Shown one piece after another: positions 1-64,000 of a stretch of 64,000 bases of DNA. The notes beneath the pieces were generated by a model. It did no database searches and was not told the origin of the DNA. It worked only from the letters and a program-made list of their open reading frames with translations. Both the position numbers and the translations under genes were made by a program. The stretch covers positions 1-64,000 of the forward strand of contig JANXAJ010000002.1 of NCBI GenBank assembly GCA_025062295.1. Reading direction: 5' to 3'. The stretch's first letter is position 1; every line of letters starts with the position of its first letter. The DNA is from Bacteroidia bacterium. Lineage in GTDB: Bacteria > Bacteroidota > Bacteroidia > SpSt-205.

Positions 1-21
1 CCAGCCACCGTAGGTGGCTGG
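1..21. terminator. Perfect short hairpin at the window edge, possible terminator
   Basis: Bases 1-9 (CCAGCCACC) and 13-21 (GGTGGCTGG) form a perfect 9-bp GC-rich stem with a 3-nt loop. It lies about 70 nt past the prmC stop codon, where a terminator for the minus-strand operon would be expected. The T-run that would confirm this would fall before base 1 and cannot be seen. Bases 22-91 hold no gene. Confidence 0.35.
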
Positions 22-91
22 CTGCCGCCGCCCAATAACACCCCAACAAAGCCCACACTCCTCAGAAGACCAAAGTTTTCCCGCTGCCCCT

Positions 92-976
92 TTAGGTGCT
101 CCCACAGATAGAAAGTCCCCTTCTTGCTACTACCCACCGAGGACATCCTCTCCTATCTTGCATAAGAAAAGTATGAAACCCCCTCCTTTCATACTCATTC
201 AGCAGCCACTCAGCCCGAGGAGGAAATAACTCTACCACGAGATAACCCCCATCAGCAAGAGTATAGAGGGCAAACTCGCCTAAAACCTTGTATAATTTTT
301 CTCCCCCAAACAGAGCATCAGGGGGTTCATACCAACGCACATTTGGAGCTGTCTCGCCATATGACTCCCATGGGATGTAGGGGGGATTACTCACTATCAG
401 GTCCCATTGAAGGGGGAAGTCAGCAGGAAGAGGCTCTTCCCCAAAGAAAATTTGATGAACCCTCACTTTTAGGCCCGTTTTGAAGGCATTTTTCCTTGCT
501 AAAGAGACTGCTGCTGGACTCTTGTCTATGGCATATACCTCAGCGTTTGGAAAACTTTTTGCCAGGAAGAGGGCCAGGGCTCCACAGCCAGTTCCTATAT
601 CCAGTACTTTAGTCGGTGGTTCAGACTGAAGGGTGCTCTGAAGCCAATAAGCCCACTCCTCAGTCTCCGGACGAGGGATAAAAACACCTGGATGAATTTC
701 TAATTCCAAATTTCCAAAATGAACCTTGCCAATGATATAAGCCAGCGGCTCTTGAGCGAGAAGGCGGCGGATCGCTTCATGCCAAGCTGGTAGAAGACTA
801 TCTGGAAAAGCACCCAATCCCCGAGACTCAAGCCACTGAAGTCGCCAATCGGGGAGGAGATGCGAGAGAAGTCCATGGACGAGCGCCTCAGCCTCTGAAG
901 GTGGATAGATGGAGGAAAGCAGGCGTATAGCCTCAAACCGAAGTTGAGCCAGAGAACCTATCGGCTGGCTACCCAT
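92..976 (-). CDS. prmC: Peptide chain release factor N5-glutamine methyltransferase PrmC
   Basis: This 294-residue protein is a cytoplasmic SAM-dependent methyltransferase expected to methylate the glutamine of the GGQ motif in release factors RF1 and RF2. The N-terminal ~90 residues are the helical substrate-binding domain. The Rossmann methyltransferase core follows, with motif I VLDIGTGCGALAL and the diagnostic catalytic NPPY motif (SNPPYIPW). Length is normal for the family. The ATG at 976 overlaps the end of the EnvC-like gene by 19 bp, so the two are probably translationally coupled; prmC is the last gene of the minus-strand operon that begins at 8175. No Shine-Dalgarno sequence is evident. 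Confidence 0.95.
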   Translation of the reverse strand: MGSQPIGSLAQLRFEAIRLLSSIYPPSEAEALVHGLLSHLLPDWRLQWLESRGLGAFPDSLLPAWHEAIRRLLAQEPLAYIIGKVHFGNLELEIHPGVFIPRPETEEWAYWLQSTLQSEPPTKVLDIGTGCGALALFLAKSFPNAEVYAIDKSPAAVSLARKNAFKTGLKVRVHQIFFGEEPLPADFPLQWDLIVSNPPYIPWESYGETAPNVRWYEPPDALFGGEKLYKVLGEFALYTLADGGYLVVELFPPRAEWLLNEYERRGFHTFLMQDRRGCPRWVVARRGLSICGST

Positions 977-2139
977 TCTAAGGGATTGACGGGTGTCTTG
1001 CCCTTATATATCAAAAAATAAAGTTGAGGAGGCTCTTCTTCTGACATGTCGCTCAGTCGTCCTATAGGAGTAAGGATACTTACCTGCTGTCCTACATGAA
1101 CAAAAGTCTCCTTGAGCCTCGCATACACTGTGCGATAGAGCCCATGTTGGATGATGACGACTTTTCCCTGGCCAGGTAGAGCGGTAACAGCAGTAACCTT
1201 TCCTGAAAAAACGGCTCGTACCTCCGCTTGAGGGGGTCCAGCAAGATAGACGCCGTGATTAGTGATAACCCCTCCACTCTCATCCTCCACTGTTCCAAAA
1301 GGGCTCGTAATGACAAGACGGTCTGAGGCAATCGGCCAAGGCAGCAGCCCTTTGTTTTGCTCAAAAGCCCCTGCTAATCGCCGTTCAGCCGCCGTCAAAC
1401 TTAGCCGCTGAGCCTGTTCTACTTCAGCCCGGATAAGCTCATCAATCCGCTTTTGAACTCTCTCCAACTCCCTACGAGAATGAAGGAGCCGCTGACGATA
1501 AAGGGCTTCTTTTTGCTTGAGAGACTGGTAGACGAGTCTCTTCTCTACTTGGGTTCGCTGAAGGGCTTGAGCCTCCTGAACATACAACCGAAGAAGCCGA
1601 TTTTTTTCTTCACGATTCTTTCGCAGAGACTCCGAACGGTTGCGAAGGAAGCGATGAGTCCGCTCTATGAGTTGAAGCTGCTCTTGACGAAATCGCGACA
1701 CCATCCGAAAATAGAAGAGCCTTTCATAGGCTTGACGAAATGACCCAGCGCTTAGAATCCATATCCAAGGGCTGATTTGCCGCTGAGTCTTGTGCATTAG
1801 GTATAAGGTCCAGACATAACTCCGATAGAGTCGGCGTAAGTCTTTTTCTAAAGCTTGGCTCACAGCCGCTAAATGATAGATGTCCTGTTCCAGTAGATTA
1901 AGCTCTTGCTGGAGACTATGAAGAAGCCTCTCCCGTAAAACAATCTGTCGACGCAGCAGGGACAGCTCAATCAGGGAACGAGTTTTTTCTTTGCGAGTTT
2001 GCTGAATGAGCTCCTGGGCTTGCCGAAGCTCAGTTTCTATTTGCTGCCGACGACGCTCTAGCTTTTTCCGCTCCCCTGCATAATCAGGCACATGTCTCTG
2101 TGCCCATAGCAGAAGTCCTATCAGAAGTCCCCAGCCCAT
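958..2139 (-). CDS. EnvC-like murein hydrolase activator with degenerate LytM (M23) domain
   Basis: This 393-residue protein has an N-terminal signal peptide (GLLIGLLLWAQ), a long coiled coil over roughly residues 20-260 rich in R/E/Q/L, and a C-terminal LytM/M23 fold from about residue 275 (SPFGTVEDESGG to the end). The zinc-ligand positions of active M23 peptidases appear replaced: the H-x-G-x-D segment reads NHGVY, the YAHL segment reads YARL, and the HFEI-like segment reads LYFLI. That suits an EnvC/NlpD-type activator of periplasmic amidases rather than an endopeptidase. It lies 64 nt downstream of mnmG in the same operon. The role in cell separation is inferred from the family. Confidence 0.85.
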   Translation of the reverse strand: MGWGLLIGLLLWAQRHVPDYAGERKKLERRRQQIETELRQAQELIQQTRKEKTRSLIELSLLRRQIVLRERLLHSLQQELNLLEQDIYHLAAVSQALEKDLRRLYRSYVWTLYLMHKTQRQISPWIWILSAGSFRQAYERLFYFRMVSRFRQEQLQLIERTHRFLRNRSESLRKNREEKNRLLRLYVQEAQALQRTQVEKRLVYQSLKQKEALYRQRLLHSRRELERVQKRIDELIRAEVEQAQRLSLTAAERRLAGAFEQNKGLLPWPIASDRLVITSPFGTVEDESGGVITNHGVYLAGPPQAEVRAVFSGKVTAVTALPGQGKVVIIQHGLYRTVYARLKETFVHVGQQVSILTPIGRLSDMSEEEPPQLYFLIYKGKTPVNPLEWVASR

Positions 2140-2203
2140 CCTTCCTCAGAGACTTACCTACCCCAAGGTAGTCAGTGAGAACATCCGCACGGTAGAAGGT
2201 ATT

Positions 2204-4081
2204 TTATCGTCCAAGGTAGGTGAGCAAAACGGCTATATCTGCCGGACTGACCCCACTGATCTGGCTCGCTTGGCGAATCGTTCGGGGACGATACTTCATA
2301 AGCTTTTCCCGAGCCTCATAAGAGAGGGAGCTGAGTTGAGTGTAGTCAAAATTCTCTGGCAAAGGCACTTCTTCTAACCGATGAAGTTTTTCAGCTTGAA
2401 GCCGTTCCTTTTCTATGTACCCTGCATACCGTACTTCTATCTCTGCTGTAAGCACCGCTTCCGGTTCCATTTGTTGTACAAGATTTCTCAAAGGTGCATG
2501 AATTTGGATTAGCTTTTCCAGTGAGAGCTTTGGACGAAGGAGGAGGGTACTCAAGCTCGTTTTTTGCATGATAGGGCTTTCCCCCAAGGATTCAAGCCAA
2601 CCATTAATCTCTTCCGGCGCGACTCGCACTGTGGAGAGAAACCGCATAAGACTCTCTACGCGAGCTTTACGATACTGAAAGCGAGCATACCGCTTTTCCG
2701 ATGCTAAACCAAACCGGTAGCTTTTTTCAGTGAGGCGAAGATCCGCATTATCCTGACGAAGCATGAGCCTAAACTCAGCCCTGGAGGTGAACATTCGGTA
2801 AGGTTCGTCCACTCCCTTCGTCACCAAATCATCTATAAGAACACCAATGTACGCCTCATCTCGTGAGAGAGTGAAGGGGGGAAGATTTTTGACTTTCGCT
2901 GCTGCATTCATTCCAGCGATGATACCTTGAGCCGCTGCTTCTTCGTAGCCTGTTGTACCATTGATTTGTCCAGCAAAAAATAGATTCTCCACCAGACGGG
3001 TTTCTAAAGTATGCTTGAGCTGATAGGGAGGAAAGTAGTCATACTCTATAGCATAGCCTGGGCGAAACATCCGAGCATTTTCTAAACCGGGGATATAGCG
3101 GAGAGCTTCCGCCTGAATGTGCTCGGGCAGAGAAGAGGAGAATCCATTTAGATAGACCTCAATAGTATGCCGCCCTTCAGGTTCTAAAAAGAGTTGATGG
3201 CGCTCTCGTTCAGCAAAACGTACAATTTTATCTTCTATGGAGGGGCAATACCGCGGTCCAATACCCCGAATCACCCCTGTGAAAAGAGGCGATTCTGAAA
3301 AACCCCGACTCAAAATCTCATGAACTTTTGGATTGGTGTAGGTAATCCAGCAAGGAAGCTGATTTTGTAGGGGAGGAGTTTCCTCATAGGAGAAACGACC
3401 TGGAGGCTCATCCCCGGGTTGAATTTCTAAGCGGCTATAATCAATTGTTCGCCCATCTAAGCGAGGGGGGGTACCTGTTTTCATTCGTCCAACTTCAAAG
3501 CCGAGCTCTTGAAGCTGCTGGGTTATACCGTAAGCAGGGGGTTCGCCGATTCGCCCTCCCTTTTGCTGAGAAAGCCCAATATAGATGATACCACCTAAGA
3601 ACGTCCCCGTTGTAAGTACCACAGCATGCGCAGTGAAAGATTTCCCTGACCGAGTATGCACACCCTCTACCCGTTTTTTATCAGCAGAGAGTAGAAGACC
3701 TACTACGGCATCCTGCCAAAAGAAAAGATTGGGAATCTGCTCTAAATGCCAGCGCCAGCGAGCAGCAAAGAGAGCCCGATCGTTTTGGGCACGTGGGCTC
3801 CAAAGAGCGGGACCTTTGGAGCGATTGAGCATTCGGAATTGAATCATACTTTCATCTGTAACAATGCCAGAGAGCCCGCCAAGCGCATCAATCTCTCGTA
3901 CAAGCTGCCCTTTTGCGATCCCCCCCATAGCTGGATTGCAGGACATTTGCCCGATTTTAGTCATGTCCATAGTAATAAGAAGGACTTCACACCCCAAGTG
4001 CGCAGCTGCTGCCGCCGCTTCATTTCCCGCATGCCCCGCCCCTACAACAATGACATCAAAGTCTTTGTCTTTGCGTTTCAT
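2204..4081 (-). CDS. mnmG: tRNA U34 carboxymethylaminomethylation enzyme MnmG (GidA)
   Basis: This 625-residue FAD-dependent protein, with MnmE as partner, installs the cmnm5 modification on the wobble uridine of several tRNAs. The N-terminus carries the dinucleotide motif [12 protein letters not shown], followed by the family signature region with [11 protein letters not shown] and the [11 protein letters not shown] stretch. The C-terminal helical domain ends with [16 protein letters not shown], which is typical of GidA. Length is as expected. The ATG at 4081 lies 26 bp inside the end of ybeY, indicating coupling within the DUF4175 to prmC operon. Confidence 0.97.
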
Positions 4082-4517
4082 GTGAAACTATCTTCTGCCA
4101 TTCCTTCAAACAGAATTCCTCAGCCGCACGCATAGCTGCACACTGAGACTCTGTATGATCATCAAGCCCAAGAAGATGAAGAAGACCATGTACCAGCACC
4201 CGTCGCAACTCTTCCGAAAAAGAGACGCCATAGAGAGAAGCATTCATCCGAACTACCACTGGGGAAATAAAGATTTCTGCGCTCTCCCCATAGTCAAAAG
4301 TTAGGATGTCCGTAGGAACCTCCTCTGCAAGAAAGCGAGCATGAAGGTCAACAATTGTTTCTCGTGAAACGAAGTAGTAATGAACAGATTTTAGTACCCT
4401 ACCTGAGGCGAAGCACCGCCAGCATGTTTCTAGCCATATCCGATGTCGCCTACGCTGACGAAGCTCTGAATATCCTCCATGAAAATAGATTAGGGGCGAA
4501 ACCGCAATTCCACGCAT
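4056..4517 (-). CDS. ybeY: Endoribonuclease YbeY, rRNA maturation factor
   Basis: This 153-residue zinc-dependent RNase acts in 16S rRNA 3'-end maturation and ribosome quality control. The metal-binding signature [12 protein letters not shown] has the three histidines in HxxxHxxxxxH spacing, preceded by the conserved TDILTFDYG segment. The ATG at 4517 overlaps the end of the upstream ATPase gene by 28 bp, and its own end overlaps mnmG. It is a conserved neighbour of mnmG in many Bacteroidota. Confidence 0.95.
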
Positions 4518-4921
4518 CGTCCTCGCTCTTTGAATATGACTTCATCAGCTAAGTTCCTCATAAGAAATATCCCGCGTCCAGTTTCTCGGAGAAGATTCTC
4601 ACTCTCAGTTGGATCTGGCAAATTAGAGGGATCAAAACCCTCTCCTTCGTCCCGAACCTCCACCGTAAGGAGGTGGTCTTCAGGATTCCATACGAACCGA
4701 AGTTGAACCTGCTTCGCTGCTTCTTGCCGATTACCATGAAGGATGGCATTACTAATAGCCTCTGTAACAGCGACGATGAAAAGCGGGATTCTTTCTTCGG
4801 CAAAGCCCGCTGACCGAGCCACATCCATTAGAATGTCCTCCGCCCGAATAATCTCGTCCAGATGACTCCGAAGAAACTCCTCTCGGATGAATCCCTGAGA
4901 TATGAGCGATGAACTCATCAT
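4490..4921 (-). CDS. RsbW-type anti-sigma / Ser-Thr kinase ATPase (HATPase_c_2)
   Basis: This 143-residue single-domain GHKL ATPase has the N-box EAISNAILHGN, G1 box DEGEGFDP and G2 box GRGIFLM. It is the size and type of RsbW/SpoIIAB kinases that phosphorylate STAS antagonists and bind sigma factors or other partners. No STAS protein or sigma factor is encoded in the window, so the partner is unknown. The ATG at 4921 overlaps the stop of the DUF4175 gene as ATGA. The SpoIIE-type phosphatase at 8298 is a plausible functional counterpart, divergently encoded across the operon promoter. Confidence 0.88.
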   Translation of the reverse strand: MMSSSLISQGFIREEFLRSHLDEIIRAEDILMDVARSAGFAEERIPLFIVAVTEAISNAILHGNRQEAAKQVQLRFVWNPEDHLLTVEVRDEGEGFDPSNLPDPTESENLLRETGRGIFLMRNLADEVIFKERGRCVELRFRP

Positions 4922-7900
4922 GGTTTCTGAAAGTAGGTCTCAATGAGACGCTGGTAAAGGGGTTGGTAAAATCGGAGGGCGGGAGCAGGTGAAGTTGGTT
5001 CAGCCTTCTGCATAGGAAGAGGATAGCTGCCCGTTGTGCGCTGAAAAAATTGCCGAGCCGTGCGGGATTCGCGAGCAGGGTCTAACTCCCGTTCCTGCTG
5101 GGAGCGCTCATATTCTAAGAGACGAGTTAGGATGGCTTGCTGGCGAAGCAGCCGCTCTCGGGTGATGGCGCCAATGAGCAAATCCCTTTCTGCCTTTTGC
5201 ATCTCTTCAATCAAAGTCTGTAGCTCCCCCGCCTCACCGGGATTCTGTCGCAGAAGTTCTTGCAGACGAAGCCGAATAAGCTCTTGCTGAGCAGAGAGCC
5301 GAGCCCGCTCCTCGGGCGAGAGCCCGCCCATTGACTCACTTGCTGGATTAGGCGTAAGCGCTCGCTCCAACGCCTCATTGAGCTGCTTTTGAAGCTGCTG
5401 TAGGAGAGGCAAGGTGGTATGCCGCTGCGTAGGCTGAGAGAGAGGACGCTGACCAGAAGGGCTGCGGCCAGAAGAAGACTGAATAGAGGCACTTTTTCGC
5501 CGAACCTTGAAGGGTCGCTGACAAGCTCCACCTTCCTGTTGCCGATTCTTAAGCCCTTCCTCCAACTGAGCTAACAGTTCTGTCATCAAGTTCGCAAGCC
5601 TATTGAGCCCTTGCAAAATGTACTGCTGCCTGCGAATCAAAGGCTCTGCTTCAGTGAAAGATAAGCCTTGAAAATATCTCTCTATTTCTCTCAAAAGATC
5701 AAGGATAGGCTCCTCAATCGCTGGAGATCGCTGAGCTAACATGAAAAGACTATCATGGATCTGCCGATAATCTCTACGGATGTTCATCTGCTCCGAGATT
5801 AGGGGCTGAGCCGCTGAGATGAAACTGCTGCTTTCCTGAGCCTTTTTACGAGTACTTTCCTGACGAAAAGACAAGGAAAGAATCCCTTTCAGGAGCAAGC
5901 GAAGAGCCTCATAGTCTTCTGCCTCTTCATCAGCCCCTTCCTGTTGCATGCCTCTATCAATAGCCTGAAGCGCTTGCTCCAATGCTTTAGCGGCATTCTC
6001 TTGAGATTCTTGAGGAGAGCCTTCTCTCTGTATCTCCTCCAACGCCTCCTGCATGTACCCACTGGCTTTGCGGAGAGCTTCTCCAGCTTTACCTAAGCTG
6101 TCCCGTAAAGCCCCCCTTTCCTCCTTCTTCAAAGAATCTACTCCTTTATGAAGTTTTTCCGCTTCTTCCTTGAGGTGAAGCTGATGAGGCTCAGCTCCCT
6201 TCTGAAGGGAGTCACTCAGCTGACTCAGCTGCCGCTGCTGCTCTACCATTTCAGAAAGACGCGTAAGAAGTGATTCTAAAGCGCGCTGGCGCTGATACCT
6301 CGGAAGAAGTGCCTCCAAACGCTCCAGCTTCTCTTGCCACTCTTGATATGCTCGGCGGAGCTCTTCTTTCAGTTGAGAGAGTCGGAGGGAATCCCGAGAA
6401 GGGGCTTGCATCTGCGAAAGGAGCTGCTCTGGTTTCTGGGGATCAATTGACTCCAAGAGCTTTTGAAGCTGCTCCATCTGCTTCAGTAACTCGGGCGTAT
6501 AGAGCTGTTGCTCCAAAGCCAGTCGCTGAAGGGAGCGAAGCTCACTCCTTAGAGACCGAAATCGCTCAGACATCTCCGTCGCCTTCTGGCTGCTTTGAGC
6601 CATATCTTTTTCAGAGAGCAGAGCTTCTATGTCTTTGCGTACCTTCAGAAGTTCCTCAAAAAGAGAGTCCTGAAGCTGAGCAAATACCTCCTGACGACCT
6701 GCGTCATTTACTGGCTCAAAGGTGTAAAGGATACTTCGGCTGGATTTAGGACCCGTTAGGGCATCATTGTCCCACACCTCTACGTAGTATTCTACCCGAT
6801 CGCCAGCTTGAACGCCTAATTCTCTCCAGTTGCACCGAAAGACATGATCCTGAATCGGCTGTGATGAAATCGGTACATTCATGGAACGAAACTGAGGAAA
6901 AGAGCGTCCAGGAGTCGTGCTCTCCGCTATCCGATACCAGAGAAGGGCTCGGCTAAACCCGTAGTCATCCATCAAACGCAGCCGCAAATGCTGGTCCCAT
7001 GTCGGCTCATCAAACCATTCCGAATAAAGATGAACGGATGGATGAAGGTCTGGAAAGACTTCGGCATGTAAGAATAATGAATCCGTGAAGTAGCTCTCCC
7101 TGATCAAGATGGAGTAAGCACCTGATTCTCGGGCTCTGAATCTACCCTTCCATCGTCCTTCTTCTAAACGGAGAGAAAAGGCTTCAGCTTGCACCTTGTA
7201 AGGACGCTCACTCTCCACACGAAAGGATACATAGATTTCACTGCCCTGAAGTACGCGAAAAGTCGGACGATAAAAAGTATCGGACTGAAGTCTCGTATAA
7301 GCGGGATATTGGCACACAATCTGAAAATCTTTCACAAAAGGAGGGCGAAGAACAGAAATGGAAAACATGCGAAGCAGTTCTTTATTCGCTTCTACCCTCA
7401 GCATGAGGCTTTCTTGAAGGTTCGGAAGAGAAAGCTCATAAAGAGTAGGAGAACGCTTCTGAAGAGGTAAAAGTCCTCTTCCGTCCGTTACATAGAGAGT
7501 AGAGGGGAGCTTTTCTCCACTGAGAGAAAATCTTAGAAGAAGTGTCTCTCCTTGGCGATAGAAAGGCTTGAGTCCTTCAATATGAAGGGCATACGGCAAA
7601 GGGCGAGCAAAAGCTCTATGAGGCTGAAGAAAGCGCTGAGCCCCCTGCCGAAAGACTGTGGGACTAATTAGCCAAAAGAGGGCACCTCCGGCTACCACTC
7701 CCAAGAGAAGAAGGAGATACTTTCTCACCTGCTGGCGAGGCAGAGTAACCTCCCATGGGATAAAAGAGAGACGCTGCATCCGCTCTTCTATCGCTAGAGC
7801 GACCGCCGCAGCATCAGCTGTCTCCTGACGAGAAAGCTGAAGAGCATTTAGTAGCTTATCTTGGACTGCCGGAAGCCGTCGTCCTATCCATCGGGCGGCT

Positions 7901-8175
7901 TCCTCATCAGAAAGATACCCCCGAAGCCGAAATCCATACTGAAGAAGTGGATAAACCACCCACCGTCCCAGTCCGTAAGCGGTGCCACCGACCCACAAGA
8001 ACCACAGAGCCCACCTCACGGGGACTTCCCACCAAAAAATGCCCTCTGTGAAAGAAAAAAGCACAAACAACGCCCCACTCCAAAGGAGCGTCAGTAAAAG
8101 ACCCCGAGCAATCCATATCCTATAATAAGCTGCCCGAAAAGCTGTGAGCCGCTCCCTAAGAAGATCCCTCGTCAT
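4918..8175 (-). CDS. DUF4175-type membrane-anchored coiled-coil protein
   Basis: This 1085-residue protein has two to three N-terminal membrane segments (around residues 20-75 and 150-170), a periplasmic beta-rich region of about 300 residues, and a very long Q/E/L/R-rich coiled coil from about residue 480 to 1000. Length, architecture and position before the RsbW-like ATPase, ybeY and mnmG match the DUF4175 family of Bacteroidota, whose function is not known. It is the first gene of the operon. The ATG at 8175 is preceded by TATCTTTG ending 7 nt upstream, implying an almost leaderless mRNA. Confidence 0.8.
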   Translation of the reverse strand: MTRDLLRERLTAFRAAYYRIWIARGLLLTLLWSGALFVLFSFTEGIFWWEVPVRWALWFLWVGGTAYGLGRWVVYPLLQYGFRLRGYLSDEEAARWIGRRLPAVQDKLLNALQLSRQETADAAAVALAIEERMQRLSFIPWEVTLPRQQVRKYLLLLLGVVAGGALFWLISPTVFRQGAQRFLQPHRAFARPLPYALHIEGLKPFYRQGETLLLRFSLSGEKLPSTLYVTDGRGLLPLQKRSPTLYELSLPNLQESLMLRVEANKELLRMFSISVLRPPFVKDFQIVCQYPAYTRLQSDTFYRPTFRVLQGSEIYVSFRVESERPYKVQAEAFSLRLEEGRWKGRFRARESGAYSILIRESYFTDSLFLHAEVFPDLHPSVHLYSEWFDEPTWDQHLRLRLMDDYGFSRALLWYRIAESTTPGRSFPQFRSMNVPISSQPIQDHVFRCNWRELGVQAGDRVEYYVEVWDNDALTGPKSSRSILYTFEPVNDAGRQEVFAQLQDSLFEELLKVRKDIEALLSEKDMAQSSQKATEMSERFRSLRSELRSLQRLALEQQLYTPELLKQMEQLQKLLESIDPQKPEQLLSQMQAPSRDSLRLSQLKEELRRAYQEWQEKLERLEALLPRYQRQRALESLLTRLSEMVEQQRQLSQLSDSLQKGAEPHQLHLKEEAEKLHKGVDSLKKEERGALRDSLGKAGEALRKASGYMQEALEEIQREGSPQESQENAAKALEQALQAIDRGMQQEGADEEAEDYEALRLLLKGILSLSFRQESTRKKAQESSSFISAAQPLISEQMNIRRDYRQIHDSLFMLAQRSPAIEEPILDLLREIERYFQGLSFTEAEPLIRRQQYILQGLNRLANLMTELLAQLEEGLKNRQQEGGACQRPFKVRRKSASIQSSSGRSPSGQRPLSQPTQRHTTLPLLQQLQKQLNEALERALTPNPASESMGGLSPEERARLSAQQELIRLRLQELLRQNPGEAGELQTLIEEMQKAERDLLIGAITRERLLRQQAILTRLLEYERSQQERELDPARESRTARQFFQRTTGSYPLPMQKAEPTSPAPALRFYQPLYQRLIETYFQKP

Positions 8176-8182
8176 CTCTCTA

Positions 8183-8190
8183 CAAAGATA
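8183..8190 (-). promoter_or_regulatory. -7 element TATCTTTG of the DUF4175-mnmG-prmC operon
   Basis: Exact match to the Bacteroidota TAnnTTTG element. Its last G is 7 nt before the ATG at 8175, so the transcript should have a leader of only a few bases. Confidence 0.75.
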
Positions 8191-8297
8191 AGCACTCCCC
8201 TCCAGCCTTTCACTTCATTCCTGATCCTCACCTCCGAGAAGCTTAGAACACCCCTGGAGAAGAGGAGAGATATTTTGTTTAGGCACATAAACCTCTT

Positions 8298-9932
8298 ATG
8301 CCAACCTTCTGGGAGATAGTCAAGAACCTGTGGAACTCGCCAGTGCCCCAAGGAATAGAACCTAAACTCATGGAGCGGCTAGCCCAGAGCTTTCCCGTTC
8401 CAGTGCTGGTCATAAATGCGGAAAAAGATAGATTTGTGTGGGCAAGCCCTGGCTCGCTCTGGCTCACGGGATTATCTTTGGAGGAGATTCTCTCTATTTC
8501 TGCTCGGGATTATCTAAATACCTACTTTACTCCAGCCGAGACTATTTCTGGGCTTCTCCAAGGACAAGTCTCCCAAGCAGAAGTTTCTCTCTCCTACCGA
8601 AGGGGAACTGAGGTTCTCCAGTTTCTGGGCTTTTGGATTGAATTACAGGCAGGAACATATGCTCTTATTCTTCAGGATATAACCGAGCTCCGCCATGCTC
8701 AAGAAGAACTTGTACAATATGCTGAGGAGCTGCGCCAGCGAGTAGATACCCTTACAGAGCTAAAAGACTCTCTCCAGCGTGCAAATGAGAAGCTGAGAGA
8801 AACTCAAGAGCAATCACGACTTCTGGCAGCAGTCGCAGCTTATACCGACAATGCTGTCATCATTACGGACGTACAGGGGAAAATAATATGGGTCAATCGC
8901 GGTTTTGAGCGCCTCACAGGCTATACTTTAGAAGAAGTGAGAGGCAAAGTGCCCGGGCGAGTGCTGCAGGGACCTGATACAGATCCTGCTACAGTGAGTC
9001 GCATCCGAGAAAAACTACGGAAAAAAGAACCCTTTACAGAAGAGATACTAAACTATACTAAGGACGGCTCTCCCTACTGGCTGCGCCTCTATATTACCCC
9101 TCTTACAAACGACCTCAATGAGGTGACTCACTTTATAGCGATAGAGATGGATATCACAGAAGAAAAGCGGCGCCTAGAAGCCATGCAACAGCAGCTGGAA
9201 GACATAAGACGAGCTCAAGAATACGCAAGTCGAATCTTCAAGCGATTCCTAACCCCTCCAGACCTACTCCGAAGTTATTTCTCTGATGTGCAGATATGGA
9301 ATGAGCCCCTTGCAGCTCTTAGTGGAGATTTTTACTTTTTTGCTCCACAGGAAGGACAAGTCATAATAGCCTTAGGAGACAGTACGGGGCATGGAGCCGC
9401 TGCAGCCCTGATTAGTGTATATGCCCTTACCTCTCTCTGGAGGAGTACCCGCACATCTACTCAAACACTCCTCACTTTGTATGAAGACCTTTTGGAAGGG
9501 GTGATTCTGAGTGGAGAGCAACAAAGACACAAAGAAGGATTTGAATTAGCGCTTCTGCGATATGAGCCAGACTTGCGTCGGATGGAATTCATCGGGGCTC
9601 GGCGGTCGTTGTGGGTCTTTCGAGAAGGGCAGCTTCATGAGGTGCGTGGAATGCGCAGTGATGTTAGCCCCATCACTCCCCAGCTCCGTCCTGAACCGCA
9701 AACTCTGCGACTCCAGCCAGGAGATAGATTATACCTTTTTTCTGACGGATTGACTGACCAGCTCAATGTTGAAGGAAAGCGATTCTCGTCTCAGCGTTTG
9801 CGTAACTTCCTTCAAGTGAATCAGTACCTACCCCTCCCCGAACAGATTGACCTTCTCAAACAAGCCCTGAGTCAATGGCGAGGGCAAGCACCTCAAACAG
9901 ATGATATCCTTCTATTAGCCTTAGAGATATGA
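8298..9932 (+). CDS. PAS-PAS-SpoIIE serine phosphatase (RsbU-like)
   Basis: This 544-residue cytoplasmic protein has a PAS-like domain (about residues 20-130), a coiled-coil linker (130-175), a clear second PAS with PAC tail (175-290; NAVIITDVQGKIIWVNRGFERLTGY, then DITEEKRR), and a C-terminal SpoIIE/PP2C phosphatase (330-544). The metal-binding signatures are SGDFYFF, GDSTGHGAAAALIS, FSDGLTDQ and TDDILLLAL. Such proteins dephosphorylate STAS-domain antagonists in partner-switching pathways. No membrane segment is present. It stands alone, divergent from the RsbW-containing operon. No exact TAnnTTTG is found upstream; the nearest resemblance is TATTTTG around 8273. Confidence 0.9.
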   Translation: MPTFWEIVKNLWNSPVPQGIEPKLMERLAQSFPVPVLVINAEKDRFVWASPGSLWLTGLSLEEILSISARDYLNTYFTPAETISGLLQGQVSQAEVSLSYRRGTEVLQFLGFWIELQAGTYALILQDITELRHAQEELVQYAEELRQRVDTLTELKDSLQRANEKLRETQEQSRLLAAVAAYTDNAVIITDVQGKIIWVNRGFERLTGYTLEEVRGKVPGRVLQGPDTDPATVSRIREKLRKKEPFTEEILNYTKDGSPYWLRLYITPLTNDLNEVTHFIAIEMDITEEKRRLEAMQQQLEDIRRAQEYASRIFKRFLTPPDLLRSYFSDVQIWNEPLAALSGDFYFFAPQEGQVIIALGDSTGHGAAAALISVYALTSLWRSTRTSTQTLLTLYEDLLEGVILSGEQQRHKEGFELALLRYEPDLRRMEFIGARRSLWVFREGQLHEVRGMRSDVSPITPQLRPEPQTLRLQPGDRLYLFSDGLTDQLNVEGKRFSSQRLRNFLQVNQYLPLPEQIDLLKQALSQWRGQAPQTDDILLLALEI

Positions 9933-10132
9933 AGAGAACTTTCACCGAATCTTTCTAAATTCAGGCTACGGAGTAGTAAGGGTTCTAATGCCCTCCTGAT
10001 TTATTTATAGTGGCGAAAGTTAGGTATAGGCAACCCACTCTGAGGATAAGCAACCCCCACAAAGTATCTAATAGCCTCCTAAAAGCTGGGAGGTCTTGCT
10101 ATCCCAACTGCTCGTGGTATAGGAAAGCCTAC

Positions 10133-12472
10133 TTACTGCCTTTTAGATTGCTTTGATCGCCGACGAGCCCTCCCTTGAACCTTTGCTTGGAGGAGAGCTT
10201 GGCACACTTCTAAAGTAATATTCTCTAAGGGAATACCTTTTGGAAGAGCACAGGTGCCTCCTTGGTAGCGAATGTAAGGCCCATATCGTCCATTTAGAAT
10301 TTGAATCCCCGCTTCTGGGAAACTCCGTAAGACAGAAGGAGCTTTCTGCCGATGGGCCTGTATAATTGCTATCGCCTCAGCCTCAGTCAAAAGAAGAGGG
10401 TCTGAATGCGGAGGAAGAGGATAATTCTTTCCTCCATGGTGTAGGTAATACCCGTAAGGCCCCGATCGGACAGTAAGAAGCTGCCCCTCATAATTCCCTA
10501 TGACCCGAGGAAAACTCAGAAGCTGAAGGGCTTTTTCTAAGCAGACCTTATTGGGGGATAAAGTAGTAGGGACGGAAGCCGTATGATAGTCAGGGTCTCC
10601 CTTTTCTCCACGAGCCACATAAGCTCCTCTACTTCCAACATGAAGGTAGATAGGCTTTTGAGAAAGCGGATCTACCCCAAGTAAATGAGAGCGTTTCTGA
10701 GAAGAAGCAGCCTGCCGAAGCTCCGCCGTGAAATGAGTGTAAAAGGCGCTCAACATAACTTGCCAGTCAAGCTTTTCAGCGGCAATTTGATCAAGCTCCT
10801 CTTCTACGCGAGCGGTGAAATCGTAATCCATAATGTCTGGAAATCTCTCCATCAAAAAGTCCATCACTTGAGTCCCTAAGGAGGTAGGAACAAGCTTATT
10901 CTTCTGCACTTCAGGAGAGGGAAAAAGGCGTTGGCGATTTACTTCACCTGTCGGTGTGATGAGAATTTCTTCATAAGGCTGCCGTGCCACTCGGACGGTG
11001 GCTCTTTCCACATACTGGCGCTTGAAAAGGTTCTCAAGGGTGGGGACATAAGTAGAAGGGCGACCAATTCCCCGCTCCTCCAGTTCTCTCACTAAGGTCC
11101 CCTCTGTGTAGCGAGAAGGAGGGGAAGGATATTTTTCCCAAATTCTGAGCTCTTTCCACGAGAACAAATCCCCCCTCTCCAAAGGGGGCAGAGGGGCCGC
11201 CTCTTCTTCATCGGTGGTGTATCCATACATACTTAGAAACCCTGGTTCAACAAGAATGCGTCCTTTGGCTTGAAACTCTGGCAAAGGCGTGATAGAAGGG
11301 GGGTCGGGGATTAAGTGAGCGATTGTCTCCTCATATACCGCGTCTGCCATTTGACTCGCTAAAGTCCGCCGCCAAATGAGGGCATATATTTTTTTCTCAT
11401 CTGGTGTATCTCCTGCCTCCTCCACAAAGGGATCAGTAGGACGAATAGCTTCATGAGCCTCCTGCGCATGAAGGCTCCTTTTCTCCTCCCATGTCCGAGT
11501 TACCACTACCTCAGGAGAAAATCTTGCCCCCAGTACCGAATGAATAGCTTCAAGGGCTTCAGGAGCTATATGCACAGAATCGGTTCGCATGTAAGTAATA
11601 AGTCCCTTTTCATAAAGGTTCTGGGCGGTCTGCATGGTTCGGCGGATAGAGAATCCTAATCGCCGCTGGGCTTCCTGCTGAAGAGTGGAGGTAGTGAAAG
11701 GAGGAGAGGGACTTCGACGCCGCCTTTTCTTCGTCAGATTATGGACTCGGAGCTGGCGTCCAACAAGCTGCTTCAGAAGGTGCTCTCCCTCCTCAGTAGA
11801 ATGGAAGGTTGGTGTGATTAGCAAGGCCTTAAAAACAGGAGAACTTTGTATAGTAATTTCCGCTACGATAGAAGGAGAAGCCTGAAAGGCAGCAATCTCT
11901 CGCTCTCGCTCTACGACCAGACGAAGGGCCACAGACTGTACTCGTCCCGCTGAAAGGGCAGACTTTCGCTTACTAGCCCGAGCAAATGTCCGCCACAATA
12001 GAGGAGAAATCTGATACCCTACCAGCCGATCCAAAATCCGACGCGCCTGCTGCGCCTCAACTAAGTGAAAGTTGAGAGACCGAGGCACCTTCAAGGCTTC
12101 CTCTAATGCCCGCTTAGTAATCTCATGAAAAGCGATACGCACTGGTTTTGTTCCATCAATGCCAAGCAGCTCGCATAAATGCCAGGCGATCGCTTCACCT
12201 TCTCGGTCTTCATCCGTAGCCACATATACATTAGAGGCTTGATAGAGTGCCTCCCTAATTTTCTGAATAGCCTCAAGTTTTTTCGGAAGAGGCTGATAGA
12301 GAGGGATAAACTTGTATATCTCGCCTGATTTTTCTATGCGGACGCCAAGCCCTCGCTCAGGAAGGTCTCTTACATGTCCTTGAGAAGCCACCACCTCGTA
12401 ATTCTCTCCTAATAGACGCCGAATCGTCTGTGCCTTAGTGGGCGATTCTACTATAAGAAGAGATCTGCTCAT
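10133..12472 (-). CDS. topA: DNA topoisomerase I
   Basis: This 779-residue type IA topoisomerase relaxes negative supercoils. It begins with the TOPRIM motif LLIVESPTKA, has the metal-binding DEDREGE at residues 87-93, and the catalytic tyrosine in LITYMRTDS (Y294). The C-terminus carries about three topoisomerase C-terminal repeats (for example GPYGYYLHHGGKNYPLP and GRYGPYIRYQGG) instead of zinc ribbons, and ends in a basic tail, as in Bacteroidota TopA. The ATG at 12472 is preceded by TATATTTG ending 5 nt upstream, so the mRNA is predicted to be leaderless. The 200 nt beyond the stop contain no recognised gene. Confidence 0.97.
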   Translation of the reverse strand: MSRSLLIVESPTKAQTIRRLLGENYEVVASQGHVRDLPERGLGVRIEKSGEIYKFIPLYQPLPKKLEAIQKIREALYQASNVYVATDEDREGEAIAWHLCELLGIDGTKPVRIAFHEITKRALEEALKVPRSLNFHLVEAQQARRILDRLVGYQISPLLWRTFARASKRKSALSAGRVQSVALRLVVEREREIAAFQASPSIVAEITIQSSPVFKALLITPTFHSTEEGEHLLKQLVGRQLRVHNLTKKRRRRSPSPPFTTSTLQQEAQRRLGFSIRRTMQTAQNLYEKGLITYMRTDSVHIAPEALEAIHSVLGARFSPEVVVTRTWEEKRSLHAQEAHEAIRPTDPFVEEAGDTPDEKKIYALIWRRTLASQMADAVYEETIAHLIPDPPSITPLPEFQAKGRILVEPGFLSMYGYTTDEEEAAPLPPLERGDLFSWKELRIWEKYPSPPSRYTEGTLVRELEERGIGRPSTYVPTLENLFKRQYVERATVRVARQPYEEILITPTGEVNRQRLFPSPEVQKNKLVPTSLGTQVMDFLMERFPDIMDYDFTARVEEELDQIAAEKLDWQVMLSAFYTHFTAELRQAASSQKRSHLLGVDPLSQKPIYLHVGSRGAYVARGEKGDPDYHTASVPTTLSPNKVCLEKALQLLSFPRVIGNYEGQLLTVRSGPYGYYLHHGGKNYPLPPHSDPLLLTEAEAIAIIQAHRQKAPSVLRSFPEAGIQILNGRYGPYIRYQGGTCALPKGIPLENITLEVCQALLQAKVQGRARRRSKQSKRQ

Positions 12473-12477
12473 CTTGA

Positions 12478-12485
12478 CAAATATA
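12478..12485 (-). promoter_or_regulatory. -7 element TATATTTG of topA
   Basis: Exact TAnnTTTG on the minus strand, 5 nt before the topA ATG. It is back to back, 7 nt apart, with the promoter element of the response regulator gene. Confidence 0.8.
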
Positions 12486-12492
12486 TCGGGAG

Positions 12493-12500
12493 TATTTTTG
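12493..12500 (+). promoter_or_regulatory. -7 element TATTTTTG of the response regulator gene
   Basis: Exact TAnnTTTG 5 nt before the ATG at 12506. Together with the topA element it makes a compact divergent promoter in which two polymerases could hardly bind at once. Confidence 0.8.
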
Positions 12501-12505
12501 CTTAC

Positions 12506-13069
12506 ATGAAGCCCTCCCTTTGGCTTGTTGAAGATGACCCACTTTGGGTGGAGCTCATCCAGGCCCGTTATGGCGATAAATTCAACCTACGGCATTTCCC
12601 CACTGTGGAGACAGCGATTGAGGCTATTCGAGCCGAGCCTCCCCCCAAGTATATCCTCTTGGACTACTACTTAAGAGATAAGCCAGGTACAGAGCTACTT
12701 AGAGCGATGCGCAAAAATGAAAACCCTGACGCTCCTCCCTACGTTATTATGCTCTCAGGGCAAGAGGATGTTCAGACAGCGGTAGATACCTTCGCTTATG
12801 GGGCGTATGACTATGTCGTGAAGGGAGACCAAGTGTGGGAACGGCTTCGGATCACTTTTCGCAACATTGCTCGTCAAGAAGCGCTGGAAAAAGAGGTGAT
12901 TGAGCTGCGCCTCCGACTTCGGCGCTCTCAGCTATTAGTGATGGGAGTGGTCTTATTGGCTTTTCTGATAAGCTTAGGAGTCTATCTTCAGTTATGTCCC
13001 GAGCAGCGCTTATGGAAATGGGACCCCTTTGGGATAGGGCAAAAACCACCCTGTGTCTCTGCGCAGTAG
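12506..13069 (+). CDS. Tail-anchored response regulator receiver protein
   Basis: This 187-residue protein has a complete N-terminal REC domain: acidic cluster E9-D10-D11 (LVEDDPLW), phosphoacceptor D53 (ILLDYYL), S84 in the T/S position, and K106 (YVVKGD). There is no DNA-binding or enzymatic output. Instead, a basic coiled helix (about 122-142) leads into one transmembrane segment (143-162, LLVMGVVLLAFLISLGVY) and a short tail with two cysteines. The receiver should sit on the cytoplasmic face of the inner membrane. Its 3' end overlaps the next gene by up to 76 bp. No histidine kinase is adjacent. Confidence 0.85.
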   Translation: MKPSLWLVEDDPLWVELIQARYGDKFNLRHFPTVETAIEAIRAEPPPKYILLDYYLRDKPGTELLRAMRKNENPDAPPYVIMLSGQEDVQTAVDTFAYGAYDYVVKGDQVWERLRITFRNIARQEALEKEVIELRLRLRRSQLLVMGVVLLAFLISLGVYLQLCPEQRLWKWDPFGIGQKPPCVSAQ

Positions 13070-14172
13070 CCCTGGCACAGGCCCCTCTCCCCTACCAGCC
13101 AACCTACCGAAGCCAAGCCCTACAAGCTCTCCAAGCCCTGTACGCTATGGAGTTTGATCGTGCAGAACGGCTCTTTGATCGGCTCGACTCCCTTTTTGGA
13201 CCGTATGCGGGAACAAGTTACTTGCGAGCCCTGGCCTACTCTTGGCGGATAGAATTAGACCCTTCTACAACTTGGTTTGACAGCTTCTGGGAAAAAGAAC
13301 TCAAAAGAACCGATTCTCTTCTACGCTGTTGCACCGCCCATCCCTTAGAGACATACTTCATCGGTTTCGGACAGAAGGCGTTGGAAGTGCGCCGTCTCTA
13401 CGTAAGGGGGGAAATCTTACCCTCCGTATGGAAAGCCAGAGAACTCCTTTCTCTCTTAGATGGGATACGGAGATATGTAGATAAATATCCAGAAATGGAA
13501 TTTGAACTCGGCCTATATGAGTATTACATAGACTACTTCTCAAACAACTATCCAATCATGCGCCCGATTTTATACTTCTTTCCCAAGGGCGATCAAAACT
13601 CAGGATTGGCTCGTTTGGAGCGCTGCGCTCGGGACTCCCTAAATTATACTCAGTATGAGGCAGCTTACTTTTTAGGGTACATCTACCTGTATCAAGCCAA
13701 GCGCCCCGCCATTGCAGTCCACTGGCTCCAGTATTTATCAAGGCTTTTTCCATCAAATCCTCTTTTCCGACGAATGTGGGCAGAGGCCTTGTATGAGCTC
13801 AAGCAATACGAAGAAGCACAAAAAGTCATCAAGGAATGGATAGAATCTTACGAGCAGCACTGTCCTCATCCTCCATGTTACCTTATCACTAGAAAGTATC
13901 CGACCGCAGAAGCTGTGCATGCATACGGCCTCTTAGGAATGACGCTGCGAGAGGAGAAAAAATATACTGAAGCACAAGCCGCATTCTACAGGATGGAGAC
14001 CCTTCTGAGGAGCTTACCGCGTTTTCCAGCTCCAAGTTGGGCTCGGCTAATGCGAGAGTTTGCTCTGTTAGAGAAACGAATGGGGAATAGTCGCGCAGCT
14101 GAGGCCCGCCTCAAGCTAGTTCAAGCTCGGAACGATGTTCCTTCCTACCTCAAAGGCCCCCTGTCTGACTAA
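12994..14172 (+). CDS. Secreted TPR-like protein, function unknown
   Basis: This protein of up to 392 residues consists of alpha-helical repeats resembling TPRs (for example ALYAMEFDRAERLFDRLDSLFG and AEALYELKQYEEAQKVIKEWI). The start is uncertain: ATGs at 12994, 13012 and 13018 are in frame. The 13018 start gives the neatest signal peptide (charged N-region, TLCLCAVALAQA, then the mature protein). All three starts lie inside the response regulator gene, so the pair is co-transcribed and probably coupled. TPR proteins often scaffold envelope complexes, but no specific role can be assigned. A periplasmic or outer membrane location is inferred. Confidence 0.78.
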   Translation: MSRAALMEMGPLWDRAKTTLCLCAVALAQAPLPYQPTYRSQALQALQALYAMEFDRAERLFDRLDSLFGPYAGTSYLRALAYSWRIELDPSTTWFDSFWEKELKRTDSLLRCCTAHPLETYFIGFGQKALEVRRLYVRGEILPSVWKARELLSLLDGIRRYVDKYPEMEFELGLYEYYIDYFSNNYPIMRPILYFFPKGDQNSGLARLERCARDSLNYTQYEAAYFLGYIYLYQAKRPAIAVHWLQYLSRLFPSNPLFRRMWAEALYELKQYEEAQKVIKEWIESYEQHCPHPPCYLITRKYPTAEAVHAYGLLGMTLREEKKYTEAQAAFYRMETLLRSLPRFPAPSWARLMREFALLEKRMGNSRAAEARLKLVQARNDVPSYLKGPLSD

Positions 14173-14329
14173 CCAGCCAAAAAGACCTCCCCCAGATTGG
14201 CATGGCGATTCCTTGAGGTGGAGCATCTACCCCTTGGACATAGATCATAAGTGTATCTGCTTCCTCAGTAGCTTTTCAAGCGGTCTTGGTAGCCCTACTA
14301 AACTCTGAAGGACATGAGATTCAGAGGCT

Positions 14330-15064
14330 TTATTCAAACTCTACAAGGATGAGGCTGATGTTATCCTCCCCTCCTGCTTCATTAGCCGCCTGGACAAGGA
14401 GTTGTGCCCTCTGAGAGAGCAAGAGACGCAAGTTCAAGATACGGGCTATTTCTGGAGCTGTAAGCATATTTGACAACCCATCGCTGCAGAGAAGGAGAAG
14501 GTCTCCCGACTGGATGTGAAGAGGCTCAGGCGCCACCTCGGGCTCAGGACGAGAGGTCAAGCCTAAAGCTCGCAGAATCACATGGCGACGAGGGTGCATT
14601 TCCGCCTCTTCAGGAGTAAGAAGGCCCTGCGACACCAGAAACTGGACATACGAATGGTCTAGCGTTTTTTGTTCTAAATGCCCTTCTCGGTAAAGATAAA
14701 GGCGACTATCTCCTATATGAGCATAGTAGACACTCTGCCCATTATAAAGCGCTACTACACAGGTGGTGCCCATCTTTCTATACTCAGGATACAGCTGAGC
14801 GATGGTATAGATAGCTCGGTTTGCTTCATAAAGAGAGGCTTCTAACAATTGGGGGGGTGGATGAGGGGGCGCTTGAGAGAAGTAATCCACGATGGCACGA
14901 ATAGCGAGTTCAGCTGCTTTCTCACCTGCCGCATGTCCGCCCATGCCGTCACAAACCACCCAAAGCGCCCCATAGGGAGTACGAACCGATGCGACTCGGT
15001 CCTCATTATTAGGGCGGACCCGACCTCGGTCAGAGAGGGCGACAGCATTATAGCCGATAGGCAT
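14330..15064 (-). CDS. PP2C-family serine/threonine phosphatase (Stp/PrpC-like)
   Basis: This 244-residue single-domain PPM phosphatase has the motifs RPNNEDRV, VVCDGMGGHAAGEKAAE, GTTCVVALY, HIGDSRLYLYR, LLLCSDGLSNML and GGEDNISLILVEF, which supply the usual metal-binding aspartates. It is soluble and cytoplasmic. It is the last gene of the polysaccharide/tyrosine-kinase operon and its ATG overlaps the cyclophilin stop by 17 bp. Its natural kinase partner, a Hanks-type Ser/Thr kinase, is not in the window. The 157 nt after its stop codon, toward 14173, carry no recognised gene. Confidence 0.93.
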   Translation of the reverse strand: MPIGYNAVALSDRGRVRPNNEDRVASVRTPYGALWVVCDGMGGHAAGEKAAELAIRAIVDYFSQAPPHPPPQLLEASLYEANRAIYTIAQLYPEYRKMGTTCVVALYNGQSVYYAHIGDSRLYLYREGHLEQKTLDHSYVQFLVSQGLLTPEEAEMHPRRHVILRALGLTSRPEPEVAPEPLHIQSGDLLLLCSDGLSNMLTAPEIARILNLRLLLSQRAQLLVQAANEAGGEDNISLILVEFE

Positions 15065-15659
15065 TGCCGTAGCGCTTGCGGAGCGACTTTATTTTGTGAC
15101 GCTCTAATCGTACTTTCATTGGGATATTCGTCAAAGGGCGATCTCGAGCATCTCGCTGCACCGAGGCAATTTTCTCCGCCACTTCCATTCCCTCTAACAC
15201 CTGCCCAAAAACTGTATAAGCTCCATCTAGAAAAGGGGTGCCTTTCTCAGCGATGACGATGTAGAACTGGCTCCCATTAGAGGCGCGCTGTGGATTGACA
15301 GCATCGGGGGTGCGAGCAGCTCCCACAGCCCCTCGCTCGTGCTTGAGAGTAGGATAAATCTCTGCCGGGACTGTATAACCGGGCCCACCTAAGCCATCAT
15401 TAGTAGGATCATTGTCTTTAGAGTTTGGGTCCCCCCCTTGAATGACGAAGCCAGGCACCACCCGATGGAAAGTAGTTCCATCAAAAAAGCCCTGTTGGGC
15501 AAGCTTGAAGAAGTTAGCTCGGTGTTGGAAAGTCTGGCGAAAAAGCTGAAGGCGCATGACCCCATACTCTGTTTCCACTACCACAAGCGTATCCCATTTT
15601 TGTGCCCAGAGGAGAATCCCACTAAGCAGTCCTCGCACGCTCCATTTCAATAGAGGCAT
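15048..15659 (-). CDS. Cyclophilin-type peptidyl-prolyl isomerase, exported
   Basis: This 203-residue protein has an N-terminal signal-like segment (WSVRGLLSGILLWAQ) followed by a bacterial cyclophilin domain with FFDGTTFHRVVPGFVIQGGDP, SNGSQFYIV and the FLDGAYTVFGQVLEGMEV end motif. It should assist folding of proline-containing proteins in the periplasm. I prefer the ATG at 15659 over the GTG at 15665 in the ORF track. Either start overlaps folB, by about 38 bp for the ATG. Confidence 0.93.
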   Translation of the reverse strand: MPLLKWSVRGLLSGILLWAQKWDTLVVVETEYGVMRLQLFRQTFQHRANFFKLAQQGFFDGTTFHRVVPGFVIQGGDPNSKDNDPTNDGLGGPGYTVPAEIYPTLKHERGAVGAARTPDAVNPQRASNGSQFYIVIAEKGTPFLDGAYTVFGQVLEGMEVAEKIASVQRDARDRPLTNIPMKVRLERHKIKSLRKRYGNAYRL

Positions 15660-16011
15660 AAGCACTTTCAGCTAAGATACCAATGGGCGGATGAACCTTA
15701 TGAACCTCAATATGCACTTTTTCCACATTCTCCCAGCGCGCCAAGATAGCTTCAGCCAGCTCTTGGGCAATATGTTCTATGAGGATGCCTTCATGAGTAA
15801 AGCGCTGCCGAACAAGTTCAGCCACTTCCTTATAGTCTATAGGAGGAGCTGTTTGAGCAAGTCTTGGCACCGTGTATTCTAAATGAAGATTCAGGCGAAA
15901 GAGGCGTCCCATTTTCCGCTCCTCTGGGAAAAGCCCGACATAGCCGTATATCTCTATCCCTTTCAATCCAATGGCTCGCCGAGGAGAAGGGTTTGGCGCT
16001 GATGATCCCAT
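15622..16011 (-). CDS. folB: Dihydroneopterin aldolase
   Basis: This 129-residue protein belongs to the folate biosynthesis pathway and converts dihydroneopterin to 6-hydroxymethyl-dihydropterin and glycolaldehyde. It begins its domain with GIEIYGYVGLFPEER (the substrate-binding Glu in this segment), has the DYKEVAELV and LIEHIAQELAEAIL helices, and the catalytic lysine in HKVHPPIG. Length is normal. The ATG at 16011 is inside the preceding gene by 49 bp. Its place in an exopolysaccharide operon looks like transcriptional packing, not functional linkage. Confidence 0.93.
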   Translation of the reverse strand: MGSSAPNPSPRRAIGLKGIEIYGYVGLFPEERKMGRLFRLNLHLEYTVPRLAQTAPPIDYKEVAELVRQRFTHEGILIEHIAQELAEAILARWENVEKVHIEVHKVHPPIGILAESAYASIEMERARTA

Positions 16012-16451
16012 ATCACTTCAAGAAGTTCTGCAAAGGTATCCCCCCGAAGAGGAAGAGCGAAAAGCCGCCTGTGCTCTCGATCAATAAGCCAGCTATAACT
16101 GGATGCTTGAGAAGGACCATGCCCTACCCGCCATCCACTTGAATCATGCCAAAGAAGCACACGAACTTCCTTGTCATATACCTCCATCCAGATGAACCGC
16201 TGATGCGGGACATTTAGAGAGGAGTCGCAGGAGAAAAAGTATTCCTTCGCTCCATTTTCATTTGCATCTAGTACGATACCAGGATGAAGGAGATAAGGCT
16301 TACATGCCAGCCGGCGAGCAGCTTCCGCCGTGAGATAAGTTTCCTGAGAAGGCTCCGCAAGAGAAACGCCAGCCCACCAGAGGTATATAATCAAACCTAC
16401 GAGTAAAACGGAAATCGAAACAATCCAAAGACGCCCTAACTTATCCGTCAT
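15963..16451 (-). CDS. Hypothetical single-pass membrane protein
   Basis: I do not recognise this 162-residue protein. It has one N-terminal membrane anchor (about residues 8-28, IVSISVLLVGLIIYLWWAGV) and a periplasmic domain of about 130 residues rich in W and aromatic residues with two cysteines (RLACKPY, FFSCDSS) that might form a disulfide. The ATG at 16451 overlaps the stop of the PHP phosphatase as ATGA. The tight coupling to the kinase/phosphatase pair is the only clue to its role. Confidence 0.75.
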   Translation of the reverse strand: MTDKLGRLWIVSISVLLVGLIIYLWWAGVSLAEPSQETYLTAEAARRLACKPYLLHPGIVLDANENGAKEYFFSCDSSLNVPHQRFIWMEVYDKEVRVLLWHDSSGWRVGHGPSQASSYSWLIDREHRRLFALPLRGDTFAELLEVIWDHQRQTLLLGEPLD

Positions 16452-17164
16452 AAGAGGGTAGGGTTCAGTAGGGTAGAAAGGCGCTTCCGAACTAGCTTAT
16501 GAGCAAGTGCCCTGCGAACAGCCAATATTTGAGTGGAGTGATGCATGTCACTTCCAAGGAAATGAACCCAACCTTTTTCCAAAAGATACTCTGCTTTCTC
16601 CTGGGCGAGCCGCCCATACGCCTGTACCAAAGACAGGAGATTCACTTGAAGGAAAAGCCCGCGTTCGTACCAACTTTTGAGCATAGTACGATCTGCATAA
16701 GTATAACGCTCAGGATGAGCAAGCACAGGTGTATAGCCACATTGATATAACTCAAACAGTATCTGATCCACTCCTACCATTGGAAGCCAAAAGTCCATCT
16801 CTATAAGGACATATCGCTTCGGTCCGAATGTACGCAAAGCAGAGAGACGAGTACGAAGTTCAGGTTCCAAAAGGTATTCAGCTGCTGTAGTGAGAAAGAT
16901 CGGCAGTTCCTGTTCTTGTAAGTGCTGTCTCAGTCGTGCTTCCATCATCTCGATCTCTTCTTGGGAGGGATTCATCAGGGTATTCTGATGCGGGGTGGCG
17001 ATCACTTTTTGATACCCCATCTCTGCCCAGAAGAGCATCATTTGAAGAGACTCTTGCATCGTCTGCGCTCCATCATCTAAGTGAGGAAGGACATGATTAT
17101 GGAGTTCTACCACCAGTTCCATGCCCAAATTGATGGGAGGATGACGCTTTAGGAAAAACCTCAT
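16448..17164 (-). CDS. CpsB/YwqE-type PHP-fold tyrosine phosphatase
   Basis: This 238-residue manganese-dependent PHP-fold enzyme belongs to the family that dephosphorylates BY-type tyrosine kinases in capsule and exopolysaccharide synthesis. The metal-binding residues are visible in ELHNHVLPHLDDG, VIATPHQN, LAHPERY and LGSDMHH. It starts 1 nt after the stop of the BY kinase gene, the standard kinase/phosphatase pairing. A downstream in-frame Met (MELVVELHNH) is an alternative start. Confidence 0.92.
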   Translation of the reverse strand: MRFFLKRHPPINLGMELVVELHNHVLPHLDDGAQTMQESLQMMLFWAEMGYQKVIATPHQNTLMNPSQEEIEMMEARLRQHLQEQELPIFLTTAAEYLLEPELRTRLSALRTFGPKRYVLIEMDFWLPMVGVDQILFELYQCGYTPVLAHPERYTYADRTMLKSWYERGLFLQVNLLSLVQAYGRLAQEKAEYLLEKGWVHFLGSDMHHSTQILAVRRALAHKLVRKRLSTLLNPTLL

Positions 17165-17165
17165 G

Positions 17166-19529
17166 CTATATGGGGAGAAGTTCGCGCAGCCGCTGGATCA
17201 TCCGAGTTCGCTGCCTTTCTCCTACGTAGTAATACCTGCGAATATATCCATCTCCATAATAGCCATATCCATAACCATACCCATATCGGGGCTTACTCAG
17301 TTTAGTGCCATTGAAAACCAGATAGACTTTATTCAGATGGTGAGTTTTGATAACCTCTTCCAGATGACGAAGGAAAGGAATACGAGAATAGTCTGCGCGA
17401 AACACAAAAAGGGTAACGGCGGATGGGAACCCCCGGAGGATGCCTAGAGTATCAGAAACAAGCCCCACGGGCGCTGTATCTAAAACAAAGACATCATATT
17501 CTGAAGCAAGAATCTGGATGAGATGAACAAGTCCGGGGGATTCCAAGAGCTCCGCAGGATTGGGAGGAAGTGGACCAGAAGGCAACAAATAAAGCCCTTC
17601 TTTGCCGAGCGGGATTATCGCTTCACGCACCATCTCCTCAGAAATCTGAGAAGCAGAGAGAAGAAGGCTCAAGCCCTTCTCCTGAAATCCTACCGCTTGA
17701 GAAATAGACCCACGCCGAAGGTCTGCATCTACAAGAAGAACTCTATAACCCGCCAGAGCATACGTGTATGCTATGCCGCGAGCGAGGTAAGTTTTTCCTT
17801 CTCCACTGACAGTGGAAGTGAGGACAACCACTTTAGGGGATGCAGGATCCCACAAAAAACCCAAGGCATTCCGAAGACTTCGTAGAATCTCTAACTGTAA
17901 ACCTGAGAATGGCAGTAAGCCTTTCTGCTCGCGTTCATAAGGAAGCTCCCCAATCACAGGCACAGGAGAGAGTCCTTCTATATCAATCCGATAAGAAACC
18001 CGCTGATTCAACAAGTGCCATAAAATTACTCCTCCTATTCCAATAAAAAGTCCCAGAAGGAGAGCTATAACATAGACTTGAATCCGACTAGGATAGACAG
18101 GAATTGAAGATAGGGTAGGAGGCTGGCTCACCCGAAAAGAGGAGACTACAGCCTCTTTGTCTATGGAGAGTTGGATTCTTTTCTCCAGGAGGGATTTATA
18201 TATCTCTCGCCGAAGAGAGAGGTCTTCTTGAAGAAGAGAGAACTCACGCTCTAAGACAAGGTCTTTATAAAACTGATCTCGGCGCTGTCCCCACTCACGC
18301 AGAAGTCTTAGCCGAGTCTGGACTTTCTGAGCTCTAAGCTGAAGAAGGGCATGCCAGAGTTGGCTCAGCAGACGATGAAGGCGCTGATTCTCTGCTAAAA
18401 TAGGCATAGAGGAAGGCGCATACAGCTGTAAAAGGCGCTCGCGTTGAGCAATAACTTGATTCAGTTCTTCAACTACCTTTGCCAGAGTTTCATCTACCTT
18501 CGTGAAAGATGCAATCGGCGGAAGATGAGCTTGGGGAGCTTTCTCAAGTGTATCTAATAAGCCTTGAACTTGCTTCTCCAATAGAGAAAAGGCCTGCTCT
18601 TCTTCCCACGCATCTTGACCTCTCTCTAAATCCGTAAAGAGTGCTAATGCTTTTTCCCGACGCACGCTGATAAAAGGAAGATCTATACGCCGTTCCCTTG
18701 AGAGGAGAGAATCCTGGGCCTTATCTATCCCTCCCCGAACAGCGACAAGAAGCGTATCAACATACTCTAAAGCTTTCTGATAATGAGTCTGACGGATAGA
18801 ACGCTCGTACTCCCGAGCATGTTCCAGAAGTTTAGCCAGAAATCGCTGGGCGCGGGTCGGAGATATATCGGTCACACTGACTACCCATACAGTAAAACCT
18901 CTCTTAGGGAAAGCAGATATTCTACTTTGCCATCCGTAAGCAGCTGCGCTCACCGAAGTCTTAGCTACAAAGTATGTACCTGATGGGATCCCCCTCCGAG
19001 GATCGGCTGGCACGATTCGGATTTGACCCTTGCCTAAAGGCAGCCACGCTCCAATCCGACCTTCTTTCAAAAGACGATCCCCTTTTCGTACAAGAAGATC
19101 CTGACTCTCCCCGACTTCTATTGTTAAAGGGAAAAGCTGGCTTAGTACTCTTTCCTCTTGCAGGTCTGTCTCTACTGTGAAAGGGTGAGGAAAAAGAAGG
19201 GACCGACCAAACCGACCAATGGAATAGATCTCCCACTCTAATCTTAGATCTTCCACCGCTCTTTCAATCAAGTTATATGTAGTAAAAAGCTCGGCATACA
19301 TATCTGCTAAGTTCTCTAGAGGAAGAAAAGCTTCATTTCCCCCTTTCGCCTTGACTAAATTACTCTGAGACAGGTCTATCTGAATAGAGGCATCGCTCTT
19401 GTAAATGGAGGTAGTATAGCGAAGATAAGCCCAAGCAATCCAGAAACTCAGAAAGAGGGTCCCTAACGGCCACCACCAACTGCGGGTAAGAAGGATGAGA
19501 AGCCGACGAATATCCCACAGCCGTTCCAT
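17166..19529 (-). CDS. Wzz/BY-type tyrosine kinase for polysaccharide export
   Basis: This 787-residue fused Wzz chain-length regulator and BY kinase has TM1 at about residues 15-35, a large periplasmic coiled coil (about 200-480), TM2 around 490-515 (YVIALLLGLFIGIGGVILW), then a cytoplasmic kinase domain. The kinase shows Walker A STVSGEGKTYLA, Walker A' VLLVDADLRRGS and Walker B VFVLDTAPVGL. The tail has a tyrosine cluster (YGYGYGYGYYGDGYIRRYYY), the autophosphorylation site typical of the family. It works with the Wza-like exporter encoded 18 nt upstream and the PHP phosphatase encoded 1 nt downstream. Confidence 0.94.
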   Translation of the reverse strand: MERLWDIRRLLILLTRSWWWPLGTLFLSFWIAWAYLRYTTSIYKSDASIQIDLSQSNLVKAKGGNEAFLPLENLADMYAELFTTYNLIERAVEDLRLEWEIYSIGRFGRSLLFPHPFTVETDLQEERVLSQLFPLTIEVGESQDLLVRKGDRLLKEGRIGAWLPLGKGQIRIVPADPRRGIPSGTYFVAKTSVSAAAYGWQSRISAFPKRGFTVWVVSVTDISPTRAQRFLAKLLEHAREYERSIRQTHYQKALEYVDTLLVAVRGGIDKAQDSLLSRERRIDLPFISVRREKALALFTDLERGQDAWEEEQAFSLLEKQVQGLLDTLEKAPQAHLPPIASFTKVDETLAKVVEELNQVIAQRERLLQLYAPSSMPILAENQRLHRLLSQLWHALLQLRAQKVQTRLRLLREWGQRRDQFYKDLVLEREFSLLQEDLSLRREIYKSLLEKRIQLSIDKEAVVSSFRVSQPPTLSSIPVYPSRIQVYVIALLLGLFIGIGGVILWHLLNQRVSYRIDIEGLSPVPVIGELPYEREQKGLLPFSGLQLEILRSLRNALGFLWDPASPKVVVLTSTVSGEGKTYLARGIAYTYALAGYRVLLVDADLRRGSISQAVGFQEKGLSLLLSASQISEEMVREAIIPLGKEGLYLLPSGPLPPNPAELLESPGLVHLIQILASEYDVFVLDTAPVGLVSDTLGILRGFPSAVTLFVFRADYSRIPFLRHLEEVIKTHHLNKVYLVFNGTKLSKPRYGYGYGYGYYGDGYIRRYYYVGERQRTRMIQRLRELLPI

Positions 19530-19547
19530 GAGATTCCTGCCTAAAAT

Positions 19548-20324
19548 CTAAAAAACCTGAAATATAACAAACAAAAGATTGACTACCTGCAGTACCCCCA
19601 TGAAGGCTATTAAATTCTGGAGTTCTATACGCTGTCGTATTATAGCCCTTGACTCTACGAGTATAATATCCTCAGCCTGTAGAAGGAATCCCCCCGTAAG
19701 GACCTCCGCACTTCTCGCATCTACAAGAAAGACCTCCTTGTAGTAAGGAGGACCTCTCAAAACCTTTACTCTACTCAGGTCTGCCTCTCGCGTCGGGAGC
19801 ATCATAAAAGCAAGAAGCTCTGACAGAGGGATCTGAGCCCGATCAAAAAGGATTCGTCCCTGCTGAGTCACCTGACCAAATAGATAATAGGCATACAGGG
19901 GATAAAGGTAAAGGCGAACCCCTAAAAATATACGCTCCGCAGCATTTTGAAGAAGAACACGCGCCGAGTCTACCGTTAGTCCTCCTATGCGTAAAGCCCC
20001 GCCCCATGGAGTATGAACCAGACTATCCTCAAAAATCCGCAGAGTATCCACACGCAGAACCTGCTGAGACTGAGTTGAGATATCTTCGGAAGACATATAA
20101 GGAAGTTCCATTACCAGCCGAATAAATTGCCCTGGCAGAAGTACCCGGCTAGAAGGCAAAGGAGAAGTATCGGGAGAGAAACTGGCCCTTACCCAACCTT
20201 TTCCCTGCTGACGAAGAGCACGAAGCAGCTCTTTATCATGAGGAGTGAGGAAAGCTGCCGCTCGTCTGCCACAGCCTATCAGCCCCAAAGAAGAAAGACC
20301 CGTGATTATCAACAATTTTCGCAT
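19548..20324 (-). CDS. Wza-like polysaccharide export outer membrane lipoprotein
   Basis: This 258-residue protein has a lipoprotein signal ending in LIGCG (Cys18). It contains the polysaccharide export (Poly_export/SLBB-like) segment beginning with VLLPGQFIRLVMELP and a beta-grasp repeat (YYLFGQVTQQGRILFD... LLAFMMLPTREADLSRVKVLR). A hydrophobic stretch at the C-terminus (LIAFMGVLQVVNLLFVIF) resembles the membrane-spanning end of Bacteroidota Wza proteins. It starts the kinase operon. No exact TAnnTTTG precedes it, and the terminator of the upstream lipoprotein gene lies only 18 nt upstream of its ATG, so read-through may supply some transcription. Confidence 0.88.
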   Translation of the reverse strand: MRKLLIITGLSSLGLIGCGRRAAAFLTPHDKELLRALRQQGKGWVRASFSPDTSPLPSSRVLLPGQFIRLVMELPYMSSEDISTQSQQVLRVDTLRIFEDSLVHTPWGGALRIGGLTVDSARVLLQNAAERIFLGVRLYLYPLYAYYLFGQVTQQGRILFDRAQIPLSELLAFMMLPTREADLSRVKVLRGPPYYKEVFLVDARSAEVLTGGFLLQAEDIILVESRAIIRQRIELQNLIAFMGVLQVVNLLFVIFQVF

Positions 20325-20341
20325 TTCTTGAGGGCGTTAAG

Positions 20342-20371
20342 AAAAAAGGCGCAAGGGTTTTCCCCTGCGCC
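20342..20371 (-). terminator. Intrinsic terminator of the coiled-coil lipoprotein gene
   Basis: On the minus strand, GGCGCAGGGG, loop AAAA and CCCTTGCGCC form a 10-bp stem (one G-T pair) followed directly by six Ts. It lies 28 nt past the stop at 20399. Confidence 0.9.
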
Positions 20372-20398
20372 TTCTCCAATCCAATCGGATGAAAAGGG

Positions 20399-20932
20399 TC
20401 ACTTCTTGGGCGCGTACTTCTTCTTGATCTCGTCTGTGAGAGTAGAGATCTCAGAATTCAGCGCTGTGAGGCTCTCGGCGACCTTTTCAAGGGATTGTCG
20501 TTTTTCGTTCAAGGTATTTTTATACTTCTCCCACTCTGGCTTGAGGTCGTCATCTCTTTTCTGTTGGGTGGGCACTCCGTCAACAAAGGACTTGGCTTCA
20601 GTGAGAGCAGTGCTAATGTCAGACTTGGCTGTGTTAAACTCAGTCAGAAGCTGTTGGGACTTTTCATTTACCGCTTGTATGCGAGAAGCAAGGTCCTTGT
20701 CTTTTTCAACCTTGTCAGTCCATACCTTCCCCAGCTCTGACTTGAGCTTACCAAAAGGGTCTTGAAGCGAGGCCACCTGAGTCTCCACCTCAGAGAGACG
20801 CTGATTCAGGCTGCTTTCTACGGATTGATACTCGTCCTGAACGGACTTAACAAACTCTTGACTTGGCTTTGGCGCACAAGCCGTCAGTCCCCATAACAGG
20901 GCTCCCGTCATCAGATACTGTGCGTACCGCAT
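20399..20932 (-). CDS. Small coiled-coil lipoprotein, function unknown
   Basis: This 177-residue protein has a lipoprotein signal (LMTGALLWGLTAC, Cys about 19) followed by an almost uninterrupted helical coiled coil rich in K, E, S and Q, ending in KKKYAPKK. The ORF track starts at 21031, but the ATG at 20932 is right: it gives the lipobox and is preceded by TACCTTTG. It is monocistronic with its own promoter and strong terminator, and its coding sequence looks more biased towards certain codons than its neighbours, suggesting high expression. It may be an abundant envelope spacer, but that is inference. Confidence 0.85.
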   Translation of the reverse strand: MRYAQYLMTGALLWGLTACAPKPSQEFVKSVQDEYQSVESSLNQRLSEVETQVASLQDPFGKLKSELGKVWTDKVEKDKDLASRIQAVNEKSQQLLTEFNTAKSDISTALTEAKSFVDGVPTQQKRDDDLKPEWEKYKNTLNEKRQSLEKVAESLTALNSEISTLTDEIKKKYAPKK

Positions 20933-20951
20933 AGTGTGTGTGAGTTTAGGA

Positions 20952-20959
20952 CAAAGGTA
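20952..20959 (-). promoter_or_regulatory. -7 element TACCTTTG of the lipoprotein gene
   Basis: Exact match 19 nt upstream of the ATG at 20932, the longest spacing among the clear minus-strand cases. This implies a leader of roughly 15 nt. Confidence 0.75.
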
Positions 20960-20986
20960 CAAAAAGGAGGCTGCATATTTGCAATC

Positions 20987-21556
20987 ATGCTCTATGCCGT
21001 GCGTGGACGTATCGTTTCCAGCGCACCTCATCAGGTTCTAATGGAAGTAGGAGGCTTCACCCTGACCCTGAGAGTGCCTCTTAGCGTGAGTCAGGGGCTG
21101 ACCTCTCAAGCTGAGTGTCAGCTCTATACCTTCCTCCTCCTTCCCAAAGAAGAAGGCGAACCTCTCTTGTATGGATTCTCAACCGAAAATGAACGACGGC
21201 TTTTCATGTCCCTCCTGCGAGTCAATCATCTAGGACCACAAAAGGCGCTTGCCCTTCTCTCGCACTATCCCGCCGACAGGCTCATTCAGCTGATCCAGAC
21301 AGGAAATGCTAATGCCTTGAGTCAGGTCAAAGGGATTGGGAAAAAGCTAGCTCAACAGATCATTTTGGACATGCAACCTATTCTTAAGGACTTGCCTTCC
21401 TCTGTTTTCCCTCCCCATTATGAAGATGCCTATGAGGCTCTGATTGCGCTCGGCTTTACCTCTAAGGAGGCACATGAGCGACTTCAGCTTGCTCTCCAAA
21501 GGGAGGCCGAAGCCTCTGCGGAACGCCTCGTCCAATTAGCCCTTCAATCTTCGTAG
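20987..21556 (+). CDS. ruvA: Holliday junction DNA helicase subunit RuvA
   Basis: This 189-residue protein is the tetrameric DNA-binding subunit that targets RuvB to Holliday junctions. It has the N-terminal OB domain (MLYAVRGRIVS), helix-hairpin-helix domains (VNHLGPQKALALL and VKGIGKKLAQQIILDM), and the C-terminal RuvB-contacting domain (EALIALGFTSKEAHERL). The start is the ATG at 20987, not the track start at 20936. A near-match to the -7 element, CATATTTG, ends 5 nt before this ATG. An AAGGAGG-like run lies about 16 nt upstream, too far for a normal Shine-Dalgarno contact. Confidence 0.95.
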   Translation: MLYAVRGRIVSSAPHQVLMEVGGFTLTLRVPLSVSQGLTSQAECQLYTFLLLPKEEGEPLLYGFSTENERRLFMSLLRVNHLGPQKALALLSHYPADRLIQLIQTGNANALSQVKGIGKKLAQQIILDMQPILKDLPSSVFPPHYEDAYEALIALGFTSKEAHERLQLALQREAEASAERLVQLALQSS

Positions 21557-21561
21557 CTTTG
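21554..21561 (+). promoter_or_regulatory. -7 element TAGCTTTG of icd, overlapping the ruvA stop codon
   Basis: Exact TAnnTTTG ending 7 nt before the icd ATG. Its first three bases, TAG, are the ruvA stop codon. Confidence 0.65.
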
Positions 21562-21568
21562 TACTGTT

Positions 21569-23023
21569 ATGTCCAAGGTACCTATTGCAGTCGCTTATGG
21601 AGATGGAATCGGACCCGAAATTATGTCTGCTTGCCTTCACATCCTCAATGAGGCAGGCGCTCAGATTGAACCCCGAGTTATAGAGATTGGCGAAAAAGTC
21701 TATCTCCAAGGATATACCGCTGGCATTACGCCAGAAGCGCTTCAAGTGATCAGAGAGACAAAGGTCTTTTATAAGGCTCCTATTACGACACCCCAAGGCG
21801 GCGGCTTCAAAAGTCTCAATGTCACCACTCGAAAGCTCTTCAACCTCTTCGCCAATGTGCGTCCATGCGTGTCATATCACCCTTTCGTGGAAACGAAGTA
21901 TCCAAACTTAGACGTAGTTATCGTTCGTGAAAACGAAGAAGACCTTTATGCTGGCATAGAGCATCGCCAAACCACTGAAGTCTATCAGGTTCTCAAGCTT
22001 ATCACCCGCCCTGGCACTGAACGAATCATTCGGTATGCCTTTGAATATGCCCGAGCCTACGGGCGTAAAAAGGTTACCTGCATGACCAAAGATAACATCA
22101 TGAAACTTACAGATGGGCTCTTTCACAAAATCTTTGATGAGATTGGAGCAGAATATCCAGAAATTCAAAAAGAGCATTGGATTATAGACATTGGTACCGC
22201 TAAGCTAGCCGACACGCCAGAGCAATTTGATGTAGTAGTTACCCTGAATTTATATGGAGACATTTTATCAGATATGGTAGCTCAGATTGCCGGTTCTGTG
22301 GGTTTAGCGGGCTCTGCTAATATAGGACCTTCAGTTGCGATGTTTGAAGCTATCCATGGGTCTGCACCTCGGCGAGCAGGTCAAAATTTAGCCAATCCTT
22401 CTGGACTTCTCCACGCCGGCATTATGATGCTTGTCCATATTGGCCAGCCAGAAGTAGCCGAACGCATTCATAATGCTTGGCTTCGCACGATTGAAGAGGG
22501 GTATCACACTTATGACATCTTTCGGGAGGGTATCTCACGAGAGAAAGTTGGAACGAAGGAATTTGCTCAGGCGGTAGTACGCTACTTAGGTCAGGAACCC
22601 CAACAGCTCCGTCCAGTTCGGTACACTCAAGAAGGAGGCCCAGCTAAGGTTCTTACCATCCCTCCTTACCAGCGAAATGCACCCCCTAAAAAAGAACTCA
22701 TTGGGGTAGATATATTCGTTCATTGGGTGCCTGGTCGTCCTGAGGAGCTTGCTCAAAAAATCCAATCTGCTATCCCTTCCCAGCTCAAGCTCACCATGAT
22801 CTCTAATCGTGGCACTGTGGTCTGGCCTCAGACCTTAGAAGAAACCTTCCTTGTGGATCACTGGCGCACTCGCCTTCTCTCAGCTACGGGACAGCCTATT
22901 TCTCACGATCTCGTCATAGAAGCCCTCCGAGCCTATCAAAGAGTAGGATTAGATTTTGTCAAGACAGAGCACTTATATGTTTTTGACGGCGTGGAAGGCT
23001 TCTCCCGAGGACAAGGAGAGTAG
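21569..23023 (+). CDS. icd: NADP-type isocitrate dehydrogenase, long Thermus-like form
   Basis: This 484-residue enzyme oxidatively decarboxylates isocitrate to 2-oxoglutarate in the TCA cycle. It has the beta-decarboxylating dehydrogenase signature NLYGDILSDMVAQIAGSVGLAGSANIG, the N-terminal YGDGIGPEIM, and substrate-binding residues in KSLNVTTRKLFNLFANVRPC. The core ends near residue 335. About 145 further residues (from PAKVLTIPPYQRN) form an extra domain, as in the Thermus thermophilus enzyme. Cofactor choice was not proven from sequence. It lies 12 nt after ruvA but has its own promoter element. Confidence 0.92.
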   Translation: MSKVPIAVAYGDGIGPEIMSACLHILNEAGAQIEPRVIEIGEKVYLQGYTAGITPEALQVIRETKVFYKAPITTPQGGGFKSLNVTTRKLFNLFANVRPCVSYHPFVETKYPNLDVVIVRENEEDLYAGIEHRQTTEVYQVLKLITRPGTERIIRYAFEYARAYGRKKVTCMTKDNIMKLTDGLFHKIFDEIGAEYPEIQKEHWIIDIGTAKLADTPEQFDVVVTLNLYGDILSDMVAQIAGSVGLAGSANIGPSVAMFEAIHGSAPRRAGQNLANPSGLLHAGIMMLVHIGQPEVAERIHNAWLRTIEEGYHTYDIFREGISREKVGTKEFAQAVVRYLGQEPQQLRPVRYTQEGGPAKVLTIPPYQRNAPPKKELIGVDIFVHWVPGRPEELAQKIQSAIPSQLKLTMISNRGTVVWPQTLEETFLVDHWRTRLLSATGQPISHDLVIEALRAYQRVGLDFVKTEHLYVFDGVEGFSRGQGE

Positions 23024-23025
23024 TA

Positions 23026-23071
23026 TTGAAGGAGCAGAGCACCTACTAATTTGAAAGAATCGCTCCTTCAA
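23026..23071 (+). terminator. 10-bp inverted repeat after icd
   Basis: TTGAAGGAGC at 23026-23035 is exactly repeated in inverted orientation at 23062-23071 (GCTCCTTCAA), starting 2 nt past the icd stop. The 26-nt loop and absence of a T-run make it a weak terminator candidate. It could instead be an mRNA 3'-end stabilising stem. Confidence 0.35.
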
Positions 23072-23148
23072 GGCTTGAAGCCATACCGCCTCTCAGGAGG
23101 AGTTCGCTTTGAAAAACTTCTGAAAGATTTGAGTTCTGATAAATCCCT

Positions 23149-24285
23149 TTAGAGTTCCCATATCCAGTGCTCGCCTGCAAAGGAAGCCTCTATTCGGCTC
23201 TCTTTATCTGAGGGACGAGCACTTCCTACTATCTGAGCAGGAATGTTATACCTTTTCGCAATAGCTATAATATCATCTGCCACTTGAGGTAGGGTATAAA
23301 GTTCTAATCGATGTCCCATATTGAAGACTTCAAAGAGCTCTCGCCATGGTCTCGCACCTTCCAGAAGAGCAAAAAGAGGGGGAAGAGAAAAAAAATTATC
23401 TTTTCGTATAAGAGTAAAGGGCAGATATTTAATTGCCTTACGCTGACCGCCCCCTGTGCAGTGGATGACAGCATAAATAGCTTGACGGAAATGCTGATAA
23501 ACCTCCCGGAGAAAAGGTAGATAGGTCCGCGTGGGGGCAGTGAGAAGGTGTCCCAAAAGATGTCCTTGTATAGAATCTGTTAGGTGCCACTTGCCTAAGT
23601 AAGTTTCAGGCATTTCGGGAGCTGTGGTCTCCGGATACTGTTGGCGGTAGGTTGAAGAGAGAAGGAGGTGTCGAGCCGCTGTAATGCCGTTACATCCAAT
23701 CCCGCTATTGTAAGTATCCTCGTAGCTCGCTTGACCGAAGCTCCCAACTCCCACTATCCACACCTCTGTGTCAGGAGGACGAAGGGGAATCAATTCTTTC
23801 TCCGAGATTCGGGCAGCTGCCACTCCTTCTACCCCGATTGTTCTCACCACATCTGGCATATCTGCGGTTTCTCCCCCTGCTACGATTGCTGCTATGCCCA
23901 TATCTCTAAGCTTTTCTGCAAAGAGGTAAAATCCCTCTATGAGTGCCTGTACAATCTCATCTGGAATCAAGAAGGGATTACGAGTAATGGTAGTGGAGAA
24001 TATGAATCCGCTTGTAATGCCACTACACGCTAAATCGTCGGTGTTCATTACAAGGGCATCTTGAGCAAGATGATGCCATACAGAAATCTCGCCCGATTCC
24101 TTCCACCAGAGATAAGCGAGGATTCCTTTAGTCCCCACTCCATCTGCATGCAACGCAAAGCGAAAGGCGGGGTCTCCAGCAATATCGGCTCCTACAGGCG
24201 CGAAATACTTGGCTGTCTCAAATCGCCTGAGAAATCCTTTGTGAGCGGAGACCCCGAAGCGCCGGTACCAGTCTGAGAGGCCCAC
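23149..24285 (-). CDS. purM: Phosphoribosylformylglycinamidine cyclo-ligase (AIR synthase)
   Basis: This 378-residue protein catalyses the ATP-dependent ring closure giving aminoimidazole ribonucleotide in purine synthesis. It is the Bacteroidota form, with ALHADGVGTKGILAYL, MNTDDLACSGI, IVAGGETADMPDVV and, near the C-terminus, FNMGHRLELY in place of the usual FNMGIG. The start is GTG at 24285, which overlaps the stop of the upstream MCE gene as TAGTG. The pairing of purM with an MCE gene looks like operon packing. Confidence 0.88.
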   Translation of the reverse strand: MGLSDWYRRFGVSAHKGFLRRFETAKYFAPVGADIAGDPAFRFALHADGVGTKGILAYLWWKESGEISVWHHLAQDALVMNTDDLACSGITSGFIFSTTITRNPFLIPDEIVQALIEGFYLFAEKLRDMGIAAIVAGGETADMPDVVRTIGVEGVAAARISEKELIPLRPPDTEVWIVGVGSFGQASYEDTYNSGIGCNGITAARHLLLSSTYRQQYPETTAPEMPETYLGKWHLTDSIQGHLLGHLLTAPTRTYLPFLREVYQHFRQAIYAVIHCTGGGQRKAIKYLPFTLIRKDNFFSLPPLFALLEGARPWRELFEVFNMGHRLELYTLPQVADDIIAIAKRYNIPAQIVGSARPSDKESRIEASFAGEHWIWEL

Positions 24286-25220
24286 TATTGAGAGCGCTTG
24301 CGACCGAAGAGAGAAAAATGCACAAATCTCTCGGGGTGAAGACGCAGCTCATCTAAGAGGAGTCGGAGGCTGACGGTGGTCTGGTCTAAATCTCTATAGA
24401 GGGAGCTGTCACGCAGAAGCAGTCCAGCGGTACCCTGAGGCTGATTGAGAGCTCCTAAAGCTTTATTGAGCTGCTCCCCAGCCGAATCAAGACGAGAGAG
24501 AAGGCGAGGAAGATGGAGACCTACTGAGTCTGCTGTCCGTTCAAAGCTACTGAGGGTAGCAGTGAGTCGGGGTCGTAATTCTATAAGGGTTTGGTCTATT
24601 TCACCCAAGGTTTGACGGAGGTGAGCCGCAGTAGGACCCAGCTCTTCTGAGGTGCGAGCACTTAGTTGTTGAATCGTTTCTACAGTGCGGGGGACCACTC
24701 CTCCTTTAGGGGTCAAAAGTGCATTCAGGTGAGCAGCCGTCTGATTGAGCTGACTCAGGAGAGTATCCAGCTTTTCTCGAAGCGGACGCACCTCTTGGAG
24801 AACCTTGTCAAAAGTGCCAGTAGCCAAACTATCTAGTAGGGTATCCCCTTCTTGGGCGAGCTGCTGCGCTCTCCCTGGCACGACCCACAGTCCTTTCGTG
24901 CCTAAAAGATCCAGGTTAGCAATTGTTGCTCTGCTATCTACGGGAATAGGTATCTCTCGCAACACTTCAAACTCCACGCGCACCTCCCCCGTCTGTGGAT
25001 TGAAGCGAAGGCCTACAACTTGCCCCACCTTGTAACCTCGGTAAAGGACTTTGTCGCTGGTAGAGAGATTGTCAGCATTCTGAAAAACAGCATAGTAAGT
25101 AGTGTACCGCTGAAAAACAGAATGTCCCTTGAGGTAATTTAATCCCAAAAAGAGAAGGACGGCAGAGACAGCAGTAATAATACCAATTTGAGCTTCTCGT
25201 GAAAGGCGCAATCGTACCAC
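24285..25220 (-). CDS. MCE/MlaD-family lipid transport protein
   Basis: This 311-residue protein has one N-terminal membrane anchor (IGIITAVSAVLLFLGLNYL), an MlaD/MCE domain at about residues 35-120 (GYKVGQVVGLRFNPQTGEVRVEFEV... TKGLWVVPG), and a long helical C-terminal region. MCE proteins bind lipids in the periplasm and move them between membranes with an ABC transporter. No mlaE or mlaF gene is nearby. Translation starts at GTG 25220, only 4 nt after the -7 element TATTTTTG, so the mRNA should be leaderless. Confidence 0.88.
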   Translation of the reverse strand: MVRLRLSREAQIGIITAVSAVLLFLGLNYLKGHSVFQRYTTYYAVFQNADNLSTSDKVLYRGYKVGQVVGLRFNPQTGEVRVEFEVLREIPIPVDSRATIANLDLLGTKGLWVVPGRAQQLAQEGDTLLDSLATGTFDKVLQEVRPLREKLDTLLSQLNQTAAHLNALLTPKGGVVPRTVETIQQLSARTSEELGPTAAHLRQTLGEIDQTLIELRPRLTATLSSFERTADSVGLHLPRLLSRLDSAGEQLNKALGALNQPQGTAGLLLRDSSLYRDLDQTTVSLRLLLDELRLHPERFVHFSLFGRKRSQ

Positions 25221-25224
25221 AGGA

Positions 25225-25232
25225 CAAAAATA
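25225..25232 (-). promoter_or_regulatory. -7 element TATTTTTG of the MCE-purM operon, embedded in a terminator tail
   Basis: Exact TAnnTTTG 4 nt before the GTG at 25220. The same bases are the T-run of the atpE terminator. Confidence 0.7.
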
Positions 25233-25255
25233 AGCCGTCTGCTCGTGCAGACGGC
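25225..25255 (-). terminator. Intrinsic terminator of the atpB-atpE operon
   Basis: GCCGTCTGC (25234-25242), loop TCGT and GCAGACGGC (25247-25255) make a perfect 9-bp stem. On the minus strand it is followed by TTATTTTTG. It lies 24 nt after the atpE stop. Confidence 0.9.
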
Positions 25256-25278
25256 GATCAAGGCAGGCGGCAGAAGGC

Positions 25279-25518
25279 TTACTTCAAAAACACGACAAGA
25301 ATAGCGATCACTTCTGCAATCAGAGCCACCCCTTCCACAAAGGCTGCCATGAGGATCATATTTCCCCGAATTTCACCGGCGGCGGAGGGCTGACGGGCAA
25401 TCCCCTGCATAGCAGAAGAGGCCAGCATTCCAATCCCTATCCCTGCACCAATTGCAGCTAAACCAGCGCCAAGAGGAGCGCCTAAGTAATGGACAGTACT
25501 ACCTACTTCTAACCACAT
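25279..25518 (-). CDS. atpE: ATP synthase subunit c
   Basis: This 79-residue two-helix proteolipid forms the rotor ring of the F-type ATP synthase. Helix 1 has the glycine pattern GAGLAAIGAGIGIGML, the polar loop is ARQP, and helix 2 carries the ion-binding glutamate in AAFVEGVALIAEV. The residues flanking the glutamate lack the Q/ES pattern of sodium enzymes, which favours protons. The ATG at 25518 has its own -7 element ending 8 nt upstream, in addition to read-through from atpB, which would allow extra synthesis of this high-copy subunit. Confidence 0.96.
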   Translation of the reverse strand: MWLEVGSTVHYLGAPLGAGLAAIGAGIGIGMLASSAMQGIARQPSAAGEIRGNMILMAAFVEGVALIAEVIAILVVFLK

Positions 25519-25526
25519 ATCGCCTG

Positions 25527-25534
25527 CAAAGGTA
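25527..25534 (-). promoter_or_regulatory. -7 element TACCTTTG of atpE
   Basis: Exact TAnnTTTG in the short gap between atpB and atpE, ending 8 nt before the atpE ATG. It indicates a separate internal promoter. Confidence 0.7.
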
Positions 25535-25540
25535 GAGCTT

Positions 25541-26602
25541 TCAGTGAGATTCTTCTAAGGCACTGCCCAAGAATACCGCCGTGAGTAAGGTGAATATGTA
25601 GGCTTGAATGGTGGCTACAAGCGTCTCCAGAGCTATTACAAAAAGTCCTAAAGCCACTGAGAAGATAGCTACGGCGAGTCCCGCGCCTACCGACCGAAAG
25701 AAATCCGCAAGAATAAAGATAAGCCCTATCGCCGAGAGCATCATAAGATGACCAGCAAAGATGTTGGCAAAAAGCCGCATCATCAAAGCAAAGGGTCTAG
25801 TAAAAACACCAATAATTTCTATAGGCATGAGAAAAATCTTGAGGGGTACAGGCATCCCCGGATACCAGAAGATATGTTTCCAGTATTCTTTTGAGCCATT
25901 TATCTGCACTAAGATAAAAGTGAGAAGGGCTAAAAGGAAAGTAAGGGTGATGTTGCCCATAATGTTAGAGTTGAGAGGGGTCAGACCGAAGAGGTTACTC
26001 AACCAAATAAAAAAGAAGAGCGTGAGCAAATAGGGCAAAAATCGCTCTGCGTGATGATGCAGAGCAGGACGAGCTACTTCGTCCCGAATAAATAGTACCA
26101 CTGGTTCTATCCAGCGAGCCACACCGCGAGGAATAGGTGATTGCGCATAGGCCTTAGTAGCCTTCCGAGTCATCCAGAGAAGCAAGAGACCCACAAGCAG
26201 AAACTGAAAAGCTGTTTTCGTAAAGGACAGGTCATAGAGCGGTTCACAATCTAAGGCACTTATTTTGCCTTCGGGAGTGAGGGTAAAGCCCCGAGCTTCC
26301 AGCTCTTTCTGGACCTCTGCTGGAGTGTGCCCCCTCACAAAAAAGAAGTGGAATCCTGAAGTAGAGTGATAAAGAATCCGAGGCAAGGGAATGCTGAGTG
26401 AAATGTAATGGGTAGAACCATCGGGATTTTTCCCCCAAGGAATATCGGTAATATGCCAATCGTAAGCGTCTTTGACGTGCTCTAAAATGAATTGAGCTGG
26501 ACCTTGATTCCCTCCACCCGCCCAAAGCAGGGGAAGGAAAGCAAAGAAAAGCAGAGCTCTCCGCATACTCAAGGCGTGCAAGTTATAGAGAGAAAATGAC
26601 AT
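25541..26602 (-). CDS. atpB: ATP synthase subunit a
   Basis: This 353-residue integral membrane stator subunit provides the proton half-channels. The essential arginine lies in LMMRLFANIFAGHLMMLSA, and the C-terminal helix is ETLVATIQAYIFTLL. The N-terminus has a signal peptide and an extra periplasmic stretch of about 100 residues, common in Bacteroidota. Two starts are possible: ATG 26602, overlapping the upstream gene by 20 bp, or ATG 26566, which gives a shorter signal peptide (MRRALLFFAFLPLLWAGG). Confidence 0.95.
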   Translation of the reverse strand: MSFSLYNLHALSMRRALLFFAFLPLLWAGGGNQGPAQFILEHVKDAYDWHITDIPWGKNPDGSTHYISLSIPLPRILYHSTSGFHFFFVRGHTPAEVQKELEARGFTLTPEGKISALDCEPLYDLSFTKTAFQFLLVGLLLLWMTRKATKAYAQSPIPRGVARWIEPVVLFIRDEVARPALHHHAERFLPYLLTLFFFIWLSNLFGLTPLNSNIMGNITLTFLLALLTFILVQINGSKEYWKHIFWYPGMPVPLKIFLMPIEIIGVFTRPFALMMRLFANIFAGHLMMLSAIGLIFILADFFRSVGAGLAVAIFSVALGLFVIALETLVATIQAYIFTLLTAVFLGSALEESH

Positions 26603-26921
26603 GTAGGGTTTGAAGGATCAGAATGGCAGAAAGAATAGCAAACAAGAAGGGGATAAGCTCAGGCTCTAAGAGGAGTGAGAGGGAGGCGACTAAAATCCCC
26701 ACAAATACCACTTTGAAGAGAGTGGCATACAGAAAAAATCTCATCGGAAGTCGAGCAGAAAGCCAATGAGTGAAAGCAGTAATGAATCCCATGCCTATCC
26801 ATATAATCATGCAAGCCAACGCTGTCTGAGGCAGACGCCAATAAGAAAGGGAAACATAAAAGAGCACACCTCCTACGATTCCAGCTCCTATAAGAAAGAG
26901 AGAGTTGCGTACACTCCTCAT
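26583..26921 (-). CDS. AtpI-like small membrane protein of the ATP synthase locus
   Basis: This 112-residue protein has four predicted transmembrane helices (about 7-25, 33-52, 64-82 and 88-110). Its size, topology and location just before atpB suggest the ATP synthase subunit I / AtpI family, which assists rotor assembly or ion supply, but sequence similarity is not decisive by eye. The ATG at 26921 is 3 nt after the stop of the DUF4139-like gene. Confidence 0.7.
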   Translation of the reverse strand: MRSVRNSLFLIGAGIVGGVLFYVSLSYWRLPQTALACMIIWIGMGFITAFTHWLSARLPMRFFLYATLFKVVFVGILVASLSLLLEPELIPFLFAILSAILILQTLHVIFSL

Positions 26922-26924
26922 CTT

Positions 26925-28253
26925 TTATTTCTCTGGGGGAAACATAAACTCGTAAGTGTATTCCAGCGTTTCTGTAGCCCCAGGACGTAGTATGAGTTCC
27001 CATTGGAGTAAGTAGCGGGGGTTTGCTCCTCGGCGCTCAGGCAGTGGAGTACTTCGGGCAAATCCTAATTTTTCTGGTATTGGCTGACCTGTGAGCGGCT
27101 TCTGAATAAGAAGACGAGCTTCCCTGGGGCTGCTGTTTTGAATGCGAAGAATACCTAAAAGGGTAACTTTAGGTCCTGTAGTAGAGGGATTTTTACTTCG
27201 TTCCCGACGAATCTCTTGCTCCTGGAGGCGAAGCTCAATCCCCGCCATATGAGCCAAGGGAATATAGCCCGTCATCGTTGGGGGAGTAAGGTTTAGCCGA
27301 CTCTGAGCCACAGGAAGGCCCTGTTCGTCAAATATATGTACAGATCCAGCAGGGATTGATACTTGAGCCGTATTGAGGAGCTGAATTGAGCGCTCCGCGT
27401 ATCCCCGCCAGCTATTCTGAATCACAGAATCACCTCTCTCTGTAAAATCTGGCAGTGAGGCGCGATAAAGCTCCGTATAAGGCATTTCTCCATGCAAGAG
27501 AAAAAGCCGATTCTCAGTGGAAGCATTCAATTTTTGGAGGGGTAGATGCCATGTAAAGCTTCGGCTACTATCGCTTTCGTTCTGAATAAGGTAAAGCTCT
27601 ACTTGAGATGCCTCTTCTTCCAGACAACATATCTCTATATGGGTCGTAAGGGTGGCACGAGTAGGACTTGTGAGCTGAAGAATATGAACCGCTCGCCAGG
27701 GCGGGAAAGAATCCCACCCAGCTACTGCTAGACGAGCTGCAGGCAAGGAGGTATCTATCTCTACAGATAATCGCCAGCCCTTTAGGATGTGGCGAGGGGG
27801 TGGAGCAGCAGCCTCTAAGCGAGCTGAACGAATAGAGCGATAAGGAAGCCACACTCGCTCCTGAGAAGGCCGACGCAGTAACACATCTCCTTTAGGGGAT
27901 AGATATTCTATGACCCCCTGCAATTCTTCCCACTCGTTTCCTACAGCATAGCTTATCCACACATTAGCTCCGATATGCTGCTCAAGAAATTGCCGAAGGG
28001 TTGCTGCTGTTTTTTCCTTCTCTACTACGAAGGTGTCGGGTTCATAGGTCCATCGTCTGACTTTGTACTCGGGCTGGGGAAGAAGGGCCAAGGGGGGTGC
28101 AGCGGTTGGCAGTCGCACCTTGATAGGAGAGCGCAACATAGGGACTATCGCCTCTCGGGTCCAGAAGGCTTTGCCTGAGCTATAATACACCAAACGGGTA
28201 AGAGGCAAAAGAACCTGCCCCCAGCTTAGATAAAGCCATAGCTTTGCCAGCAT
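26925..28253 (-). CDS. DUF4139-like exported protein
   Basis: The protein is 442 residues when started at the ATG at 28253; the track start at 28397 runs into priA and gives an implausible N-terminus. The sequence begins with a signal peptide-like segment, then TRLVYYSSGKAFWTREAIV, a small SH3-like stretch (ANVWISYAVGNEWEELQGVIEYL... VWLPYRSIRSARL), and ends with WELILRPGATETLEYTYEFMF. That order resembles DUF4139 proteins, which are beta-rich and of unknown function. It is the first gene of the atpI-atpB-atpE operon and has TACATTTG 9 nt before its ATG. Confidence 0.68.
   Translation of the reverse strand: MLAKLWLYLSWGQVLLPLTRLVYYSSGKAFWTREAIVPMLRSPIKVRLPTAAPPLALLPQPEYKVRRWTYEPDTFVVEKEKTAATLRQFLEQHIGANVWISYAVGNEWEELQGVIEYLSPKGDVLLRRPSQERVWLPYRSIRSARLEAAAPPPRHILKGWRLSVEIDTSLPAARLAVAGWDSFPPWRAVHILQLTSPTRATLTTHIEICCLEEEASQVELYLIQNESDSSRSFTWHLPLQKLNASTENRLFLLHGEMPYTELYRASLPDFTERGDSVIQNSWRGYAERSIQLLNTAQVSIPAGSVHIFDEQGLPVAQSRLNLTPPTMTGYIPLAHMAGIELRLQEQEIRRERSKNPSTTGPKVTLLGILRIQNSSPREARLLIQKPLTGQPIPEKLGFARSTPLPERRGANPRYLLQWELILRPGATETLEYTYEFMFPPEK
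28239..28246 (+). promoter_or_regulatory. Possible -7 element TAGCTTTG of priA
   Basis: Exact TAnnTTTG, but 24 nt before the ATG at 28271, farther than in most other genes. It lies within the N-terminal codons of the divergent DUF4139-like gene. Confidence 0.45.
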
Positions 28254-28262
28254 ATAATCCTG

Positions 28263-28270
28263 CAAATGTA
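28263..28270 (-). promoter_or_regulatory. -7 element TACATTTG of the DUF4139-like/atp operon
   Basis: Exact TAnnTTTG ending 9 nt before the ATG at 28253 and directly abutting the priA start codon on the other strand. Confidence 0.65.
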
Positions 28271-30673
28271 ATGTGGGGTATAGTGTGGGTGCGTCGACGC
28301 AGCTTGAATGCTCTAGCGTATGCTCTCCCTGCCGAGGGGGAGCCCTATATGCCCGGAATTCGCCTCTTGGTACCTCTGGGGCGCCATAATAGCCCATACA
28401 TCGGACTTCTAATGGAGGTTCGAGAAGAGCCTCCTTCCCATCCTCTCAAAGAAGTCTTGCAGAAGATAGACCCAGAACCTCTCTATGATCCCAAAACGCT
28501 GGATTTTTTCCGATGGATAGTAGAATACTACATGGCTTCACCAGGGGATGTGATTCATGCGGTGCTTCCTGGTCGGATGGGAGGCATAAAGGATTGGGTT
28601 GTACGCTGGACTTCTTTACCTCTCTCCTCCTTACCGCCTAAAAAGCTCTACCAGCATCTGCGCACCCAAAGTGAGTTTAGGATAAGGACAATGGCACAGC
28701 AGCTTGAGGTGGCACCTCGCAAGCTTCTCACTCTTGTAAGAAAGTGGATGCAGAAGGGAGCCTGCAGAATAGAGCCAATAGTTAGGACGTCTATGCGTCG
28801 CCCTCCCTCTTTTGTAGAAGTGGACCCCGCTTATCGAGAGCCTACAAGGTTTGAGGCTGTGTGGAATACTCTTTCGTCTGAACATCGGGCCCTTTTACTA
28901 GAGATCCTTCACCGAAATCTGCGAGGAGAGCCGCTCTTGCTTGCTCACCTTCGGCGTCAATATGGAAAGAGGCTTGCCTTCCTTCTCAGGTCTGGCTACC
29001 TTAGGCTCAAACCTGCTCGTCACTATTATGAGCAGCTGTATGCACGTCCTATTGGATCTTATACGCTTACTCCTCCTCAACAGGAAGCCCTTCGACATAT
29101 ACGGTTAGCTCTTCAAGATAAGCCCTACCGTCCTGTTCTTCTACACGGCGTTACAGCCAGCGGTAAAACATTCGTGTATATGGAACTTATGCGAGAAGTA
29201 CTTCGGACTGGAGGTCAGGTTTTATACCTTCTACCTGAGATTGCTCTAACTAAGCAGACTTTAGATCGACTGCGGGCAACTTTCGGAGAAGCAATGGAGC
29301 TTTACCATAGTAGTCTATCTGAGGCTGAAAGGTTTCGCTTATGGAAGGCTGTACGAGAGGATGCTGTAGATGTGATTGTTGGTACTCGTTCCGCCCTCTT
29401 CCTCCCCTTCCATCGTCTCTCGCTCATCATTGTGGATGAAGAGCACGATCCCTCTTTTGGACAGGAAAGCCGTTCTCCTTTCTATCAAGCACGAGATGCG
29501 GCAGTTTATTATGCACACTTGAAGCAGATACCCATCGTGTTGGGCTCAGCTACGCCTTCCTTGGAGAGCTACTCTAATGCCCAATTGGGAAAATACGCTT
29601 ATGTTCCCCTTCGTCAAAAAGCTATACCCACAGCCTCCCCCGAGCTCCATGTGGTGGATATGCGGGCAGAGCTTGCTTACAAGCTGAGCACTGGCGTGTT
29701 TTCTTCCGTGCTGAGAGAAATGATAGAAGAGAAACTGAAAAACGGGGAACAGGTAATCCTTTTTCGGAATCGGCGAGGCTATGCCCCGACGCTTCTCTGT
29801 CAGAGCTGTGGACACCGTTGGGAATGTCCTCACTGTGCAATCACCCTCACTTACCACAAGTGGCGAAGCGCCCTCTCATGCCACTATTGTGGATATCAGG
29901 AGAAACTACCTGCACAGTGCAGCGTATGTGGAAGCGAAACCCTTTTCTTGCTTGGCGTCGGCACAGAAAGAATAGAGGAACAACTTCAGCAGTTTTTCCC
30001 CAATGCACGAACCTTGCGATTGGATAGAGATACGGTCGGCAGACATCGCCACGAGGCGATTATTTCTGCATTTGAACGAGGAGAGGCGGATATTCTTATT
30101 GGAACGCAGATGGTTACAAAAGGACTAGATTTTGAGCGAGTTACTCTCGTTGGCGTGCTTTATGCGGACAGTCTCCTTGCACGAACAGATTTTAGAGCTG
30201 AAGAGAGGGCTTATCAACTCTTGATCCAGCTCATAGGACGAGCAGGACGGCGCGGAAAAACCAGTTCTGTGGTGATTCAGACTTTCAGACCAGAGACTCC
30301 CCTCTTTCACCAGCTGAACGATCCTTATGAGAGCTACGCTGAGAGAGCGCTCGACCAGCGTAGGCATCATGGCTATCCTCCTTTTCGTCGTCTCCTGCAG
30401 ATTAACCTGTATCACAAGGAGACTTTAGCTGCAGAGAAACAGGGGGAATATTGGCGATCGGCTCTGAGTAAGCTTGGCATTAGTGAGGTCTTAGGACCCG
30501 TGTATGCCGAGGTACCACGTGTGCGAGGTCGCTATCACCTACACCTCCTCCTCAAATTGCCTTCCCGATACCCTTATCAAAAACTAAGGCAAACCCTTCT
30601 AAAACTCCGAGAAGACCACTACGTTCAATGGGGGAGCCATGCCGCTCGGGTAGTATTTCGGGTAGACCCGTAA
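28271..30673 (+). CDS. priA: Primosomal protein N' (replication restart helicase PriA)
   Basis: This 800-residue superfamily 2 3'-5' helicase reloads the replisome at repaired forks. It has the N-terminal 3'-DNA-binding domain (VLVPLGRHNSPYIGL-type), Walker A GVTASGKTFVYMEL, DEEH box IIVDEEHDPSFGQE, four CxxC-type zinc-binding pairs (LCQSCGHRWECPHC, CHYCGY, CSVCGS), and motif VI QLIGRAGRRGK. The ATG at 28271 is preferred over the TTG at 28244 used by the ORF track. The gap to the divergent gene is only 17 bp. Confidence 0.96.
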   Translation: MWGIVWVRRRSLNALAYALPAEGEPYMPGIRLLVPLGRHNSPYIGLLMEVREEPPSHPLKEVLQKIDPEPLYDPKTLDFFRWIVEYYMASPGDVIHAVLPGRMGGIKDWVVRWTSLPLSSLPPKKLYQHLRTQSEFRIRTMAQQLEVAPRKLLTLVRKWMQKGACRIEPIVRTSMRRPPSFVEVDPAYREPTRFEAVWNTLSSEHRALLLEILHRNLRGEPLLLAHLRRQYGKRLAFLLRSGYLRLKPARHYYEQLYARPIGSYTLTPPQQEALRHIRLALQDKPYRPVLLHGVTASGKTFVYMELMREVLRTGGQVLYLLPEIALTKQTLDRLRATFGEAMELYHSSLSEAERFRLWKAVREDAVDVIVGTRSALFLPFHRLSLIIVDEEHDPSFGQESRSPFYQARDAAVYYAHLKQIPIVLGSATPSLESYSNAQLGKYAYVPLRQKAIPTASPELHVVDMRAELAYKLSTGVFSSVLREMIEEKLKNGEQVILFRNRRGYAPTLLCQSCGHRWECPHCAITLTYHKWRSALSCHYCGYQEKLPAQCSVCGSETLFLLGVGTERIEEQLQQFFPNARTLRLDRDTVGRHRHEAIISAFERGEADILIGTQMVTKGLDFERVTLVGVLYADSLLARTDFRAEERAYQLLIQLIGRAGRRGKTSSVVIQTFRPETPLFHQLNDPYESYAERALDQRRHHGYPPFRRLLQINLYHKETLAAEKQGEYWRSALSKLGISEVLGPVYAEVPRVRGRYHLHLLLKLPSRYPYQKLRQTLLKLREDHYVQWGSHAARVVFRVDP

Positions 30674-31371
30674 AAAGAGAAGAAATGTATGCAGAGAGTT
30701 GGTATTTTGAAGACTCCTGACCTTCAGTAAGCGGCAAGTCAGACTTGAACGGTCTTCTCTTTCTTATGGCGCTTGAAAAGCCGCCAGGACAAACTTGCTG
30801 TGAGTAGTCAAAGTCGTCTCTTTGTCTAAGCTCACCTTTTGAAGCAAACATGCTGATGTACAGATTAGTCCTGCTTGCTTTGTTACAGGCCGCTCAGGCA
30901 GAGCGGGAAGAGAAGAGCTGCTGCGACTCATTATTAGCCTGCAACCTTCAAGTTAGTCTCCTGCGTATCTCTTACAGAGACAAGGAACTCACTTGACAAT
31001 CGCTCTTCTTAGGATCTTCCTGACAGCCCATCTTAGCTCTGCTCTTTCAAGGTGTTCTTTGAGCAAGCCCAGCCAGGGGTCCCCCAGCACGGGGGACCTT
31101 TTTATTTAGACTTTTAGGCAGGGGAGAGCTAAAATGTAAGTATTCTTGAAGATAAGCTCCCATAATCATGAAAAATGATGGAAAGAGTTCTTCTTGATAG
31201 TCTAATACCACTGAGGAAAGCACTGCCTCCTCTCCCCCACTCCATTAGTAAATACCTGAAGAAATAAGGTAGAGAGCGATTAGAAGCTTGAAAGAGAGGT
31301 TAGGTCTGTTCTCTTCAAGTCTCGGAAGGGCTTTAGTCGAAGCTCATACGAAGGACACACCAGATGCGCTA
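30674..31371 (+). other. Intergenic region of about 700 nt, no recognised protein gene
   Basis: The ORFs listed here (for example 30552-30851 minus) lack recognisable domains, promoter elements and sensible starts. I looked for RNase P, tmRNA, SRP and tRNA landmarks and saw none. A strong + strand terminator lies at 31078-31104, about 400 nt beyond the priA stop, so an unannotated RNA ending there is possible. No exact TAnnTTTG on the + strand was found upstream of it. Confidence 0.5.
31078..31104 (+). terminator. Strong intrinsic terminator in the priA-hppA gap
   Basis: GGTCCCCC (31078-31085), loop AGCAC and GGGGGACC (31091-31098) form a perfect 8-bp stem followed by TTTTTATTT on the + strand. 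The opposite strand has no T-run. Confidence 0.9.
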
Positions 31372-31379
31372 TATCTTTG
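31372..31379 (+). promoter_or_regulatory. -7 element TATCTTTG of hppA
   Basis: Exact TAnnTTTG ending 8 nt before the ATG at 31388. It lies inside the ORF-track reading frame that begins at 31364, so the later ATG is the likely start. Confidence 0.7.
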
Positions 31380-31387
31380 CCCACCGT

Positions 31388-33493
31388 ATGAACCTTCTCC
31401 TCTACCTTCCTCTGGGGCTGGGGGCAATAGGCATTTTATTTCTTCTCTGGAGAAGCCAGTGGGTACTCAGGCAAGAGACAGGGGATTCAAAGATGCAAGC
31501 TATTTCCAGCTACATTGCTCGGGGTGCCCTTGCTTTTCTGAAAGCAGAATGGAGGGTCCTGATAGTATTTGCTCTTATTGTTAGTGCTTTATTGGCTTAC
31601 AGCGGCATGCTGGGCGCTGCGGGACAGGCTCGATCCCATCCCCTGATTGGAGTGGCATTTTTGATAGGAGCTTTTACCTCTGCTCTTGCGGGCTACATCG
31701 GCATGCGTATTGCTACTCGCGCCAATGTTCGGACTACTCAGGCTGCTCGCTCCTCTTTAGCGCAGGCTTTCCGCACGGCCTTTCATGGAGGCTCTGTCAT
31801 GGGAATCGGCGTGGGCTCTTTAGCAATCTTAGGGCTTGGAGGTCTCTTCGTTCTCTTTTACTGGATTTTTGCCGAAGGCGATCCCTTGAGTCCAGCTGTC
31901 CTCCTCGTGATAGAAGTCATAACAGGGTTCTCCCTCGGAGCAGAGAGTATCGCTCTTTTTGCCCGAGTTGGTGGTGGCATCTATACCAAGGCTGCAGATG
32001 TAGGGGCTGACCTCGTCGGAAAAATAGAGGCAGGAATCCCTGAGGATGACCCTCGTAATCCAGCCGTTATAGCCGATAATGTGGGTGATAACGTAGGAGA
32101 CATTGCTGGGATGGGAGCCGACCTTTTCGGGTCATATGTGGCTACGATTTTAGCGACAATGGTGCTAGGAGGAGAAATGATTCAGAGCGCAGGGACTCTA
32201 GGTCCTGTTCTACTCCCCCTTTTCTTAGCAGGAACGGGATTATTCTTTTCTATGATTGCTACTTTCGCTGTCCGTATAAGGGGGGAGGCTGATTCCCAAC
32301 AGGTTCAAAATGCTCTAAACTTAGGGAATTGGGGGGCAATTATTCTCACAGGTTTAGCCTCATATGGACTTGTGGAGTGGCTACTGCCCACAGGGGCGGA
32401 ATTGCGAGGACAGCGGGTGCTCCCTCTCCAGGTGTTCGGGGCGATAGGCATAGGATTAGTGGTTGGAGCGCTCATGAGCTGGATCACAGAATACTATACG
32501 GGGATGGGTCGTCGCCCCGTTCGCTCTATAGTTGAGCGTTCCCTGACTGGTCATGCCACAAACATATTAGGAGGGTTAGCGGTAGGACTTGAATCAACAG
32601 CCCTTCCGGCTCTTATTATGGCTGCGGGCATCATAGGAGCTTATCAGTTAGCTGGATTATATGGAGTAGCGATAGCTGCGACGGGTATGATGAGTACGAC
32701 AGCGATGCAGCTTACCATAGATGCCTTTGGACCGATCGCGGACAATGCTGGAGGGATCGCTGAGATGAGTGGATTGCCTCAAGAGGTTCGAAATCGGACA
32801 GACATCTTAGATGCAGTCGGAAACACCACTGCAGCGATGGGCAAAGGGTTTGCAATTGCCTCTGCTGCTCTAACTGCTTTAGCCCTCTTTGCTGCATACG
32901 TAGGGGTAGCGGGCATCTCAGGGATAGATATTTACAAGGCCCCGGTCTTAGGCGGATTGCTTGTCGGATCAGCCGTTCCGTTTCTCTTTTCCTCATTGGC
33001 GATCTCAGCCGTGGGTCGCGCAGCCATGGATATGGTGAAAGAAGTGCGTCGGCAGTTCCGGGAGATTCCTGGACTAATGGAAGGGCGGGCAGAACCCGAA
33101 TATGAGCGCTGCGTGCGCATCTCTACTCAAGCGGCCCTCCGTGAAATGATCCTACCAGGGTCAATAGCTCTCCTGATTCCAGCGGTGGTAGGGCTTACCT
33201 TTGGAGCTGAAGTATTAGGAGGGTATGTGGCGGGAGTAACCATGAGTGGAGTTCTATTAGGACTTTTTCAAAGCAATGCCGGGGGAGCATGGGATAATGC
33301 AAAGAAATCCTTTGAAAAGGGCATAGAGATAGATGGAGAGATGTATTACAAGAAATCCGAGCCTCATAAAGCCGCGGTTACAGGTGATACTGTCGGGGAT
33401 CCTCTCAAAGATACCTCTGGACCTTCCATGAACATACTAGTGAAGCTGACAGGCATCGTAGCCCTGGTATTAGCCCCTCATCTGGCTGCGTAA
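31388..33493 (+). CDS. hppA: Membrane-bound ion-translocating pyrophosphatase, K+-dependent type
   Basis: This protein is 701 residues from the ATG at 31388. It has about 16 hydrophobic helices and the family signature [40 protein letters not shown], where the aspartates bind Mg-pyrophosphate. It couples PPi hydrolysis to ion pumping across the inner membrane. The segment [10 protein letters not shown] has Ala and Gly where K+-independent enzymes have Lys and Thr, so K+ dependence is predicted. The segment [16 protein letters not shown] lacks the gate glutamate found there in characterised Na+ and H+ pumps, while [12 protein letters not shown] on the preceding helix carries one. Ion specificity therefore cannot be stated with certainty. 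Confidence 0.95.
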
Positions 33494-33594
33494 CACTTCA
33501 GAAGGAGAAATTCCTTCCCTTCAATCAAGGCTTAGGATAGAATAACTCAAAAATCGGGTGGCTTTCTTTAGATTAGACAAGCGCTTATTTTCTT

Positions 33595-36500
33595 CTACTG
33601 AAAAGATTGTATGATCCGACGCAGCTCGTCAATTTCGTAGTCTTTTGCCTGAAGCTTCAATTCATAATCCTGGAGGACATCTAAAGGGGCGTAATTTTTG
33701 AGCCATTCTGCCTTGAGCATTTCGCATGCTTGAGCAGCAGGAAGAAGCACAGCCAAGTAGTGAGCTTCTTGGGGAAAGATGGCAAGAAAATATAGTTTCT
33801 CTTCTCCCTGAGCATCCTTATTAGTGAGAAAACCATACCATGGGTGTCCTCTCCCGATAGTAGCCCATAGATCCATAAATATAAAGTCTGGTGTATGGGG
33901 GCTGCGCAGCACACGGGCTGGCTGACCGATGAGCTTCTCGGGGGCATACCCAAGCATTTGCAGAAGGGATGGGCTCGCCGCTTGAATGACACCCTGCTTG
34001 TCTGTTAGGAACCACGGCAAGGTCTCCAAAGTCGGTTGATTTCGCTGTTCCAGCTGCCTAAGAGCTTCTTTGAGTCGCTGGGCTTGAACCTTCTGGCGAG
34101 TGATATCAAAGGCTACGCCGATATATTTATACGGTTTGCCCTCTGCATCTAAGACAGGAGTGATGGTCAAATGGACCCAGAAAAGGGTTCCATCTTTAGA
34201 TTTATTCTGAACCTCGCCTTGCCAGACAAAGCCGCTCTTAATGCGATCCCACATGCGCTCAAAAAACTTGGGCGGATGGACTTCACTTCGGATAATGCTA
34301 TGGGGCTGTCCGATGAGCTCTTCTCGGGTGTAGCCCCAGACGTAGGTAGCCTCGTCATTGACGAATGTAATGCGCCCTTCTGGATCGGTTTCAGAGACGA
34401 TAGCTGCGTTATTGAGGGCATTGATGCGTCCTGTGAGTTCTAACTGAGTCTCCAGAAGCTGAGCTTGAATTGCCTCTAACTGGCGAGCATAAGCGGAGAG
34501 AGAATGCTCTTTTTCTTGAGCTTCCTGAAGAAGAGCACGAATGCGTTCGGCCTGACGCTTCTGCGCTGTGATGTCAAAAGCAACCCCTATATACTTGAAG
34601 GGATGTCCTTCAGGATCGTAAATAGGGGTAACTGTGAGAATCTGCCAGAAAAGCTTTCCATCTTTTGATCTATTGAGGACCTCTGCCTGCCAGACCTGTC
34701 CCGCTCGCAAGCTCTGCCACATGTCAGCCCAAAACTCAGGAGGATGATGGTCACTTTTGAGAAAGCGCAGGTTACGCCCTACCACCTCCTCCCAAGTATA
34801 GCCCCATGCCTCTAATGCTGCTGCATTAGCATAGAGGAGATTCCCGTTTATATCGGTCTCCATCAGGTAAGCTGCATTCCCCACCGCTAAGATTTGTCCT
34901 CGCAGTTCGGCTTGAGCACGTCTTAGTTCTTCTGCATAAGAGCGTAATCTTTCTTCCTGTTCTATTTGCGGAGACAGATCAAAGCTCACGGCAATAAACT
35001 TGACAATACGCCCGCGAGTATCTAAGACAGGGGTGATTGTAGAACTTATCCAATAAAGGGAACCGTCCTTTCGCTGGTTACAAAAGATGCCTTTCCATAC
35101 CCGCTTTTCGTTCAGAGTCTTTCGAAGTTCCAGATAGAAAGCCTCATCATGTTTTCCTGATTTGAGGAGGGCATGAGTTTGTCCAAGAAGCTCTTCACGA
35201 GTATAACCGGAGATGGCGCAGAATGCATCGTTGACAAAAGTGATCCGTCCTTCGGGGTCTGTCTCTGCAACGATAGCTGCATTATTGACTGCACTAATCT
35301 GACCCCTTAGCTCCACTTGAGTACGACGCATCTCTTCTTGGGCTGCCTGAAGCTGCTGAGTATAAGCACGCAGCTCACGCTGTTGGGCTTGAGAGAGTTC
35401 CAGCGCTGCTCGCAGCTCCTCTTCCTGACGCTTCTGGGCGGTAATATCAAATCCTACACCGATGTACTTGAGTACTTTTCCCTCTGGACTTAAGACAGGC
35501 GTAATCGTCAAAAGAATCCAGTAGTAGTGTCCTGTTTTTGCTCGATTGCGGACTTCGCCCCTCCAGACTTCTCCCCGAGAGATGATGCGCCACATCTCCT
35601 CAAATAGCTCATCACTCTGATGTCCTGACTTGAGAATTCGATGATTTTGCCCTAAGACTTCCTCTGCTCGGTAGCCATACATTTGGAGGAAAAGCTCATT
35701 TACCCGAATGATGCGTCCTTGAAGATCAGTTTCAGAAACGATGGCTGCATTTCCGACAGCAGCGATTTGTCCTTTTAGTTCGGTTTGCGTTCGTAGGAGT
35801 TCTTCATTGAGGGCCTGCAGCTGCTGATTGGTCTCTCGCAACCGCTCCTCCTGAGAGAGAGTCTGCTCCAGCATGTAGCGCAGTTCCTCTTCCTGAGCTT
35901 TCTGTCGGGTAATGTCAAAACAGATGCCAATATACCCAGCGTTCGAAAGTCCCTCTAAAGGAGCGAAGGTAGCCTGAAGCCAGAAGATAGAGCCATGATT
36001 TGCTGTAAGGAGGGGAAGACTACCCTGCCAGATAACCCGCTGACGAAAACTTTCTCGGAGCGCCTGAGCCAACTCTGAGTCAGAGACAAGCTCGGTGAAG
36101 GGCCTTTCCCGAATTTTGCCTAAACTTAGACCGCTTGTTTCAAGAAATGCCTCATTTGCATAGAGGATGCGTCCCTGCCCATCCAGCTCCACTACAAGAG
36201 CTGCACTCCGAATGGCACTGATTTGACTGGCAAGCTGAGTTTGTGATTCAATCAGTTTCTGCTGAGCCTCCTCCATGAGCTGAGCACTGCGTAGCAATTC
36301 CGCCTGTTTTTCCTCTAAGACTTGACGGAGGGATTGCTCTTCTGAGAGGAGAGCTCTTAGCTTCTCTCTGGATATGAAGTTGGCAAGGGCAGCACCGATA
36401 TGCTCGCCTATTTTCTGCAAGAAGGGCTCAGCAGCAGGCGAAAAAGCCTCTAAGGCAGCTAATTCTACCACTCCATAGGCTTCATCTTGAAAGATGAGCG

Positions 36501-37551
36501 GGATAAGGAGGAGAGTGTGGGGAGGAGCTTCACCGAGCCCTGAGCGAAGACGCAAGTATCCCGCTGGTACAGGATGAATACGAAGCAAACGCTTCTCAGC
36601 AGCTGCCTGTCCGACAAATCCTTCCCCAAATCGAAAGCGGCGCTGAACGGCTTGAGAGAGATCATAGGCATAGGTTCCCACAAGGACAAGAGTGTCTTCC
36701 TCCCGAACGAAAAGAGCACCCATGTGAGCTCCTAATTCTCGGCACAAAAGGCCTATAGTTTTTTCAGCCAAATGGGGAATAGTCTGAGATTCCTTAAGGA
36801 TTTCACTGAAGGCAGCGAGGCTACGGATGGTTAAAGCTTGCTCAGATTGGGTATCCCATCTCTCCCGCAGAAGACTCTGAAGCCGGTGAAGTCGCTGTAT
36901 AAAAGGATGTTCCTCACTTGGAAGAGAGAACTCAACCTTTCCTTCAGTGAGAGAGCGTAGAAGGGTATCAAAAGCTTGCCATACCGCTCGGAGGCTCCGA
37001 AGAGACTCTACACCTTTCGCAGAGGCGGGAATGGGATGCTGCCATTCTCCCTGGCGCCACTGTTGAAGGACTGAGAGGGTTGCTTCATAAGAGAGGAGCC
37101 CTGTCTGATGAGCCCGATAGAGGAGAAATCCCCCTGCTAAGAAGCTGATTAGCGTTCCCACCCCTATACCGAGAAGCCAAAGGGTCATTTCGCGGCGTTG
37201 CTTCTCCTCCTCCGCTGATAATGAGTTCAATGCCTGACTTTCTATTCGGAAAAGGAGACTTTCAAGCCTGAGCCGATCCTCCTCTGTCTCTATGCCTTCA
37301 TTTATTCGACGAAGGAGAGACTCTATCTCCGCTCCCTCTGGAAGGAGCCGAAGCTTCCTTAGAAGCGAGTCCCCAATGAGACCCTCCTTTTGTACGGATT
37401 GATGGCGCAGTTCAGCTACTACTGCGAGCACACCTAAATGCCGCTCGGCCTCTTCGGCCCTAGAGCTGGCAATCCAGCCCACATACGCCATCGTACCCCC
37501 AATCAGATATATCAGACCTCCAATCAGAAATATGCTCCCCCAAATCCTCAT
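33595..37551 (-). CDS. Orphan membrane receptor with GAF and six PAS domains, no output domain
   Basis: This 1318-residue protein has TM1 (about 6-28), a periplasmic helical sensor, TM2 (about 124-146), a HAMP-like/coiled stretch, a GAF domain (about 260-395), then PAS domains near residues 450, 600, 757, 890, 1047 and 1180. Most have PAC tails ending in FDITAQKRQ and are joined by helical linkers of the form ELRGQIxAVxNAA. It ends in a short coiled coil. There is no histidine kinase, GGDEF, EAL, SpoIIE, MCP or DNA-binding domain. Its ATG overlaps the stop of the SPOR gene as ATGA. It presumably signals through protein contacts. Ligands are unknown. Confidence 0.85.
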   Translation of the reverse strand: MRIWGSIFLIGGLIYLIGGTMAYVGWIASSRAEEAERHLGVLAVVAELRHQSVQKEGLIGDSLLRKLRLLPEGAEIESLLRRINEGIETEEDRLRLESLLFRIESQALNSLSAEEEKQRREMTLWLLGIGVGTLISFLAGGFLLYRAHQTGLLSYEATLSVLQQWRQGEWQHPIPASAKGVESLRSLRAVWQAFDTLLRSLTEGKVEFSLPSEEHPFIQRLHRLQSLLRERWDTQSEQALTIRSLAAFSEILKESQTIPHLAEKTIGLLCRELGAHMGALFVREEDTLVLVGTYAYDLSQAVQRRFRFGEGFVGQAAAEKRLLRIHPVPAGYLRLRSGLGEAPPHTLLLIPLIFQDEAYGVVELAALEAFSPAAEPFLQKIGEHIGAALANFISREKLRALLSEEQSLRQVLEEKQAELLRSAQLMEEAQQKLIESQTQLASQISAIRSAALVVELDGQGRILYANEAFLETSGLSLGKIRERPFTELVSDSELAQALRESFRQRVIWQGSLPLLTANHGSIFWLQATFAPLEGLSNAGYIGICFDITRQKAQEEELRYMLEQTLSQEERLRETNQQLQALNEELLRTQTELKGQIAAVGNAAIVSETDLQGRIIRVNELFLQMYGYRAEEVLGQNHRILKSGHQSDELFEEMWRIISRGEVWRGEVRNRAKTGHYYWILLTITPVLSPEGKVLKYIGVGFDITAQKRQEEELRAALELSQAQQRELRAYTQQLQAAQEEMRRTQVELRGQISAVNNAAIVAETDPEGRITFVNDAFCAISGYTREELLGQTHALLKSGKHDEAFYLELRKTLNEKRVWKGIFCNQRKDGSLYWISSTITPVLDTRGRIVKFIAVSFDLSPQIEQEERLRSYAEELRRAQAELRGQILAVGNAAYLMETDINGNLLYANAAALEAWGYTWEEVVGRNLRFLKSDHHPPEFWADMWQSLRAGQVWQAEVLNRSKDGKLFWQILTVTPIYDPEGHPFKYIGVAFDITAQKRQAERIRALLQEAQEKEHSLSAYARQLEAIQAQLLETQLELTGRINALNNAAIVSETDPEGRITFVNDEATYVWGYTREELIGQPHSIIRSEVHPPKFFERMWDRIKSGFVWQGEVQNKSKDGTLFWVHLTITPVLDAEGKPYKYIGVAFDITRQKVQAQRLKEALRQLEQRNQPTLETLPWFLTDKQGVIQAASPSLLQMLGYAPEKLIGQPARVLRSPHTPDFIFMDLWATIGRGHPWYGFLTNKDAQGEEKLYFLAIFPQEAHYLAVLLPAAQACEMLKAEWLKNYAPLDVLQDYELKLQAKDYEIDELRRIIQSFQ
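34060..35960 (-). repeat. Tandem PAS-PAC coding repeats within the receptor gene
   Basis: Four units of about 400-470 bp encode PAS 2-5. Similarity is visible at nucleotide level around each NAAIVxETD block (near 34395, 35270 and 35740), pointing to internal duplication rather than independent recruitment of domains. Confidence 0.7.
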
Positions 37552-37991
37552 GGACGAAACACCCTATCAGGTACAATAAATGCGCCAGGAAACACCTTTC
37601 GGTACTGCTCCAGCCACGCCTCTGCTTCCTCCCGAGCGAGAAAGTCTCCGGCTCGAACCTTATAGAGAGGAGGATCGTAAAACATATAAACGCTCACGCT
37701 TGCAAAGTTTTCCAAGACATAAAATCGGAGAGAATCAGCTACTGCGCGTGAAGGGGTAGCTGCAAGCTGGACGCGAAAGCCGGGCAGCGTACTAGCAGTC
37801 TGATATTGCTGACGCACTTTTTCATAGAGTCTGCGAGTGAGAGGAGAGGGCCTCCACTCTACGCGAATAGGATGTGACTCTACCAGTCGCGGTTGCTCAG
37901 AAGAAGGAAGCGGATACACCCTATAAAGAGGACGGTATGATTCCCACTTTGATTGAGCTAAGAGTATCCCCAGAAAGCTTATCCATTTCAT
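37548..37991 (-). CDS. SPOR-domain protein
   Basis: This 147-residue protein, from the ATG at 37991, has a signal peptide (MKWISFLGILLAQS), a linker, and a C-terminal SPOR fold (GFRVQLAATPSRAVADSLRFYVLE... YKVRAGDFLAREEAEAWLEQYRKVFPGAFIV). SPOR domains bind denuded peptidoglycan, often at division sites, so a periplasmic cell-wall role is inferred. Start and stop overlap the flanking genes by 4 bp each (ATGA), making it tightly coupled to deoC and to the PAS receptor. The track start at 38042 is rejected. Confidence 0.85.
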   Translation of the reverse strand: MKWISFLGILLAQSKWESYRPLYRVYPLPSSEQPRLVESHPIRVEWRPSPLTRRLYEKVRQQYQTASTLPGFRVQLAATPSRAVADSLRFYVLENFASVSVYMFYDPPLYKVRAGDFLAREEAEAWLEQYRKVFPGAFIVPDRVFRP

Positions 37992-38629
37992 AAGGGAGTA
38001 GAAGTCCCAATCCGAGTAGCACCCGCTTGAATAAAAGCCCAAGCCGCTTCTGCGGTTCGGATCCCCCCAGAAGCCTTGATCCCAACCGAAGAGGGAAGGG
38101 AGGCTCGCATAAGCTGCACAGTCTCTAAGACAGCCCCTTTTTCAGCAAAACCCGTAGAAGTCTTGACGAAATCTACCCCAGCAGCAGCTGACCATTGACA
38201 TAACTCTTGAATCTGAGGAGGGCTCAGTAAGGCAGTCTCTATAATGACCTTCAAAAGAGCACCATCTTTATGAGACAAATCCACTAAGTGTTCTATTTCA
38301 GATCGGACATATTTTTCGTCTCCAGAGAAATAAGCTGCGAGATTGACGACCATGTCCAGCTCACTGGCACCCATTCGGAGGGCAAGCCGCGCCTCTGTGA
38401 TCTTCGTCTCGGTCAAATGCATTCCATGAGGGAATCCCACTACGGTAGCTACTCTTACTCCCGATCCATTTGTATAGGCGCAGGCCTGTGAAACAAAATA
38501 GGGAGGCACACAGACAGCTGCGTATCCCCTCTCTACTGCCTTCAAACAAAGAGCTCGGATATCCGATTGAGTACAGCCAGGACGCAAGAGAGTAAAATCT
38601 ATGAATCGGGCCAAATCAGGAAGATTCAT
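37988..38629 (-). CDS. deoC: Deoxyribose-phosphate aldolase
   Basis: This 213-residue TIM-barrel class I aldolase splits 2-deoxyribose 5-phosphate into glyceraldehyde 3-phosphate and acetaldehyde. The family motifs are FIDFTLLRPGCTQSDI, LDMVVNLAAYFSGD, the Schiff-base lysine region LLKVIIETALL, and the second lysine in FVKTSTGFAEKGA and GIKASGGIRT. The ATG at 38629 fits the family N-terminus; the track start at 38770 adds 47 unlikely residues. It overlaps the upstream dehydrogenase by 14 bp. Confidence 0.94.
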   Translation of the reverse strand: MNLPDLARFIDFTLLRPGCTQSDIRALCLKAVERGYAAVCVPPYFVSQACAYTNGSGVRVATVVGFPHGMHLTETKITEARLALRMGASELDMVVNLAAYFSGDEKYVRSEIEHLVDLSHKDGALLKVIIETALLSPPQIQELCQWSAAAGVDFVKTSTGFAEKGAVLETVQLMRASLPSSVGIKASGGIRTAEAAWAFIQAGATRIGTSTPL

Positions 38630-39545
38630 AAGTGGGTATTGCTTTGAGCATTGCTTCGCAGAGAGCAGGGAGATCATAGGTGGGGTGCCATCCCCAATCA
38701 CGACGCGCCAGAGTGTCATCAACACTGATGGGCCAACTCTCAGCCAGAGCCTGCCGGAAATCTGGCTCATACTCGCACTTAAAATCGGGTATAGCCTTTT
38801 GAATCTCTAATTCTAACTCTCTGGGAGAGAAGCTCATGCCCTGAATGTTATAGGCTCCTCGGACGGTCAGCTGCTCTGGATGAGCTTCCATGAGCTTGAG
38901 AATAGCGCGAACCGCATCATCAATATATATCATCGGAAGGCGCGTATCAGGAAGGAGATAGCATTTATACCGCCTTTCCCGAAGAGCAGCATAGAACATA
39001 TGAACGGCAAAGTCAGTAGTGCCCCCCTGAGGAAGATGAGCAGGCCCGACCACCCCCGGAAAACGTAGACTGCGAATATCTAAAGCATACCGACGGAAGA
39101 AATACTCCGCCAATCTCTCTCCAGCAAGCTTAGCGATGCCATACAGCCCGATAGGATCGGTGGGACAGTACTGAGGGGTTGCCTCTCGCGGGGTATGAGG
39201 CCCAAAGACAGCGATGGAGCTAGGCCAGAAGACCCGCTGTACAGCTTCTGCCCGGCAAGCCTCAAACACCTGCCAAGTTGCCATAAAATTTACTTCCCAC
39301 CCCCGCTGGGGTTCATATTCAGAGCGTGCCGACAAAAAAGCCGCCAAATGATAAACCTCAGCAGGTTTCCACTCCCTCAAAACGGCTCTGAAGTGCTTTT
39401 CGTCTAAGATGTCCAGTTGCAAGGTTGCCGTTGGATAGGTAAGCGAACGAATATCCGTGGCCAGCACTTCATCTCCTCTCTGAAGAAGTGCGGGAACAAG
39501 TGCTTGTCCAATCTGCCCTCCTGCGCCAGTTACTAAGACTCGCAT
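38616..39545 (-). CDS. L-threonine 3-dehydrogenase, SDR (epimerase-like) type
   Basis: This 309-residue NAD-dependent enzyme has the Rossmann motif VTGAGGQIGQAL and catalytic Y-x-x-x-K (YGIAKLAGE). The stretches FWPSSIAVFGPHTPREATPQY, SLRFPGVVG, GGTTDFAVHMFYAAL, PMIYIDDAV and YEPDFRQALAESWPISVDDTLARRDWGW closely follow the short-chain threonine dehydrogenases of Flavobacterium. It would oxidise threonine to 2-amino-3-oxobutyrate. The ATG at 39545 is chosen because it directly begins MRVLVTGAGG. The gene starts 7 nt after the outer membrane protein stop. Confidence 0.9.
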   Translation of the reverse strand: MRVLVTGAGGQIGQALVPALLQRGDEVLATDIRSLTYPTATLQLDILDEKHFRAVLREWKPAEVYHLAAFLSARSEYEPQRGWEVNFMATWQVFEACRAEAVQRVFWPSSIAVFGPHTPREATPQYCPTDPIGLYGIAKLAGERLAEYFFRRYALDIRSLRFPGVVGPAHLPQGGTTDFAVHMFYAALRERRYKCYLLPDTRLPMIYIDDAVRAILKLMEAHPEQLTVRGAYNIQGMSFSPRELELEIQKAIPDFKCEYEPDFRQALAESWPISVDDTLARRDWGWHPTYDLPALCEAMLKAIPTYESS

Positions 39546-39552
39546 ACCCCGA

Positions 39553-41082
39553 CTAAAACCGAAACCCAAGGGTTGTTACTACACGATGCATACGCACCTG
39601 ATTTACAACCACAGGGGCAGGCGCATACGAAGGGTCTCGCAGAAAATAGGGGAGATATTTCTGAGAGCTAAGAGCATATACATATGCAATATCTACAAAG
39701 AAGCTGCTAAAGGCATACCCTAATCCAAATGAAAAAAACTGCCGCTGCATCGGCAGGCTCGTCAGCTCCTGAGGACGCTGAGGGTCGCTATAGTACTGGC
39801 GAGCCTCTACATTTCGCACAGGCGAGTAGTAGGCATAGCCGCCCCTAATGCTCAAACCTTCACCAATAAGCCACTCAGTCCCAGCCCGAATGTTATACGC
39901 TGCGGCAAAGGCATTTTCTATGAACTCATTCTCTCGGTCATAGGTGTAAGAGCTAGAACTAAATGAAACTGTCCGATAGTCTAAAAAATCTCCTTCTATA
40001 GCTACTAAACCACGGTCAGGTATAATAAAGGCAAGGCCTGCGGACACTCGGTATGGGTAGGTAAATCTGTACTCAAACTGGAAAGGCTCCTCATACGAAG
40101 CGATCCCTACCCGTCCATCATCCACTCGAAATTCCATGTCAGCGGTATATTCATCTGTAATGCGGAGGCGTGATCCTGTGAGAAAGCTGAGCCCAAACCG
40201 AAAGTATTCTACAGGCTCCACCAAGACACCGACAGAAAGCCCGACACCACTGCCGGAAGAAGAGTACTTCTCCCGTAATACGACCTCATCAGCAGGTGAA
40301 GTTTGATTTTGCCCATTGTACCGATTCTCTTGATCAATTTCTCGGAACCGATAGAGATTGGTATAACGGAGGCTGCGAATGAGAAGTGATGCACCAAAGA
40401 AGATTGTATTCTGATAGCAGAATCCTGCGCCTATTCCCCATGTATGGAGATGGCCACGCTCTTGTCGAGAGATATCTTGAAGCACTCCTCCCTGAAAAAA
40501 AGCACCCCGATAGCGCCATGGATTGACCGAGATATAATCTATCACTCCCCAACTTGAGGGTGAGCCGCTCGGATTCTGCACAAAGGTGTTGTAAGCCAAC
40601 TGAGGGATCCCAAACAGAAGGCTATCTGGGATTCCCTCTGCTTGCTCAGCGATTGCTTGAGTAAGAGAATTCCTGAAGTTGAAGCCCCGAGCTCGTGTAT
40701 TCTGGGTAAAAAAGCCTTCCTGATTATAACCAAACCCAAAATTCCATTGAGTAATTTTTTTTCCTCCTTTAGCATGAAGTATGAGGGCAAACTGACTCAG
40801 GCTGAGGTGAGTGCGGCTTTCTGAGCTTTTATCTATGTAAGTGGTAGAGGCAATAGGGAGGGAAAGCGCTGGTGAGACCCACACTCCTCCTCTTACAAAG
40901 ATCCCCAGTGCAGCAGGATTTTGGACAAGGTTAGCTGGATCGCCCCCTAAAGCAGTGAAAGCTCCCCCCATTGCAATTGCTCGGGCAGAACCTTGGGGTA
41001 GGCTTTGACTCCATCGCTCCGCATCTAAATCAGTTTGTCCTAAAAGGAAACCAAAGCCTATTATCCCCCATACCTGTTTCAT
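39553..41082 (-). CDS. OmpP1/FadL-like outer membrane transport protein
   Basis: This 509-residue protein has a signal peptide (MKQVWGIIGFGFLLGQ) and the OmpP1/FadL N-terminal plug-like sequence SARAIAMGGAFTALGGDPANLVQNPAALG, followed by alternating beta strands to a terminal aromatic residue (VVTTLGFRF). FadL-like barrels import hydrophobic compounds; the substrate here is unknown. It is the first gene of a five-gene operon leading through threonine dehydrogenase and deoC to the PAS receptor, with TAACTTTG 5 nt before its ATG. Confidence 0.88.
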   Translation of the reverse strand: MKQVWGIIGFGFLLGQTDLDAERWSQSLPQGSARAIAMGGAFTALGGDPANLVQNPAALGIFVRGGVWVSPALSLPIASTTYIDKSSESRTHLSLSQFALILHAKGGKKITQWNFGFGYNQEGFFTQNTRARGFNFRNSLTQAIAEQAEGIPDSLLFGIPQLAYNTFVQNPSGSPSSWGVIDYISVNPWRYRGAFFQGGVLQDISRQERGHLHTWGIGAGFCYQNTIFFGASLLIRSLRYTNLYRFREIDQENRYNGQNQTSPADEVVLREKYSSSGSGVGLSVGVLVEPVEYFRFGLSFLTGSRLRITDEYTADMEFRVDDGRVGIASYEEPFQFEYRFTYPYRVSAGLAFIIPDRGLVAIEGDFLDYRTVSFSSSSYTYDRENEFIENAFAAAYNIRAGTEWLIGEGLSIRGGYAYYSPVRNVEARQYYSDPQRPQELTSLPMQRQFFSFGLGYAFSSFFVDIAYVYALSSQKYLPYFLRDPSYAPAPVVVNQVRMHRVVTTLGFRF

Positions 41083-41087
41083 CCCTT

Positions 41088-41095
41088 CAAAGTTA
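41088..41095 (-). promoter_or_regulatory. -7 element TAACTTTG of the FadL-like/tdh/deoC/PAS operon
   Basis: Exact TAnnTTTG on the minus strand, 5 nt before the ATG at 41082. Confidence 0.8.
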
Positions 41096-41122
41096 CCTGT
41101 TTTTGATGTATCTTCCCCGAAA

Positions 41123-42706
41123 ATGAAGCGGTGCGCAGCCCTTTTGATTGGAGTGATGCTACTCCTTCTGAGTTGGCAGGACCCTCTCTACCGTCTCGGA
41201 CGCAATATAGAAGTGTATGGGCGAGTTCTTCAGGAACTTGCTCAGAACTATGTAGATGTGCCTGACTTAGATCGCCTCACAGCGCGAGCCATAGAATCCA
41301 TGCTGAATGATCTGGATCCTTATACCAATTTTTACAGTGCGATTGATGTTACTCAGGCGCAATTAGAGCAGAGCGGTCAATATGCGGGGGTCGGGCTGGT
41401 TTTGCAGCCGCTAGAGGGACGAGTGATTTGCCGACGAATCCTTCCAGGCAGTCCGGCAGAAAAAGCAGGCATCCAACCTGGCGACCTCCTGATAGAAGTG
41501 GAAAAGAAACCCGTGAGCGATCTCTCTTTAGAGCAAATCCAGAAGCTTCTGCGAGGAATGCCGAAAACTACGGTGCAGGTTAAGATTCTTCACCCCGCTA
41601 ATGGGCAATTTCAAGAGCTTCAGTTAGTAAGAGCTGACTTAGAAAATGAAGCTGTCCCCTATAGCGCCCTCCTGCCAGGACAAATTGGGTATATTGCTCT
41701 GACCCAGTTTACTCGGGGCTGTTCAGAAGCGGTGCGACAGCACCTGATTCAACTCAAGACCCAAGCCCCCCTCAAAGGGCTTATTTTAGACCTGAGAGGA
41801 AATCCTGGAGGGCTCCTGAATGAAGCACTACAAATCTTAAACTTCTTCCTGCCGAAGGGGGAGCTCCTTTTAGAGACTCGAGGACGCATGGCGGAAGCCA
41901 ACCAAAAATATTATGCTCAACTTCATCCCCTTGAGCCCACGCTTCCTCTCGTCGTGCTGATTGATGAGCACAGTGCTAGTGCTTCTGAGATTGTGGCTGG
42001 AACGCTCCAAGATTTGGATCGAGCCGTGATCATCGGGCGACGCTCTTTCGGCAAGGGACTAGTACAGATTGTACGTCCCTTAGTGGAAAATACTCAGATG
42101 AAAATAACTGTTTCCCGTTACTATACGCCTTCTGGTCGCAGCATTCAACTAAGCCCCCAATCCCTTCAAGGTAATTCTACATTTCGAACCCGTAGCGGTC
42201 GTCCTCTTCGCAGTGGTAGTGGTATTTCCCCGGATCTTGAGGTTCAAACTTATCTGCTCTCCCGAGAACGGGAACGCATAGAGCCCTACTTTTTCTTTTT
42301 CCTGGCTCAACACCGCGATAAGATTCCTCGAGACTCAGCCACTCTGACTGTAGAACTTCCCTCATTGACGCAAGTTCAAGCCCTGTTAGATTCCCTTCGC
42401 AAGTATCCAGCCGCCTACAGAGATGAAGCGGAAGAGACATTAGAGGAGCTGCGAGCTAAACTCTCTGATACTCCTACCCTCCGACAAAGGCTTAAAGAGC
42501 TGGAGGAGGCAATAGTGAACGAGCATTTTGAAAGACTTCGGCAAAGGGGGGAAGCTTTACAAGTGCTGATTGGCTCCTTGCGCGCCTATCATGGACTTGG
42601 TTTGAGAGGTGAATATAGCTTCATTGTGGCCCGAGATCCGGCGGTTCGTCAGGCTCGGGAGCTATTGACTGATCTGCCACGCTACGAGCGTCTTTTGCGA
42701 CCTTGA
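41123..42706 (+). CDS. C-terminal processing peptidase, S41 family
   Basis: This 527-residue periplasmic serine protease is anchored by an N-terminal hydrophobic segment (CAALLIGVMLLLLSW). A PDZ domain lies at about residues 80-165 (YAGVGLVLQPLEGRVICRRILPGSPAEKAGIQPGDLLIEVE), then the S41 catalytic domain with GNPGGLLNEALQI, the nucleophile in HSASASEIVAG, and the general-base lysine in RRSFGKGLVQ. A C-terminal helical extension of about 150 residues follows, as in Bacteroidota tail-specific proteases. Its last 86 bp overlap the 3' end of the opposing TrmH-family gene. Confidence 0.94.
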   Translation: MKRCAALLIGVMLLLLSWQDPLYRLGRNIEVYGRVLQELAQNYVDVPDLDRLTARAIESMLNDLDPYTNFYSAIDVTQAQLEQSGQYAGVGLVLQPLEGRVICRRILPGSPAEKAGIQPGDLLIEVEKKPVSDLSLEQIQKLLRGMPKTTVQVKILHPANGQFQELQLVRADLENEAVPYSALLPGQIGYIALTQFTRGCSEAVRQHLIQLKTQAPLKGLILDLRGNPGGLLNEALQILNFFLPKGELLLETRGRMAEANQKYYAQLHPLEPTLPLVVLIDEHSASASEIVAGTLQDLDRAVIIGRRSFGKGLVQIVRPLVENTQMKITVSRYYTPSGRSIQLSPQSLQGNSTFRTRSGRPLRSGSGISPDLEVQTYLLSRERERIEPYFFFFLAQHRDKIPRDSATLTVELPSLTQVQALLDSLRKYPAAYRDEAEETLEELRAKLSDTPTLRQRLKELEEAIVNEHFERLRQRGEALQVLIGSLRAYHGLGLRGEYSFIVARDPAVRQARELLTDLPRYERLLRP

Positions 42707-43223
42707 GCTGACGAGCCGCTTCATACAGAAAAATGCCTCCCGCTACCGCTACATTAAGGCTATGCTTTGTTCCAAATTGGGGTATCTCTATAATCATGTC
42801 ACACTGCTCTAAGAGCGTCTCTTGAATGCCGGTGAGCTCATTCCCTACGATGAGCAGCCAAGGGGGGGGCCTCCACTCAACCTCCCATAGGCTTATGCTC
42901 TGGTCTGTATGCTCTAAGGCTAAGAGCTTCCAGCCTTCTTCTTTCAATTGTCGGAGGAGAGGGAGAGGGTGAGCAATCGCTTCCCATACTACACTCTCTT
43001 CTGCTCCCAAAGCGCTGCGATAAATCTCGGGGTGGGGGGGTACAGGTGTGTATCCACCCAGATATACTTTCTCCACTCGGAAAGCATCAGCACTACGAAG
43101 CAAGCTCCCTACATTATACCGACTACGCACATTGTCCAAAAGAAGGCGGATTGGGAATTTCGGCGCATTTTTATATGCCTCTACGGAGAGGCGTCCGAGC
43201 TCTTCGGGTCTGAGCTTGCGCAT
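42621..43223 (-). CDS. TrmH/SpoU-family RNA 2'-O-methyltransferase
   Basis: This 200-residue trefoil-knot SAM-dependent methyltransferase has motif 1 LDNVRSRYNVGSLLRSADAFRV, motif 2 LLIVGNELTGI and motif 3 IPQFGTKHSLNVAVAGGIFLYE. The RNA substrate (tRNA or rRNA position) cannot be decided by sequence alone. The start is the ATG at 43223, 43 bp within the end of the upstream membrane protein gene. The C-terminal 28 codons lie antisense to the end of the S41 protease gene. Confidence 0.92.
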   Translation of the reverse strand: MRKLRPEELGRLSVEAYKNAPKFPIRLLLDNVRSRYNVGSLLRSADAFRVEKVYLGGYTPVPPHPEIYRSALGAEESVVWEAIAHPLPLLRQLKEEGWKLLALEHTDQSISLWEVEWRPPPWLLIVGNELTGIQETLLEQCDMIIEIPQFGTKHSLNVAVAGGIFLYEAARQLKVAKDARSVADQSIAPEPDEPPDLGPQ

Positions 43224-44692
43224 ACTATACGCCTCAGACAGACAGGCGCCGAACAAGGCTTATCGCAATACTTCACAAAAGGCCATAAAATTCCTGCTCC
43301 TAGACCCAGTTCATACCTTTGATCTACTATTCCGCAATCCACATATAGACAGGGACAATCTCGAAGAAGCAAAGGAAAATACCCTTCCCAGTCGCCCAAA
43401 CATAGGTCTATTCGCCTTCCCTTGAGGATGTAGGCAATGCTTCCCCCAATAATGCAACTGCGAGGAGGGAGACTATCGTAGGCTTGGCGAACCCTCTCTG
43501 CATAAGTGTAAGAGAGATGAGGAATCTCCAGACTCCAACGGAAGTGCTGATAAGTATTGCGAAGCTGCCATACCACCCATATCCCAGCTATGCTCACTAA
43601 GAGAGAGGAAGGGAGGGTACGCCAAAGGCGCTCCGCTGCATACAGCAGTATCGGTAGAAGAGTCAGGACAAAGTGCCGAGTATCCACAATCCCCACCCGC
43701 CCCTTAATCATGCTCCATGCATAGAGTCCTCCTTGAGTCAAAAAGAGCAGCCATAAGAGCTTGTCTCGCTTTTGTTCAGCCAAGGAAAAGGAAGGTCGGC
43801 CCCATTTCCAAAGAGCCGCTACAGTCAAAAGCCCTACAAGGAAAGCAAACCGAAGAAAAGGCACCTCTTGCCATAGGCGCCAGAAAAAATCAGGGGGTAC
43901 AGGCATACCCCGCATGCTAAGCCCGCTCTCTTGAGCAGGATGACTGAGTGCATTCCATAGAAAATATCCTCCTGCCCAGAGACCCTGAAAAGCCGCAATC
44001 ACAAGCCATCTAAGCCCTTCTCTCCAATTTCTACAAAGCCCCTGCCACAGCCCCCATAGCCCCAGAGCTATCCCAACAGCTAAACCGCTATATCTAACAA
44101 GGAAGAGAAGAGGTAGAAGAAATCCTATCCCTACCATCCACCACCCCTTCTCATCTCTGTAAAAACGCTCAAACGACCCTATCGTCAGAAGGAAAAACGG
44201 GATGAATAAATTCTCTGAGAGGGGGAAAGCTACATTCCACGTGTAGTTCGGAGGGTAAATGAAAAGAAAGAGCCAATCTGCTCGACTCTTGAAGAAGAAG
44301 AGCATGATTAGATAGCTCAGGATATAGAGTCCTACATTCAACCAGCGGCTAATGTAGAAGGGTTCAATGCCTGTAAGCCAAGAAGAGAAAGCTATGAGGG
44401 CGGGGTAGCCTAAGGGCCACTCAGACATCCAGCCATAGGGCAAAGGTTCAAAGAGGGATGGCATTCGCAGACCTTCACCATGTAGAAGACTGCGGGCAGC
44501 ACCTAAATAAGCGGTACAATCGGCTTGCGCTCGCCGAAGTCCATATGGCTCCATAAGAGCTAATGCATCCCATGAGACAATCCCCATTTGAAAGAGGAGA
44601 CAGCCTCGAACGACCCACCTCACCCAAGGGAGTGGAGGAGCTCCCACTTCCCTCCGCTCAAAAGCCTTCGCAAAGAAGGATCTCCAACTCAC
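43181..44692 (-). CDS. GT-C-type polytopic membrane glycosyltransferase
   Basis: This 503-residue protein has about ten transmembrane helices and a soluble C-terminus. Early in the sequence, RAQADCTAYLGAARSLLHGEGL matches the first periplasmic loop of GT39/PMT-like GT-C enzymes, where an acidic residue is catalytic, and WPLGYPALIA follows. These enzymes transfer sugars from polyprenyl phosphate donors at the periplasmic face. Acceptor and donor are unknown. I place the start at GTG 44692 rather than TTG 44698, since TACTTTTG ends 7 nt before the GTG. The C-terminus is cysteine-rich (RDCPCLYVDCG). Confidence 0.78.
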   Translation of the reverse strand: MSWRSFFAKAFERREVGAPPLPWVRWVVRGCLLFQMGIVSWDALALMEPYGLRRAQADCTAYLGAARSLLHGEGLRMPSLFEPLPYGWMSEWPLGYPALIAFSSWLTGIEPFYISRWLNVGLYILSYLIMLFFFKSRADWLFLFIYPPNYTWNVAFPLSENLFIPFFLLTIGSFERFYRDEKGWWMVGIGFLLPLLFLVRYSGLAVGIALGLWGLWQGLCRNWREGLRWLVIAAFQGLWAGGYFLWNALSHPAQESGLSMRGMPVPPDFFWRLWQEVPFLRFAFLVGLLTVAALWKWGRPSFSLAEQKRDKLLWLLFLTQGGLYAWSMIKGRVGIVDTRHFVLTLLPILLYAAERLWRTLPSSLLVSIAGIWVVWQLRNTYQHFRWSLEIPHLSYTYAERVRQAYDSLPPRSCIIGGSIAYILKGRRIDLCLGDWEGYFPLLLRDCPCLYVDCGIVDQRYELGLGAGILWPFVKYCDKPCSAPVCLRRIVCASSDPKSSDASP

Positions 44693-44699
44693 AGGCAAG

Positions 44700-44707
44700 C
44701 AAAAGTA
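44700..44707 (-). promoter_or_regulatory. -7 element TACTTTTG of the GT-C/TrmH operon
   Basis: Exact TAnnTTTG ending 7 nt before the GTG at 44692. It argues against the TTG at 44698, which would lie only 1 nt after the element. Confidence 0.7.
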
Positions 44708-44790
44708 AAGTAGAACTCGCTCTCCTAAATCTCAACGCCTGCAAAAGATAAATAAAGAAAGAGAGGATGACCCTGTATTTGTCTCTCCCT

Positions 44791-45237
44791 CTACTCAAAT
44801 TCCATCATAAGCGTTACGGGACCATAATTGAGAAGATGAACATTCATCATAGCTCCGAAAAGTCCTGTGGCCACTGGGAGCGAGGGGGCTTGACGCCGAA
44901 CTTCCGACACGAATGCCTCGTAAAGGGACCGAGCCACTTCTGCAGGAGCTGCTTCAACGAAAGAAGGTCTAAACCCTTTCTCCAGGCGCCCGTACAGAGT
45001 AAATTGAGAAACCAGTAGCAAGCTTCCTCCCACCTCTTGAACCGAACGGTTCATCTTGCCAGTTTCATCAGGAAAAATCCGAAGCTGAATCAGCTTAGAA
45101 GCTGCTTTCGGAAGGAGAGCCTCTGTATCTGAGCGATGAAATCCTACAAGGACTAAAAGTCCATGACTGATCTGACCCACTATTTTGCCCTCCACCTCCA
45201 CCGCTGCATGAGCTACTCGCTGAACTAAAAGGCGCAT
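44791..45237 (-). CDS. dtd: D-aminoacyl-tRNA deacylase
   Basis: This 148-residue homodimeric proofreading enzyme hydrolyses D-aminoacyl-tRNA and Gly-tRNA(Ala). Family motifs are MRLLVQRVAHAAV at the N-terminus, the catalytic SQFTLYG, and TGLFGAMMNVHLLNYGPVTLMM, which contains the second active-site segment ending in NxGPVT. The ATG at 45237 overlaps the rsgA stop as TAATG, so the two are coupled. The track start at 45336 is inside rsgA and rejected. Confidence 0.96.
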   Translation of the reverse strand: MRLLVQRVAHAAVEVEGKIVGQISHGLLVLVGFHRSDTEALLPKAASKLIQLRIFPDETGKMNRSVQEVGGSLLLVSQFTLYGRLEKGFRPSFVEAAPAEVARSLYEAFVSEVRRQAPSLPVATGLFGAMMNVHLLNYGPVTLMMEFE

Positions 45238-46157
45238 TAGGTCGGTGTTGCTTTGAGTTCCTTCAATAAAGCTAAATAGGTATGATAACGAGAAGAGGGT
45301 ATCTCTCCTCTCTCCACAGCTGGAAGAACCGCACAACCTGGTTCATCTATATGCAGGCAATTATTGAATTGGCACTGGCGCAGATAAGCTCGCATTTCAG
45401 GAAAGTAATGCGAAAGCTCTGAAGGCTGAACATCTCCTATCCGAAATTCACCAAAGCCTGGTGAATCTATCACTTCTCCTCCTTCAGGAAGTTCATACAA
45501 AGCAGAATAAGTAGTGGTATGGCGTCCCCGTTGAGTGAGCCGAACAAGAGGCTGAGTAGGCAAGTGGAGGAAGGGAATAAGCCGATTAATCAGCGAGCTC
45601 TTTCCTACTCCGCTCAAGCCTGTGATAAAGGTCCGTTTATTTCTTAGATAAACTCGCAGTGATTCTATCCCCTCACCTGTTTGGCTTGACACGAGAAAAG
45701 TAGGATAGCCAATCTGCTGATAGAGTCTTATAAGGTTTCTTCGCTTCTCTTCTGAAGAGGGCTTGAGGGGTAGGTCAGCCTTTGTAAAAGCCAAACCTGC
45801 AGGAACATCAAAAGCTTCACATAAAACAAGAAACCCATCTACATACCGTAGAGGGGTAAAAGGAGCCTCCACAGTGACCAAAAGGAGCGCCTGATCTATA
45901 TTACAAGCGAGAATCTGGCGGCGGTGATAATGATTGGGGTCCACTCGGATGAGCCAATTTCGTCGGGGGAAAATTTCTTCAATAACAGCTATCCCTTCTT
46001 CTGTGCGGACTCGGACTCTATCACCTACGCCCACAGGTGTGGTAAGGTCATGGACTGTAAGTCTGAATTTTCCTCTGAGAGTAGCTGGAAGGATCATTCC
46101 TTCCTCTGTACGCACATGAACATGGTCACCTGAAGTCCGAATGACCGTAGCCTCCAT
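45237..46157 (-). CDS. rsgA: Ribosome small subunit-dependent GTPase RsgA
   Basis: This 306-residue circularly permuted GTPase assists late 30S maturation. It has an N-terminal OB fold (residues 1-70), then G4 FTKADL before G1 TGLSGVGKSSLINRL and G3 DSPGFGEF, and a C-terminal zinc knuckle (CQFNNCLHIDEPGC). All positions fit the family. Only 22 bp separate its ATG from the divergent epimerase ATG. A near-match to the -7 element, CATATTTG, lies 17 nt upstream. Confidence 0.96.
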   Translation of the reverse strand: MEATVIRTSGDHVHVRTEEGMILPATLRGKFRLTVHDLTTPVGVGDRVRVRTEEGIAVIEEIFPRRNWLIRVDPNHYHRRQILACNIDQALLLVTVEAPFTPLRYVDGFLVLCEAFDVPAGLAFTKADLPLKPSSEEKRRNLIRLYQQIGYPTFLVSSQTGEGIESLRVYLRNKRTFITGLSGVGKSSLINRLIPFLHLPTQPLVRLTQRGRHTTTYSALYELPEGGEVIDSPGFGEFRIGDVQPSELSHYFPEMRAYLRQCQFNNCLHIDEPGCAVLPAVERGEIPSSRYHTYLALLKELKATPT

Positions 46158-46163
46158 GCATAA

Positions 46164-46171
46164 TACCTTTG
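46164..46171 (+). promoter_or_regulatory. -7 element TACCTTTG of the epimerase gene
   Basis: Exact TAnnTTTG in the 22-bp gap between divergent genes, ending 8 nt before the ATG at 46180. Confidence 0.75.
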
Positions 46172-46179
46172 AGGCAAAT

Positions 46180-47154
46180 ATGCGTATTCTTCTTACAGGA
46201 GCCGCCGGTTTTATTGGAAGTTTTACAGCCCAAAGGCTTCTTCAGGAAGGCTACGAAGTGATTGGAATAGATAACCTCAATAGCTACTATCATCCCTCCC
46301 TCAAAAAGCATCGCCTCAGCTGGCTCATATCCTCTCCCAATTTCCAGTTCCATGCCCTTGATCTGTCCGATTGGAATAGCATGGCAAGCCTGTTTGAATT
46401 TGCGGCCCCCATAGATGCGGTTATCAACCTTGCGGCACAGCCAGGCGTTCGCTCCAGCCTTGAGCAACCTTACCCCTATTATCAGGCTAACTCTACGGGC
46501 AACTTTCACCTTTTAGAACTTATGCGACGCCATGGCATAAAGCAGTATGTGTTGGCTTCTACCTCCTCTCTATATGCAGGTGCATCCCTCCCATTCTCTG
46601 AAGATTGCATTGTAGATACGCCTATCTCACCCTATGCTGCTTCTAAGCGGGCAGCAGAGATTCTTGCCTACACTTATCACTATCAGTATGGGATTGATGT
46701 GGCGGTTCTCCGATATTTCACAGTGTATGGACCCGCAGGACGCCCAGATATGGGTATTTTTCGTTTCATCGAATGGATTTATCGAGAAGAGCCCCTCCAT
46801 CTTTATGGAGATGGGACACAATCGCGAGATTTCACCTATGTTGAGGATGTCGCTGAAGCTACATTGGCAGCCTTACAAGTGAAGGGCTATGAAATTTTCA
46901 ACATTGGAGGGGGAAAGCCTCCTTCTTCCCTCTTAGAGGTGATTCATCACATTCAGAAGCGCTTGAGAAAGGAGGCAAAAATCATCTACCATCCACCCTC
47001 TCGCGCAGATCTTCATCATACGCAAGCAGATATTCGCAAGGCAGAGAGTCTTTTAGGCTGGAGACCAAAAGTAGAATTTTGGACAGGTTTAGACCGCACT
47101 ATAGAGTGGCATCTGGAAAATAGGGAGCTTTTAGATGGCTTGCCTCTATCCTAA
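46180..47154 (+). CDS. NAD-dependent sugar-nucleotide epimerase, probably UDP-glucuronate 4-epimerase
   Basis: This 324-residue extended SDR enzyme has the Rossmann motif LLTGAAGFIGSFTA, the NAAQPGVR segment, catalytic YAASKRAAE (Y-x-x-x-K), and substrate-binding LRYFTVYGPAGRPDMGIFRF and DGTQSRDFTYVEDV. The GRPDM and GIDNLNSYY segments resemble UDP-glucuronate 4-epimerases that make UDP-galacturonate for surface polysaccharides, but related 4-epimerases cannot be excluded. The start is the ATG at 46180, not the track start at 46141, which overlaps rsgA. Confidence 0.85.
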   Translation: MRILLTGAAGFIGSFTAQRLLQEGYEVIGIDNLNSYYHPSLKKHRLSWLISSPNFQFHALDLSDWNSMASLFEFAAPIDAVINLAAQPGVRSSLEQPYPYYQANSTGNFHLLELMRRHGIKQYVLASTSSLYAGASLPFSEDCIVDTPISPYAASKRAAEILAYTYHYQYGIDVAVLRYFTVYGPAGRPDMGIFRFIEWIYREEPLHLYGDGTQSRDFTYVEDVAEATLAALQVKGYEIFNIGGGKPPSSLLEVIHHIQKRLRKEAKIIYHPPSRADLHHTQADIRKAESLLGWRPKVEFWTGLDRTIEWHLENRELLDGLPLS

Positions 47155-47719
47155 GTACAGAGGCAAGGGCATATTTGTTTTGCTCTGTGGGCTGATTATG
47201 AGTGCTCAAACCTCCTCCAACTTTTATGCAGACACAGCCTATCGCCGAGCACAGAAACTCTATTTTCTTGCCGTACAATCCGAAGAATACCTGGAAGAAG
47301 CAGAAAAAGCTTTTCAGAGTCTGATTAGCCGCTATGGTCGTCAAGACCCTCTCTTGATGTATTTGCACGGCCTAACAGCTTTGAAGGCTCGGTATGCCCT
47401 CAATCCCCTCAAGAAGCGGGACTACTTTTACGAAGCTGTCCGTCAAATGGATGCTATCGTACAGAAAACTCCAAACGATGTGGAAATTCGGTTTCTGCGG
47501 GGCTCCTTCTATTACTACCTTCCATTCTTTCTGGGCAAGCGGGCTCAAGCAGAGGAGGACCTTCGGACTCTGACCCTTCTCCTTCTCAAGAATGTTGATA
47601 CATACCGAAAACGGTACTCTTATGAAGCTTTGAAGGCTATAATAGGTTTTTTAGAACAAAGCCGGTGGATAGAGGACGAAAAAATCAAAAAAATCAAGGA
47701 AATATACACTATATTCTAA
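47135..47719 (+). CDS. Hypothetical exported helical protein with TPR-like content
   Basis: I do not recognise this 194-residue protein. An N-terminal signal-like segment (GIFVLLCGLIMSAQ) is followed by amphipathic helices resembling two or three TPR units (SEEYLEEAEKAFQSLISRYG; NDVEIRFLRGSFYYYL), and a lysine-rich C-terminus. The ATG at 47135 overlaps the epimerase stop by 20 bp, indicating an operon. It may be periplasmic. Confidence 0.72.
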   Translation: MACLYPKYRGKGIFVLLCGLIMSAQTSSNFYADTAYRRAQKLYFLAVQSEEYLEEAEKAFQSLISRYGRQDPLLMYLHGLTALKARYALNPLKKRDYFYEAVRQMDAIVQKTPNDVEIRFLRGSFYYYLPFFLGKRAQAEEDLRTLTLLLLKNVDTYRKRYSYEALKAIIGFLEQSRWIEDEKIKKIKEIYTIF

Positions 47720-47731
47720 TAATCTCAGCCC

Positions 47732-49096
47732 ATGACCATAGACCAATGGATAGAAGAGCGAAAGGAGGTTCTTCTGAGCGAGCTTATGGAGTTTCTCCGC
47801 TTTCCAAGCATTAGCGCTCAGAAGAAACACTGGGATGATCTTCACAGAACGGCTCTCTGGCTGAAAGACAGGCTTGAACGATTAGGTTTTACCACTACCC
47901 TTTTAGGGGAGCCGCCTGTGGTGTGGGGTCACTACAAAGGGGCACAAGAAACTCCCACTGTAGTATTCTACGGTCATTACGATGTGCAGCCGCCAGACCC
48001 TCTCTCCCTCTGGGAAAGTCCGCCTTTTGAACCCCAAATCCGGGGTGAGGCGATATATGCAAGAGGTGCTGCAGACGATAAGGGGCAGGTCTTTGCCCAC
48101 TTAGCCGTATGGCAGTACTTCATGGAATCTCAGGGTAGAATCCCTCTCTCTATCCATGCTCTAATAGAAGGGGAAGAGGAAACGGGCAGCAAGACTTTCA
48201 GCCAAATCTTGAGAGAAAATGAAAAAGCATGGCGAGGGGATGTAGGCATAGTTTCAGATACCGCCTTTTTTTCAAAAGATGTTCCTACACTGACCATAGG
48301 GCTGCGTGGGCTTGTTTATACAGAAATCAGAGTTTGCGGACCTGCGCGTGACCTTCATTCGGGGGGATTTGGAGGAGTGGTAGCAAATCCGGCTTTAGCG
48401 CTTGCTCATATTCTCAGCGCTCTGAAGGGTCCTGATGAACGCGTGCGTATTCCAGGCTTTTATGAGAAGGTACGCCCGGCTTCAGCGGCAGAACGGCGAT
48501 GGAATTGGGAGCTTCCAGCCAATGAAGCCCACTATCAGCGGCTCACAGGGGCTCCTGCTATCGTAGGGGAAGTAGGCTTCTCCCCCCTGGAGCGGATCGG
48601 TATTCGCCCTACTTTAGATGTAAATGGACTTTGGAGTGGCTACACTGGCGAGGGTTCCAAAACAATTATCCCCGCAGAGGCAGTGGCGAAGGTCTCCATG
48701 CGACTGGTCCCACATCAAGAGCCAAGGGAAGTATGGGAGAGCTTCCGTCAATATGTGGAGAGAATAGCCCCGTCTGGCGTTACGGTATCCGTGAGTCTCC
48801 TTCATGAGCCAGCTCCCCCTTTTGAGACGCCGGTCGACTCTCTTGCTTATCAGCTTGCAGCCGCTGCAATGGAGCGAGCCTTTGGAAAAGCCCCTCTCCC
48901 CCTTCGGGAAGGCGGCTCTATCCCCATTCTAAATCTTCTCCAGCAGGCAACAGGCGGCATTCCTATTGTCCTTATGGGTTTCGGACTTCCCTCTGATGCC
49001 GTTCATAGTCCAAATGAGCACTTTCAACTGAATCAGCTCTGGAAAGGCATAAAAGCCCTTGCTTACTTCTATGAAAGTTTAGCTGCAAAAAAGTAG
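47732..49096 (+). CDS. M20-family metallopeptidase (dipeptidase-like)
   Basis: This 454-residue cytoplasmic di-zinc peptidase has metal-binding motifs VVFYGHYDVQP, YARGAADDKGQ, the catalytic EGEEETGS and the C-terminal SDAVHSPNEH. The inserted dimerisation domain sits at about residues 200-360. This is the M20 dipeptidase group that includes carnosinase-like enzymes, and precise substrate is not clear. It follows the preceding gene by 12 nt and is probably in the same operon. Confidence 0.92.
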   Translation: MTIDQWIEERKEVLLSELMEFLRFPSISAQKKHWDDLHRTALWLKDRLERLGFTTTLLGEPPVVWGHYKGAQETPTVVFYGHYDVQPPDPLSLWESPPFEPQIRGEAIYARGAADDKGQVFAHLAVWQYFMESQGRIPLSIHALIEGEEETGSKTFSQILRENEKAWRGDVGIVSDTAFFSKDVPTLTIGLRGLVYTEIRVCGPARDLHSGGFGGVVANPALALAHILSALKGPDERVRIPGFYEKVRPASAAERRWNWELPANEAHYQRLTGAPAIVGEVGFSPLERIGIRPTLDVNGLWSGYTGEGSKTIIPAEAVAKVSMRLVPHQEPREVWESFRQYVERIAPSGVTVSVSLLHEPAPPFETPVDSLAYQLAAAAMERAFGKAPLPLREGGSIPILNLLQQATGGIPIVLMGFGLPSDAVHSPNEHFQLNQLWKGIKALAYFYESLAAKK

Positions 49097-49177
49097 GTAG
49101 ATGGTTTTATAGAATGCCGCACCTTCTCCAAGCCCAGTAGGGGCTATCTTCCCAAAGCCCTATCCAGCCCAGATTCC

Positions 49178-49185
49178 TACCTTTG
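49178..49185 (+). promoter_or_regulatory. -7 element TACCTTTG of acnA
   Basis: Exact TAnnTTTG ending 4 nt before the ATG at 49190. It implies a leaderless acnA mRNA. Confidence 0.8.
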
Positions 49186-49189
49186 CCTT

Positions 49190-51895
49190 ATGACGCAGTG
49201 GAAAAAGTCCTTTGGAGAGGGCTTAAGTTATATTGACTTGCCAGCTGCTGCTCAAGCATATGGCATAGATTTGACTGCGCTCCCTTATAGTCTCCGAATC
49301 CTTTTAGAAAATGCTCTCAGACACTTAGACGGCTTCAAGGTTACAGAAGCTCACCTAATGCCTTTCCGTCAATGGAGTGGGCGACCGAGTCCAGAGGAAG
49401 AGATTGCTTTTATTCCTGCTCGGGTGCTAATGCAGGATTTTACAGGGGTACCCGCTGCTGTTGACTTGGCTTCCTTGCGGGAGGCAGTCTCTGCAAATGG
49501 AGGAGACCCTCGCTCTATTAACCCTCTTGTTCCTGTAGACCTCGTGATAGACCACTCGGTTCAGGTTGACTCTTTTGGGAATGCCTCGGCCCTTCAGCGC
49601 AATATTGAGAAGGAATATCAGCAAAATCAAGAACGCTACGTATTTCTCAAGTGGGTTCAGCAAGCATTTGACAACTTTCGGATAGTTCCGCCAGGGATGG
49701 GGATTGTGCATCAGGTGAATTTGGAGTATTTGGCCCAGGTAATAACGGAGCGAGGTGGGTGGGTATTTCCAGACACGCTTGTGGGGACAGACTCTCACAC
49801 GCCGATGGTGAACGGCATAGGCGTGGTCGGATGGGGGGTGGGAGGCATTGAAGCAGAAGCAGCCATGTTAGGGCAGCCGTTTTACTTTCCCTGTCCAGAG
49901 GTTATTGGGCTGCGGCTGGAGGGATGCCTCCGACCTGGGGTCACAGCGACAGACCTTGTCCTCACAATTACAGAGCTGCTGCGAAAAGTAGGAGTCGTAG
50001 ATAAATTTGTGGAAATCTTCGGACCCGGTCTTTCCACCTTGACCGTTCCCGACCGAGCTACTATCTCAAACATGTCTCCTGAATTTGGATGTACAGTAAC
50101 ATACTTTCCGATTGATGAGCAGACTCTGACTTACTTGCGACTCACGGGACGCAAGCAGAGTAAGATTGAGGTTATTCGGCGGTATGCTGAGCTGAACCAT
50201 CTCTGGTGGAAAGCGGAGCAGATCCCGATTTACACGAAGGTCATCTCTCTGGACTTGGGTTCGGTAGAACCTGTAGTTGCGGGCCCTCGCCGTCCCCAGG
50301 ATAGAATTCCCCTGAGAGAGGTGAAGCAGATTGTTCAGCAAAACATACAAGGCACCTATCAGAAAAAGGGACTTTCGGTGAGTGCTCAGCCTCTGACCTT
50401 CCTAAAAGAAGCCCCCCCACCAAATGGATATGCCCATTTGTATGCGGGAGATGCGGACTACTTTCTCTCGGATGGGAGCGTCGTGATCGCTGCTATTACG
50501 AGCTGCACTAATACCTCTAATCCATCGGTGATGCTGGCAGCTGGACTCGTGGCGAAGAAGGCTGTATCCATGGGACTCACTCCCAAGCCCTGGGTCAAAA
50601 CGACTCTTGCACCCGGTTCTCGAGTCGTGACACGGTACTTAGAGAAAGCGGGACTCCTTCCTTACTTAGAAGCGCTTCGGTTTCATGTGGCGGGATATGG
50701 CTGTACAACTTGCATCGGCAATAGCGGGACGCTTCCACCCGCTGTCTCCCGAGGAATTCAAGAGAAAAACCTCGTCGTAGCGGCTGTCCTTTCAGGCAAT
50801 AGAAACTTTGAGGCCCGCATTCATCCACAGGTCAGAATGAACTTCCTTGCCTCTCCTCCTCTTGTGGTGGCTTATGCCCTTGCAGGAAGAGTAGATATTG
50901 ACCTGGAGAAAGAACCGATTGGCTACGACCCCGATGGCCAGCCAGTATATTTGCGAGATATCTGGTTTTCCCAAGAAGAGGTTGATCAGCTTTTGAAATC
51001 CGTGATTGATGAGGAGGACTACAAACTGAATTACGCTCATATTTTTGAAGGAGAGGCTGCATGGCAATCCCTTAAGGCCCCCTCTGGACATCTCTACGCT
51101 TGGGAGGAGTCATCAACATATATTCGTCGGGCGCCTTTCTTTGATGGGCTGACAGCGACTGTGCCTCCCCTCAAGGACATACTCAATGCGCGAGTATTGC
51201 TCGTTTTAGGTGACTCCGTAACAACCGATCACATTTCCCCAGCTGGCTCCATCCCCTCTCAATCCCCTGCAGGTCAATATTTGATTGAAAAAGGGGTAGA
51301 TGTGAAAGATTTCAACTCTTACGGGGCTCGGCGAGGCAATCATGAAGTGATGATGCGAGGGACTTTTGCAAATGTGCGCTTACGCAACAAACTGGTGGAG
51401 CGAGAGGGCGGCTGGACCCTTCATCATCCAACGGGTGAGCTTTTGCCTGTCTATGAGGCAGCCATGCGTTATCAAGCCGAAGGCACGCCACTCTTAGTGA
51501 TTGCAGGCAAAGAATATGGAAGCGGTTCCTCCCGAGATTGGGCAGCTAAAGGTCCAGCCCTTCTGGGTATCAAGGCTGTGATAGCAGAGAGCTACGAGCG
51601 CATTCACCGAAGCAACCTCGTAGGAATGGGCATCCTCCCCCTACAATTCCTCCCAGGGGAAAGTGCTGAAGTTTTAGGTCTTACAGGAAAAGAGATATAC
51701 ACGATCCACGGCATAAAGGAGGGACTCACTCCGCTCAAGCGTCTCTCGGTGAGCACAATAGACCCAACCACAGGCTCAAGCAGGCATTTTGAAGTGATAG
51801 CCCTTCTGCGCTCAGAGATAGAGGTGGCTTATTACCGACATGGGGGCGTTCTAAACTATGTTCTTCGGACGCAGTTCCTTGGAGGATCTGCCTGA
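49190..51895 (+). CDS. acnA: Aconitate hydratase A
   Basis: This 901-residue enzyme interconverts citrate and isocitrate through a 4Fe-4S cluster. The three cluster cysteines lie in TSCTNTSNPSVM and GYGCTTCIGNSG, with the DSHTPMVNGIGVVGWGVGGIEAEA segment typical of AcnA/IRP1-type aconitases. The C-terminal swivel domain contains GDSVTTDHISPAG and YGSGSSRDWAAKG. Length is normal. Its last 38 bp overlap rsmG. An RNA-binding regulatory role, as in some AcnA proteins, is possible but not visible. Confidence 0.97.
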   Translation: MTQWKKSFGEGLSYIDLPAAAQAYGIDLTALPYSLRILLENALRHLDGFKVTEAHLMPFRQWSGRPSPEEEIAFIPARVLMQDFTGVPAAVDLASLREAVSANGGDPRSINPLVPVDLVIDHSVQVDSFGNASALQRNIEKEYQQNQERYVFLKWVQQAFDNFRIVPPGMGIVHQVNLEYLAQVITERGGWVFPDTLVGTDSHTPMVNGIGVVGWGVGGIEAEAAMLGQPFYFPCPEVIGLRLEGCLRPGVTATDLVLTITELLRKVGVVDKFVEIFGPGLSTLTVPDRATISNMSPEFGCTVTYFPIDEQTLTYLRLTGRKQSKIEVIRRYAELNHLWWKAEQIPIYTKVISLDLGSVEPVVAGPRRPQDRIPLREVKQIVQQNIQGTYQKKGLSVSAQPLTFLKEAPPPNGYAHLYAGDADYFLSDGSVVIAAITSCTNTSNPSVMLAAGLVAKKAVSMGLTPKPWVKTTLAPGSRVVTRYLEKAGLLPYLEALRFHVAGYGCTTCIGNSGTLPPAVSRGIQEKNLVVAAVLSGNRNFEARIHPQVRMNFLASPPLVVAYALAGRVDIDLEKEPIGYDPDGQPVYLRDIWFSQEEVDQLLKSVIDEEDYKLNYAHIFEGEAAWQSLKAPSGHLYAWEESSTYIRRAPFFDGLTATVPPLKDILNARVLLVLGDSVTTDHISPAGSIPSQSPAGQYLIEKGVDVKDFNSYGARRGNHEVMMRGTFANVRLRNKLVEREGGWTLHHPTGELLPVYEAAMRYQAEGTPLLVIAGKEYGSGSSRDWAAKGPALLGIKAVIAESYERIHRSNLVGMGILPLQFLPGESAEVLGLTGKEIYTIHGIKEGLTPLKRLSVSTIDPTTGSSRHFEVIALLRSEIEVAYYRHGGVLNYVLRTQFLGGSA

Positions 51896-52490
51896 AATTC
51901 TGCATCCACACATCACCTCGGATCAGCTTCACCTTCTGAAAAGGTATGCTCTTGAGCTTCAAAGGGTCAATGTAACTCATAATCTCATCTCTCGGAAAGA
52001 CATCGCCTTTGTATGGGAACATCATATTATTCCCAGTTTGCTTTTTTTAGGATGGTGGCGATTCCCAGGGGGAGCGGTCGTCCTGGATATTGGCACGGGA
52101 GGGGGCTTACCAGGGATTCCATTGGCAATCGTCCACCCCCAAACCTCGTTCCTTCTCATAGATAGCACGCGCAAGAAGGTAGAAGCAGTCCGTTCCATAG
52201 TAAAAGAGCTGGGACTTTCTGCCCAAGTGGAGGTTCAGTGGGGAAGGGCTGAGCTTCTCTCAGCTCGGTTTCCCTTCATTGTGGGAAGAGCTGTAGCTCC
52301 CCTGCCCCGATTTCTTAGGTGGGCAGAGAAATGCCTCCTCTCAGAGGGCACAGTGTATTACTATACTGGTGAATCTGCCGACCCGCTCCCACCTCAATGG
52401 GAAGGGAAGTTTTATTCTTTCAGGAAATTGGTCCCACAGAACGATTACATAAAGGGTAAGGGAATCTTCCGTCTCAGACTCAGGCACTAG
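51858..52490 (+). CDS. rsmG: 16S rRNA m7G527 methyltransferase RsmG (GidB)
   Basis: This 210-residue SAM-dependent enzyme methylates G527 in the 16S rRNA 530 loop. It has the N-terminal helix set (LLKRYALELQRVNVTHNLISRKD), SAM motif VLDIGTGGGLPGIPLAI, and the family-specific VGRAVAPLPRFLRWAEKCL. It starts at ATG 51858 within the end of acnA, so it depends on acnA transcription and probably on coupled translation. Confidence 0.95.
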   Translation: MFFGRSSLEDLPEILHPHITSDQLHLLKRYALELQRVNVTHNLISRKDIAFVWEHHIIPSLLFLGWWRFPGGAVVLDIGTGGGLPGIPLAIVHPQTSFLLIDSTRKKVEAVRSIVKELGLSAQVEVQWGRAELLSARFPFIVGRAVAPLPRFLRWAEKCLLSEGTVYYYTGESADPLPPQWEGKFYSFRKLVPQNDYIKGKGIFRLRLRH

Positions 52491-53131
52491 CTCTTCGCTC
52501 TGCCCAGAGGAAAAATACAACGATTGAGACACTGAATTCCGCAGAGATTATAGCCTATTTACTTAGGGACGCTAATACCTTAGATAAGCGAAAGCTCCTT
52601 CTATGTTAAGAGCGTTTGCCTGTTTCTTGTATAAATGCTTGCAAACGGCATGAGCTGTATGGAAGCTTCATAATACTTACAAAATTTCTCTCTCAGAAGC
52701 GCTCCGAAATTCTATCGGCTTCCCTACCGAGTCGGCTGATTCTGGTATCTTCACCGAGCACGCCCTCGTCCTAAACTTCCAACTACGCTGCTTCTCGGTA
52801 GGAGAGTTACCTCAGCCAGCATCCCATAGAAGGATACTTATGACAGACTACTCTTCCGCCAGACTGGATAGAAGCTCGGAAACGAGGAGTGTCAGTAGTT
52901 GGCTTTGCTAAGCTTGATGCAGCAGCGGATGGAATTTCAGATTCACTCATAGCAGAGAGCGTCATAATTATATCAGGAGACGGAATAAGCAAAACTGACC
53001 TCTGTTCTAACGCTCATTGACTGTTCCTCGTTGGTCTGTGGGCGGCTGGCAGCCATCCTTCCCAATCTAAATTCAGCTTTTACCCCCTCCTAATTACTCT
53101 ACCTTATATCTCTCCTTCTCTAAGCCAGCCC
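52491..53131. other. Intergenic region of about 640 nt with inverted repeats, no recognised gene
   Basis: No convincing protein gene is present; the 61-codon minus ORF at 52807-52992 has no domain or promoter. A 7-bp inverted repeat CGTTTGC/GCAAACG spans 52613-52647, and a 9-bp perfect inverted repeat CCTACCGAG/CTCGGTAGG spans 52723-52802. These could fold in RNA, but no known RNA family is recognised. Confidence 0.5.
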
Positions 53132-54049
53132 TTATTTTTGAATGGCAATGATTAAGACTGCTCCATAAACGGAGCGCTGGTGAATCTCAAATCCACTTTT
53201 GCTCAGCTTCTCTTCTATAATGCGACACTTTTTCTCTAATCGGATCATCCATGCCTGAGAGGCTCGGAGTAGTTCATCAGAAAGGTGAGGAAAGAGAAGC
53301 GCTTCACACCCCTCACATGCAACTTTAGTCAAGGAGACCGAAGACCATCCCACCTCAGAAAGGATATCCTCTAATCTATACCCCTGCACTAAAAAAGGAG
53401 AACGAATAGGAGGTGGGGGCGGATAGAAAAGAATTTGTTCCTTCTGGGGTGCCCATGCTCCAGCTATCCATTGCACCTGCCCTTGACAGCCAGCCAATTC
53501 AGTATTTCGGAGTCCTATTGTCTCATGAAAAGGGTCTGGCTCAAGCGCCACCACCTCAGCACCCTGAAGGGCGAAGTAGACCGAAGTATCCCCATTATAA
53601 GCCCCAATATCTATCACTCTTTTGAGTTTCAAATCTATCTTGTAGCATTCCTCTGCAAATACCTCGTAGAAACTAGAAACTTCCCAAGAGAATTCCCCGC
53701 GAGTGAGAAAGTATCGCTGGGGAAGCAGTTTCCATACCAGAGCTGTCCTGTCAGGGGTCATCCCATGAAACTCAGGATACCCTCTTTTCCACAGGTAGAG
53801 AAGCGGAAGAAGGTTACTGGGACTCAGGGGATAGACCTCTTCTTGCATCTGCCCTGGAGGCTTGAGACGAAAGGAAGAGGATTGAGCCCATATCTCCCTC
53901 ATCGTCAGCCAAAGAGAAGGTATATAATCTTGAAAACGCCGTCTATTTTTCAGAAGGGCCAAGGAGAAAAGAGCTCTGCGCACAAGATTCTCATGCTTGC
54001 CCGCCCATCGGCTCAGGAAGAGAAAGTCTTTAGAAAGAGAGTGTAGCAT
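53132..54049 (-). CDS. FkbM-family methyltransferase
   Basis: This 305-residue protein has an N-terminal helical region (about 1-130) followed by an FkbM-type Rossmann methyltransferase: motif I VIDIGAYNGDTSVYFALQG, acidic loop VVALEPDPF, and the family segment VSLTKVACEGCEALLF, in place of the usual KIDVEGAE. FkbM enzymes usually O-methylate sugars or polyketides. A polysaccharide target is plausible beside the polysaccharide deacetylase, but this is inferred. No -7 element was found. An imperfect inverted repeat (CCTACAG/CTGTAAGG) lies just upstream. Confidence 0.85.
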   Translation of the reverse strand: MLHSLSKDFLFLSRWAGKHENLVRRALFSLALLKNRRRFQDYIPSLWLTMREIWAQSSSFRLKPPGQMQEEVYPLSPSNLLPLLYLWKRGYPEFHGMTPDRTALVWKLLPQRYFLTRGEFSWEVSSFYEVFAEECYKIDLKLKRVIDIGAYNGDTSVYFALQGAEVVALEPDPFHETIGLRNTELAGCQGQVQWIAGAWAPQKEQILFYPPPPPIRSPFLVQGYRLEDILSEVGWSSVSLTKVACEGCEALLFPHLSDELLRASQAWMIRLEKKCRIIEEKLSKSGFEIHQRSVYGAVLIIAIQK

Positions 54050-54077
54050 CCTACAGATTTCGCTGTAAGGTAAAGAA

Positions 54078-54085
54078 TATATTTG
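54078..54085 (+). promoter_or_regulatory. -7 element TATATTTG of the polysaccharide deacetylase gene
   Basis: Exact TAnnTTTG ending 6 nt before the GTG at 54092. Confidence 0.75.
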
Positions 54086-54091
54086 CTTTAG

Positions 54092-55051
54092 GTGCGTACC
54101 TTCCTGCGGTGGCTAGGGGGTGTGTCATGGGTGCGGCGCTTCTATGAGGGAGAGGCAGTCATTTTGGCCCTTCATCGGGTGAGTAGAACCCCCTCCCTCA
54201 TGGGCTCAAGCTTCTGTCTTCACCCCGAAAGGCTTCAACACCTCCTCCTCCATCTCATCAAGAAGGGATATACTTTCATCTCCTTAGAAGCTCTTCTTTA
54301 TGCGCTTCAAGCAGATCATCCTCTTCATAAGGCTATCGTCCTCACTATTGACGATGGATACGCTGACTTTCTCGAGGAGGCCTACCCTATTCTAAAACAG
54401 CTAAAAATACCCTTCACAATGTATGTAGTAAGCAGTTTTGCAAAGAAGGAACTTTTTCCGTGGTGGGTAGGATTAGACCACCTCATTCAGGAGCGCCATA
54501 AGTTTATCTTAGAAGGATACTCTTACGAAGCTAAGGATTGGAAGAAGAAAAAGCGACTTTTCTCCCACCTTCAGCGGAGATATTTGAGAGAATCTCCTCA
54601 TAAAGCATGTGGAGCCATAGAATCTGCCTTTCGAAAGGCAGGCCTTCCTTCCGAAAAGTTGTACGAAGTGTGTTTAGATACTTATGCCTTGCACTCCCTA
54701 TCTCAGGACTCTCTCTGTAGGATCGGGGCTCATACTGTATCTCATCCGTGGCTTCCTTCTTTAGACTGGGAGAAATGGGAGAGAGAACTCTCTCATAGCA
54801 AGGCATTCTTAGAGGCGGTTCTTCAGCGGCTTGTAGTTGATTTTGCTTACCCCTATGGAGGGCCTCAGGACATTCCGACGGGCTTAGAGCGCCTGCTTAG
54901 CGAAATCGGCTACCGTAGTGCGGTAACGCTGCGCTGGAGTCCAGTGTATCGGGCTCATCGGTCTTCACCTTATAGGCTTCCTCGTCGAGTAGTGAATGCT
55001 AGCTTAGCAGCAGAAGACTTTCATCGCCCTCGCTGGCGGCGGATGGCTTAG
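54092..55051 (+). CDS. Polysaccharide deacetylase (NodB/CE4 family)
   Basis: This 319-residue NodB-fold metal-dependent deacetylase has motif 1 LTIDDGYADF (catalytic and metal aspartates), motif 2 HTVSHPWL (metal histidines) and motif 3 FAYPYGGP. Families of this kind remove acetyl groups from N-acetylated polysaccharides. There is no obvious cleavable signal peptide, so the location is uncertain. Translation starts at GTG 54092. The final 53 bp overlap the 3' end of the opposing mqnA gene. Confidence 0.9.
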   Translation: MRTFLRWLGGVSWVRRFYEGEAVILALHRVSRTPSLMGSSFCLHPERLQHLLLHLIKKGYTFISLEALLYALQADHPLHKAIVLTIDDGYADFLEEAYPILKQLKIPFTMYVVSSFAKKELFPWWVGLDHLIQERHKFILEGYSYEAKDWKKKKRLFSHLQRRYLRESPHKACGAIESAFRKAGLPSEKLYEVCLDTYALHSLSQDSLCRIGAHTVSHPWLPSLDWEKWERELSHSKAFLEAVLQRLVVDFAYPYGGPQDIPTGLERLLSEIGYRSAVTLRWSPVYRAHRSSPYRLPRRVVNASLAAEDFHRPRWRRMA

Positions 55052-55754
55052 CTTTTTCTTCCTCTTGATTGAAGACTCGTCTCCAATAAGCCCGCCCTAT
55101 AGGCGGCAAGCGATAATGAAGGGTTTTCCAGTAGGCTCGGACTCTTTCTGGAGAGAACCCATAACGCTGTGCCGCTTCCTCTACCCACCTCCACCGTTGC
55201 GGAAGGTATCTCCTCCATATCCGAACTAAGAGCCCCCGCACCCTCGCACTCATCCACCATATCGCATACACAGTCCCTCGGTTGAGCTGCTTATAGGCAA
55301 TCTCCCCGACATCCAAAGCGTAGGGATACTTTTCCCTCAGAGAGAGAGCCGTATCACCAATAACAAGGCGCCCTGTAGAAGTATCAAGAGCCTCATTATT
55401 TTCTGAAAGGAGGGTCCAGAGAGGAAGGGCTTTTTTCTCCATGAGATGCCTTACAATTCGGGCGGAAGAGAGGGAACGGCGATCTATGACGAGGCGTTTC
55501 CAACTTGAGGGAGGCATCTCTCCAATCAAAAGCACACTCTTCACTTGCCCTCGGCTAGCGATTCCCCAGCGAGTAAGACCCGTGTGAAGAGGCTTCACTG
55601 CCCCATATGGAAGCAGAGCTGCTTCACATGGAGAAGCCTGACAGACCTCCCAGAGGCACCGAGGGTCCGAAAAAAGTTCATAAGGCAGTCCTCCAGCTTC
55701 TAAAGCCCGCTGATAAGGGTAAGTGTTGAGAAAATCAAAAAGGCGTATCTGCAT
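54999..55754 (-). CDS. mqnA: Chorismate dehydratase MqnA (futalosine pathway)
   Basis: This 251-residue protein of the MqnA/MqnD periplasmic-binding-protein fold shows FDFLNTYPYQRALEAGGL at the N-terminus, EAALLPYGAV, and SRGQVKSVLLIGEMPPSSWKRLVIDRRSLSSARIVRHLM, which is characteristic of MqnA. It converts chorismate to 3-enolpyruvylbenzoate, the first step of menaquinone synthesis by the futalosine route. Its ATG overlaps the histidine phosphatase gene by 20 bp, in an operon with mqnE. The C-terminal tail past about residue 230 is acidic and dispensable-looking. Confidence 0.88.
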   Translation of the reverse strand: MQIRLFDFLNTYPYQRALEAGGLPYELFSDPRCLWEVCQASPCEAALLPYGAVKPLHTGLTRWGIASRGQVKSVLLIGEMPPSSWKRLVIDRRSLSSARIVRHLMEKKALPLWTLLSENNEALDTSTGRLVIGDTALSLREKYPYALDVGEIAYKQLNRGTVYAIWWMSARVRGLLVRIWRRYLPQRWRWVEEAAQRYGFSPERVRAYWKTLHYRLPPIGRAYWRRVFNQEEEKAKPSAASEGDESLLLLS

Positions 55755-56343
55755 CCACCGCCAAAGCTCTCATGTAGAAATGTCCATCCAGCAGGCGGAC
55801 ACCCCAGCTTAGCTGCCCTCGCCTATGATGAAACCGGTCTTGATCTGCAATAGGATAGCCCATAAGGGAACTTAGCAGAACTCGCAGAAGCTGCCCGTGG
55901 GTAATGATGAGAACGCTCCCCGTGGAGTAGAGACTTGCTACTAAGTGCATCCCTTCTTGAACTCGGCGGAGTAAGGCGGATAAACTCTCACCTTCAGGAG
56001 GGTGCCACTCCAGCTCCCCAGCTATCCAGCGCTGTCTCTGCTCCTGCAGAAGCGGCTTGACTTCCGCAATCAAACGCCCCTCCCAAAGCCCCCAATCCAT
56101 CTCATGGAAATGAGGAAGTTGGATAATCATGTCTTTAGAAGGAGCAATAATCTCAGCTGTCTCCAGGGCTCGCTGAGCAGGACTTGTAATGATGGCTTGA
56201 AAAGGAACGCCACTGAGAGCCTTCCGCCACGCATAGGCTTGTTTTCTCCCATTTTCTGATAAGGGGACATCCGTCCGCCTACCTAATAAGTAATCTTTTT
56301 TCTCAACCTCCCCATGACGAAGAAAAAAGTACTGCTGACACAT
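55735..56343 (-). CDS. Histidine phosphatase superfamily protein
   Basis: This 202-residue phosphoglycerate-mutase-like phosphatase has the phosphohistidine motif FLRHGEVE, TSPAQRALETAEII, the acid in EMDWGLWEG and the second histidine in LIITHGQLLRVLL. Substrate is unknown: members include alpha-ribazole phosphatases and sugar or nucleotide phosphatases. It sits between mqnE and mqnA, overlapping each by 1 and 20 bp, so a dephosphorylation or housekeeping step linked to the menaquinone genes is possible but unproven. Confidence 0.88.
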   Translation of the reverse strand: MCQQYFFLRHGEVEKKDYLLGRRTDVPLSENGRKQAYAWRKALSGVPFQAIITSPAQRALETAEIIAPSKDMIIQLPHFHEMDWGLWEGRLIAEVKPLLQEQRQRWIAGELEWHPPEGESLSALLRRVQEGMHLVASLYSTGSVLIITHGQLLRVLLSSLMGYPIADQDRFHHRRGQLSWGVRLLDGHFYMRALAVDADTPF

Positions 56344-57455
56344 CAGGTAGAAACCGATGAAAGCTTAATTGGGCGATAAAGGGAATCTCTCTCCTGAGGA
56401 GTATAGCCTGCAGAGATAATCAAATGCTCCAGCTCTTGGACGCTCATAGCCGGATGCTCCTCACCTCCAGCCATACTGTAGATCTTAGTGGTATCGTCTA
56501 TAGTTCCGTCCAAGTCATCTACACCGAAAGACAAGCTCAATTGAGCTGCTACGCGTCCTATCATAGGCCAGTAAGCTTTCAGGTGAGGAATATTATGAAG
56601 ATACAGGCGGCAAACAGCGTAGTTCTTCAAATCCTCTATTATAGATGTCTCCTTCAAATGCGAAAGAGCGTTATTTTCTCTACGAAATTTGAGGGGAATA
56701 AAACAGTTGAATCCGCCGCTCTCCTCTTGAAGCTCCCGCAGCAAACTCATGTGATGAATACGATGCTCATACCTCTCAATATGTCCATACAGCATGGTGG
56801 CATTAGAAGGAATCCCCAGCCGATGAGCTGTCCGATGAATCTCAAGCCATTCTTCAGTATTGGCTTTAGTAGCGCAGATTTGCTTCCGAATTTCTGGATG
56901 AAAAATTTCGGCTCCACCCCCTGGTAGAGAGTCTAACCCAGCCTCCTTGAGAGCTAAAAGCCCCTCTTCATAACTCATGCGAGAACGAGCACACATAACT
57001 TTGAGCTCTACAGCTGTGAAAGCTTTGACATGAATGTGAGGCAGAATTCGCTTGATGCGACGGATAATATCCGCATAGTACTCAATTCCTCGCTTCGGAT
57101 GAACTCCCCCGACGATATGCACCTCGGTCACGCCACTTCCCACATATCTGTGAGCTATAGCTTCAATCTCTTCAGGAGAATACTCCCATCCTCCCTCTTC
57201 TCCGGGCTTTCGGGCAAAAGAGCAGAAAGCACATTCATAAATGCAGATATTGGTGGGTTCAATATGAAAGTTCCGATTGTAATAGACGATCTGACCGTGA
57301 AGCCGAGAACGAACAAGACTAGCTAAGGCACCCAAGAAGGCAAGATTAGAGGAGTGGTAGAGGAAGAGAGCATCTTCGTCAGAGAGAGGGAATCCTTCTT
57401 CTACCTTCTCCCAGAGGGCTGCTTCTGCGGGGGAGAGTCGGGGTGGTCTAAGCAT
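56343..57455 (-). CDS. mqnE: Aminodeoxyfutalosine synthase MqnE (radical SAM)
   Basis: This 370-residue radical SAM enzyme has the cluster motif CxxxCxxC in NICIYECAFCSF. MqnE features are HIVGGVHPKRGIEYY, GLDSLPGGGAEIF, SNATMLYGHIERYEHR, GGFNCFIPLKF and FGVDDLDGT. The GGGAEIF and DDLDGT forms favour MqnE over MqnC. It joins 3-enolpyruvylbenzoate to SAM's adenosyl group, yielding aminofutalosine. The start is the ATG at 57455, 3 nt after TAGCTTTG, rather than the TTG at 57473 in the track. It leads an operon with a histidine phosphatase and mqnA. Confidence 0.93.
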   Translation of the reverse strand: MLRPPRLSPAEAALWEKVEEGFPLSDEDALFLYHSSNLAFLGALASLVRSRLHGQIVYYNRNFHIEPTNICIYECAFCSFARKPGEEGGWEYSPEEIEAIAHRYVGSGVTEVHIVGGVHPKRGIEYYADIIRRIKRILPHIHVKAFTAVELKVMCARSRMSYEEGLLALKEAGLDSLPGGGAEIFHPEIRKQICATKANTEEWLEIHRTAHRLGIPSNATMLYGHIERYEHRIHHMSLLRELQEESGGFNCFIPLKFRRENNALSHLKETSIIEDLKNYAVCRLYLHNIPHLKAYWPMIGRVAAQLSLSFGVDDLDGTIDDTTKIYSMAGGEEHPAMSVQELEHLIISAGYTPQERDSLYRPIKLSSVST

Positions 57456-57458
57456 GGT

Positions 57459-57466
57459 CAAAGCTA
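57459..57466 (-). promoter_or_regulatory. -7 element TAGCTTTG of the mqnE operon
   Basis: Exact TAnnTTTG ending 3 nt before the ATG at 57455, the shortest spacing in the window. Confidence 0.65.
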
Positions 57467-57519
57467 TAAACAAAAGCGGAGGTATTGGCGCTTTCTTTTT
57501 CTATGAGTAGGGGGTTTTT

Positions 57520-57527
57520 TACCTTTG
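57520..57527 (+). promoter_or_regulatory. -7 element TACCTTTG of the E2 acyltransferase gene
   Basis: Exact TAnnTTTG ending 4 nt before the ATG at 57532. Confidence 0.8.
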
Positions 57528-57531
57528 AGGC

Positions 57532-58851
57532 ATGATAGAGGTCATCCTCCCAAAGCTTGGAGAGAGTGTAACGGAAGCTCGGATTATTCGCTGGCTCAAG
57601 AAGCCGGGAGAACGAGTGGAGGCTGACGAGCCAATCTTAGAAATAGCTACAGACAAGGTAGACTCGGAGGTCCCAGCCCCTGCTTCGGGCATCTTAGCTG
57701 CGGTACAGGTAAAAGAAGGCGAGACGGTACCCGTAGGAACAGTTCTTGCACTGATTGAGACAGAGGGCGAAAGGAGAGAAGAAGTCGTAGCGGCGTCTCC
57801 CTCCACCTCAGTGCCGCTTCCTTCATCCTCTGTAGGGAATGGACCTCCTCCACCCCCAATGGAGCGAATTCCTGCTCGTCAGGGCGAACGCTTCTACTCT
57901 CCCCTCGTACGCACCATCGCCCAGCGTGAAGGTATCACCCTTGCCGAACTGGAACGCATCCCTGGCACAGGAGCTGGCGGACGGGTAACAAAAAATGATC
58001 TTTTATCTTACCTTGCTCGTCGCTCAGCTCCTTCTTCCCCTCTCCCAGCTCAAGCCCCCTCCCCCCTTCCCTCTCTCCAAGAAATCCTTTCTTACCTTCA
58101 AGAGCACTTCATTCTCATTCCGAAAAAGAAATTCTCTCACGAAAACGCCGAAGTGATAGAAATGGACAGAATGCGAAAAATTATTGCTGAAAATATGGTC
58201 TATTCCAAGCATGTTGCCCCCCATGTTACAAGTTTTGTGGAAGCAGATGTCTCCTCTCTCGTACTATGGCGAGAGCGAGTCAAAGAGAGCTTTGAAAAAA
58301 AATACGGAGAAAAGCTCACCTTTACCCACATTTTTGTAGAGGTTTTAGCCAGAGTACTACGAGAGTTCCCTCAACTCAATGCTTCCGTAGAAGGTGAGAA
58401 AATCCTTCTCAAGCGAGAGATTCATATTGGAGTGGCTGTAGCACTTCCTGACAATAATTTGATAGTTCCAGTGGTTCGGCATGCGGACCGGCTAAATTTG
58501 GCAGGGATTGCAGCAGTAGTGAATGATCTTACTCGTCGGGCTCGTTCAGGTCAGCTCAAACCAGATGAAATCACTGGCGGGACCTATACTCTCTCCAATG
58601 TGGGAACCTTCGGCAGTGTAATGGGCACGCCTATCCTGCTTCAGCCACAGGTGGGCATTTTAGCAACAGGCGCTATTCGCAAAAAACCAGCCATCATAGA
58701 GACTCCGACGGGCGACACTATCGGGATACGGCATATGATGTTTCTCTCTCACTCTTACGATCACCGAGTTATAGATGGGGCATTGGGTGGAGCCTTTGTC
58801 AGGCGCGTAGCGGACCTCTTGGAGGGATGGGATCCCCATCGGGATATCTAA
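57532..58851 (+). CDS. Dihydrolipoamide acyltransferase (E2) of a 2-oxoacid dehydrogenase complex
   Basis: This 439-residue protein has a lipoyl domain (residues 1-80; lysine in EIATDKVDSEVP), a Pro/Ser-rich linker, an E3/E1-binding domain (about 120-165; SPLVRTIAQREGITLAELERIPGTGAGGRVTKNDLL), a second linker, and the catalytic domain (about 200-439) ending in SYDHRVIDGALGG with the active-site histidine and aspartate. It transfers acyl groups to CoA. Whether the complex uses pyruvate, 2-oxoglutarate or branched-chain acids is not decided, because no E1 or E3 gene is adjacent. Confidence 0.93.
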   Translation: MIEVILPKLGESVTEARIIRWLKKPGERVEADEPILEIATDKVDSEVPAPASGILAAVQVKEGETVPVGTVLALIETEGERREEVVAASPSTSVPLPSSSVGNGPPPPPMERIPARQGERFYSPLVRTIAQREGITLAELERIPGTGAGGRVTKNDLLSYLARRSAPSSPLPAQAPSPLPSLQEILSYLQEHFILIPKKKFSHENAEVIEMDRMRKIIAENMVYSKHVAPHVTSFVEADVSSLVLWRERVKESFEKKYGEKLTFTHIFVEVLARVLREFPQLNASVEGEKILLKREIHIGVAVALPDNNLIVPVVRHADRLNLAGIAAVVNDLTRRARSGQLKPDEITGGTYTLSNVGTFGSVMGTPILLQPQVGILATGAIRKKPAIIETPTGDTIGIRHMMFLSHSYDHRVIDGALGGAFVRRVADLLEGWDPHRDI

Positions 58852-59441
58852 GGTTTTACTCCTGAATTCCTCTTGTGTCCCTGGCGAGACAAGAAAAGAA
58901 AGGCTAAAACCTCTCCTAAGCACAAAAATATCTACAGAACGCCTGAAAGCGAGGTTCATAGCTAATAAAGCTCAGTCAAGTGGGGCGAAAAGAGAGATAA
59001 AGAGAAAATGAGCGCAACTGCAGTACGACACGGGCAGAGTGCAAGCTAGGCGGAAAGCGTCTTGAGAAAAATCATTGAATATCAAAAGGGCGAGGAGGTA
59101 CGCTGGCGTTCTGATGCCTATGAGCAGGCTATCGAGATGTGAAATCCTTCTCCTTGCCATAAGCAGCATGAAAGAATAGGATGCTGAGTCTCAGTGCTCC
59201 CCAAGGGATTCCACAGAGCTTGGCTATTGAATCATAAAGCAAAAGCCAACCTAAGGATGAATGAATGGGAATAGCCTTCATGGGAGGATTTCGGCTTGAC
59301 TGAACATTTATCCTGAGTACGGGTCCTGCCAGCCTCTATTCAGCAGAAGCTACACCTTAGATGGAGAAGGAATAGAAGTATAAGAGAAGAGGGATTTGGT
59401 AAAATCAGTAATGCATCTAATAGTCTTAGGCTCTTTTAGTA
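58852..59441. other. Intergenic region of about 590 nt, nothing recognised
   Basis: Small ORFs here (for example 58972-59169 minus) lack domains and promoter elements. A TATTTTTG on the minus strand at 58922-58929 is not followed by a nearby start codon. A short palindrome CTGAGTCTCAG lies near 59184. I saw no RNA gene or terminator. Confidence 0.45.
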
Positions 59442-59449
59442 TACATTTG
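59442..59449 (+). promoter_or_regulatory. -7 element TACATTTG of the metalloprotease gene
   Basis: Exact TAnnTTTG ending 5 nt before the ATG at 59455. Confidence 0.8.
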
Positions 59450-59454
59450 CCTAG

Positions 59455-62400
59455 ATGCAGTCACATAAGTTACTCCTGCTACTTTTCACAGGTTGGATGG
59501 CTGGTCAAAGCTGGTGTGGGACGCTCATGCCACCCCCTCTTCCCCCGTCGTTTTTTCATTCGCCTAGAACAGGTGTAGCGCGAACAGGATGGCCGGATAC
59601 GAGCTGTCGTCCCCATGCGCAGTATGTGGTGCCTGTAGTTTTTCATGTTATCCATTCAGGCGGAGTTGATAGTATTCCGCTCTCTGCAATAGAGACGCAA
59701 ATGGAGAGGCTCTTTGAGGACATGCGTCGCATCCCCGAGACACGCGGCTTTACGCCTCACGCTACAGACATGGAGGTGGAATTTGCCCTGGCCACAAAAG
59801 ACCCAAATGGGCAACCAACGACAGGCGTCGTTTACTGGCGCTATGATCAGCCGCCGCTAAGCTGGCCTGAGCCAAAGCTCTGTGTAGTAACGAACGAATT
59901 GAACATGAAAAATGCCACAGCATGGCCAAGAGATAAATATCTAAATATCTGGATCGTACCTCAGATATGTGAGTACTATGGGAGTAGCGATTGTGATGAC
60001 TGTAATGATGCCATAGGCTATGCCTACTTCCCCTCTACAGATCCTGCCTACCTTCCCTATTTTGGCACAGTCCAAGAGTATTCCACGATAGGTGACGAGG
60101 ATGGAATCAATCCTCGGCGCAGCCGGGTATTGGTTCATGAACTTGGACATAACCTCAGCCTTGCTCATACCTTTAATGAGGGATGTGACTCTACCTCAGA
60201 TTGTGAGAATGAGGGGGATTACATTTGCGACACTCCGCCTACCGCTGAGCCTAATTATCAATTTAGGCAGCAGAATACCTGCTCTACTGATGTGCCCGAC
60301 CGTCCTGACGAGACAAGGAACTACATGGACTACACCCCCTCTTATCTCATGTGTCTATTTACAGAAGGTCAAAAAGCGGCGGCGACTTGGTGGCTCTCAC
60401 ACCCCAACTCCTACTATGCACCTTTGACCCAGTCCAGTAATCTCCAAGCCACGGGTACGGGACCTTATGGGCGAGTCCGTGTGCGGTTTTGGGCAGAAAG
60501 CCATCGAGTTCTCGTAGGAACGCCTGTCCGATTCCACGCAGTAACAGAGGGACAGCCCCACCTCTACATTTGGGACTTCAGCGGCGGCATAGCAGATGAT
60601 CCGTCCTCTCCCTGCCCTACAGTTACCTTTCCAGCTGCAGGAGTGTATAGCGTGCAGCTTATCGCTGAAAATCTTAGCGGACGCCGAGATACGGCCTTCA
60701 AAGCAAATTACATCGTGGTTGAGGATGCTATTCTGAGTCTCCCTTATACAGAAGACTGGGAAGGAGGCATACCTCCCCACATCACTATAGAGAACTTAGA
60801 TGCCGGCTATCCTTTGAGTCGGACATGGGAGACTTACCCAGCAGGAGCTTATGGACTCTCCGACAACTGTATAAACATTAATTATCTAAATCACCCACTC
60901 TATGGAGAGCGAGATTACTTGACCACCCCAGCTTTCCAAATGCCAGAAGCAACCACCCATCGGGCTTTTCTCATCTTCTCTGTAAGCTATACTTGCTTAG
61001 ATTGGAGTGATGCGAATTCGTTCCTCCTTCGGTATGGTGATACGCTTCGGGTTTGGGTTTCACCCGATGGAGGGGGACATTGGGAGCTTCTGTATGAGAA
61101 AGGCGGAATAGACCTCAGCACCTTTCCTAATGGATGCAGGTCTTACTATGGCAATCTAAATGGCGCAGACCTACCCCCCCTCCATTGGCGAACCGATACA
61201 ATTCCCCTTACGAACTATTTAGGATTAGCAGGGGTTCGGTTCCGATTTGAGGCTGTAGCCGGCGGAGGGGGAAGAATATTCATAGATGATATTCGGATAG
61301 AGAAAGTGCTACTTGGCGAGCGTATAGAGGACCCTTATGAACTCACACCACTTCTTTTCTCAAATCCACAGACTCATGGCACCTACCAGCATTGGCATTA
61401 TAGCCTCGTAGATTCCACCCGAAACCGCTCTAATGATCATGCTCTCAATACAGGTCCTGATCTCGTATGGCGACTCATTTTGCCCGAGTGTTTGGATAGC
61501 CTTATCCTGCACTTTGCCTACAAAGATGAAGGACAGGATGGTATCATACCGCACAATCATAAGGTATTTATCATCAATACCACAAGCAGCGATACAATAG
61601 AACTCCTTGAAAATTCATACGACAGTTATATGCATGCTTGGGCGCAGGCTCGGAACTGGGTGGTGGGCTTTGCGGATCGCGGCCCTGGCACTGCCTACAT
61701 CTCTGGAAGCGAGCATTCTATGAAGCACCGACAAGGAACTGGACTTGGATCCGAAGCTCCCTTTCTTGACAGCCTGCGACTCGCCTCAGGTGATACCCTT
61801 TACATAATTTACACTCATGACAATAGTGTGGCAGAGGGCGTGGATAGCTTTTATCTAGAGATTCATGCTCTTAAGAACCTTGTGCCCACCTCACTTTCTC
61901 CATTCGTAGAAGTTACTCCCACCTCTGAGGGAGATGGGTGTATGGGAGACTCTATTCAGGTAAGTTATACTCTTTCTATGCATGGAGGTGTAGGTGTTGA
62001 GAGATACTTAATAGAAATGAATGAGCTCTATAACAATGTAGTCGTAGGGCAAACAGCATGGGAAAGTTTTACCCCTACAGGGACATTGAAGCGCAGACCT
62101 GTTTCTCGTAGCGGTTCTACTTTGAATCAAGGGTATCTTGCTTATACTCAGCAGTGGAAAGTGCGAGGTCGCCTTATTCATTCACGGTATTCTACATGCT
62201 ATGACACCTCAGCTACTACCGAGGTAGAGGTTGGATTGGACCTTCCGGTTCGTCCAATTCCTCGGATTCGGCATCAAAATACCAGTTATGGCAATGGAGC
62301 GGTCCTTACGCTTTCCCAAGGGCAGAATGTTACTTTTACTGCTATTGAACGTGAGGGAATTGCTCCAGCCATTCTTAGCCATACCTGGTATCTCAATGGG

Positions 62401-62790
62401 TCACTTGTAGGCACAGCTCCGACCCTAACCATAAATGTGCCGCGTGATACTTCTAACCTTGAACTCACGATCCTCAATACCTCTCGGAGTGCTCCTCAGT
62501 GCGATTCAACTATTCGGATAAGGCTTATTCTTCCCTTCTCTACCTCTTTGCCTGAGAGAGGTATAGTGCCCCTCGTGCGCACCGAAAATGGTCGCCCTGG
62601 GGTATGGATTACCCTTCCTCTTCCTGGAGTTTATCAGATCAAGATTTACGATCGCATAGGTAGACTGTGCCTTGAGAGCCGCTCACGAGGAGGAGAGGAG
62701 ACCTTCTATCCTCTTCCAGCGGGACTTTATTTACTTGTGATTGAAGGCGAGCACTCCTTCTATAGACGCCCTTTGCTGATAGCATACTAA
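59455..62790 (+). CDS. Secreted M43-type metalloprotease with PKD and T9SS sorting domains
   Basis: This 1111-residue protein has a signal peptide (LLLLLFTGWMAGQSWCG) and a pappalysin/cytophagalysin-like protease domain (about 60-320). The zinc motif is HELGHNLSLAH near residue 228, a cysteine-rich calcium-type loop follows, and the Met-turn is NYMDYTPSYLMCLF. Next come a PKD-like domain (about 340-425; HLYIWDFSGG, FPAAGVYSVQLIAEN), a MAM-like beta-sandwich (about 430-620), further beta domains, and a C-terminal type IX sorting domain (GVYQIKIYDRIGRLCLESR... LPAGLYLLVIEG). It should cross the outer membrane by the type IX system and be retained or released extracellularly. Confidence 0.92.
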   Translation: MQSHKLLLLLFTGWMAGQSWCGTLMPPPLPPSFFHSPRTGVARTGWPDTSCRPHAQYVVPVVFHVIHSGGVDSIPLSAIETQMERLFEDMRRIPETRGFTPHATDMEVEFALATKDPNGQPTTGVVYWRYDQPPLSWPEPKLCVVTNELNMKNATAWPRDKYLNIWIVPQICEYYGSSDCDDCNDAIGYAYFPSTDPAYLPYFGTVQEYSTIGDEDGINPRRSRVLVHELGHNLSLAHTFNEGCDSTSDCENEGDYICDTPPTAEPNYQFRQQNTCSTDVPDRPDETRNYMDYTPSYLMCLFTEGQKAAATWWLSHPNSYYAPLTQSSNLQATGTGPYGRVRVRFWAESHRVLVGTPVRFHAVTEGQPHLYIWDFSGGIADDPSSPCPTVTFPAAGVYSVQLIAENLSGRRDTAFKANYIVVEDAILSLPYTEDWEGGIPPHITIENLDAGYPLSRTWETYPAGAYGLSDNCININYLNHPLYGERDYLTTPAFQMPEATTHRAFLIFSVSYTCLDWSDANSFLLRYGDTLRVWVSPDGGGHWELLYEKGGIDLSTFPNGCRSYYGNLNGADLPPLHWRTDTIPLTNYLGLAGVRFRFEAVAGGGGRIFIDDIRIEKVLLGERIEDPYELTPLLFSNPQTHGTYQHWHYSLVDSTRNRSNDHALNTGPDLVWRLILPECLDSLILHFAYKDEGQDGIIPHNHKVFIINTTSSDTIELLENSYDSYMHAWAQARNWVVGFADRGPGTAYISGSEHSMKHRQGTGLGSEAPFLDSLRLASGDTLYIIYTHDNSVAEGVDSFYLEIHALKNLVPTSLSPFVEVTPTSEGDGCMGDSIQVSYTLSMHGGVGVERYLIEMNELYNNVVVGQTAWESFTPTGTLKRRPVSRSGSTLNQGYLAYTQQWKVRGRLIHSRYSTCYDTSATTEVEVGLDLPVRPIPRIRHQNTSYGNGAVLTLSQGQNVTFTAIEREGIAPAILSHTWYLNGSLVGTAPTLTINVPRDTSNLELTILNTSRSAPQCDSTIRIRLILPFSTSLPERGIVPLVRTENGRPGVWITLPLPGVYQIKIYDRIGRLCLESRSRGGEETFYPLPAGLYLLVIEGEHSFYRRPLLIAY

Positions 62791-62918
62791 GCCAAAGGGT
62801 AGAGTTACAGCTTGACTCCCTCAAAGCAAGACCCTGCCTATAGGGACTGCCGCTGCTTCAAGCCGTATGACACTACGAGACCACTGCTAGTCAAGTTCAA
62901 TTTTCCCAAAATGCTATG

Positions 62919-62951
62919 AAAAAGCACCAGTCCTACTTGAGGACCGGTGCT
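62919..62951 (-). terminator. Intrinsic terminator after the outer membrane barrel gene
   Basis: A 12-bp stem (62923-62934 with 62940-62951, one G-T pair, 5-nt loop) is followed on the minus strand by TTTTT. It lies 30 nt past the stop at 62981. Confidence 0.88.
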
Positions 62952-62980
62952 GATCAATTGTTCCCTTCTTTATCTCTTAT

Positions 62981-63751
62981 TTAGAACCAGAAGATAAGCT
63001 GAAGCTGAAGGCTGCTCAGACGAGCTTTGAGGTCCTTGTATGGCTGAAGGTCGCGATAGGTAACCCCATTCACAGTCTCAGTAAACTTGAAGTCTTTATT
63101 GAAGAAGTTGATGAGACCGTGATTGTAAAGGAATGTAACATCTATGATTCCAATGCCTTCCAAATCTATATCCACTCCTGCCCCAGCGCTAGCCTGTGCT
63201 AAAAAGGTTGAGAAGTGCTCGGTTACACGGGCTCGGTCTTGATCTATGAAGTTGGCCGAGATGAGACGCTTGTCGGAATTCGTGCTGGAGCCTACGCGCA
63301 GATCCGCTTGGCCGCCCAACACACCCTTGATGTGGAGAGGAGTAGGACCGATTGCATTGGTACGAAGCTTGATAAAGAGAGGAACGTTCAGAAGGGTCGC
63401 TCTATAGGTTACATTCTGAGCAGAGGTCAAGCCCGTCGCAGAAAGGGTCAGAACACTGTCGCCAGCGGCCTTGATCCCATAGTCAGGACGATACTCCACC
63501 TTTCCGCCTCCCGTTCCTACTCCCACCCCTAAAAGGAGGGAGACATTGTCAGAGAAGCCAAAGCTTAACATCAATCCCCCTGCAAAGCCAAAAACCCCTG
63601 CCCCCTCAAGATTACGGACGGTCCTGCCAGCAGAATCTAATCCAAAAAAGCCTAGGGCAGGTGAGGCACGAAGCCCAAACTTGACACCTTCTTGAGCATA
63701 CATTACGCCCCCAAGGGCGACTCCTAAAAAGGTTACTCTTAAGGCTCGCAT
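62981..63751 (-). CDS. PorT-like outer membrane beta-barrel protein
   Basis: This 256-residue protein has a signal peptide (MRALRVTFLGVALGGVMYAQ) and about eight predicted beta strands ending in LQLQLIFWF, typical of the Bacteroidota outer membrane beta-barrel (OMP_b-brl_2/PorT) group. The exact role is unknown; some relatives assist type IX secretion. The start is the ATG at 63751, with TACCTTTG ending 8 nt upstream, rather than the track start at 63826, which runs almost to the receptor gene. It is monocistronic, with a strong terminator. Confidence 0.85.
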   Translation of the reverse strand: MRALRVTFLGVALGGVMYAQEGVKFGLRASPALGFFGLDSAGRTVRNLEGAGVFGFAGGLMLSFGFSDNVSLLLGVGVGTGGGKVEYRPDYGIKAAGDSVLTLSATGLTSAQNVTYRATLLNVPLFIKLRTNAIGPTPLHIKGVLGGQADLRVGSSTNSDKRLISANFIDQDRARVTEHFSTFLAQASAGAGVDIDLEGIGIIDVTFLYNHGLINFFNKDFKFTETVNGVTYRDLQPYKDLKARLSSLQLQLIFWF

Positions 63752-63759
63752 ACTGAAGG

Positions 63760-63767
63760 CAAAGGTA
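63760..63767 (-). promoter_or_regulatory. -7 element TACCTTTG of the beta-barrel gene
   Basis: Exact TAnnTTTG ending 8 nt before the ATG at 63751. It lies in the 31-nt gap after the receptor gene. Confidence 0.75.
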
Positions 63768-63782
63768 TGAAAGTTCATTTGA

Positions 63783-64000
63783 TTAGAGGCGTACAATAGT
63801 TTGCACAGCAAAGCTGCGTTGCTCATTCAATGTTCCTGGCAAAGTGGTATAGATACGATTGAAAGCATTAAAAATATGAAGCGACCATCGTACCTTCCCC
63901 ACCTCATACGCTATGATAAAGTCCCACACGGTATAAGGTTTAGAGGCATAATCTCTGTAGAATGCTTCCAATCCTCCCAAGCGATTGCTGCTAAGAGTGC
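63783..64000 (-). CDS. C-terminal end of a TonB-dependent receptor (partial)
   Basis: Only the last 72 or so codons are in the window; the frame stays open to base 64000, so the 5' part lies outside. The sequence YTVWDFIIAYEVGKVRWSLHIFNAFNRIYTTLPGTLNEQRSFAVQTIVRL matches the end of TonB-dependent outer membrane barrels, with the NxFN-x-x-Y strand and the final R-x-F strand. Substrate unknown. Confidence 0.8.
   Translation of the reverse strand, partial: TLSSNRLGGLEAFYRDYASKPYTVWDFIIAYEVGKVRWSLHIFNAFNRIYTTLPGTLNEQRSFAVQTIVRL

Follow-up and report, generated by a model that had tools for sequence, protein, structure and literature searches.

The receptor gene and its domains

The window, a stretch of 64,000 nucleotides from a Bacteroidia genome, carries on its minus strand an open reading frame at 33595–37551 with an ATG start. 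It encodes a membrane receptor of 1318 amino acids with six PAS domains and no output domain, an assignment based on the reading frame, on Pfam matches, and on the same architecture and end point in orthologues of the genus. The start of the gene overlaps the upstream SPOR-domain gene (37548–38042, same strand) by 4 nt (ATGA/GTGA). This overlap is present in all sister species examined and is, as predicted from the sequence, a case of translational coupling.

All features of the receptor lie on the minus strand. Hydropathy places two transmembrane (TM) helices at about aa 6–25 (37477–37536) and 122–145 (37117–37188), either side of about 95 residues. The Pfam search identified a GAF_2 domain at aa 257–389 (36385–36783; E 9.6e-16), which belongs to the same GAF family as that of CheR-linked receptors and hybrid kinases, together with six PAS stretches (PAS_9, E 3.5e-96). 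A long helical linker at aa 396–452 (36196–36366; 83% identity across the genus), supported by conservation and by a structure model, leads from the GAF domain to PAS1 (aa 453–552; 35896–36195), the least conserved of the PAS domains. PAS2 (aa 599–706; 35434–35757), PAS3 (aa 753–861; 34969–35295), PAS4 (aa 890–996; 34564–34884), and PAS5 (aa 1046–1153; 34093–34416) follow. PAS6 (aa 1178–1265; 33757–34020) is divergent in sequence, and the model gives it a confident PAS fold (pLDDT about 90). The C-terminal tail (aa 1266–1318; 33598–33756) contains no known domain and is modelled as two helices with lower confidence (pLDDT 57–77). In a model spanning GAF to PAS2 (mean pLDDT 66, moderate confidence), one unbroken helix of 79 residues connects GAF with PAS1, and another of 55 residues connects PAS1 with PAS2.

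Across the whole protein, the Pfam search returned no kinase, cyclase, phosphatase, or methyl-accepting chemotaxis protein (MCP) domain; neither MCPsignal (PF00015) nor HisKA-HATPase_c was found, and orthologues share the same end point. An earlier note, made from the letters alone, had described two TM helices, one GAF and six PAS domains, and the absence of any kinase, cyclase, or phosphatase, all in agreement with these searches. It had also described a short coiled coil at the C terminus; the model makes this region helical, with a coiled coil as a putative feature.

Sequence features of the PAS domains point to a likely redox input. PAS2 is closest to MmoS PAS-A, Aer, and NifL, and its best solved relative is MmoS PAS-A (3ewk, 100 bits). 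A tryptophan, a histidine, and an asparagine form the FAD-binding set of such PAS domains (PMC10468136, PMC9668731). PAS2 holds all three (H637/W654/N669), invariant in ten orthologues. PAS5 also holds them (H1084/W1101/N1116) in this species and most sisters, with loss in two sister species. Both domains probably bind FAD and report redox state. PAS3 keeps H793 and N825, its F-helix tryptophan being replaced by arginine in this species and present in most sisters, and the FAD histidine is missing from PAS4 and PAS6. PAS4 is LOV-like, yet Leu928 in place of the adduct cysteine speaks against a LOV photoreceptor. Identification of the receptor as NifL can likewise be set aside: its score of 320 against an equivalog cut-off of 242 is a repeat artefact, in which five PAS copies are summed and the best stretch covers only positions 20–126 of the 494 in the profile.

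Age and conservation of the output-less architecture

PAS2 to PAS5 are 42–52% identical to one another at the protein level, and the repeat is visible in the DNA as families D1–D3 (63–74% identity, 468/405-nt spacing), as the earlier note had claimed for these domains and their linkers. The phylogeny of individual PAS repeats that it called for places each repeat position in its own clade across species (support 93–100). Hence, the duplications predate the genus. In the same tree, PAS3 and PAS5 grouped with moderate support with repeats of a relative from another family (genome G059).

Orthologues occur in ten sister species of the genus and in one sister genus, with 64–78% identity to the window protein and the same domain order. 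Besides the window's own, eight are full length in one contig (G002–G009), and G010 and G011 contribute 3' parts. In all 11 copies that extend to the 3' end, the stop falls at nearly the same position, give or take a few residues. Because orthologues end at the same place, neither a frameshift nor a lost downstream kinase explains the receptor. As read from these orthologues, the stop codon, which the earlier note had wished to see confirmed, is genuine, and so is the missing output. A histidine kinase at the end of every homologue was the other outcome that note had feared; the nearest relatives have either no output domain at their end or a SpoIIE. Its argument that a protein without output must act by contact gains from the retention of this architecture throughout the genus, the contact itself being a presumed step.

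Conservation is distributed unevenly along the protein. Identity across the genus is 31% in the TM and extracytoplasmic part, 79% in the GAF domain, and 74–88% in PAS2–5. The linkers cc1–cc5 reach 76–91%, with the highest value before PAS3. The pattern on the aligned sequences is one of strong apparent constraint on the inside, including the inter-domain helices, and of variation on the outside. A conserved C-terminal docking tail was considered and rejected, the tail being among the less conserved parts (62%). The genus comprises uncultured Bacteroidia known from metagenome-assembled genomes, and isolate names can be read as indicating a hot-spring origin.

A CheR-CheB-Sia operon and its proposed receptors

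In a search of the class, matches to the GAF region of the receptor often adjoin a CheR gene. Every genome of the genus contains exactly one CheR, located in a conserved operon of the order CheR-CheB-PEBP-[TM-GAF-PAS-PAS-SpoIIE]-SiaB-SiaC-SiaB-SiaC. Its CheB carries no receiver domain and is followed by the PEBP-type protein; farther along lies a STAS-domain protein whose tail is long and acidic. The two SiaC proteins score 144.5 and 142 bits against PF09345 (cut-off 24.5), though below the Pseudomonas equivalog cut-off. One SiaB copy reaches 170 bits against NF038262 (cut-off 85), and the second 73 bits. The phosphatase scores 193 bits against the SiaA equivalog (cut-off 700), with the match limited to the PP2C part, and it contains the metal-site motifs GGDF and VDCTGHG. 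SiaC was found in 91 of 149 genomes of the class. Since it is this common, its presence alone was dismissed as evidence, and only linkage to CheR is telling.

Profile searches of 13 genomes, members of the genus among them, found neither an MCPsignal nor a CheW domain, both of which were detected in seven control genomes. The absence of any CheW-domain protein from these 13 genomes implies that a standard CheA is missing as well. With no MCPsignal domain in the protein or in the 13 genomes, an MCP identity for the receptor was rejected.

Relatives in other families connect receptors of this type to CheR loci. The reciprocal best hit of the receptor is a TM-GAF-9PAS protein of 1855 aa in G059, also output-less and 39% identical over 1131 aa. 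It is directly followed on one strand by CheR, CheB, and GAF-PAS-SpoIIE; SiaB and SiaC were not found beside this operon. In G027, G038, and G053, shorter output-less TM-HAMP-GAF(-PAS) receptors (875, 598, and 596 aa, respectively) lie beside CheR and a SpoIIE-SiaB-SiaC set. G026, G053, and G125 have this SpoIIE-Sia set at their CheR loci and encode another two to five output-less receptors on separate contigs or at a distance from CheR. By analogy, the lack of linkage among multiple output-less receptors resembles that of MCPs. Most other families that have a stand-alone CheR carry the HAMP-GAF input fused to HK-REC-REC-REC, and the partners at such loci are REC-HK proteins or CheB-REC-SpoIIE fusions.

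For these associations, 26 families were sampled in which CheR forms a stand-alone locus. All six families with a CheR-linked SpoIIE set have output-less receptors, against none of the 20 with other CheR loci, mostly GAF-HK-REC hybrids (Fisher p 4e-6). The test is not fully independent, since five of the six positive families contributed members to the receptor profile; the family of G026 is the independent one. Domain calls at CheR loci were made with small local profiles, and Pfam served as a second check on the receptors and key partners. Two relatives carry the module in fused form, as TM-HAMP-GAF-SpoIIE followed by SiaB, SiaB, and SiaC (G048) and as HAMP-GAF-PAS-SpoIIE with 338 bits to the receptor profile (G026). 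Judged by their architecture, such fusions show that the receptor module can drive SpoIIE.

Several observations count against attaching the six-PAS receptor to this operon. Its gene is not adjacent to the Che-Sia operon in the genus, and the two are unlinked even in the single-contig genome G006. According to the six-frame searches on which genome-wide statements are based, the 2-Mb genome encodes 15 SpoIIE domains. The PAS repeats of the receptor are closer to those of two other loci, the C66 phosphatase and the C73 tandem pair, than to those of the CheR-linked phosphatase. The MCP-type methylation motif is not enriched in the receptor linkers (1 found, 1.5 expected).

Proposed signalling route, rival readings, and known systems

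The reading we prefer, with a probability of about 0.6, is that the receptor would be an operon-detached sensor of a CheA-free, CheR/CheB-associated partner switch of the SiaABC type and would signal by contact. Signals would be received by the membrane part, by the GAF domain, and by several of the PAS domains and be relayed through the continuous inter-domain helices, with redox or other input altering the conformation of the rod-like receptor. Output would occur in trans, the receptor setting by contact the activity of a SpoIIE-type PP2C phosphatase. The comparative evidence points to the TM-GAF-PAS-PAS-SpoIIE protein of the only CheR-CheB operon in the genome, on another contig, as the most likely partner. 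This phosphatase would dephosphorylate SiaC proteins phosphorylated by SiaB-type kinases. Orphan CheR and CheB need a substrate. As the genome has no MCP, they may act on the receptor, the phosphatase, or both, as an adaptation system that adjusts gain by methylation. We infer the physical contact, the direction of control, the methylation, the redox input, and a downstream target of SiaC, and the linkage of the receptor to the Che-Sia switch is drawn from comparison among genomes.

The choice of phosphatase is where a different reading has most to offer. Rather than the CheR-linked enzyme, the partner of the receptor in a PAS-PAS heterodimer or a scaffold could be C66, the two tandem C73 phosphatases, or the PAS-SpoIIE protein encoded at 8298 in the window. 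Every protein with a related PAS array in the same genome is a SpoIIE phosphatase. Of these, C66 scores highest against the receptor (160 bits), with 41% identity over aa 549–798 and a near-identical linker, followed by the C73 pair (118–126 bits). Such pairings appear unlikely, however, as they have no gene linkage in any genome seen, and it is the CheR operon to which the G059 orthologue and the shorter receptors elsewhere are linked. The 8298 protein had been singled out in the earlier note for its linker style. That proposal took the right direction towards SpoIIE, but a special pairing with this particular protein is not supported: it ranks fourth among the paralogues (72 bits, 31% identity over 182 aa), and in the tree its long-branched PAS falls outside the six-PAS clades and is among the most distant.

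A connection with the neighbouring genes would remove the receptor from the Che-Sia switch altogether and assign it to the cell envelope, through the SPOR protein, or to sugar-phosphate metabolism. The constant SPOR overlap fits this idea, as does an iPGM gene that overlaps the receptor or directly follows it downstream in seven species. It is nevertheless improbable, given that no signalling domain occurs in the neighbours, which are house-keeping genes, and that the G059 orthologue lacks them and has Che genes instead. Even less probable is that the receptor descends from a fusion to SpoIIE or a kinase, has lost that output, and now serves as a sensory sink or decoy. Related modules do occur fused to SpoIIE (G048, G026) or to HK-REC, but the GAF domain, linkers, and PAS2–5 are kept at 74–91% across the genus with the same end, and output-less forms in six families, with several copies in some genomes, indicate an established architecture.

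An extension of the preferred reading, the operon-detached sensor, is more tentative and in our estimate somewhat short of an even chance. It envisages a chemosensory system that does without CheA, CheW, and MCPs, in which dispersed output-less GAF/PAS receptors, adapted by CheR/CheB, would act directly on a PP2C phosphatase and thence on the SiaB/SiaC switch, the six-PAS protein being its redox receptor. Chemotaxis-type receptors are usually regarded as feeding into the kinase CheA. Should output-less receptors with CheR and CheB instead drive a phosphatase partner switch, receptor methylation and the CheA output would be separable modules, and Bacteroidota proteins annotated as PAS/GAF-only sensors without function would gain a testable partner. 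With methylation and phosphatase control both established, it would be a new kind of chemosensory system. The small receptors of relatives with the same kind of cluster (456–598 aa, with no PAS called by Pfam) would be handy test objects.

The closest known system is the SiaABC partner switch of Pseudomonas, which consists of a phosphatase, the SiaB kinase, and SiaC (PMC7647112). Shared features are the PP2C phosphatase, the SiaB kinase, the SiaC phosphoprotein, and a membrane HAMP input on the phosphatase side; SiaC corresponds at the Pfam level and one SiaB lies above its family cut-off. In P. aeruginosa, however, the sensor is part of SiaA, whereas here separate output-less receptors occur together with CheR and CheB, SiaB and SiaC are doubled, SiaD is absent from the cluster, and the phosphatase falls far below the SiaA cut-off (193 versus 700 bits).

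MCP chemoreceptors resemble the present proteins as membrane receptors without enzyme activity, several of them unlinked per genome in some relatives, with one CheR and CheB, long helical signalling parts, and Aer-type FAD-PAS input. They differ in that the MCPsignal domain and CheW, hence standard CheA, are absent from the genomes searched, in the phosphatase as the proposed output, and in the methylation motif without enrichment. With NifL, MmoS, and Aer, the receptor shares the flavin-site residues W, H, and N in PAS2 and PAS5, with a cofactor that is predicted only, but it has neither the kinase-like part of NifL nor the MCP part of Aer.

CheR and CheB beside hybrid histidine kinases have already been noted (PMC5108060). 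Many CheR loci in the present comparison are of this kind, with the same HAMP-GAF input and CheR-CheB neighbours; the hybrid kinases carry HisKA-HATPase-REC where the six-PAS receptor carries nothing. In the open-access literature searched, we found CheR/CheB described in connection with neither SiaABC nor output-less GAF/PAS receptors.

The six-PAS receptor and a possible second receptor

The output-less membrane receptor (window 33595-37551) scores above the cut-off of the NCBIfam NifL equivalog model solely through its summed PAS repeats, and automatic annotation could give it the wrong name NifL. The receptor GAF profile matches an output-less 452-aa protein on contig C12 of the same genome (locus L042, 4293-5651), as well as the corresponding protein in sister species. 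This protein has no Pfam match of its own and may serve that system as its second receptor. Elsewhere in the window lie a secreted-type M43 metalloprotease with a PKD domain (59455-62790) and a 1085-aa ORF (4918-8175), for which all Pfam families fell below their cut-offs.

Phosphatase and partner-switch genes

Contig C5 (locus L121) carries a conserved CheR-CheB-PEBP-[GAF-PAS-PAS-SpoIIE]-SiaB-SiaC-SiaB-SiaC operon (5719-12285), in a genome with neither MCP nor CheW. Near its Sia genes, a STAS-domain protein whose long tail is rich in Asp, Glu, and Trp (2123-2686) is a possible further partner-switch element. Sister species also have this protein.

Two Aer-like PAS-SpoIIE genes stand in tandem on contig C73 (locus L039, 6191-8696). 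The SpoIIE domain of the first is degenerate, lacks the metal-site motifs, and scores below the Pfam cut-off; its product is possibly a pseudophosphatase next to an active twin.

Arrangements in other families

In genome G059 (locus L067), a receptor orthologue with nine PAS domains adjoins CheR-CheB-SpoIIE, and in G048 (locus L179), a TM-HAMP-GAF-SpoIIE fusion adjoins SiaB, SiaB, and SiaC.
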